Positions 1 to 39,203 of a stretch of 39,203 nucleotides of DNA are shown here, one piece after another. The notes under the pieces were generated by a model. That model was not told the origin of the DNA, searched no databases, and was given only the letters and a program-made list of their open reading frames with translations. This stretch comes from Sulfurovum sp. (lineage in GTDB: Bacteria; Campylobacterota; Campylobacteria; Campylobacterales; Sulfurovaceae). The translations under genes were made by a program, and so were the position numbers. Position 1 is the first letter of the stretch. Each line of letters opens with the position of its first letter. The stretch spans positions 1 through 39,203 of the forward strand of contig JAQUFB010000004.1 in the NCBI GenBank assembly GCA_028684885.1, read 5' to 3'.

Positions 1-57
1 TACCAGAATGAGGATGGAAGTATCACGATACCAGCTGTACTGCAGAGGTATATGTAA
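1..57 (+). CDS. serS: Seryl-tRNA synthetase, C-terminal 18 codons (truncated by window start)
   Basis: Frame 1 translates YQNEDGSITIPAVLQRYM*, the typical SerS C-terminus (xYQNEDGSxxIPxVLxxYM). Not in the ORF track. Confidence 0.85.
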   Translation, partial: YQNEDGSITIPAVLQRYM

Positions 58-58
58 T

Positions 59-75
59 CTTCCTTAACGGGGAAG
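59..75 (+). terminator. Short hairpin after serS (CTTCC/GGAAG) running into T-rich heptads
   Basis: CTTCC-ttaacgg-GGAAG followed by taggaTTTTTAC. Confidence 0.4.
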
Positions 76-80
76 TAGGA

Positions 81-135
81 TTTTTACTTTTTACTTTTTA
101 CTTTTTACTTTTTACTTTTTACTTTTTACTTTTTT
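81..135. repeat. Heptad tandem repeat, 7 perfect copies of TTTTTAC plus partial (locus A)
   Basis: Direct reading: 81-87, 88-94, 95-101, 102-108, 109-115, 116-122, 123-129 are all TTTTTAC; 130-135 TTTTTT. Confidence 0.97.
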
Positions 136-141
136 GTAGGG

Positions 142-159
142 GTGCGACTTTCGCCGCAC
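142..159. repeat. Short palindrome GTGCGACTTTCGCCGCAC beside heptad array A
   Basis: GTGCG.C / G.CGCAC stem with TTTC loop, preceded by TTGTAGGG. Confidence 0.6.
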
Positions 160-188
160 AAAAAAAGCGTAGGGCAACCGCAGCCGGA

Positions 189-1748
189 TCAGATCGTCTC
201 AGTGCTGTCTGTGTGGCGTAACTTCAACTTCCCTTCCATACTCAAATAGCTGTTTAGCGCACCGATATAGGCTCTGGCACTTGCAAGCATGGTATCCAGG
301 CTCAAACCATGTCCGATGATCGCCGGTTCATTGGCGTTGAAGGTGACTTTTACCGTGACATTGGCCAAGGCATCTTTCCCCTCGGAGACAGACTTCACTT
401 TATAGTCGATTAGTTGCCCCTGGTAGCCGGTGATGCGGTCAATCGTTTTAAATACCGCATCGATGGTGCCGTCGCCGATCCCTGCATCGGTAGTATCCTC
501 GCCGTTGTGTCTGATCGTCACTGCTGCACTCGGCACACCGCCCGTAGAGTCCATAAGCTGCATCGCAACCAACTCGTAGGCTTTTTCGATCGTGGTCATC
601 TCAGAGGTGACCAAAGCGCGGATATCGTCATCATAGATATCTTTCTTTTTATCCGCCAACTCTTTGAAACCCTCAAAGGCACTGTTAAGCTCTTCGTCGT
701 TCAAGGTAAAGCCAAGTTTTGCTAACTTGTCCTTGAAGGCCGCACGGCCTGAGTGTTTCCCCAATACCAAGGTATCCTCCGTATCCAAACCGATATCTTC
801 GGGACGGATGATCTCATAGGTCTCTTTGTGTTTCAACACACCGTCCTGGTGGATGCCGCTCTCGTGCGCAAAGGCATTTTTACCGACGATCGCCTTGTTG
901 GGCTGCGGTTCGATACCGGTGATATTGGCGATCAATCGGCTGGTAGGATAGATCTCTTTGGTATTGATGTTGGTATCAAAGCCCTGGAAAATGTCCTGGC
1001 GTGTCTTGATCGCCATGACGATCTCCTCAAGCGCAGCATTTCCCGCTCTCTCACCCAAACCGTTGATGGTACATTCTACCTGTCTTGCCCCGTTCATCAC
1101 CGCTTCAAGCGAGTTAGCGACCGCCAAGCCCAAGTCATTGTGGTTATGTACAGAGATGATCGCACGCCCTTTGGTATATGCGCTCATCTCTCTGACCATG
1201 GCACCGATCTCGCTAGGAAGCCTGAAGCCTACGGTGTCGGGCAAGTTGATCGTGCTTGCTCCGGCTTCTATCACTGCATCGGTGATCTCTTTCATAAATT
1301 CGATATCAGAACGTCCCGCATCCTCACAGCTGAACTCTACATCCTCTACGAACTCTCTGGCATACTCCACCGCTCTGACGGCACGCCTGATCACTTCATC
1401 GGGTTTCATCTTAAGTTTGTACTCCATATGGATCGGGCTGGTTGCGATAAAGGTATGGATACGTTTCATCTTCGCCGCGGCTACTGCTTCACCGGCCGCT
1501 TTGATGTCGGCATCAATGGCACGCGCCAACGAACAGATCGTGGAGTTCTGTACACGCTGTGCGATCTTGCTGACAGCATCGAAGTCTCCAGGACTCGCCG
1601 CTGCAAATCCCGCCTCTATGATATCTACCCCCAATCGCTCCAACTGTGCAGCAATCTGGATCTTCTCTTCTGTGTTCATCGATGCGCCGGGACTCTGCTC
1701 GCCGTCTCTTAAAGTGGTGTCAAATATTTTTATTATTTCTTTATTCAT
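189..1748 (-). CDS. leuA: 2-isopropylmalate synthase
   Basis: [40 protein letters not shown]. The track's N-terminal extension (to 1829) is translation of a palindromic repeat (FRIRSGMTK); likely start [18 protein letters not shown] at 1748. Confidence 0.95.
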
Positions 1749-1782
1749 TTTTATTACCTTGGGATACTTAAGCACTTTCATC

Positions 1783-1858
1783 TTTGTCATTCCGGACCTG
1801 ATCCGGAATCTCTTTGGATGACCAATCAATGAGGCTCTAAAATTAAGCTCAGGATGAC
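1783..1858. repeat. RPE-like dispersed palindromic repeat (TTGTCATTCCGGACCTGATCCGGAATCTC ... CAGGATGAC)
   Basis: Perfect 8-bp hairpin ATTCCGGA-cctga-TCCGGAAT at 1789-1809, bounded by GTCATTCC and GGATGAC. Confidence 0.7.
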
Positions 1859-1872
1859 TGAAAGTAAAACTG

Positions 1873-1903
1873 TCTAATTCTACCGAATTAACGGTTAATT
1901 AGA
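1873..1903 (-). terminator. Candidate leu attenuator terminator hairpin
   Basis: On the minus strand TCTAATT-a-ACCG-ttaatt-CGGT-ag-AATTAGA then CAGTTTTACTTT; competes with AATTAA-CCG-TTAATT (1886-1900). Confidence 0.6.
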
Positions 1904-1935
1904 AACGCAAAATTGTAATGTGTTTATGGAAAATA

Positions 1936-2007
1936 TTAGAGTGAGAGCAGCAGGAGAGTACTATCATGTTTGATAATTTTGTTTTGATTGATGATCGTTT
2001 TCATCAT
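1936..2007 (-). CDS. leuL: Leucine leader peptide (MMKTIINQNKIIKHDSTLLLLSL), leuA attenuator
   Basis: AAAGGAG SD, ATG ATG start, four consecutive Leu codons (CTC CTG CTG CTC) then TCA CTC TAA; upstream of leuA on the same strand. Below the ORF-track size limit. Confidence 0.8.
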   Translation of the reverse strand: MMKTIINQNKIIKHDSTLLLLSL

Positions 2008-2028
2008 ACTCTCCTTTAATTTTTAAAA

Positions 2029-2057
2029 ATTATAATGATTTTGAAGCGAAAAGTCAA
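2029..2057 (-). promoter_or_regulatory. Sigma70-type promoter for leuL-leuA
   Basis: Minus strand TTGACT - 17 nt - TATAAT, about 20 nt upstream of the leader peptide start. Confidence 0.75.
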
Positions 2058-2082
2058 GGATATTTTTTATCCTTGCTTTTCC
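2046..2082 (-). terminator. Hairpin overlapping the ftsH stop codon
   Basis: Minus strand AAAAGCAAGGATAAAAAATATCCTTGACTTTT. Confidence 0.5.
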
Positions 2083-4064
2083 GTACCTTCGTTACTTTGC
2101 TCTGATGCACTCTTTTGGGGTTCTTCTTCGCTTTTTGGTTTATGTGCAAGACGGCTTGGCAGATTGTGCTCTTTCTCATACTCATCAATGATCTTCTGGA
2201 CAGTCGTTCCTTCGATCACCTCCACGTCCAGCAGTTCGGCAGTCATTTTCTCTATCGCGCCATGATAGTCACGAAGGGTCTGTTTGACATATTGGTAATG
2301 CTCTTCAAGTGTGGCTTTGATATGTGTATCGATCGCCTCGGACATCTTCTCGCTGTACTCGGTGACCGCACCCGCTCCGCCGAGAAAACTGTGTTGGCTT
2401 CTCTTGAGTACCATAAGCCCCGCAACATCACTCATACCATACACCGTGATCATATCTTTGATGATCGCTGTTGCACGGTCAAGGTCATTGCCCGCACCTG
2501 TACTGATCTCTCCGATGAATACCTCCTCGGCCGCACGACCGCCCAGGAGCACATCGATCTCGGCAAGCAGTTCATGCTTTTGCTTGAGGAACCTGTCCTC
2601 TTCGCTTGGAAGATGAAGCGTATATCCGAGCGCACCAAGTCCTCTCGGAATGATCGATACCTTGGTGACACGTGTCGCACCTTTTGTGAGTTCTGCCATA
2701 AGGGCATGGCCGCTCTCGTGGTAGGCAACGATCCTCTTCTCCATGTCCGAAACTTTACGGTTTTTCTTCTCCAGTCCGACGAAGCTTCTCTCGATCGCTT
2801 CAAGCAGGTCAGATTGGTCGATCTGCTTTTTGTTGTTACGTCCTGCAAGGAGGGCTGCTTCATTGATGATGTTTGCCAGATCTGCACCCGCCAATCCCGC
2901 TGTCTGCTTGGCGATCACTTCCATATCGACTTTGCTGGAGAGTTTTACATCTTTTGAATGCACTTTCAGGATCGCCAGACGCCCCTCATAATCCGGTTTG
3001 TCTACCAGTACCTGTCTGTCAAAACGTCCTGCACGCAGCAGCGCCGCATCGAGTGTCTCGGGCCTGTTGGTGGCAGCCAGTACAATGACCGGAGTATCCG
3101 TACCGAATCCGTCCATCTCTGCAAGCAGCTGGTTGAGGGTCTGTTCCCGTTCATCATTTCCGCCCATCTGTCCGCCGCTTGCACGGGATTTACCGATCGC
3201 ATCGATCTCATCGATGAAGATAATGGACGGCGCTTCCTTTTTTGCCTGTGCGAAGAGGTCGCGTACACGGCTTGCCCCCACACCGACGAACATTTCGATA
3301 AATGCCGATCCGCTGACAGAGAAGAACGGTACTTCTGCTTCACCCGCAACCGCTTTTGCCAGAAGCGTTTTACCTGTACCCGGAGGTCCCACCAGAAGCA
3401 CCCCTTTGGGGATCTTCGCTCCCAGCTCCATATAGCGTTCAGGGTACTTAAGAAAGTCAACGATCTCTTTGACTTCATCTTTTGCCTCTTCAACCCCCTG
3501 AACATCGTCAAATTTGGTATTTGGCTTTTCAGAGTTGATCAGCTTGTCCGCTTTGCCGGCACCCAGGATGCCTCCGCCCATCCCTTTGGACATTCTTCTC
3601 GCCAGGAATATCCAGATGGCAAAGAAGATGATGATCGGCAGCAGCATGCTGAACATCTCGGCAAAGAAACCGTTCCCGATCACACCCTCGTATCTGATCC
3701 CTTTCTCTTCAAGAAGGGGAATGAGATCCCTGTCCAGTGCCGGTACATTGCTCGCACTGTAGCGTGTTTTTGCACCATTTGGCGTAGTGATGATCGCTTC
3801 GATCGTGCTTGAGGCGATCTTGACACTCTCCACATTGCCTTCTTTGATCTGCTTTTTGATCTCGGAGTAGGTGACGCGCTTGTTCTGTGTGACTTGTTGA
3901 TCTCCAAGAACATTCCCCAGCCCTTCGCCTCCGCCGTCGCCTACCATGACCTTGAAGATCATGATCACCACGATGGAGAAGATCGCAAATGCCAGAAGGG
4001 GGTTGTTGTTAAAAAAATTGTTGTTCTTGTTGTTGTTATCGTTATTTTGATTTGGATTAGCCAT
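2067..4064 (-). CDS. ftsH: ATP-dependent zinc metalloprotease FtsH
   Basis: [22 protein letters not shown] Walker A, SRH, HESGHA zinc motif; Asn-rich N-terminus. Confidence 0.97.
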
Positions 4065-4869
4065 TCGTTTCCTTCTTATAGACTAGGGTTACCCACTCAT
4101 CTTTTTCTATTCGTTCGATTAATGTAAGTTCCTGGAATGCACCAAGAAGATTTTTCTCTTTTTTGTCCAAAATACCTGACAGTATCAGATATCCGTTCTC
4201 TTTGGTCGCTTTTTTGAGGTCTCTGGCGATAAACTTGAGGACATCTGCAATGATATTTGCAATGACCACATCATAGCTGCCCTCAGCTTGGTTGACAGAA
4301 CCTTCCCAGAGTTTATCATATCTCTCATTATTTAAGGCAAAGTTCTCCTGGGTACTTTTGACAGAGATCGGGTCGGTATCACACAGCGCTACCGTTGCGC
4401 CGAGTTTTTTTGCCGCAAGGCCCAATATCCCTGACCCGCACCCCACATCGATGACGCTGTCTCCGGCTTTGACGTATCCAGAGATCGCCTGAAGGCAGGA
4501 GAATGTCGTCGCATGGTGCCCCGAACCGAAAGCAAGTGCCGGATCGATCTTGATATTGATCAGCCCCTCTTTGGGTTCATACCAGCTAGGAAAGATATAG
4601 AACTTCCCGGCCTCGATCGGCTCTATCGAATCCTGGTAGGCTTTGATCCAGTCCTTGTTCTCTTTCTCTTCCAGCTTAAAGGTCATCGCGATGCCTTCGA
4701 ATGCTGCCAAAGCATCTTTAACCGAAGTTAAATCATTCTCGGAACGTACGATGACAGTTCCCGTTCCCAGCTCTACGGCGTCATCGATCAGGTTGGCGAT
4801 CACATCCGCGATCAGCTCTACATAATCATCCTCGAGCGTGATCGTCAGCTCATGATAGGTTTTTTTCAA
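4057..4869 (-). CDS. prmA: Ribosomal protein L11 methyltransferase
   Basis: [44 protein letters not shown]. Confidence 0.93.
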
Positions 4870-5582
4870 TTTGCGTCCTTTACTGCTTTAAATGCCTCTT
4901 CCAGGTCAAGCGTGCCTTCATAGAACGCTTTTCCTACGATGGTGCCGTCGATCCCCGCTTCGATAAGCGCTTTGATGTCATCCATATCTTTCAACCCGCC
5001 GCTTGCGATCGTCTCCACTCCTGAAGCCTCTTTGATCGCCAGGGTGAAATCGATATTGACCCCTGTCATCATCCCGTCGCGCCCGACATCGGTACAGATG
5101 ATCGCCTCGACTCCCGCATCGGCAAATTCACGCGCAAGGTCGGTCGCTTTCATATCGCTGACCTCCCCCCATCCTTCGACGGCGACCATGCCGTCGATCG
5201 CATCGATACCTACGACGATAGGGTATTTTGCCGCCATCTCCTTGACAAACGCCGGATCCTTCACTGCTATTGATCCGAGGATCAGCCTGTCGATCCCGAG
5301 ATCCAGATACATTTTGATCGTCTCTTCGTCACGGATACCGCCGCCAAGCTCGAGCTTGAGATTGCAGTGCTCACGGATCTTTTTGATCTGTTCGAGGTTC
5401 TCCGGTTTTCCCGCAAAGGCACCGTTGAGGTCCACAAGATGGACCCACTCGCTGCCCAGCTCTTCAAAGCGTTTTGCAACCTGCCATGGCTCGTCGGAGT
5501 AGATCTTTGCCGAGTCCATCAGCCCTTTGCTGAGTCTTACTGCTTTGCCGTCTTTGAGGTCGATCGCCGGGAGTATGGTCAT
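4866..5582 (-). CDS. hisA: Phosphoribosylformimino-5-aminoimidazole carboxamide ribotide isomerase
   Basis: [43 protein letters not shown]. Confidence 0.96.
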
Positions 5583-5686
5583 TTGACACCTCGTGTCAAA
5601 TGAAGTGAGGAGTGAGGAGTGAGGAGTGAGGAGTGCAAGTCGCTTCGCTCCAGTGAATAGTGAATAGCGAATAGTGAATCGTTCAT
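5579..5686 (-). CDS. Putative 35-aa ORF formed by heptad element B, coupled to hisA
   Basis: ATG...TGA reads [44 protein letters not shown] just after the hisH stop; TGA overlaps the hisA ATG (ATGA). Confidence 0.4.
5580..5602. repeat. Perfect 10-bp palindrome over the hisA start codon
   Basis: CATTTGACAC-ctc-GTGTCAAATG. Confidence 0.85.
5604..5680. repeat. Heptad element B: TGAGGAG x4, core GCAAGTCGCTTCGCTCC, then GTGAATA-type x4
   Basis: TGAGGAG at 5606, 5613, 5620, 5627; GTGAATA at 5653, 5660, GCGAATA 5667, GTGAATC 5674. Confidence 0.95.
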
Positions 5687-5695
5687 GGTATTTCC

Positions 5696-6307
5696 TTATA
5701 GCTTTACAAAATTTTCTATGATCTTGAGGCCGTTTTCATGGCTCTTTTCGGGATGGGGCTGGATGCCGAAGATATTGCCGTTCTGTACTGCTGAGACGAA
5801 CGGGTATCCGTAGTGCGTCTTTCCGATCGCATACGCGTCATCGCAGACTGCATGGTAGGAGTGCACGAAGTAGAGGTAGAACTCTTTTGGAAGCCCTGCA
5901 AATATCGGTGTCTCTTTTTGTACGAAGAGCTCATTCCAGCCCATATGCGGTACCTTGTGCGGATGGTCAAAGGCTGCTTCATCGAAAGCCACGACCTTGC
6001 CCGGGATCAGTCCGAGCCCTTCATTGGGACCGAACTCTTCGGAGCTTTCAAAAAGCAGCTGCATCCCCAGACAGATCCCCATCAGCGGTTTGCCTGAAGC
6101 CGCATAGGCCTTGACCGCTTCATCCATACCATTGCGACTGAGGTGCTCCATCGCATCACCGAAAGCACCGACACCCGGAAGGATAAGCTTCTCATACTGA
6201 TCCAGTTTAGAGGGATCACTCTGTACTTCGATCTCGGCACCTACACTTTTAAACGCATTGATGACCGAGGCGAGGTTGCCCATATTGTAATCGACGATTC
6301 CTATCAC
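5696..6307 (-). CDS. hisH: Imidazole glycerol phosphate synthase subunit HisH
   Basis: [48 protein letters not shown]. Confidence 0.96.
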
Positions 6308-6435
6308 GATTGTATCCTTAAGAATAGTTAGAGGAGTTAATATATCGTGATTATAGCGAATTTTATTGAAAGGAGATACCTGTGTGCAGCATTTAGTCTA
6401 TTTGGATAAAATAACATTATAAAATTGAGGTACTG

Positions 6436-7326
6436 ATGAGAGAGAAAATAGAATACGCCATGATCCAATTCTTTTTGGGAGTGTCAAAGATAGCTCCAAA
6501 GGTATTGATATATCAATGTATCTGTTGGTTAACGCTGATGGTATATCATCTGGATAAAAAGAGACGATATATCACGATTGAAAATCTTAAAACGGCATTT
6601 CCGGAGAAGAGCGACAGAGAGATAGGAGATCTCTCAAAAGAGGTCTATAGAGAACTTTCGAAAACAATTTCGGAAATATTATTGATGGTTGTGGATCGTT
6701 TTGATATCGATGAAGCGGTAGTGAACAGAGAAGAGATCATTACAAAACTCCAAACTGCAATACAAAACGCTCCCCGTGGTATCGTGGCGATGACAGCGCA
6801 TTTTTCCAACTGGGAGCTGCTGGCGCATTTTTTGGCAAAGCACGGTTTGCCTATGCTGGTGGTAGGACGTGAGGGGAACAATAAACTGATCGAAAAGAGG
6901 ATCACCCAGCCGTTTCGTAAAAAGTACGGCAATGATACAACCACGAAGAAAAAGGCCATACTCTCTATGGTGAAGCGCTTGAAAAGCGGCGGTAATGTGG
7001 GGATTTTGATCGATCAGAAAGCAGGAGGCCCCAATGCTGTTGAGGTAGATTTTATGGGAAAACCTGCTCAAACCATCACCTCGCTTGCGATGCTCAAACA
7101 AAAACTTGATCCCCGGATCATTCCCTTTTTTGCGGCCAGGGTAGGGGAGGGAAAATATAAGATCATTATGCGTGATCCTGTAGAGTATCGTGCTGAAGAA
7201 GAATCCGATGAAGCAAAGAAGGTAGAAAAAATGACTGCCGAATATAACAAGGTCATGGAATCTGTGATCAGAGAGTACCCTTCGCAATGGTTCTGGATGC
7301 ACAACCGCTGGAGAATAGCACTTTGA
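6436..7326 (+). CDS. Lipid A biosynthesis acyltransferase (LpxL/HtrB family)
   Basis: TAHFSNWELLAHFLAKHGLPMLVVGREGNNKL; DPVEYRAEE; YPSQWFWMHNRWR. Confidence 0.88.
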   Translation: MREKIEYAMIQFFLGVSKIAPKVLIYQCICWLTLMVYHLDKKRRYITIENLKTAFPEKSDREIGDLSKEVYRELSKTISEILLMVVDRFDIDEAVVNREEIITKLQTAIQNAPRGIVAMTAHFSNWELLAHFLAKHGLPMLVVGREGNNKLIEKRITQPFRKKYGNDTTTKKKAILSMVKRLKSGGNVGILIDQKAGGPNAVEVDFMGKPAQTITSLAMLKQKLDPRIIPFFAARVGEGKYKIIMRDPVEYRAEEESDEAKKVEKMTAEYNKVMESVIREYPSQWFWMHNRWRIAL

Positions 7327-8222
7327 TGAAAAAGCTTCTGATACTCAGCGACGGCAGGCCAGGGCATCTCAATCAGTCTATTGCTTTTGCTAAATATTTG
7401 AATGTTACGTATGATATTGTCCCCGTTAAATTCAGATCAAAATGGGCAAAAGGCGTATCTTTTGTTTTTGATAGGGTCCACTTTTATACGGATCTGCTCC
7501 ATATCTCCTCTCCTCCCCCGGATGTTACCTATGACGGGGTGGTTTCTGCCGGTTCGGATACCTACTACCTCAATAAGTTTCTCTCCAAAAAACTGCATGC
7601 CAGATCTATCACCATGATGCTTCCGAGAGGATACCGGTATGATTTTGATCTGATTTTTGCACAGCGTCATGATGCGCCGCCTCTTAAAGAGAATATTGTC
7701 CAAATCCCTGCAAATTTTGCATATATCGAACCCAAAGGGATTTACAAGACAGCAAACCCCTCCATTGGCATTGTGATCGGGGGCAGCAACAGATATTTTA
7801 CGCTTACGCCACAAAAACTCAAAGCACAGCTGGATCTGATCATACGGCATTATCAGGGATATGAGATTGCCGTGACCACCTCTCCCCGGACCCCCAAAGA
7901 GATAGAGAGACTTGTGAAAAGCTATGGGTTTGACTATGCGGTGATCTTTTCCGAGAATCCTGTTAATCCCATTGCCGATTTTCTCGAACAGTGCAGTGAT
8001 GTGTTTATCACAGCCGACAGTACCTCGATGATCTCAGAAGCAGTCTCATGGGGAAATGCGAATGTGGAAATTTTGCCTTTGGAATATCAGGGCGAAAACA
8101 AATTTACACGGTTTACCGCCTTTTTGGAAAAAGAGGGGTATCTGCATATATGTGACGGTACCTTCAAACCATGCAATAGAAAGATAGATTTTTTACGATA
8201 TATTCCAAAGGAAGTGTTATGA
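7326..8222 (+). CDS. ELM1/GtrOC1-family (mitochondrial fission ELM1-like) protein, putative nucleotide-sugar glycosyltransferase
   Basis: MKKLLILSDGRPGHLNQSIAFAKYL; IGIVIGGSNRYF; ITADSTSMISEAVSWG. Start moved from 7287 to 7326 (TGATG overlap with the acyltransferase). Confidence 0.7.
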   Translation: MKKLLILSDGRPGHLNQSIAFAKYLNVTYDIVPVKFRSKWAKGVSFVFDRVHFYTDLLHISSPPPDVTYDGVVSAGSDTYYLNKFLSKKLHARSITMMLPRGYRYDFDLIFAQRHDAPPLKENIVQIPANFAYIEPKGIYKTANPSIGIVIGGSNRYFTLTPQKLKAQLDLIIRHYQGYEIAVTTSPRTPKEIERLVKSYGFDYAVIFSENPVNPIADFLEQCSDVFITADSTSMISEAVSWGNANVEILPLEYQGENKFTRFTAFLEKEGYLHICDGTFKPCNRKIDFLRYIPKEVL

Positions 8223-9319
8223 AAATTGTACAGATTTTACCCGAACTTAATGAGGGTGGGGTAGAACGCGGTGTGGTTGATCTTAACCGAGAATTAGTGA
8301 AGTTAGGGCATGAAAGCATCGTTATCAGTGCCGGCGGAAAATTGCAGAATCAGATAGAAAAAGATGGCGGCAAGCATATTTTATTTGATGTTTGTTCTAA
8401 AAATATTTTGACAGCCCCATTGCGTATCTTTAAACTGCATCACTTGTTTACAGTGTTGCAGCCGGATATCTTGCATGCGCGCAGCCGTGTTCCGGCTTGG
8501 CTTGCCTATCTGGCAAATAGAACATTGCATATTCCGTTTGTAACGACTGTCCACGGATTTAACAGTGTAAATGCTTATAGCAAGATCATGACCTATGGAG
8601 ACAAAGTGATTTGCGGAAGTAAATTTATGATAGATCATATTATAAAAAACTACCAGACTGCTCCCGAAAAAATTGTTTTAGTACCAAGGGGTGTTGATGT
8701 CGATTCTTTTGATGCAAAACTCAATGAAGAGTTTATCCAAAGCTTCAAAGAGAAGTATCATTTGAAGGATAGCTTTGTTATTACACAGGTAGCCAGGATC
8801 ACGCACTGGAAAGACCAAAAAACAACCATTAAAGCATTTTTAGAAGTAAAAAAATCTCTTGGAAATGCGAAGTTGCTACTTGTCGGCAGTGTTGATAAGA
8901 GTCGGTCTCACTACTATGAAGAATTGAAAAAAAATATTGATGATAGCCCCTACGGCAATGATATTATTTTTACCGGGAATCAACAACATATCAAAGAGAT
9001 ATTTTCTTTGTCAGACGTGAGCATCTCTGCCTCTAATAAGCCTGAAACCTTTGGCCGAGCCAATGTTGAGAGTCTCTTTATGGGTACGCCACTGATCGCT
9101 ACAAATATCGGCGCAACAGCAGATTATGTGATTGAGGGGAAAAACGGATATCTGTTTGAACCAAATGATGCTGAAACGCTAGCAAGACTTATCCTTAAAA
9201 TAGACAAGAATAATTTTGATAAAGACGGGATGGCACAGTATATCAGAGAAAATTTTTCATTAGAACAGATGGTTGATAAAACAGTTACGGTCTATAAAAA
9301 ACTACAGGAGAGGTATTAA
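8219..9319 (+). CDS. Glycosyltransferase family 4
   Basis: ILPELNEGGVERGVVDLNREL; VPRGVDVDSF; SASNKPETFGRANVESLFMGTPLIATNIGA. Confidence 0.9.
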   Translation: MKIVQILPELNEGGVERGVVDLNRELVKLGHESIVISAGGKLQNQIEKDGGKHILFDVCSKNILTAPLRIFKLHHLFTVLQPDILHARSRVPAWLAYLANRTLHIPFVTTVHGFNSVNAYSKIMTYGDKVICGSKFMIDHIIKNYQTAPEKIVLVPRGVDVDSFDAKLNEEFIQSFKEKYHLKDSFVITQVARITHWKDQKTTIKAFLEVKKSLGNAKLLLVGSVDKSRSHYYEELKKNIDDSPYGNDIIFTGNQQHIKEIFSLSDVSISASNKPETFGRANVESLFMGTPLIATNIGATADYVIEGKNGYLFEPNDAETLARLILKIDKNNFDKDGMAQYIRENFSLEQMVDKTVTVYKKLQERY

Positions 9320-10198
9320 ATGAAGGGAATTATTTTAGCTGGTGGAAGTGGAACCAGACTTTATCCAATTACGCGAAGTATCAGTAAGCAATTACTTCCG
9401 GTTTATGATAAGCCTATGATCTATTATCCCTTGTCAGTTTTGATGCTCGCAGGTATCCGAGAGATTCTTATCATATCAACACCTGAAGATCTAGGGAAAT
9501 TTGAAGAACTTTTGGGTGATGGAAGTGACTGGGGGATTCTTCTTGAGTATAAGGAACAGCCATCGCCTGATGGTTTGGCTCAAGCGTTTATCCTGGGCGA
9601 AAAGTTTATAGGCGATGAGAGTGTCTGTTTGATACTAGGGGATAATATCTTTTATGGACAAGGTTTTACCCCCTTACTTCAAAAGGCAGCTTCTTTAGAC
9701 GAAGGAGCAGTTGTATTTGGATATCAAGTCAAAGATCCGGAGAGATTTGGTGTAGTTGAGTTCGATAAAAACAAAATCGCCATCAATATAGAAGAAAAAC
9801 CATTGAAACCAAAATCAAACTTTGCAGTAACAGGTCTTTACTTTTATGATAATGATGTTATCGAAATAGCAAAAAATGTAAAACCATCCGGTCGTGGTGA
9901 ACTTGAAATCACCTCTGTTAATCAAGAGTACCTCAAAAAAGGAAAATTAAAAGTTGAACTTTTAGGTAGAGGATTTGCTTGGCTTGATACCGGAACACAT
10001 GATAGTCTCATAGATGCAGGACAATTTGTACAAACGATAGAACATAGACAAGGGTATAAGATAGCATGTCTTGAAGAGATAGCCTACAACAATGGCTGGA
10101 TTGGTAAAGAGAAGATCCTGGAGATAGCCAAACCGCTTGCTAAAAATGGATATGGACAATATCTTTATGATCTTGTGAAGGAAGAGAATGTTCAATAA
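9320..10198 (+). CDS. rmlA: Glucose-1-phosphate thymidylyltransferase
   Basis: [46 protein letters not shown]. Confidence 0.97.
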
Positions 10199-11279
10199 TA
10201 ACAATAAGACAATACTTCTTACAGGATGTGCAGGATTTATAGGGAGTAACTTTGTCCCATATTTTTTAAAAAAATATGAAAATTATAATCTAGTAAATCT
10301 GGATGTACTGACATACGCGGGAGATTTAGAGAATCTCAAAGAGGTAGAAAACCACCCACGATATAAATTTATCAAGGGCAATATTTGCAATCGTGAGCTT
10401 GTAGAGTTTATCTTTAATGGATACGATATCCAAGGTGTGATTCACTTTGCAGCAGAATCGCATGTAGATAATTCTATCAAAAATCCTGGTGTATTTATAG
10501 AGACCAATGTAAATGGAACTTTTACACTTTTGGATATCGCTTATAGATACTGGATGGAAAAACCATTCAAATACAGAGATCGATATCTGGCAGCTAACAA
10601 CGATCCGCTATCTACTGAAGCGTCGCTTCCCCGTTTTCATCATATTTCGACAGATGAAGTGTATGGAACTCTTAGTGAAGATTCAAATGATCTGTTTACC
10701 GAAAAGACACCTTACTCTCCAAACTCACCATATTCAGCTTCAAAAGCATCAAGTGATATGGTGGTAAGAAGTTATGTCGAAACCTATGGGATGAACTGTG
10801 TTGTTACCAACTGCTCAAACAACTATGGACCCAAACAACATGATGAAAAACTAATCCCAACCATTATAAGAAATGCTTTGCAGGGTAATCCTATTCCTAT
10901 CTATGGGGATGGGAAAAATATCAGAGATTGGCTCTATGTGCTTGATCATTGTAAAGGAATTGATTTAGTCTATCATACCGGTAAAACAGGTGAAACCTAC
11001 AATATCGGTGGAAGAAATGAGAAAACAAACCTTCAGATAGTGAACCGTATTTGTGAAATTTTAGACGAGAAAGTTCCACGTTCTTCATGTCATTCTGAAC
11101 TTGGTTCCGGATCTAGCTATAAAGAGTTGATCACATTTGTTGCTGACCGCGCCGGGCATGATAGAAGATATGCAATAGATGCTACCAAACTAGAAAATGA
11201 ACTTGGTTGGAAAGCTGATGAAACATTTGATACAGGAATCATGAAGACTGTAGAATGGTATTTGGAGAAATATAAATGA
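10188..11279 (+). CDS. rmlB: dTDP-glucose 4,6-dehydratase
   Basis: [57 protein letters not shown]. Confidence 0.96.
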
Positions 11280-12346
11280 AAGAACATTTAAAGATAGTTC
11301 ATTGTGGCAATTTTAGTTATTTTAGTAATGGTGCAGCTTTTAATGCTCATGAAAGAAAAATTAGTTATGGATTAATGAATCATGGACATTTTGTTTATGA
11401 TTTTAGTTATAGAGATCTGGCTAAATGCCAAAGAGTTTTAGGGTTTAAGAAAAAAAGTATTGATAGAATGAACCAAAATTTGATTGATACGTGTCTGAAT
11501 ATTCAGCCGGACCTTCTTTTGTTGGGAAAGGCAGAGTTTATTTATGCTGATACATTAAAAAAAATCAAAGAGCTTATCCCTGCTATAAAAATAGCACAAT
11601 GGTTTGTTGATCATTTTGCGAGAGAATCTGATGAAGTATTTTTAAAACAGTTTCATTACACAGATTGTTTTTTTCAAACTTCGGCGGCTGAACTTCAGGA
11701 ATTATCTTTGAACTTTAAAAATTTGGTATGTTCATATATGCCAAATATTACCGATAATGCATTTGAACACAAAATTGTGAGTGAAAAAATCTATGATGTG
11801 ATATATATAGCAAGAGATCATAAAGAGGATGAAAGATATAAATTTGCTGTAATGCTTAATGAGTTTTGTAAAAACAATCATCTTAATTTAAAAATTTATG
11901 GTTCTTTGGGGAATACTACAGTGTTCGGACAGAATTATTATGATGAAATTGCTAAAGCAAAAATAGCTGTAAATTTTAATAGAAATGATAAAATTGAAGG
12001 TGAAAATAAAGATAAATTCATGGGGTCATCAGATAGAATGAACCATTTTATGGGAACGGGTACTTGTACTTTTAGCCCTAAGATCAGAGGGCTTGATACG
12101 CTTTATACAGATAATGAGGATGTGGTCTATTTTGATGGAGCAACAGATTGTTTCGAGAAGATATTGTTTTATCTTGAAAATGATAGATATGAAAAAATAG
12201 CACTACAAGGAAATGATAAAGCTTATAAAATTTCAAATGCAAAAAAAGTAACCAAATATTTTTTAGAAACCATATTTGGTGAGAAGTATTCAATGGAGTA
12301 TGAATGGATGGATTTGCGTTATCACAATGGTAAAAAATATGAATAA
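11276..12346 (+). CDS. CgeB-like glycosyltransferase (DUF3880-type)
   Basis: KIVHCGNFSYFSNGAAFNAHERKISYGLMNHGH; DDDLLLLGKAEFI-like N-domain; NDKAYKISNAKKVTKYFLETIF. Confidence 0.6.
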   Translation: MKEHLKIVHCGNFSYFSNGAAFNAHERKISYGLMNHGHFVYDFSYRDLAKCQRVLGFKKKSIDRMNQNLIDTCLNIQPDLLLLGKAEFIYADTLKKIKELIPAIKIAQWFVDHFARESDEVFLKQFHYTDCFFQTSAAELQELSLNFKNLVCSYMPNITDNAFEHKIVSEKIYDVIYIARDHKEDERYKFAVMLNEFCKNNHLNLKIYGSLGNTTVFGQNYYDEIAKAKIAVNFNRNDKIEGENKDKFMGSSDRMNHFMGTGTCTFSPKIRGLDTLYTDNEDVVYFDGATDCFEKILFYLENDRYEKIALQGNDKAYKISNAKKVTKYFLETIFGEKYSMEYEWMDLRYHNGKKYE

Positions 12347-12752
12347 CGTTAAACTAGTAAATTTTAAAACACTTGGTGATGAAAGAGGTTCTCTTATAGC
12401 CATTGAAGAGGGGTATAATACACCTTTTGCCATAAAAAGAGTTTATTATATCTTTGATACAAAAGAGGGTGTTGAAAGAGGTTTTCACGCCCATATTAAT
12501 CTTAAGCAAATCGCTATAGCGGTAAAAGGCAGCTGTACTTTTGTGCTTGATGATGGAAAACAAAGAGAAGAGATAAAACTTGATAACCCAAATCGAGGAC
12601 TTTTTATAGAAGGATTGATTTGGAGAGAGATGAAAGATTTTAGTCAAGATTGTGTTTTAGTAGTGTTAGCCAGTGAACATTATGATGAAAGTGACTACAT
12701 ACGAGATTATGAGAGGTTTCTAGAGGAAGTTGAAAATGCAATTAACGGGTAA
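12339..12752 (+). CDS. fdtA: dTDP-4-keto-6-deoxyglucose 3,4-ketoisomerase (FdtA/WxcM-like cupin)
   Basis: DERGSLIAIEEGYNTPFAIKRVYYIFDTKEGVERGFHAHINLKQIAIAVKGSC. Start reset to MNNVKLVNF; 8-bp overlap with the upstream gene. Confidence 0.88.
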   Translation: MNNVKLVNFKTLGDERGSLIAIEEGYNTPFAIKRVYYIFDTKEGVERGFHAHINLKQIAIAVKGSCTFVLDDGKQREEIKLDNPNRGLFIEGLIWREMKDFSQDCVLVVLASEHYDESDYIRDYERFLEEVENAING

Positions 12753-13254
12753 AAATATAAATATGAGAACGGTTACACTGGAAGATGCAGAGTTTATTTA
12801 TCTTATGAGACAAAATCAAAATAAAACTAAATACCTTTCAAAAGTCACAGGTACAGTTGAGTCTCAAAAAGAGTGGATAAAAAACTACAAAGAAAAAGAA
12901 AAAGAGCAAAAAGAGTTTTACTTTGTGATCGAGTCTAAAAGTGAAGAAAAACTTGGACTTGTAAGAGTGTATGATTTTCAAGATGATTCTTTCTGCTGGG
13001 GAAGTTGGCTGATAAAAGAAGATGCTCCAAAAACTACAGCGATCGAATCAGCATTACAAATATATGAATTTGGATTTTATAACTTAGGATTTAAAAAGTC
13101 TCATTTTGATGTACGAAAAGGAAACAACAAGGTAATAGCATTTCATCAAAGATTTGGTGCAAAGATTATACATGAAAATGAATTAGATTATTTTTTTAAT
13201 TTTGAAAAAAGTGATTATGTGAAAATAAAAGAAAAATATAAGAGGTATCTGTAA
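12736..13254 (+). CDS. GNAT-family N-acetyltransferase (candidate amino-sugar N-acyltransferase)
   Basis: MQLTGKNINMRTVTLEDAEFIYLMRQNQ...FGFYNLGFKKSHFDVRKGNNKVIAFHQRFGA. Confidence 0.75.
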   Translation: MQLTGKNINMRTVTLEDAEFIYLMRQNQNKTKYLSKVTGTVESQKEWIKNYKEKEKEQKEFYFVIESKSEEKLGLVRVYDFQDDSFCWGSWLIKEDAPKTTAIESALQIYEFGFYNLGFKKSHFDVRKGNNKVIAFHQRFGAKIIHENELDYFFNFEKSDYVKIKEKYKRYL

Positions 13255-14364
13255 ATGATTCCATTTTTAGATTTAAAAAGTATTAATGCTCAGTATAGAA
13301 ATGAATTGATAGAAGCCTGTACAAGGATAATAGATAGTGGCTGGTATATCCAAGGCAATGAATGTAAAGAATTTGAAAAAGAATTTGCAGAGTATTGTGG
13401 GACAAAATATGCTATCGGTGTAGCAAATGGTTTGGATGCACTGATTTTAATTCTAAGAGCTTATAAAGAGTTGGGAATGATGAATGATGGTGATGAAGTA
13501 ATAGTGCCATCCAATACCTATATTGCCTCTATTTTAGCAATTTCACAAAACAATCTTGTTCCTGTTTTGGTGGAACCCGATATAAATACATATCTCATTG
13601 ACACATCTAAAATAGAAGAAAAAATCACTTCAAAAACAAAAGCTGTTATGCCTGTGCACTTGTATGGTCAAACATGTGAAATGGACAAGATAAGTGAGAT
13701 TGCAAAAAAGTATAACTTAAAAGTGATAGAAGATTCAGCACAAGCTCATGGTGCATACTTTGCAGATAAAAGAGCTGGTAACTTAGGCGATGCAAGCGGA
13801 TTTAGCTTTTATCCTGGAAAAAATCTTGGAGCGCTTGGTGATGGTGGAGCAGTCACCACAAATGATGAAGCGTTGGCCGGAGCTATTAAAGCACTGGGAA
13901 ACTATGGGAGCCATAAAAAATATGAAAATTTTTATAAAGGTGTAAATAGCAGACTTGATGAGATGCAAGCCGCACTTTTAAAAGTCAAGTTAAGATACCT
14001 TGATGATGAAATAGAAAAACGAAGAGCAATAGCAGACTATTATTTAGAAAATATCAAAAATCCGGCTATCCTATTGCCAACAATCGGCCGACCGTTATCA
14101 ACCAACTCGCATGTGTGGCACTTGTTTGTGATAAGAACAGCCAAAAGAGATGAATTACAAAAATATCTTTTAGAAAACGGCATTCAAACACTTATCCACT
14201 ATCCCATCCCCCCGCATAAACAAAATGCCTATAAAGAGTGGCAGAATGATGTTTATCCAATAAGTGACCGGATACATAATGAAGTATTGAGTTTGCCTAT
14301 CAGTGGAGTACAGAGTTTGGAAGATACACAAAAAATTGTCAAACTAATTAATTTTAAGCTCTAA
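13255..14364 (+). CDS. fdtB: DegT/DnrJ/EryC1 PLP aminotransferase (FdtB-like)
   Basis: [44 protein letters not shown]. Confidence 0.87.
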
Positions 14365-14521
14365 GAGGGTTGACATTATTATTTATGCATCAGCGATGGA
14401 TGAAGAGGAGATTAAATCCAAATCAGATATGATTGTAGCCGATAGAGTTAGTAGTGAAATAGTGGATGTACAGCATAAAGTTTATGCCAGAGTATTTTTA
14501 GAAAGAACGAAAGGAAAAGCA

Positions 14522-15565
14522 GTGAAAGTATGTCAGGTTCTGGCTGGAGTAGGAAATGGAGGACTTGAAAAACATACCATAGAACTATCAAAAAGATTAA
14601 AACAACAGAATATCGACGTAACAGTCATAGCACATCCGGGTTTTGCTCAAGATTTTGAGGGAATAAATTTTATACCAATAGACTTGGGAAAAAGCAGATT
14701 AAACCCATTGCTTTTATACCGTTTATATAAAGTTTTAAAAAATGGATCTTTTGATATTGTACATACCCAAGCGAATAAAGCTACGGATATAGTAGTAAAA
14801 ATAAAACCTTTTTTAAATTTTAAAATGATTTCTACGCTGCATAATATAAAAAGGAATTTAAGTTCTTTTGAAAAAAGTGATTTTGTTATTACTGTATCGG
14901 ACAAGATAGGCGAAAAACTTCAAAATAGGAACAAGCAAACAATATATAATGGCATTAGCTATGAGAAAATGAGTGATATTATTGATCTTCGTAAGACATA
15001 TGGTTTCAAGGCAGAATCATTTGTGATTTGTACTATTGCACGTTTAACAAAGGCTAAGCGGCTGGATGTATTATTGAAAGGATTGGCGAAAACTGAAAAT
15101 ATTAATTTGATTTTGGTAGGCGGTGGAGAAGAAGAAACTAATTTAAAAGAACTTGTAGATTCCTTAGGCATAAAAGAACGTGTGGAATTGACCGGAGCAA
15201 TGGAAAATAAAGCAGTAAAACAAATCATTGCCAATTCTGATGCCTTTGTAATGACTTCTGATAATGAAGGTTTTCCTTATACTTTCGTAGAGACGATGTT
15301 TTGTCATACACCATTTATTTCTACACCAGTTTCAGATATTGAAAAGTTTATTGGCCCGGAATATACTATTCCTTTCGGGGATTATCATACATTAGCAAAA
15401 AAACTGCAAGATGTAAAAAACAATTATGCTGAGGTTGAACGGGATTTTATACCGATCTTTCAAAAGGCAGTTCATGAATTTACAGTTGAAAATATGGTAA
15501 ATCAAACAATAAAAGTTTATGAAAAGGTAATGGGTTCAGATTATGATGATAGAGGAAGAGCATAA
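14522..15565 (+). CDS. Glycosyltransferase family 4
   Basis: GTG start VKVCQVLAGVGNGGLEKHTIELSKRL with AAAGGA SD; the track start at 14396 adds 42 codons not resembling a GT4 N-terminus. TSDNEGFPYTFVETMFCHTPFIS. Confidence 0.82.
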   Translation: MKVCQVLAGVGNGGLEKHTIELSKRLKQQNIDVTVIAHPGFAQDFEGINFIPIDLGKSRLNPLLLYRLYKVLKNGSFDIVHTQANKATDIVVKIKPFLNFKMISTLHNIKRNLSSFEKSDFVITVSDKIGEKLQNRNKQTIYNGISYEKMSDIIDLRKTYGFKAESFVICTIARLTKAKRLDVLLKGLAKTENINLILVGGGEEETNLKELVDSLGIKERVELTGAMENKAVKQIIANSDAFVMTSDNEGFPYTFVETMFCHTPFISTPVSDIEKFIGPEYTIPFGDYHTLAKKLQDVKNNYAEVERDFIPIFQKAVHEFTVENMVNQTIKVYEKVMGSDYDDRGRA

Positions 15566-16714
15566 TTGAAAAAAGTTAGTATTTTAATACCGGTACAAGA
15601 GTACTTAAACAGCTATAGGGGTGGGGCAATAGCAAGATGGATCTCTCATGTATACAAGGGTGGAAAACATGATTATCAATTTGATATTTTAGGTCGAACT
15701 TTGAATGATGAGTATGATTTTCGAAATACCGATTCTCTTACTATTGTTTCAAAATATAATAATTTGCTTAATGTTCTCACCGGATTGCCAATTATTCGAA
15801 CTATCTTTAAGCCATTTATCTCCTCGATTTATTTAAAAATTTATAGAAAGGATATACGTTCTAGCGAGATATTGGAAGTACACAATTCAATTGAATATAT
15901 TGCAAAAATAAGAAAACTGAACTTTTCAGGAAAAATCATTTTGCATATGCATAACAATTATCTAAATAAACTCAGCAAAGAATTTATTCATACTCTCAAT
16001 TCTCAAATCAATTTATTGATTTTTCCAAGTAAAGCACTAAAAAATGAATTTTTAGCTATGCATCCAGAATTTAACAAGCCTATAGAAGTTGTTTATAATG
16101 GGTATGATCCAAAGAAATTCTTTCCACAAAAGGAAGGAATACCCAAGGCTAATCCAGTGATAGGATATATAGGGAGATTTGATAAGAATAAAAATATATT
16201 GAATCTACTAGATATCTATAGTGCACTGTTGGATAAAATTCCGAATTTAGAATTTTATCTTATAGGTTCCGGCAAGTCAGGTGGAGTTGAAAATAAATAC
16301 CAACGGTTAGTATTAAAAAAAATTGAGAAAATAAATCGTCAAAATGGGAAAATTACATACTTGGGCTATGTACATAATGATCAATTATATAAATACTATA
16401 ATCTGTTTGATCTATTTATCTCTTTACCTGTTCATACGGAAGCATTTGGTATGACTTTTGTGGAGGCTTTGGCGTGTAAAACACTTAGTATTGGAACAAA
16501 TTTGGGTGGTATACCCGAAGCGATCGGATGCAATGAATTGCTGATAAATAATCCGAAAGATCATATGGAAGTAGTTGATAAAATGATTAAAATCTTGTCT
16601 GATGAGACACTTTATCAATCATTAGTAGAAAAAACTTTTAATTATGTTTCAATGAATTTTCAATGGAAAGCTATACAGACGAAACAATTGAAAGTATTAG
16701 CTCAGGTATCTTAA
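15566..16714 (+). CDS. Glycosyltransferase family 4
   Basis: NPVIGYIGRFDKNKNILNLLDIYSAL; LPVHTEAFGMTFVEALACKTLSIGTNLGGIPEAIG. Confidence 0.88.
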   Translation: MKKVSILIPVQEYLNSYRGGAIARWISHVYKGGKHDYQFDILGRTLNDEYDFRNTDSLTIVSKYNNLLNVLTGLPIIRTIFKPFISSIYLKIYRKDIRSSEILEVHNSIEYIAKIRKLNFSGKIILHMHNNYLNKLSKEFIHTLNSQINLLIFPSKALKNEFLAMHPEFNKPIEVVYNGYDPKKFFPQKEGIPKANPVIGYIGRFDKNKNILNLLDIYSALLDKIPNLEFYLIGSGKSGGVENKYQRLVLKKIEKINRQNGKITYLGYVHNDQLYKYYNLFDLFISLPVHTEAFGMTFVEALACKTLSIGTNLGGIPEAIGCNELLINNPKDHMEVVDKMIKILSDETLYQSLVEKTFNYVSMNFQWKAIQTKQLKVLAQVS

Positions 16715-16786
16715 GAAAAGCAAGCATAAAATTTCAGCAAAAGTGATAAACTGATAAAATTGTTCAGAGGAATGTAAAGGATTAAA

Positions 16787-17566
16787 ATGAAAAAAACAGT
16801 AAATGTCATATGTATAAAATGGGGCACAAGATATTCAGCTGAATATGTGAATAAATTGTACAGTATGATCAAAAGAAATACATCATATGATATCAAATTT
16901 TATTGTTTTACTGAAAATTCTCAAGATCTCAATAAAGATATTATAGTGAAACCTATAAATGATGTTGATACATCTGAAAAGTATAAATACTATTATCGAA
17001 AAGAAGCAGGATTGAGTGATGATAATTTGGGAGGCTTAAAAGGAGAACGGGTTTTTTTCTTTGATTTAGATGTAGTCATTGTTTCAGATTTAGATGAGTT
17101 TTTCGAATATCCAAAAGATAATAAATTTTATATCATCAACGATTGGAATACAAAAGGTGATCATGTAGGACAAGCGAGTTGCTACTCCTGGGTTGTGGGA
17201 ACTTTGGGACATGTACAAGAATATTATGAAAAACATCCGAAAGAGGTTCTCGATCATTTTGGAACATCTGCTCAAGAATACTTATCTAGTAAGGTAATAG
17301 AAAAATATGGTAGTTTAAATTTTTGGCCAGAGAATTGGTTCTGTTCGTTTAAACTACATTGTATACCAAGATTTTGGCTTTTAAGACATTTTTTAGTCCC
17401 TCAAATGCCTAAAGATAAGCCGGGATTGAAAGTTATTGTTTTTCATGGAGTTCCAGATCCAGATGAAGCGATTAAGGGTATTTGGCCTATAAAAAAGGGG
17501 CAAGGATGGAAAAGGCTATATAAAGTTTGCAAGCCGACGAAATGGATTGAAAACTATTGGTATTAA
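16787..17566 (+). CDS. Nucleotide-diphospho-sugar transferase-like glycosyltransferase
   Basis: VICIKWGTRYSAEYVNKLYSMIKRN; GERVFFFDLDVVIVSDLDEFF (DxD). Confidence 0.65.
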   Translation: MKKTVNVICIKWGTRYSAEYVNKLYSMIKRNTSYDIKFYCFTENSQDLNKDIIVKPINDVDTSEKYKYYYRKEAGLSDDNLGGLKGERVFFFDLDVVIVSDLDEFFEYPKDNKFYIINDWNTKGDHVGQASCYSWVVGTLGHVQEYYEKHPKEVLDHFGTSAQEYLSSKVIEKYGSLNFWPENWFCSFKLHCIPRFWLLRHFLVPQMPKDKPGLKVIVFHGVPDPDEAIKGIWPIKKGQGWKRLYKVCKPTKWIENYWY

Positions 17567-17653
17567 GAAAATCTGTTTGGTTATTTACAACCTTAAAATT
17601 GTAAAAAGTCTAAAATCTAAAACTCAAATATTTTTTATAAGGATGATATTAGG

Positions 17654-18568
17654 ATGAATAAGAAGCAAAAGCTTTCATCTATAGCAAAATGCACAGTAGG
17701 CGTAGGAATATTGAGTTGGAAATCTCATGAGACTTTGGAAAAAAGCTTACAGAGTTATGAGAAGATTGGTTTTAAAGATTTTTTTGATCAAGCTAAAATT
17801 ATTTTTCAAGAGTTTTCTTTGGATGATAAACTACTTGCCGAAAAATATGGCTATGACTATGTAGGTACAAAAGAGAATTTGGGAATACAACATGGACATA
17901 AATTGATTTATGAGAATATTACAACTGATTATGTGCTTGTTTTGGAAAATGATAATCCTGTTATAGAAGAGAGCTCTACCTCCTTTCACAGACTGCTTCA
18001 AGCAGTTGAACTTATGGAAAATGGAACTATCGATCTTATGAGATTAAGGCATCGATGGAAGTTTGGCGAAAGTTTTAGTTTGGGAAAATATTTAAAATAT
18101 TTTGATGTACAAAACCTCCATGAAAAATATTGCCATGATGAGATAATGGAGCATTCACTTGAGAGTTTCATCAAACCTATAAAAAGATTTTTTAGACCGG
18201 ATAAGGCAGATAGATTAGCCGGTTATTCGGTTTATTTTGAAAAATATCCTGACAAAATTTTCCCTAAATATATAAAAAAAATAGAGGATGAGCTGTTTGC
18301 TGTAAGTTCCTATATCATGCCATGGACAAATCAAAGTGTACTCTTGAAACGTAGATTTTATGGGGAACTACTGGAATATGCAGATAAAAATCCTTCTTCA
18401 AGAACAGCCAATGGATTTCAAGATTTGGAAAAACCTCTAAATACTAAATGGTGGAGAGATCAAAATTTTCAAATTGGTGTAGGTGAAGGTATTTTTACAC
18501 ATAATAGATTTGATGATAGTTGGAGAAAATCTCATCAAGCTTTTAACCAAAATATTGCCGTGAAATGA
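17654..18568 (+). CDS. GT-A fold glycosyltransferase-like protein
   Basis: VGVGILSWKSHETLEKSLQSYEKIG; ENLGIQHGHKLIYENITTDYVLVLENDNPV. Confidence 0.55.
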   Translation: MNKKQKLSSIAKCTVGVGILSWKSHETLEKSLQSYEKIGFKDFFDQAKIIFQEFSLDDKLLAEKYGYDYVGTKENLGIQHGHKLIYENITTDYVLVLENDNPVIEESSTSFHRLLQAVELMENGTIDLMRLRHRWKFGESFSLGKYLKYFDVQNLHEKYCHDEIMEHSLESFIKPIKRFFRPDKADRLAGYSVYFEKYPDKIFPKYIKKIEDELFAVSSYIMPWTNQSVLLKRRFYGELLEYADKNPSSRTANGFQDLEKPLNTKWWRDQNFQIGVGEGIFTHNRFDDSWRKSHQAFNQNIAVK

Positions 18569-18596
18569 TCTACCTATAGAAGATAAGAGAGCGTGT

Positions 18597-18717
18597 CTAA
18601 ATTGGTGTATGCGGTTTCAGATATTTCTCAAGCCTCGCTTTAAGCCAGATGGCATGTTGAGACTTAAGTGATTGAAAAAACTATAATAAGGCTGCTTATC
18701 CCAACTCCCTAAAAAAT
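18597..18717 (-). pseudogene. Possible frameshifted C-terminal gene remnant downstream of galU
   Basis: Minus-strand FLGSWDKQPYYSFF, then after one frameshift in a T6 run, QSLKSQHAIWLKARLEKYLKPHTPI*. Confidence 0.3.
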
Positions 18718-19542
18718 TTACTCCATGTTCTTATAAAAATAATTCGTAGCTTCTACAAACCCATCCACGGAACCGCAGTCAAAACGTCTGCCCCTGAACT
18801 TGTATGCAATAACTTTTCCCTTTTTCGCCTGCTCAAGAAGTGCATCGGTGATCTGTATCTCTCCGCCTTTGCCGGGTTTGGTCTCTCTGAGGATATCAAA
18901 GATGTCCGGAGAGAGGATATATCTTCCGATGATCGCCATGTTGGTCGGTGCATCCTTGGGATCAGGTTTTTCGACCATATCGGTGACACGGTAGGTGTCA
19001 TCGCTTCCGTCGACAAGATGCCCTGCGATGACGCCGTATTTGTCGGTCTGGTCCATCGGTACCTCTTCGATCGCAACGATGGAGCATTGGTACTTCTCAT
19101 AGACCTCGATCATCTGGCTGAGTACTCCTTTGTCCGTATGGGTACAAAGATCATCGGCGAGCACCACGGCAAAAGGCTCATTGCCTATCAGTGTCTCTCC
19201 GGTGAGGATCGCATGCCCCAGGCCCTTCATCTCGACCTGTCGTGTATAGGAGAAGGTACATTGTTCGATCAGCGCACGGATATCATCGAGCAGATGCTCT
19301 TTTGAGCCTCCCTTGATCTGGTGTTCGAGTTCATAGGAGATATCAAAATGGTCCTCTATCGCGCGTTTGCCTCTCCCCGTAACGATCGCCATCGTATGGA
19401 TACCTGCTTCCACTGCCTCTTCGACACCGTACTGTATCAGCGGTTTGGTAAGGACGGGAAGCATCTCTTTTGGGGTAGCTTTCGTCGCAGGCAGGAAACG
19501 CGTTCCGTAGCCTGCCGCGGGAAATAGACATTTTTTGATCAT
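18718..19542 (-). CDS. galU: UTP-glucose-1-phosphate uridylyltransferase
   Basis: KKCLFPAAGYGTRFLPATKATPKEMLPVLTKPLIQYGVEEAVEAG. Confidence 0.96.
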   Translation of the reverse strand: MIKKCLFPAAGYGTRFLPATKATPKEMLPVLTKPLIQYGVEEAVEAGIHTMAIVTGRGKRAIEDHFDISYELEHQIKGGSKEHLLDDIRALIEQCTFSYTRQVEMKGLGHAILTGETLIGNEPFAVVLADDLCTHTDKGVLSQMIEVYEKYQCSIVAIEEVPMDQTDKYGVIAGHLVDGSDDTYRVTDMVEKPDPKDAPTNMAIIGRYILSPDIFDILRETKPGKGGEIQITDALLEQAKKGKVIAYKFRGRRFDCGSVDGFVEATNYFYKNME

Positions 19543-19592
19543 CGTTGGCTCTTCCTTTGTAAATAATGGCTAAAATTATAGCCGAAGCATTA

Positions 19593-20816
19593 TTAGCGCT
19601 TGATTTCTTCCAGTTTCTTTTTGAGGATCACTTTCCCGTTTTCAACGCCGGGTTGGTCATAGGCATTGACATCCATGAGCTCTGCAACCAGCGAGGTGAG
19701 AAGTTCATAGTAGTAGATCAGGGAACCGATCGTGTAGGCATCCACCCTGGGAAGGGTAATGCTGTCAATCGGGATATCCCCCTCCTGCTCCAGAGACTCT
19801 ATGACCGAATCACACTGCATATTGATCAGCCTGTCGAAAGAGATCGAATTGAGGATGTCCAGAGATTCAAGGTGCGGCAGGGAGAGGTCCGGTATCATCA
19901 TCCTCTCTTCAAAGTTTTCGATCTTGATAAAGGTGATGGACTTGTCACGGGTCCCGTCTGTCAAGAGCTGCAAAAAGGAGTGCTGGTCTTTGGGGCCTAT
20001 CAAGCCGATAGGCGTAAGCCCCACGTGAAAGGCGGAGTGTCTCTGGTGTTTTCCCAGACTCTCCCCCCACAGCTGTACATACCATTCGCAAAAATATTTG
20101 AGGAGTTCGGAGTAGGCGAAGATACAGTTGATGTTGTAGCGCGCATGGTTTTTGGCATAGAAGACCGCTTTTTTGAGCAGCGGCTCCTGCATATACCCCT
20201 GTTCAAAAAAGCTCTCCTTGACCCTTCTGGCGCCTGAAAGCAGAGAGGCGACATCGACACCGCACAGGACCAGAGGAAGCAGGCCCACAGGGGAGAGGAC
20301 CGAAAAACGTCCGCCTACGTTCCGGGGAACATAGAGCACATCTGCATGAACCTCCTGCGCATATCTGTCCAGCGGTGAACCCGGATCAGTAATGAAGGTA
20401 TAGGATGAGGTATCGGGGTGTAGAGAGTAGACATATTTGTAGATCGCAAAGGTCTCTACGGTAGTGCCGGATTTGGAGATCACGATGAAGTGTGTTTTCT
20501 CCAGGTCGATCTCTTTGAGTGTGGTGTTGATATCGATCGGGTCGGTACTTTCAAAAAGATAGAGGGTGCGTTTGAGGTTGTTGACCGGTTTGACAAATTC
20601 GTAGATCGCCTTGGCCCCGAGCGAACTGCCTCCGATACCGATGATAACGATACTCTCAATATGCTCAGGGATCTTTTCGGCATACTTCAGAATCGGTGTG
20701 ATATCCTGATCGGGCAGGGAGTAATATCCTATCTTTCCCTGTTCTTTTTGAACTGCCTGGAGGGCATGGGCCTGTGCTTTCGGATGGTTGGATATGAAGT
20801 AGAGTCTGTTTTTCAT
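19593..20816 (-). CDS. pgi: Glucose-6-phosphate isomerase (short form)
   Basis: IGIGGSSLGAKAIYEFV, VISKSGTTVETFA, GGRFSVLSPVGLLPL. Confidence 0.92.
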   Translation of the reverse strand: MKNRLYFISNHPKAQAHALQAVQKEQGKIGYYSLPDQDITPILKYAEKIPEHIESIVIIGIGGSSLGAKAIYEFVKPVNNLKRTLYLFESTDPIDINTTLKEIDLEKTHFIVISKSGTTVETFAIYKYVYSLHPDTSSYTFITDPGSPLDRYAQEVHADVLYVPRNVGGRFSVLSPVGLLPLVLCGVDVASLLSGARRVKESFFEQGYMQEPLLKKAVFYAKNHARYNINCIFAYSELLKYFCEWYVQLWGESLGKHQRHSAFHVGLTPIGLIGPKDQHSFLQLLTDGTRDKSITFIKIENFEERMMIPDLSLPHLESLDILNSISFDRLINMQCDSVIESLEQEGDIPIDSITLPRVDAYTIGSLIYYYELLTSLVAELMDVNAYDQPGVENGKVILKKKLEEIKR

Positions 20817-22186
20817 AATGAATCTTTTGCCTTTTGGATCAGTGCGTTCACTTTGGTTTCATAGATTTTTGCAAGGGCTTCATCTGTGGACTCAAACCGT
20901 GTGACCAGTACCGGGGTCGTGTTGCTGGCCCTCACCAACCCCCATCCATGTTCAAAATTGATCCGTACACCGTCAACATCGATGACATTGAGAATGACGG
21001 GGAAGTCAGCAGGAGGATTAATCAGAAGCTCTTTTACCTTGTCGATGATCAGGAACTTCTCCTCTTCGCTGGTCTCTACCTTGATCTCCTCGGTGGAAAA
21101 GACTGTGGGCAGTGCATCGATCTCTTTGTCCAGATCAATCCCATCAGCGATCAGCTCAAGCATTCTCAGTGTCGCATAGATGGCATCATCATATCCGAAG
21201 TAACGGTGTTTGAAGAAGATGTGTCCGCTCACCTCGCAGGCCAGATCAGCACCTGTCTCTTTCATCTTTACCTTGAGGTTCGAATGGCCGGTCTTGTACA
21301 TGATCGCTTTGGCGCCGCGCCGTTCGAGCTCGTCATACATTACCTGGGAGCATTTGACCTCCCCGATGACCGTCGGGTTTTCCATCTGCATGGCAAAGAG
21401 CAGTGCCATCTGGTCTCCCTTGATATTGTGCTTGTGTGTCAGCACGGCGATACGGTCGGCATCGCCGTCATAGGCAAAGGCGATATCCCCTTCTTCCTCC
21501 AGCGCCTTTTTGACGTCACTGAGGTTTTTTTCTACCGAAGGGTCCGGGTGGTGGTTGGGGAAGGTGCCGTCAGGGTCACAGTACAAGCCGGTATAGTCGA
21601 GTTCAAGTGCATCGAAAATATCGGTGATCACCGTATCCGCAACACCGTTTCCGCAATCGATCACGATCTTTTTATCCAGCCCTTTGAGGCGGGCAAACTC
21701 CTTGACCATATAGTCGATATAGGGGGTTTTGGCATCGATCTCAACACGTTTAGTGTTATCTTCGATCTTCTGATCCTGGTGCGTGATGATCTCCTCTCCC
21801 AGGGCATAGATATCCTCTCCGAAGAAGGGGGCCTGACCGGTCGTGATCTTAAATCCGTTGTATTCGCTTGGATTGTGAGACCCTGTGATCATCACTGAAG
21901 CATTGGTTCTGTATCCATCGATCTCGTTGTAGTTGCAAAAGTAGTTGACCGGTGTGGCGACCATTCCCATATCCAGGACCTTGCATCCGGCCGCATTGAG
22001 CCCTGAAGCAAGGTAGTCGCGCAGAAGAGGGGAGTGAGAACGCGCATCATACCCGATTGCCACCACTTTATCTCCAGTAATCCGTTGTCCAAGATAGTAG
22101 CCTATCAGTTTCACGCTCTGTTCATTAAGCTCCGCTTCGAAGATACCTCTGATATCATACTCTCTAAAGATTGATTTTTTGATCAT
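20813..22186 (-). CDS. Phosphomannomutase/phosphoglucomutase
   Basis: [65 protein letters not shown]. Confidence 0.93.
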
Positions 22187-23202
22187 GCTTCACCTTCATA
22201 TCCGTTGGGGTTTTGTGATTGCCAGCGCCAGGTGTCTTGGCACATCGCTTCTATATCTCTGGTTGCTTCCCACCCTAAAACCTCTTTGGCATAACCCGGG
22301 TCGGCAAAGCATTTGGCGATATCGCCGCTCCTTCTCGGTGCGATACGGTAGGGTACTTTTTTACCGGATGCCTTCTCAAAGGCTTTGACCATATCAAGCA
22401 CCGAGTATCCCTGTCCTGTCCCCAGGTTCACAGCCAGCACTTCGTCGATCGTGTCGATCTTTTCGAGGGCCTTGAGGTGCCCCTTTGCCAGGTCGACCAC
22501 ATGGATATAGTCCCTTACCCCCGTACCGTCATGGGTATCGTAATCATCCCCGAATACGGAGAGGTGCTCTCTTTTTCCTACGGCTACCTGGGAGATAAAA
22601 GGCATCAGGTTGTTGGGGATGCCGTTGGGATCCTCACCGATCAAGCCCGATGCGTGCGCACCGACCGGATTGAAATACCTGAGCAGCACCACTTTCCATT
22701 GGTTGTCGGAGATGTGGAGATCACGCAAGATCTCTTCGATAAAGAGTTTGCTCCTGCCGTAAGGGTTGGTCGCCTGAAGCGGGAAATTTTCTCTGATCGG
22801 GGTGGCATGGGGATCACCATAGACGGTGGCAGAAGAACTGAAGACGATCGATCTGCATCCATATGATGCCATCACTTCACACAGAACGGTGGTACCGTAC
22901 ACGTTGTTGTCGTAGTACTTCAGCGGATGTGCCACAGACTCTCCGACCGCCTTCAGACCGGCAAAATGGATCACCGCATCAATCGGATAAGCTCTGAATG
23001 CAGCGTGGAGGTCCTTTCTGTTACGTATGTCACCCCGGATAAAAGGGACCTCTTTGCCTGTGATCTTCTCTACACGTGCGATGCTCTCTCGTGAGGCATT
23101 GGAGAGGTTGTCGAAAACAACGATCTCATATCCTTTCTCCAAGAGCTCCACGCAGGTATGCGACCCGATATATCCTGCACCGCCGGTGACTAAAATCGCC
23201 AT
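22183..23202 (-). CDS. galE: UDP-glucose 4-epimerase
   Basis: [53 protein letters not shown]. Confidence 0.96.
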
Positions 23203-23234
23203 AAAATTCTTCCCCTTTTTAACCGTAATTTTTT

Positions 23235-23798
23235 CTAAAAACTGAGTTTCATTCCGAGATAGAAGCTCTCATTGAATGTATAGTCAGCTGCCTTGTAGTC
23301 TGTATCGATATTTCTGTATCCTGTAAAGAGATGGATATTGGGGACGACTTCCATGCCCAGTTGGGTGCGGAATTCGGTGTAGTTCTCTGCTTCATTGAAG
23401 CTTAGTACTTCCGGCGCATAGGCAAAACTCATCTCCAGCGTCGTCGTTGGTATTGCATCTGTCAGCGGTAAGGTATAGGCGGCTTTTGCCAGAAACGGAA
23501 CTGCGGCAAACTCATCTGCAAAAACAGCTTTGATCCCGAGGCCGACTCGCAATCCGTAGATGCCTTGAAGCTGGTTTTCTCCCGAGAGACCGATACCAAA
23601 AAGGTTGTCACCGTCACTATGCAGATAATTTGCATCAAGGGTATAGCTTGTACCGTCCGCATATCCAATGATATCGTTGAAATTCAGGGAAGTTTGAAGC
23701 TCTACATCTTCATCGTTGATATTCAGTGAGACAGCATTTTGCGCACTCAGCATACCGCTTAGAAGAAAACTGCCTAGTAGAATTTTTTTGAAATACAT
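23235..23798 (-). CDS. YfaZ-like outer membrane beta-barrel protein
   Basis: Signal peptide [21 protein letters not shown]-terminal [11 protein letters not shown]; start reset from 23858. Confidence 0.65.
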
Positions 23799-23854
23799 AA
23801 AGACTCCTTTAAAAATGATTGAGATTTTAACATAGCCCGGGTTAGTCCTTCCTA

Positions 23855-24097
23855 TCAATCAGGCGGTCCATAGGCTTTTTCGTCTTTTTTTTTCTTCTTC
23901 TCATCACGCTTCTTTTTTTTCTCTTCCATCATCACCGCATCCCTGAGTGCATCTTCGCCGTCAAAGCGTGCACTGTCGATAAACTTGGAGTGGTCGTCAA
24001 ACTGTCCTGTTTTGATCCCCCACAGCAGTCCAATGAGCCCAAGGGCTCCAAGCAGAGTAGAGACACCGATCATCAATATCACAATACCTTCTGACAC
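23855..24097 (-). CDS. ccoS: cbb3-type cytochrome oxidase assembly protein CcoS
   Basis: Single TM then GLLWGIKTGQFDDHSKFIDSARFD; lysine-rich tail. Confidence 0.9.
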   Translation of the reverse strand: MSEGIVILMIGVSTLLGALGLIGLLWGIKTGQFDDHSKFIDSARFDGEDALRDAVMMEEKKKKRDEKKKKKDEKAYGPPD

Positions 24098-26530
24098 TTA
24101 CTTATCCTTTTTGAATTTTAATGTTTTAATACGCATTGAGTTGCCTACGACGACCAGTGAGCTCAAACTCATTGAGAGTGCCGCAACCAGAGGATTGACA
24201 AAGCCCGCGACTGCAAGCGGTACGGCGATGAGATTATACATCAAAGAGAAGCCGAGGTTCTCCTTGACCGCCCGGAAGGTGCGTCTGGAGAGCCTGTAGG
24301 ATTCATAGAGGCTCATCGGGCTCTCATCAAGCAGGACCACATCGCTCACCGAGATAGCCACGTCCGCTCCGTTCCCCATCGCTATGGCGATATCGGAAGA
24401 GGCGAGGGCTATCGTATCGTTGATCCCGTCCCCGGCCATGACGACTATCCCGCCTTCATCATGAAACCGGTCGATCATTTTTGCCTTTTCATCAGGCAGC
24501 AACCCGGCATAGAATTCTCCGATCCCTACGGCATCCGCTACCCTTTTGGCGCTCTGTTCGTTGTCTCCCGTGAGCATGACGACCCTGATTCCCATTTCCC
24601 GGATCATGTGAATCGCCTCTGCCGCGCCTTCCCTGATCGTATCACTGAGTTCATAGCGGGCTACCAGCTTATCGTCGATCGCAAAATAGAAGAGAGTATA
24701 GTCACTTTGCTCCTCCACCTCGACTCCCCTGGAGCGCATAAAGGAGGCATTACCTCCGATCAGTGTTTCCCCCTGATAGGATGCCTCAACCCCCTTTGCC
24801 TGGATTGTTTTGATATCTTCCAGCTGATAATTTTCCAGCTTCTCATACTCTGATTCGAGATAGGCAAGTATGCCTTTTGAGACAGGGTGGTTTGAGGTGT
24901 TGACAAGCGAATAGAGGAGGCTGAAATCAAATGTTTCGAGGATCTTTTCTGTCTGTACCGAGGGTCTTCCCTCGGTGATGGTACCGGTTTTATCAAGTGC
25001 GAGCAGGTCACTTTTTGCCATTGTTTCAAGGAAGGTTGCCTCTTTGAAGAGGATGTTCCTTTTTGCCGACATGGAGATCCCTACAAGTGATGCCATCGGT
25101 GTAGCGAGCCCCAATGCACAGGGGCAGGCGATGACAATGACTGAGATGCCGATGATCAGGGCATTTTCAAAACTTCCCGTTAGATAATACCAACCGGCAA
25201 ATGTAAGCAGGGCGATGAGAAGAATCACCGTGGAGAAATATCCGGAGACAGTGTTGGCCAGCTGTTCGATACGCGGTTTTTTGGTGATGGACTCTTCCAG
25301 GAGGTTCACGATAGAAGTGAGGAGGGAGCTGGATGCATCCTTTGTGGCTTCATAGCGGAGTGTAGAGTCCAGGCAGATAGAGCCGCTGAGGATCTCATCC
25401 CCCTCTTCTTTATAGACCGGTTCGCTTTCACCCGTGAGCGAACTCTCATCAAAAGAGGCTGCCCCCTGTGTCACCCTGCCGTCAATGACTACTTTCTCCC
25501 CCGGTTTGAGTTCTATGGTGTCTCCTATGATGACATTGTCAACGCCGACGAGTGATTTGACGCCCTCTTTGACCGTAGTAACTTCGGTAGGGGTGCTGCC
25601 TATGATATGATCGAGCGTATCGACTGCATGTTTCTTGCTCAGTACCTCCAGATACTTCCCTACGAGAACAAAGGTAATGATCATCGTGACCGAGTCAAAG
25701 TAGACCTCTCCGCGCTGCGTGACCATCGCATAGATGGAGTAGATATAGGCCGAGAGTGCGCCGGAGGCGACCAGTGTATCCATATTGACAGTTCGGTTTT
25801 TGTAGCCGTAGTAGGCCCCCCTGAAAAAGATCCATCCGGAGTAGAAAAGTACCGGTGTAGCCAAGATGAACTCGGCGACATTGAGAATATCTTTGAAGGA
25901 CTGCTCTATCCCTCCGAAGTATCCCGCATAGTGCGCGACGGCCAGCCACATGATGTTCATTGAGCCGAATACGGCGACAAGGATACGCATATAGTAGCTT
26001 TTGCGTGTTTTGACCGCATGCTCTTCCTGGAGCTTCGGGTCATAGGGGTAGGCATTGTAGCCGATAGCACGGATCGTAGCGATGATCTTGGAGAGCTTCA
26101 CCTCTTCGGGATCCCAGATGACCTTGGCTTTGTTGTTGGTGTAGTTGATGGTGGCTTCTATCACCCCTTCGAGTTTGTGCAGTACTTTTTCGTTCAGCCA
26201 GACACAGGCAGAACAGTGTATCCCCTCGATGACCAGGTTGATCTCATGCAGCCCGTCATCATGCACAGTGACATAACGTTTTTCAAAGCCTTCAAGATCG
26301 AACTTCTCCAGGTCTCCTTCCAGAGCTGAAGGGGGCTGGAGTGTTGTATCCCCAAGTTTTTCATAGAAATTGCCAAGGCCTTCATCTTCAAGCAGGTGGT
26401 AGACTCCCTGGCACCCTTTGCAGCAAAAATAGAGCGTCTGTCCGTTATGCTCCTCTTTGATCATTACACTCTCATCAAAGACAAGATTACAGTGGGTACA
26501 GGTACAGTCCGCCAAATCAAGCTCCTCCAT
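24098..26530 (-). CDS. ccoI: Copper-translocating P-type ATPase (CcoI/FixI-like)
   Basis: C-rich N-domain CTHCNLVF...CCKGCQGVYHLL; HMA GIHCSACVWL; CPCALGLATP; DKTGTITEG; GDGINDTIAL. Start ambiguous (26530 or 26572). Confidence 0.9.
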   Translation of the reverse strand: MEELDLADCTCTHCNLVFDESVMIKEEHNGQTLYFCCKGCQGVYHLLEDEGLGNFYEKLGDTTLQPPSALEGDLEKFDLEGFEKRYVTVHDDGLHEINLVIEGIHCSACVWLNEKVLHKLEGVIEATINYTNNKAKVIWDPEEVKLSKIIATIRAIGYNAYPYDPKLQEEHAVKTRKSYYMRILVAVFGSMNIMWLAVAHYAGYFGGIEQSFKDILNVAEFILATPVLFYSGWIFFRGAYYGYKNRTVNMDTLVASGALSAYIYSIYAMVTQRGEVYFDSVTMIITFVLVGKYLEVLSKKHAVDTLDHIIGSTPTEVTTVKEGVKSLVGVDNVIIGDTIELKPGEKVVIDGRVTQGAASFDESSLTGESEPVYKEEGDEILSGSICLDSTLRYEATKDASSSLLTSIVNLLEESITKKPRIEQLANTVSGYFSTVILLIALLTFAGWYYLTGSFENALIIGISVIVIACPCALGLATPMASLVGISMSAKRNILFKEATFLETMAKSDLLALDKTGTITEGRPSVQTEKILETFDFSLLYSLVNTSNHPVSKGILAYLESEYEKLENYQLEDIKTIQAKGVEASYQGETLIGGNASFMRSRGVEVEEQSDYTLFYFAIDDKLVARYELSDTIREGAAEAIHMIREMGIRVVMLTGDNEQSAKRVADAVGIGEFYAGLLPDEKAKMIDRFHDEGGIVVMAGDGINDTIALASSDIAIAMGNGADVAISVSDVVLLDESPMSLYESYRLSRRTFRAVKENLGFSLMYNLIAVPLAVAGFVNPLVAALSMSLSSLVVVGNSMRIKTLKFKKDK

Positions 26531-26572
26531 TGAATTTACATGAATTTTATCCAAATAAGAGTAAAATCCCAC

Positions 26573-26962
26573 ATGGAAACAGCACTTTTACTTACTTTTA
26601 TGCTTTTTGTGGCAGAACTTCTTGAAGCATATATCCAAAGGGCACCTACGCTCCTTGGCATTCTGGAGCGGCTCAATCTCTACGCGCAAAAGTCGATTTT
26701 TCTTCTCTTCGCGGTACATCCGGGATTTTATTTTGTACTCTTTGTCGTCATGGTAACAGGTATACTCAATTTCAGCATGATATTTCTGGTAGCGATGAAG
26801 GTCTTTGATATTTTTTATAAACTGGAGCTGCTCAAAAAAGTTTTTAAAGAGCGTATGGTTTCCGAAGCGTTTGCGCAGATGCTGATGTGGCGTATCCCCT
26901 CATGGTATTTTTTACTCGGGCCGGTACTCTACCCCTCCTTGCTGCTTTATGCCTTAACTTAA
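26573..26962 (+). CDS. Conserved hypothetical membrane protein
   Basis: METALLLTFMLFVAELLEAYIQRAP..., about 3 hydrophobic segments. Confidence 0.6.
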   Translation: METALLLTFMLFVAELLEAYIQRAPTLLGILERLNLYAQKSIFLLFAVHPGFYFVLFVVMVTGILNFSMIFLVAMKVFDIFYKLELLKKVFKERMVSEAFAQMLMWRIPSWYFLLGPVLYPSLLLYALT

Positions 26963-27066
26963 ATTTTAGTTTAAAAGGTTTATAATACGTTTACTACTTA
27001 GTTTTAGATAACTATAACATACATATAATCTTCTAAGAATAATTTCCAAAACACTCAAGAGGACAC

Positions 27067-28413
27067 ATGAGCGACAATCAAAAATCTTCAGCTACGGTCA
27101 ATGCCAAGGCACCCAAAAGCAAAAAAAGTACCAACAGGACCCATGTACCCGTCAAAGGGCACAAAGTGGAGGATCTTCAGAAGCTGCCTTTATCGGAGCT
27201 TGTAGAGATTGCCAAAGAGGTACAGGTTGAAAATCCGAACGAATTTCAGAGAAAAGACCTGATCTTCGAGATCCTGAAGTCACAGGTAAGCCAGGGAGGA
27301 TTTATCCTCTTTACAGGGATCCTTGAAATCCTGCCTGACGGTTACGGTTTCCTGCGTTCCGAAGACGGCAACTTTGCCAACTCCAGTAACGATACCTATG
27401 TCAGCAGTACGCAGATCAAGCGTTTTGCACTGAGAAACGGAGATGTCGTGACAGGACAGGTACGTGCTCCCAAAGAGCAGGAAAAGTATAACGCACTGCT
27501 CAAGATCGAGGCGATCAACTACCTTGCCCCGGAGCAGTCGAAACAGAGACCGCTTTTTGACAACCTTACGCCGCTTTATGCTGCTGAACAGCTGAAACTT
27601 GAGTACAACCCGATGAAGATGACCGGCAGGGTACTTGATCTCTTTACGCCTATCGGAAAAGGGCAGAGAGCGTTGATCGTCGCTCCTCCGCGTACGGGTA
27701 AAACAGAACTTCTCAAAGAGCTTGCGCACGGTATTACCTATAACAGTCCGGATGCGACACTGATGGTGCTCCTGGTCGACGAGAGGCCCGAAGAGGTAAC
27801 CGATATGCAGCGTTCGGTAAAAGGGGAAGTCTACAGTTCGACCTTTGACCTGCCTGCACAAAACCATGTAAGAACAGCCGAGATGGTGATCGAAAAAGCC
27901 AAAAGACGTGTGGAGATGGGTAAAGATGTGATCATCCTGCTGGACTCCATCACCAGACTTGCGCGTGCCTACAACACCGTTACCCCAAGCTCCGGAAAAG
28001 TACTCTCCGGTGGGGTAGATGCGAATGCACTGCATAAACCAAAGCGCTTCTTCGGTGCGGCAAGAAATATCGAAGAGGGTGGTTCACTGACGATCATCGC
28101 TACGGCACTTATCGAGACGGGAAGCCGTATGGATGAGGTGATCTTTGAAGAGTTCAAAGGTACGGGTAACTCCGAAGTGGTACTCAGCCGTCATGTCTCT
28201 GAACGCCGTATCTACCCGGCGATCGATGTGACGAAGTCCGGAACACGTAAAGAAGAGCTTCTTGTAACTCCGGAGACCCTACAGAAAGTCTGGGCGCTCA
28301 GAACTGCGATGCAGAACATGGAAGAGGTGGAGGGATTGAAATTCCTCTTCTCTAAAATGCTCAAGACTAAGTCCAATGAAGAGTTCCTTTCTCTGATGAA
28401 TGAGGGCGCATAA
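27067..28413 (+). CDS. rho: Transcription termination factor Rho
   Basis: [75 protein letters not shown]. Confidence 0.98.
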
Positions 28414-28437
28414 TTGTATGAGCTTGGGCTCATACAA
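28414..28437. repeat. Perfect 10-bp palindrome directly after the rho stop
   Basis: TTGTATGAGC-ttgg-GCTCATACAA. Confidence 0.85.
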
Positions 28438-28593
28438 AGTGAGGAGTGAAGAGTGAAGAGTGCTGGTATGCTTTTCTTGCGAAAAGCTTTGATTGAAAAG
28501 ATTGCAATAGAAGTTTTACAGTGTAAAGCATACTTGAACTCCCCACTCCTTACCCCAAGGGCACTTGTCACTTCGTTCGGGCGCACTCCTCGT
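28438..28593. repeat. Heptad element C: GTGAGGA/GTGAAGA left array, structured core, inverted GAGGAGTG right arrays
   Basis: AAGTGAGGAGTGAAGAGTGAAGAGTG on the left; CCCCACTCCTTACCCC and GCGCACTCCTCG (inverted) on the right; internal inverted pair TATGCTTT/AAAGCATA. Confidence 0.85.
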
Positions 28594-28623
28594 TTTTCAT
28601 TATTTAAAAAGGATACCTTTTGA
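28453..28623 (+). CDS. Putative 56-aa ORF carried by heptad element C, overlapping the murI start
   Basis: GTG start 6 nt after an AGGAG in the heptads; MKSAGMLFLRKALIEKIAIEVLQCKAYLNSPLLTPRALVTSFGRTPRFSLFKKDTF*; TGA overlaps the murI TTG. Confidence 0.35.
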   Translation: MKSAGMLFLRKALIEKIAIEVLQCKAYLNSPLLTPRALVTSFGRTPRFSLFKKDTF

Positions 28624-29363
28624 AAGTAGGAGTATTTGACTCTGGAGCCGGCGGATTGAGCGTCGTGAAATCCCTGCTGGACCATAAACTCTTCGAAGAG
28701 ATCATCTACTACGGTGACACGGCGCGCGTTCCCTACGGCCCGAAAGATGCCAATACGGTGATCCGATATGCGCTCGAAGCACTCGAGTTTTTCAATAATT
28801 TTAATATCGATCTTCTCATTACGGCATGCAACACCGTCAGTGCCTATGCCATCACTGAAATGCAGGGGAAAGCCTCCTATCCGGTGGTAGGGGTGATTGA
28901 ACCTGGTATCAAGGCATTGGAAAACAGCCTCACGGACAAAGATGCTCAGATACTGATCATCGGGACCCGTGCGACGATCGCATCAAAACGCTATCAGGAT
29001 GCACTTAAACTTCTTGGCTACCAAAACCTTACGGCAAGACAGACAGGGCTTTTTGTCTCCATGGTGGAAGAGGGGATCTTTGAGGGGCCCTTGCTCTATG
29101 AAACGATGGAGCACTACTTCAAGGAGATAGAGGCACCCCAGGCGATCATTCTAGGATGTACACATTTTCCTTTGATCTCAGATGCGATCAGGGGCTATTT
29201 TGATGAGAAGCCCACCCTGATCCATTCGGGTGAAGCGATTGTTGAGTATCTTGAAGAGACACATGGTATCAAAGAAAAGGTCAATGAGACAAAACTCAGC
29301 ATCTATGCTTCGGACAATGTGGAGGGTTTGCGCACGATAGCCAAGCACTGGCTGAAAGACTGA
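28620..29363 (+). CDS. murI: Glutamate racemase
   Basis: KVGVFDSGAGGLSVVKSLL (TTG start), ITACNTVSAYA, LGCTHFPLI. Confidence 0.95.
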   Translation: MKVGVFDSGAGGLSVVKSLLDHKLFEEIIYYGDTARVPYGPKDANTVIRYALEALEFFNNFNIDLLITACNTVSAYAITEMQGKASYPVVGVIEPGIKALENSLTDKDAQILIIGTRATIASKRYQDALKLLGYQNLTARQTGLFVSMVEEGIFEGPLLYETMEHYFKEIEAPQAIILGCTHFPLISDAIRGYFDEKPTLIHSGEAIVEYLEETHGIKEKVNETKLSIYASDNVEGLRTIAKHWLKD

Positions 29364-29527
29364 TCTCTCTCCACCCTAAGTAGGATTTTAAACCATTAAA
29401 ATAGTTGTTTCCCGGAGCAGATAGCATTCTCTTTGATGATTGCCGGAGAGAAGTATAGGTAAAAAATCAGGTGATAGAAAAACGGGATAGAGTTGGATTC
29501 ATCAAAGCTTCAGCGTAGCAGAAGGGC

Positions 29528-30487
29528 TTAGAGCCCTATCGCTGCTTTGACTTTTTCCATTTTGGCAGAAGCAATGGCAGAAGCTTTCTTGGCTCCCTGC
29601 GCGAGAATATCGTGTACTTCATCGATATGGCTTAGATAGTACTCTCTCTTCTCTCTTGCTTCACCAAGCTCTTCCCAGATCAGCTCTTTGAGATATTTTT
29701 TGAAGTGGCCGTACCCCTCTTTCCCGCTTCTGTAGCGTGTCTGCAGTTCGAGTTTCTCTTCATTGTTCAGGAAGAGCGAAGCCAATGCATAGATATTGTC
29801 CCCTTCATGCTCCAGCGGTTCACCCAGTGGCGTAGAGGAGGAGACGATCTTGTTGCATCGTTTCTGAAGGGATTTTTCATCCATAAAGAGATCGATCGCA
29901 TTGTTGTAACTCTTGCTCATCTTCTGGCCGTCAATGCCTGGGATGGTGGCTACCTCTTCCTGTACCAGGTGTTCAGGCAGAACAAAGAGTTCGCCGTACT
30001 CGTTGTTGAACTTGATGGCGATATCACGTGTCATCTCTACATGCTGGATCTGATCTTTCCCTACAGGCACCTGTTCGGTGTCAAGTAGCAGAATATCGGC
30101 TGCCATCAGGACGGGGTAGCTGAAGAGCGCATGGCTGGCCGGGATCCCTTTTGCAACCTTGTCTTTGTAGGAGTGTGCCCGTTCAAGCAGTCCCATCGGT
30201 GTAAATTTGGAGAGTACCCAGTAGAGTTCGAGTACTTCGGGTACATGGCTTTGGATCCAGAAGGTTGTCTTATTTGGATCGATACCGACAGAGAGGTAAT
30301 CGACTGCCGCATCAATTGTATATTGTCTGAGCGTATCGGCATCTTTGGAACTGGTCAAAGAATGGTAGTTGGCGATAAAGGTAAAGAGCTCATGTTTCTC
30401 CTGAAGCTCTACCATCGGTTTCATTGCCCCAAAGTAGTTTCCCAGGTGAAGTTTTCCTGAAGCCTGGATTCCTGTAAGTACACGCAT
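29528..30487 (-). CDS. trpS: Tryptophanyl-tRNA synthetase
   Basis: TGIQASGKLHLGNYFGAMKPMVELQ, PVGKDQIQHVEMTRDIA, GQKMSKSYNN. Confidence 0.97.
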   Translation of the reverse strand: MRVLTGIQASGKLHLGNYFGAMKPMVELQEKHELFTFIANYHSLTSSKDADTLRQYTIDAAVDYLSVGIDPNKTTFWIQSHVPEVLELYWVLSKFTPMGLLERAHSYKDKVAKGIPASHALFSYPVLMAADILLLDTEQVPVGKDQIQHVEMTRDIAIKFNNEYGELFVLPEHLVQEEVATIPGIDGQKMSKSYNNAIDLFMDEKSLQKRCNKIVSSSTPLGEPLEHEGDNIYALASLFLNNEEKLELQTRYRSGKEGYGHFKKYLKELIWEELGEAREKREYYLSHIDEVHDILAQGAKKASAIASAKMEKVKAAIGL

Positions 30488-30556
30488 TGCGATATCCTAA
30501 AATTTTTTTTGAGATTATAGCAGGTGAGCGCTTTAGGCTTTTACCCGCAGCGGGTA

Positions 30557-31957
30557 TTACTCGTCAATCTTTCGCTCGCCGCGTTTACGTGTCTCCAGAT
30601 CGAGAGGGACCCCTTCGAAGTCAAACTTGCTTCGGATAAAGTTTGCCAGATAGCGTTTGTAGCTGAAATGCAGGAAATTCGGGTGATTGACAATCAGCGC
30701 GATCTTTGGCGGCTTGGTCTCGTACTGGGTTGCAAACTTGATCTTCACTACTGCGCCGTGATGCGAAGGGATATGGTGACGGCTGATCGCTTCACGCAGT
30801 ACATCATTGAGCTTGGAGGTAGGGATACGCTGTTTGTAGCGCTCATAGATCGCCACAATCTGCTCAAGTATCTTATGTACCCGCTGCCCTGTTTTTGCTG
30901 AGACGGTAATGATCGGCGCATAATGGAGGAATTTGAGTTCATCCCGGATATCGTCGATCGCCTCTTCATAACTCTTCTCTTCGCGTACATCCCATTTGTT
31001 GATGACGATCAGCGAGCCCAGTTTAAACTTTTCGATCAGGCCGGCAATTCTCTCATCCAGCTCGGTTACTCCCGCAGTCGCATCGATCAAAAGCAGTGCG
31101 ATATCCGCTTGTTTCAGCATCTCTTCGGTACGGTCAAGCGCATATTTCTCTATACCCAGGATCTTCCCGCGTCTTCTGATCCCCGCAGTATCGACAAAGG
31201 TGATTTTATACTCATTGTGTTCGATAGACTCATCGACGGGGTCTATCGTCGTACCGGCCACATCAGAGACGATCGTACGCTCTTCGCCCACCAGCGCATT
31301 GAGCAGGGAGCTTTTCCCCGTGTTGACACGTCCGATAAGCGCAACCCTGATCTCTCTGTCCTCCTCCTCTTCTGCGGAGTCAAAATGGATCTCTTCGAGC
31401 ATCTCTGCAAAAGGATCAACCTCTTCATCCGGTTCCAGTGCGCCTTCCTCTTCTTCACGCGGAGGAATATACGCTTCAAGCCAGGCGTAGAAGTCGTTGA
31501 AATAGCGGTTGTGGCTGACTGAGAGCGGAAAGGTACGTTCCGCGCCGAATTCCAGGAATTCCCAGTAACGCTCCTCCTCCTTGTCGTTGTCGATCTTGTT
31601 GACGACAAGTGCGAGCGGTTTGTTCAGCGCCTGAAGCTTATAGAAGAGCTCCCTGTCCTCCTCTTCCGGAAGCATTTTCCCGTTGACCATATAGATGATG
31701 ACATCTGCCTCTTTGGCGGCTCTGAGTGCATGTTCTGCCACTTTGCTGAAGAGTTCGGAAGAGTAGTCGATCCCTCCCGTATCAAGGATCTCAAAGTCAC
31801 GGTTTCCCGAGATCGTGACCACACGTTTTTTCACATCCCGTGTCGTTCCTGACATATCCGAGGTGATCGCATCCCTCTGACGGGCAAGGCGGTTGAAGAG
31901 TGAGCTTTTGCCCACATTGGGGCGTCCGATAATGGCTACTTTTTTAAGATCTGGCAT
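30557..31957 (-). CDS. der: Ribosome biogenesis GTPase Der
   Basis: Two G domains: IIGRPNVGKSSLFNRL and LIGRVNTGKSSLLNAL; start reset to MPDLKKVAIIGRP. Confidence 0.96.
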   Translation of the reverse strand: MPDLKKVAIIGRPNVGKSSLFNRLARQRDAITSDMSGTTRDVKKRVVTISGNRDFEILDTGGIDYSSELFSKVAEHALRAAKEADVIIYMVNGKMLPEEEDRELFYKLQALNKPLALVVNKIDNDKEEERYWEFLEFGAERTFPLSVSHNRYFNDFYAWLEAYIPPREEEEGALEPDEEVDPFAEMLEEIHFDSAEEEEDREIRVALIGRVNTGKSSLLNALVGEERTIVSDVAGTTIDPVDESIEHNEYKITFVDTAGIRRRGKILGIEKYALDRTEEMLKQADIALLLIDATAGVTELDERIAGLIEKFKLGSLIVINKWDVREEKSYEEAIDDIRDELKFLHYAPIITVSAKTGQRVHKILEQIVAIYERYKQRIPTSKLNDVLREAISRHHIPSHHGAVVKIKFATQYETKPPKIALIVNHPNFLHFSYKRYLANFIRSKFDFEGVPLDLETRKRGERKIDE

Positions 31958-31983
31958 AAATATTCTTTCTTTTTGCAAATTCC

Positions 31984-32089
31984 CGTTCCGGCCCGGTAGA
32001 GGCGGAATGCATATGTACTATTGGAGAGCATGATCCTGCTATCAGATTAGAGTCAACAATGCATTCCCAACGAGGACGTTGGGAGCGAG
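31984..32089. repeat. REP/BIME-like paired palindromes
   Basis: CGTTCCGGCCCGGTAGAGGCGGAATGCATATG ... CAATGCATTCCCAACG-agga-CGTTGGGAGCGAG. Confidence 0.8.
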
Positions 32090-32113
32090 AAGTATGAGAT
32101 TTAATTTATGTGA

Positions 32114-33316
32114 TTATACCATATTATTTTTTGGCATCTCATCTTTGTGCATATTCTCCAGATAGATAGAGTGGGAAGGGAAAGCAAAACTCGAGCCATG
32201 CTTTGCAACGATCTTTATGATTTTGAGATTGACATCCTCTCTGATGCGCAGATACTCCTCCCAGTTTGCGGTATTGGTAAAGGCATAGATAAAAATATTG
32301 AGTGATGAGTCCCCGAATGATTCGAAATTGACAAGCAGCGTATCCTCGCGGGAGATGCCTTCATGGGTCTGCAGCATCGTTTTGATCTCATCGACGATAG
32401 CGGTGATCTGTTCGGTGGTCGTAGCATAGGTCAGTCTGATATGCATCCTGATGCGACGGACACCGCGCCGTGAAAAGTTCTCTATCGGGCTGTTGGCGAT
32501 CACATGGTTGGGTACGGTAATGACCGATTTGTCAAAGGAGCGTATCTTGGTCGTACGCATGCCGATATCCTCGACCACACCTTCCACATTGTTGACGACG
32601 ATCCACTCTCCTATCCGGATCGTACGGTCGGCCAGGAGCGAGAAGGAGCCAAAAAGGTTGGCAACGGTGTCTTTTGCCGCGAGCGCAAAGGCAAGGCCCC
32701 CGATCCCCAGTGATGCGATCAGAGCGGTGACATTGATCCCCCATACCTGAAGCATCGCCCCCAGGCCTATTCCTGCGACCAGGATTTTGATCAGTGCCAG
32801 GATAAAATTCCCCACCTCTTTGGAGAGATCTCTGTTGAATTTCCCCGTAATATTGTAAATGAGCTCCCTCATCGCCTCGATGATTGAGAGTATCGTCCAG
32901 AATACGGTATAGACCACCAGGGTTTCCAGGATCTTCTTGATCACATCCGTCTCTTTGAAAATGAGTACGAAAAAGAGGTGGATACCGATAAGGATAAATA
33001 TGAAAGCAAGAGGACCTTTGAGCGCGGAGATGATCCTCTCGTCGTAATGGGTTGAGGTTCTTTGGGCAAATTTTTGCATGGTTGCGACGATCACCAATGT
33101 AAAAAATCTTCGCAAAAGAAGAAAGAAGAGAAAGACCAGGGTTGCCGCGATCAGATTGGCATAGGGGATACCCCAGATGGTGTTGGATAAAGCGGGGAAT
33201 GCTTCATAAACCGGTGCAAGCAGCTTCTGTACCTCGGTGGGAAGCCCCATATCCAACCCGTCAATTACGTTCAGTGTGATGGTGGTATTGTTTTCTGTAG
33301 TCTCTACAGCAGACAT
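32114..33316 (-). CDS. MscS-family mechanosensitive ion channel
   Basis: IASLGIGGLAFALAAKDTVANLFGSFSLLADRTIRIGEWI; VVEDIGMRTTKIRSFDKSVITVPN. Confidence 0.93.
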   Translation of the reverse strand: MSAVETTENNTTITLNVIDGLDMGLPTEVQKLLAPVYEAFPALSNTIWGIPYANLIAATLVFLFFLLLRRFFTLVIVATMQKFAQRTSTHYDERIISALKGPLAFIFILIGIHLFFVLIFKETDVIKKILETLVVYTVFWTILSIIEAMRELIYNITGKFNRDLSKEVGNFILALIKILVAGIGLGAMLQVWGINVTALIASLGIGGLAFALAAKDTVANLFGSFSLLADRTIRIGEWIVVNNVEGVVEDIGMRTTKIRSFDKSVITVPNHVIANSPIENFSRRGVRRIRMHIRLTYATTTEQITAIVDEIKTMLQTHEGISREDTLLVNFESFGDSSLNIFIYAFTNTANWEEYLRIREDVNLKIIKIVAKHGSSFAFPSHSIYLENMHKDEMPKNNMV

Positions 33317-33388
33317 TCATGCTCCTTTCTTGGTTGGTTTACGTTATTATAGTAAAATTCGTACGAAAGTACAGCGAAGGGGAGTCTT

Positions 33389-34129
33389 GTGGTGAAAAAA
33401 TATCTGTTGGTCGGTTTGTTCCTGTCTATCTCATGGCTTGATGCCCGGGTGCTGGATGTGAAGTATAAGGTGAAGTTCGGGATTCTGGGAGAGCTGGGGG
33501 TTTCACAGGCGCATTTGGAGACAAATGGGAACCGTTATAAGATCTCTATCGATGCCAAAGCAACGGGTATTGCCAAAACACTCAGCAAAAACAGGAAGGA
33601 GATGCATCTCTCCGAGGGATTTATCCGAAACGGGAGATACTATACGCAGCGTTATACTATAGAGGTGGAGTATGGGGAGAAAAAAAGAGAAAAGATCTAT
33701 ACCGTGGATTATCGGAAAAAGACCGTTTCAAAAATCAGCAAAAAATACAGAAAAGGGAAGCTGACTTCCAATGTAGAGAGTACGCTGGACTTTTTCGGTA
33801 CGGATGATCTTCTGACGCTCTATTTCAATCTGCCGACGCTGCTCGATGAAAAGAGCAAACCGGGACTCTATGTATTCCGTGCGATAGGCGCGGAGCAGCA
33901 GGACGGAAAGGTGGAGATACGCCTGCCCAAACCGGAGCAGGTCAAAAAGTACACTGACACTCTGGGGAAGGGTGCATACCGCTATCTTACAGCGATCATC
34001 TATCAGAAGATCTTCTCCAGCAACAAAGGCGAACTGATGATCGCCATCGGCAAAGACGGCATTACGCAAAAGGCGGTACTGAAAGACCTAGTGCTGTTTG
34101 GCGATCTTACGGCAGAGCGTATAAAATAA
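33389..34129 (+). CDS. DUF3108-type periplasmic protein
   Basis: Signal peptide; DVKYKVKFGILGELGVSQAHLETNGNRYKISIDAKATGIAKTL. Confidence 0.6.
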   Translation: MVKKYLLVGLFLSISWLDARVLDVKYKVKFGILGELGVSQAHLETNGNRYKISIDAKATGIAKTLSKNRKEMHLSEGFIRNGRYYTQRYTIEVEYGEKKREKIYTVDYRKKTVSKISKKYRKGKLTSNVESTLDFFGTDDLLTLYFNLPTLLDEKSKPGLYVFRAIGAEQQDGKVEIRLPKPEQVKKYTDTLGKGAYRYLTAIIYQKIFSSNKGELMIAIGKDGITQKAVLKDLVLFGDLTAERIK

Positions 34130-34364
34130 AGTCAATCACTTTTTCATCAGATATCTCGCAGGGCTTTAGCATTCCGCCTTTCATCGTAGGATAGTAGTTC
34201 CCGCTGACGATGTCATTGCCTCCGAGTTCCTCGGCATAGATCTTGATGAGTTTTCCTTCGAGCAGAGTCTCTTTGCGTAGCAGGTAGCGCCTGTTCCTGT
34301 AGAAGAGATCAGTGGTGCCATCGGGGAGCGCTAAAAGCCTGGTGTAAAATTCTGTTTCATTCAT
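34107..34364 (-). CDS. Small conserved hypothetical protein (85 aa)
   Basis: MNETEFYTRLLALPDGTTDLFYRNRRYLLRKETLLEGKLIKIYAEELGGNDIVSGNYY; convergent 23-bp overlap with the upstream gene. Confidence 0.6.
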   Translation of the reverse strand: MNETEFYTRLLALPDGTTDLFYRNRRYLLRKETLLEGKLIKIYAEELGGNDIVSGNYYPTMKGGMLKPCEISDEKVIDFILYALP

Positions 34365-34403
34365 AGGTGTTATTATGCAAAAAGTAGTTGAAAGGTAGCA
34401 GGT

Positions 34404-34428
34404 AAAGCGCTAAAAAAATTAGCGCTTT
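34404..34428. terminator. Perfect 10-bp hairpin AAAGCGCTAA-aaaaa-TTAGCGCTTT
   Basis: Direct reading, between two small minus-strand genes. Confidence 0.55.
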
Positions 34429-34441
34429 GAAGTAAACATGA

Positions 34442-34693
34442 TCAATCTACCCACTGAGGTTTGTGATGGTTCCTTTCACTGTAGGAAAATGAATCGTCAT
34501 ACTCATCATCTTCCTCATCCAGCCAACCGAATATATCATCAGTAAAGATCCTTGCATATCCCATCTCTTCAAGCATCTCGTCGAGCTGAGAGAGACTTGC
34601 ATGTGTCTTTTTGTAGTGCGATATAAGCGTCTCGATATCTTCTGTCTCAACGCCGTGTGTCTTTAGGGTAAATTCCATATCTTTTATAGTCAT
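34442..34693 (-). CDS. Small acidic hypothetical protein (83 aa)
   Basis: MTIKDMEFTLKTHGVETEDIETLISHYKKTHASLSQLDEMLEEMGYARIFTDDIFGWLDEEDDEYDDSFSYSERNHHKPQWVD. Confidence 0.65.
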   Translation of the reverse strand: MTIKDMEFTLKTHGVETEDIETLISHYKKTHASLSQLDEMLEEMGYARIFTDDIFGWLDEEDDEYDDSFSYSERNHHKPQWVD

Positions 34694-34705
34694 CGTATCT
34701 TCCTC

Positions 34706-34861
34706 TTACAGCTTCATTTCCATAGAAGTTGTTTGAGAGCGTACGGTGAACGAGTGGATCGTTTTCACTTGGGTGATGCCTCCAACATCAACATCTAAAT
34801 TGTATAGATATCCACTGATATCCTCATGTTCCGGGTACGTATCGAAATGACCGACCAACAT
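34706..34861 (-). CDS. Putative 51-aa small protein
   Basis: MLVGHFDTYPEHEDISGYLYNLDVDVGGITQVKTIHSFTVRSQTTSMEMKL*; TATAAT just upstream; co-oriented with 34442-34693. Below the track's size cutoff. Confidence 0.45.
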   Translation of the reverse strand: MLVGHFDTYPEHEDISGYLYNLDVDVGGITQVKTIHSFTVRSQTTSMEMKL

Positions 34862-35091
34862 AAACCATAACCGATAAAAAATTATACTCTGAAAATCGGA
34901 TTTTATAGCTAAAAAAGAGATAAAATTTTTCAGGCTCGATATTAAGGAGATTTAAACTAAGATTTCAGAAATTCAGGAGCTCCGGTATCAGGGGTTGAAT
35001 CAATGTTATAATGTGGGTATACCACTTTATATCGATTGGACTTGGAGGTGGGGTCGCCCCCGGATTAAACAAGTTGGCAGAAGGGCAAAGC

Positions 35092-35961
35092 ATGCAGGAA
35101 AATGAGCTGGAACTACTGCGCGAACGCATTCGCATTTTAGAGCAGGAAAACCGGGAAATAAAAGAGAAATCGGCAGAGGCGATCAAGATCGTCGATCAGA
35201 TCAAAGCGCTTGAGTTTTATCAGGCTGAGATGATCAAGCTGCAGCAGCATATTGAAAAACACGGTAAAAAGCTGATCATCGTCTTTGAGGGCAGAGATGC
35301 TGCGGGAAAAGGAAGTCTGATCGGAACGGTATCGCGCTATATGAACCCGAAGCATTACCGTATCGTGGCACTGGGAAAGCCTACGACGGAGCAGAAGACA
35401 CAGTGGTATTACCAGAAATATGTAGAGCATTTTCCTTCTGCGGGCGAGATCATCCTGTTTGACCGCAGCTGGTACAACCGTGCCATGGTTGAACCCGTGT
35501 TCGGCTTTTGCAGCAGTGAAGAGTATAAGTGGTTCATGAATGATGTCACGGGATTTGAGAGATCGGTGAGCAGACAGGGGGTGATCCTGATCAAGCTCTA
35601 TCTCAGTGTCAAGAAGTCGGTACAGTCAGAACGTTTTGAGCAGAGAAGGGTCGATCCTCTCAGACAGTGGAAGCTGAGCGAGGTAGATCTTCAGGCGCAG
35701 GAGCTCTGGGACGAGTTCAGCAAGATGAAATACAAGATGTTCCAGAAAACGGATCACAAACATGCGCCATGGCATGTCATCCGTTCCAATGACAAGCACA
35801 AGGCGAGGATAGAGGCGATGAAGCTGATATTGAACCACTTCGATTACGAGAATAGAAATAAAGCACTCAGTTTTGACTATGAACCGGGTATCATTGTCTC
35901 TCTGGAAGATGAGATGCAGATGATGAGAGATACCAGGCCTGACCTTTTCGGAAACTCCTGA
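35092..35961 (+). CDS. ppk2: Polyphosphate kinase 2 family protein
   Basis: IIVFEGRDAAGKGSLIGTVSRYMNPKHYRIVALGKPT; ILFDRSWYNRAMVEPVFGF. Start reset to MQENELELLRE. Confidence 0.93.
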   Translation: MQENELELLRERIRILEQENREIKEKSAEAIKIVDQIKALEFYQAEMIKLQQHIEKHGKKLIIVFEGRDAAGKGSLIGTVSRYMNPKHYRIVALGKPTTEQKTQWYYQKYVEHFPSAGEIILFDRSWYNRAMVEPVFGFCSSEEYKWFMNDVTGFERSVSRQGVILIKLYLSVKKSVQSERFEQRRVDPLRQWKLSEVDLQAQELWDEFSKMKYKMFQKTDHKHAPWHVIRSNDKHKARIEAMKLILNHFDYENRNKALSFDYEPGIIVSLEDEMQMMRDTRPDLFGNS

Positions 35962-36024
35962 TCCCTCGTTCGGCGATAACTTATAAAGATATGTTACACT
36001 TCCAAAAATTTTAAAAGGTCAAGT

Positions 36025-36921
36025 GTGAAAAAGTATCTTCTGGGCATCGATCGGGGTATTTTGTATATGCTCATTGCCTCACTCTCTTTTGCCGTGATGG
36101 GAGGGTTTGCCAAAGTCGTCAGCGAGATACTCCCCGCAGTAGAGGTCACTTTTTTTCGCAATGTATTCGGTGTGGTGCTGATCGGATATGCGATCTATCG
36201 ATCACCGCTCAAACAGATAGGAGGCAAGCCTCTGCTGCTGTTGTTCAGAGGAGTGATGGGCTTTGCGGCACTGCTCGCATACTTCTATATCATCGCCTAT
36301 ATCCCGCTGGGTGAAGCGGTCACCTACAACAAAACCTCTCCGATCTTTGTAGCGATCTTCGCCTTTTTGTTTTTGGGAGAAAAACTTCCCGGCTCTGCGG
36401 TATTCGCCGTGCTGCTTGGGTTTGTCGGTATCTTGCTGATCGCGCAGCCCCAAGGCGGTGTGTTTGACAAGTATGACCTGCTGGGTATCTTCTCCGGGCT
36501 CGGTGCCGCACTGGCATACACCTCTATCCGCGAACTGAGGCAGTACTATGACACTCGGGCGATCGTCATGAGTTTTATGGGGGTGGGGACAGTCGCACCG
36601 CTGCTGCTGATGCTGGCCACCCCCTACGTGAACCCGCCGCAGGAACTCGATTTTATGTTTGCTGCGTTTGTGATGCCTGAGGGGATACTCTGGTTTTATA
36701 TCCTTATGATGGGGCTATCTGCGACCTTTTCGCAGATATGGATGACCAAAGCGTATGAACATACCAAAGCAGGGATCGTAGGTACGGTCAGTTACTCCAA
36801 TATCGTATTCGCATTGATGATCGGAATTCTTTTGGGGGATCCGATACCTGATATTTGGACCTTTTTGGGTATACTGTTGGTCATCACTTCAGGGCTTATC
36901 GTGGCCCTGGCCAAAAAATAG
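36025..36921 (+). CDS. EamA/DMT-family transporter
   Basis: 10-TM pattern, LYMLIASLSFAVMGGFAKVVSE, YNKTSPIFVAIFAFLFLGEKL. Confidence 0.88.
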   Translation: MKKYLLGIDRGILYMLIASLSFAVMGGFAKVVSEILPAVEVTFFRNVFGVVLIGYAIYRSPLKQIGGKPLLLLFRGVMGFAALLAYFYIIAYIPLGEAVTYNKTSPIFVAIFAFLFLGEKLPGSAVFAVLLGFVGILLIAQPQGGVFDKYDLLGIFSGLGAALAYTSIRELRQYYDTRAIVMSFMGVGTVAPLLLMLATPYVNPPQELDFMFAAFVMPEGILWFYILMMGLSATFSQIWMTKAYEHTKAGIVGTVSYSNIVFALMIGILLGDPIPDIWTFLGILLVITSGLIVALAKK

Positions 36922-36982
36922 TTTTTCTCTGCAGGGAAGAAAGATAGATTCCTTAAATTAAGAAGATAAATTAGGAGACAAT

Positions 36983-37783
36983 ATGATTATGATCGCCGGA
37001 CCGTGTGTCCTTGAAAGCCGTGACAATGTGATGAGGATCGCAGAATCACTCAGTAAATATCACGAAGATTGCACGAAGGATTTCTACTTTAAAGCAAGTT
37101 TTGACAAAGCAAACCGTACGAGCCTTGACAGCTTCAGGGGACCGGGACTTGATGAGGGGCTGAAGCTTCTTGCTGAGGTCAAAGCGCAGTTTGGCTACAA
37201 GATACTCACGGATGTACATGACTATACACAGCCTGCTGCGGCCGCTGAGGTGGCGGATGTACTTCAGATCCCCGCATTTTTGTGCCGTCAGACCGACCTG
37301 CTTGTCGCAGCGGCAAAAACCGATGCGGTAGTCAATATCAAAAAAGGGCAGTTCCTTGCGCCTCAGGCGATGGAGCACTCGGTTGCAAAGGTACTCAAAA
37401 CCAGAGGGTGCGAGGGTGAAGTGAGTTACGAAAATGCCGAAAAGTATAAAGTCTGGCTTACCGAGAGAGGTTCGACCTTCGGCTACGGCAACCTGGTCGT
37501 GGATATGCGCGGGCTTGTGACGATGAGAGAGTTCGCTCCTGTGGTCTTTGACGCAACCCATTCGGTACAGTCTCCCGCAAGCGGCGGCGTGACCAGCGGC
37601 GGTGACAGCGCAATGGTGCCGTACCTTGCCCGTGCAGCGGCAGCGGTAGGTGTGGACGGATTTTTCTTTGAAACACATTTTGATCCGAGTATCGCGCTCA
37701 GCGACGGCCCGAACATGATCGAGCTTACGAAACTGGAAGCATTGATGGAGCAGATCGATGCGATACGCTCGATCGTAGAGTAG
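36983..37783 (+). CDS. kdsA: 3-deoxy-8-phosphooctulonate synthase
   Basis: [50 protein letters not shown]. Confidence 0.97.
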
Positions 37784-37831
37784 GTATCAAATAGCGTTAG
37801 GGTAGTTTTTGTTATAATCCCCTGTTTGACT

Positions 37832-37915
37832 CGTTCCCAACGTCCCCGTTGGGAATGCATATACTCGTGTGAAATGACCGAAGTATGCATTCCCAAGCTG
37901 GAGCTTAGGAACAAG
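37832..37915. repeat. REP/BIME-like paired palindromes in the kdsA-ribH gap
   Basis: TTCCCAACG-tccc-CGTTGGGAA, spacer, TTCCCAAGCT-gg-AGCTTAGGAA; halves joined by 13-bp inverted repeat TTGGGAATGCATA/TATGCATTCCCAA. Confidence 0.9.
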
Positions 37916-37951
37916 AGTAATTGAAAATATAAGCGAGAAAGGTAGAGAAGT

Positions 37952-38422
37952 ATGACGGTAGTAGAAGGTCATTTAAGTGTAGATAGAAGTAAAAAAGTAG
38001 CGATCATCAATGCAAGGTTCAACCACTTTATCACAGACAGGCTGGTAGAGGGGGCGAAAGATGTCTATGCCAGACACGGCGGAAACCCTGAGGATCTTGA
38101 CCTGATCCTGGTACCGGGTGCATTTGAGATCCCGTTTGCACTGGATAAAGCATTGGCATCAGGCAAATATGATGCGGTATGCTGTCTGGGTGCGGTGATC
38201 CGCGGTGCGACACCCCACTTTGATTATGTCTCGGCAGAAGCGACAAAAGGCGTGGCGAACGTGACGCTCAAATACGGCAAGCCGGCAACCTTCGGTGTCC
38301 TGACGGTTGACAGCATCGAGCAGGCGATCGAGAGAGCGGGTACAAAAGCCGGAAACAAAGGCGGCGAGGCGATGGCCGGGCTGATCGAACTGATGAACCT
38401 TTATACAGAGATGGAAAAATAG
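37952..38422 (+). CDS. ribH: 6,7-dimethyl-8-ribityllumazine synthase
   Basis: [51 protein letters not shown]. Confidence 0.97.
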
Positions 38423-38523
38423 AAATATCAAATGCGGCTGGCTGCATGAGCACGCTGCTGAAGCGGGCTCAGCGTCAGCACAGCTTTTTTGACTTTGTCT
38501 AAAAAGCGTCAATAAGGAATAAC

Positions 38524-38916
38524 ATGGCAACAAGACACCAAGCACGGGCAGCGGTAGTGGGTCTGCTCTATGCCTATGATCTGGGCAACGAAAATATCGC
38601 CAAATTCTCAGATGAGATTTTGGAAGAAGACAAGATACGTAACAAACAAAGAGAGTTCTCTAACGCTCTTTTTCACGGGACAATAGAGAATCTCGAACTG
38701 ATCGATGAAGAGATCAAGAAGCATCTCAAAGAGTGGGATTACCATGGGATCGGCAAAGTAGAAAAGGCGATCCTGCGACTGGGCGCCTATGAGATACTGG
38801 TAGCAAAGACCGACAGAGCGATCATTATCAATGAGGCTGTGGAACTCGCCAAAGAGCTGGCAGATGACAAATCACCGAAGTTTATCAACGGAGTTTTGGA
38901 CGCTGTAGGAAAATAG
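38524..38916 (+). CDS. nusB: Transcription antitermination factor NusB
   Basis: MATRHQARAAVVGLLYAYDLGN; INEAVELAKELADDKSPKFINGVLDAV. Confidence 0.96.
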   Translation: MATRHQARAAVVGLLYAYDLGNENIAKFSDEILEEDKIRNKQREFSNALFHGTIENLELIDEEIKKHLKEWDYHGIGKVEKAILRLGAYEILVAKTDRAIIINEAVELAKELADDKSPKFINGVLDAVGK

Positions 38917-38930
38917 CATTTTCTTATCGC

Positions 38931-39086
38931 AAATTAATAATTCATAGTGAATAATGAATAATTATTGTAGGCATTGCTTTGCAATGCTTTTAGAAATAAG
39001 GAGTGATGGTTTGAATTTTATTGATAAAAGTGTTGCAGTGCAACACAAACCTGAATTATTAATTATGAGTTATAAATTATCAATTA
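38931..39086. repeat. Heptad element E: inverted TAATNNA arrays flanking a two-hairpin core
   Basis: Left (+): AAATTAA TAATTCA TAGTGAA TAATGAA TAATTAT. Right (-): TAATTGA TAATTTA TAACTCA TAATTAA TAATTCA. Core hairpins GCATTGC-ttt-GCAATGC and GTGTTGC-agt-GCAACAC. Confidence 0.9.
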
Positions 39087-39112
39087 AAAAACTCCAGAGG
39101 AGTCATGTATGA
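38954..39112 (+). CDS. Putative 52-aa ORF carried by heptad element E, overlapping the mqnC start
   Basis: MNNYCRHCFAMLLEIRSDGLNFIDKSVAVQHKPELLIMSYKLSIKKLQRSHV*; TGA overlaps ATG at 39109 (ATGA). Internal TTG at 39011 has AAGGAG 7 nt upstream. Confidence 0.35.
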   Translation: MNNYCRHCFAMLLEIRSDGLNFIDKSVAVQHKPELLIMSYKLSIKKLQRSHV

Positions 39113-39203
39113 GAATGAGTATCGATGAAGCGGTAGAACTGATCGAAAAGGCAGACCTCAAAACATTGGGCAAGATGGCCTATGCACGCAAGCAGGAGCT
39201 GCA
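39109..39203 (+). CDS. mqnC: N-terminus of probable cyclic dehypoxanthine futalosine synthase (truncated by window end)
   Basis: MRMSIDEAVELIEKADLKTLGKMAYARKQEL, resembling MqnC N-termini. Confidence 0.5.
   Translation, partial: MRMSIDEAVELIEKADLKTLGKMAYARKQEL

Follow-up and report, generated by a model that had tools for sequence, protein, structure and literature searches.

What is the repetitive element that separates nusB from mqnC in this Sulfurovum contig, and did it arise in place or arrive there from elsewhere? The window, by which we mean the whole stretch of 39,203 nucleotides analyzed here, carries at this point two hairpins enclosed by inverted arrays of seven-nucleotide repeats (heptads), a layout that the first-pass annotation likened to a MITE. 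We propose, with a probability of roughly 55%, that this element, here called E, is a REPIN-like pair of single-strand elements made of a repeat unit largely specific to one Sulfurovum clade, and that the cap hairpins at its ends are made or repaired via fold-back template switching.

Anatomy of element E

Both hairpins, GCATTGC-TTT-GCAATGC and GTGTTGC-AGT-GCAACAC, and the inverted arrays flanking them lie where the first-pass annotation had placed them (38931-39086), and NCBIfam models confirm nusB and mqnC as the neighbors, the latter via the ortholog in genome G016 (Table 1). It also holds that the ends are tandem heptads and not a defined terminal inverted repeat. The number of heptads, given as five per side, is revised to four followed by a junction of 6-7 nt, and the limits, which were right for the core, move outward to take in a cap hairpin beyond each array. 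What had been missed is that the repeat unit is one half of E and often stands singly, that its heptads are fixed at four, and that each end carries a locus-specific cap hairpin using the sequence of the flanking gene.

Table 1. Coordinates of element E, its parts and its neighbors in the window
Feature	Position	Strand	Remarks
Element E, revised limits	38905-39103		convergent (head-to-head) pair of one repeat unit
nusB, upstream neighbor	38524..38916	+	NCBIfam TIGR01951
Left cap hairpin TAGGAAAAT-AGC-ATTTTCTTA	38906..38926	+	built on the nusB end
nusB stop codon TAG	38914-38916		centre of the left cap hairpin of E
Left heptad array AATTAATAATTCATAGTGAATAATGAATAATTAT	38932..38965	+	four purine-rich heptads and 6-nt junction, 34 nt
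Left inner REP-like hairpin	38966..38993	+	foot TGTAG, stem GCATTGC-TTT-GCAATGC, tail TTTTAG
Left hairpin 1, stem-loop GCATTGC-TTT-GCAATGC	38971-38987		foot GTAG at 38967-38970
Spacer between the two units	38994..39024		AAGGAG-like motif; no ORF of note
Right inner REP-like hairpin	39025..39051	-	foot GGTTT, stem GTGTTGC-ACT-GCAACAC, tail TTTTA
Right hairpin 2, plus-strand reading GTGTTGC-AGT-GCAACAC	39030-39046		
Right heptad array TAATTGATAATTTATAACTCATAATTAATAATTCA	39052..39086	-	35 nt
Right cap hairpin ACTCC-AGA-GGAGT	39091..39103	-	contains the mqnC Shine-Dalgarno GGAG (39099-39102)
mqnC start, downstream neighbor	39109..39203	+	runs off the contig end; TIGR03699 on the G016 ortholog

The halves of E form 68-nt arms that are 71% complementary, and the folding of the strand beats 200 of 200 shuffles (z -3.8 as RNA, -4.95 as DNA). 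A covariance model (R1, trained on 44 units, with rough E-values) gave 53.8 bits (E=1.9e-9) to the right unit, which belongs to its training set, and 60.1 bits (E=6.5e-11) to the left unit, which does not; a chance origin of E is excluded by the latter score.

If E were a MITE, that is, a non-autonomous derivative of a DDE insertion sequence, its shortness, multiple intergenic copies and inverted symmetry would be accounted for. However, the outer ends of the copies are the caps, which differ at every locus and leave no common terminal inverted repeat, and half-units occur alone. No target duplication is present at the one site for which an empty allele was resolved (L292/L005 versus the empty L263/G029), in agreement with the annotation, which had seen none at E, and no parent transposase with matching ends was seen in loci covering about 2 Mb. 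The variable ends, solitary half-units and absent target duplication contradict the MITE reading, which we consider barely tenable.

A three-part unit in fixed register and its distribution

The unit reads, from the outside inward, as a cap hairpin, four purine-rich heptads that with a 6-nt junction measure 34 nt to the next hairpin, and a REP-like hairpin with a GTAT, GTTT or GTAG foot, a 7-bp stem and a loop of 3-5 nt, followed by CTTTTA. Many arrays lead straight into a hairpin starting GGTATGC, GGTTTGC or GGTAGGC and ending in the tail CTTTTATT. The foot is GTAT in most copies and GTAG in a minority that includes the left unit of E. Single units are common, often between a stop codon and the start of the next gene, and E is one of many inverted doublets with a short spacer. 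Among 42 units chosen for their array and foot, with no stem requirement, 34 pair at six or seven of the seven inner-stem positions (null about 6%) and 29 at all seven (null 0.5%); in units chosen for having a stem, 98.7% of cells are paired, with 62 double changes.

At a threshold of at least 20/21 matches, samples of G016, G036 and G000 (total about 1.7 Mb) contain 27, 17 and 22 period-7 arrays, respectively, and 0-4 arrays of each other period, multiples of seven aside. Exactly four heptads were counted in 61/98 model-found units and in 107 of another 149, taken from other genomes of the Sulfurovum group (72%), five or more being confined to 2/98 and 7/149; in 47 of the 98, the foot lies 34 nt from the start of the array. 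The model spans about four heptads, such that shorter arrays are under-found and longer ones are not penalized. These counts bear on the alternative that the arrays are plain slippage products, period-7 microsatellites grown beside unrelated hairpins, a process suggested for the heptameric repeats over-represented in many bacteria (PMC4679880, PMC4692102). The units do share with such simple repeats a tandem, intergenic 7-nt motif, but their copy number is not variable in the manner of slippage: it is sharply four, and the register between cap, array and inner hairpin is constant. Slippage as the origin of these units is contradicted by the count and the register, and we hold it to be very improbable. 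The heptads here are a fixed-length spacer within a repeated hairpin module, not free microsatellites. Long free arrays, such as those at L140, may be slippage products; longer heptad arrays (ACTTAGC, CACCAAT, GCGTTTA) at L140:2060-2183 and 3847-3952 and at L193:8000-9600 adjoin a repeated palindrome, CATGAC-TCT-GTCATG, and perhaps represent a second family.

Heptamers have been noted in many bacterial genomes as the most frequent of the long simple repeats, and their cause is not agreed. The heptads of Xanthomonas and Nostoc are intergenic, lie near gene ends, prefer four units and form 70-75 convergent pairs per Xanthomonas genome; they are G-rich (GGGAATC) and have been explained by G-quadruplexes (PMC4692102). 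The Sulfurovum heptads have no G-runs, yet four is again preferred, and the four-unit preference in Xanthomonas is thereby directly testable against a cause other than G-quadruplexes. We found no cap or inner hairpin in that report. The TAACTGA repeats of the Beggiatoaceae, also sulphur-oxidising hosts, are intergenic, provide stops in all frames and in some cases overlap the end of the upstream ORF; they differ in that a single invariant heptad is present 2-6 times, for the most part immediately before start codons, and we found no flanking hairpins in their description (PMC4679880).

By model R1, G001 holds 66 units, the host genome about 55, and G002, G009, G016 and G036 at least 85-90 each. 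Most species of one Sulfurovum clade carry between 14 and at least 90, with few elsewhere (range 0 to at least 90), and the copies are, as in REP/REPIN families, numerous and mainly extragenic. A pattern scan of species genomes returned mostly Sulfurovum, Nitratifractor and Campylobacterales records, matches in other organisms giving background scores with the covariance model. Carriage by phages was also considered and rejected, the 11 exact pattern matches in viral contigs being near chance by our estimate and none scoring well with the model. At L185:1505-1742 and L193:1275-1481, heptad arrays are interrupted by scaffold gaps (runs of N); it is probable that heptad repeats disrupt the assembly of metagenomes and are under-counted.

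Among about 30 Sulfurovum species, the nusB-mqnC site holds a heptad element in six, GTAG-type palindromes instead in about ten, and just 23-88 nt between the genes in about eleven. The same sequence at this site in all relatives, by which the first-pass annotation would have recognized an ordinary operon leader, is thus not what the nusB loci present. Since most relatives have nothing here or something else, we take E to be an insertion and not a conserved leader, and the annotation was right to treat it as an insertion-like repeat with many copies. Occupied sites are often shared: 7/8 and 7/11 (64-88%) are common to G016 and G036 and 4/5 to G000 and G016. Many are common to species that are only 74-77% identical, and recent mobility is therefore unsupported. 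The exception is G029, sister of the host genome and, in a tree of up to four genes, of G000 and G001; most of the genomes compared are metagenome assemblies. None of its 35 orthologous sites is occupied, though the genes stay side by side, and 400 kb of it (G029:C1:466001-866000, L367-L386) contain no period-7 array, no GTAGG hairpin and no Y1 gene; its relatives have 64-81 period-7 arrays per Mb. G029 may have lost its units, or its relatives may have gained theirs in parallel, and a sister without copies offers a natural comparison for the gain, loss and effect of the units.

The sharing of sites between G016 and G036 would also be expected if selection maintained the units as structured RNA or DNA that punctuates the space between genes, for example to protect transcript ends or to control translation, with compensatory evolution of the hairpins and with mobility incidental or past. 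Orthologous units keep their plan, and their cap and inner stems change yet stay paired (L197:2473 versus L137:16606); caps at gene starts contain the Shine-Dalgarno, and a role in translation has been proposed for the arrays of heptads close to start codons in Beggiatoaceae (PMC4679880). We nevertheless judge this explanation unlikely, given that G029 does without all of the comparable copies with gene adjacency intact, that the units adjoin unrelated genes, that their number varies so widely between species, and that no Rfam family matches at its gathering threshold (the best weak match, E 0.22, is far below its cut-off).

Cap hairpins built on host sequence

A cap hairpin of 6-16 bp, with a loop of mostly 3-4 nt, stands directly outside the array, in most cases at an offset of -1 or 0 and usually ending one base before it. 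About half of the units have a cap that adjoins the array and about half have no strong cap. A cap score of at least 7 was reached by 34% of 98 units as compared to 1.6% of random positions (Fisher 1e-26), and by 45% of the 149 further units as compared to 1.7% (Fisher p~1e-54); over all controls the share was 1.4-1.7%. No two sites have the same cap, and host sequence from a coding end, a start codon or a Shine-Dalgarno region commonly makes up one of the arms: for instance, the last nusB codons at E, the coaD start (GTGAGATCTGC) or the start codon in L137:16485. In G016 and G036, the orthologous nusB caps form perfect hairpins of 12-13 bp, each on that species' own nusB codons (arms GCTATTGGAAAA/TTTTCCAATAGC in G016 and GCAATAGGGAAAT/ATTTCCCTATTGC in G036), with matched changes in both arms that track the synonymous nusB differences.

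The window offers further cases. A second convergent pair, between rho and murI (28418-28562), has as cap the perfect 10-bp hairpin TTGTATGAGC-TTGG-GCTCATACAA, and G029 has no unit there. At 5584-5712, arrays of AGTGAGG and AGTGAAT surround GCAAGTCGCTTCGCTCC, with the cap CATTTGACAC-CTC-GTGTCAAATG; the orthologous G016 site (L199) holds a complete unit.

The L292/L005 site shows what changes when a cap is present. L292 and the host genome (L005) carry a pair, and L263 and G029 share an identical short junction without one; the flanks are about 91-92% identical, and this close-range reading concerns a single locus. The empty alleles read AAAGAGAATAGCTGATGG and the element alleles AAGCAAAATGCTGAGTGAATA, such that ATTTTGC pairs with GCAAAAT: the host arm ATTTTGC is unchanged, about eight array-side bases have become GCAAAAT, and the protein end KENS has turned into KQNAE. 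At the far end the entire cap is new, and a Shine-Dalgarno comes with it.

Template switching, a known source of new and repaired hairpins, makes changes of this kind at imperfect inverted repeats (PMC8794818). This leads us to propose, with moderate confidence, that fold-back template switching at the junction during DNA synthesis would make or repair the cap hairpin, and that its array-side arm would in this way come to repeat the neighboring host bases in inverted orientation. Alternatively, the matched changes in the cap arms might arise by compensatory selection. The caps, as many natural hairpins made from host coding sequence, provide a test bed for a template-switch origin of hairpins.

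The placement of the caps and arrays also bears on the neighboring genes. The Shine-Dalgarno lies inside 9/12 strong gene-start caps (seven in the gene-side arm, one in the loop and one in the array-side arm), and 17/33 units facing a gene end hold the upstream stop codon within the array. It is conceivable that a unit in a transcript would separate two cistrons, the stop of the upstream gene coming from the heptads and cap and the Shine-Dalgarno of the next gene from the far one; the stops in arrays and the Shine-Dalgarno in gene-start caps are consistent with such a separation. Selection for stops in all frames was rejected: all three frames are stopped in 77% of four-heptad arrays versus 67% for permuted heptads (p=0.35), no excess over what heptad composition predicts; among distinct units, 25/28 hold a stop versus 20.7 expected.

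Relation to REPINs and their transposases

The likeness to REP/REPIN sequences (PMC3116915, PMC3733652) lies in the short hairpin with a 5' tetranucleotide foot, the many intergenic copies and the frequent inverted pairs. REP palindromes measure 20-40 nt and have a 5' GTAG or GTGG foot. In contrast to these, the Sulfurovum unit has a foot that is mostly GTAT or GTTT, a 34-nt heptad array and host-derived cap preceding the hairpin, and no linked RAYT, and its presence does not follow that of Y1 genes. It might nonetheless be asked whether E is a classical REPIN mobilized by a resident RAYT (TnpA-REP). The paired inverted hairpins, short-looped and with a foot like GTAG, resemble the Stenotrophomonas REP (8 bp, 3-nt loop), the host genome encodes a REP-associated tyrosine transposase (NF047646, L097), and GTAG repeats and Y1 transposases are on record for Sulfurovum NBC37-1, in a report that leaves heptads unmentioned (PMC3733652). 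The RAYT genes that we inspected (Y1, 20 loci), however, are flanked by GTAGGG-type or other palindromes or by none, never by heptad units. G020 and G034, both about 100% complete, carry 41 and 22 units without a PF01797 match, whereas G017, G019 and G028 have five Y1 matches each and zero units. The GTAG foot, essential or important for REP cleavage in the systems tested, occurs only in a minority of copies. With gene presence not tracking unit number and the flanks being other palindromes, we rejected Y1/RAYT as the driver, and a classical REPIN seems to us quite improbable.

The IS200/IS605 elements offer another parallel: they have subterminal hairpins and 5' guide tetranucleotides and duplicate no target sequence on insertion; the Sulfurovum unit differs in that no transposase gene, fixed left and right ends or common target motif was found. 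No mobilizing enzyme was identified, neither Y1 (PF01797) nor reverse transcriptase (PF00078) tracking unit number, and reverse transcriptase was dropped as the driver on that ground. Loss of SbcD as a permissive factor was likewise discarded: most genomes, whether they have units or not, lack SbcD, which exceeds its cut-off only in G003 and G012 in a genus sample without G029.

Copies sit flush between genes, their sites are empty or different in relatives, and the three parts hold their register. On the REPIN-like reading of E as a pair of single-strand elements, the units would likely have spread, as REPs and REPINs do, in the form of single-stranded hairpin DNA, and thereafter passed mostly by vertical descent. 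None of the open-access papers searched was found to describe the composite unit. More speculatively, and with our doubts the greater, we suggest that it is a previously undescribed three-part element that on settling copies flanking gene bases in reverse as its own cap, that its mover is not a RAYT, and that the same principle might account for the preference for four heptads in Xanthomonas and other bacteria.

Two observations concern neighboring kinds of repeat. At 80-165 of the window, an array of (TTTTTAC) x 7.7 runs straight into a GTAG-type palindrome, GTAGGGGTGCGACTTTCGCCGCAC, so heptads accompany ordinary GTAG REPs too. At L252:2879-3045, a unit follows tandem copies of a 59-nt stretch comprising heptads, a foot and a different hairpin, which indicates that whole segments can duplicate.
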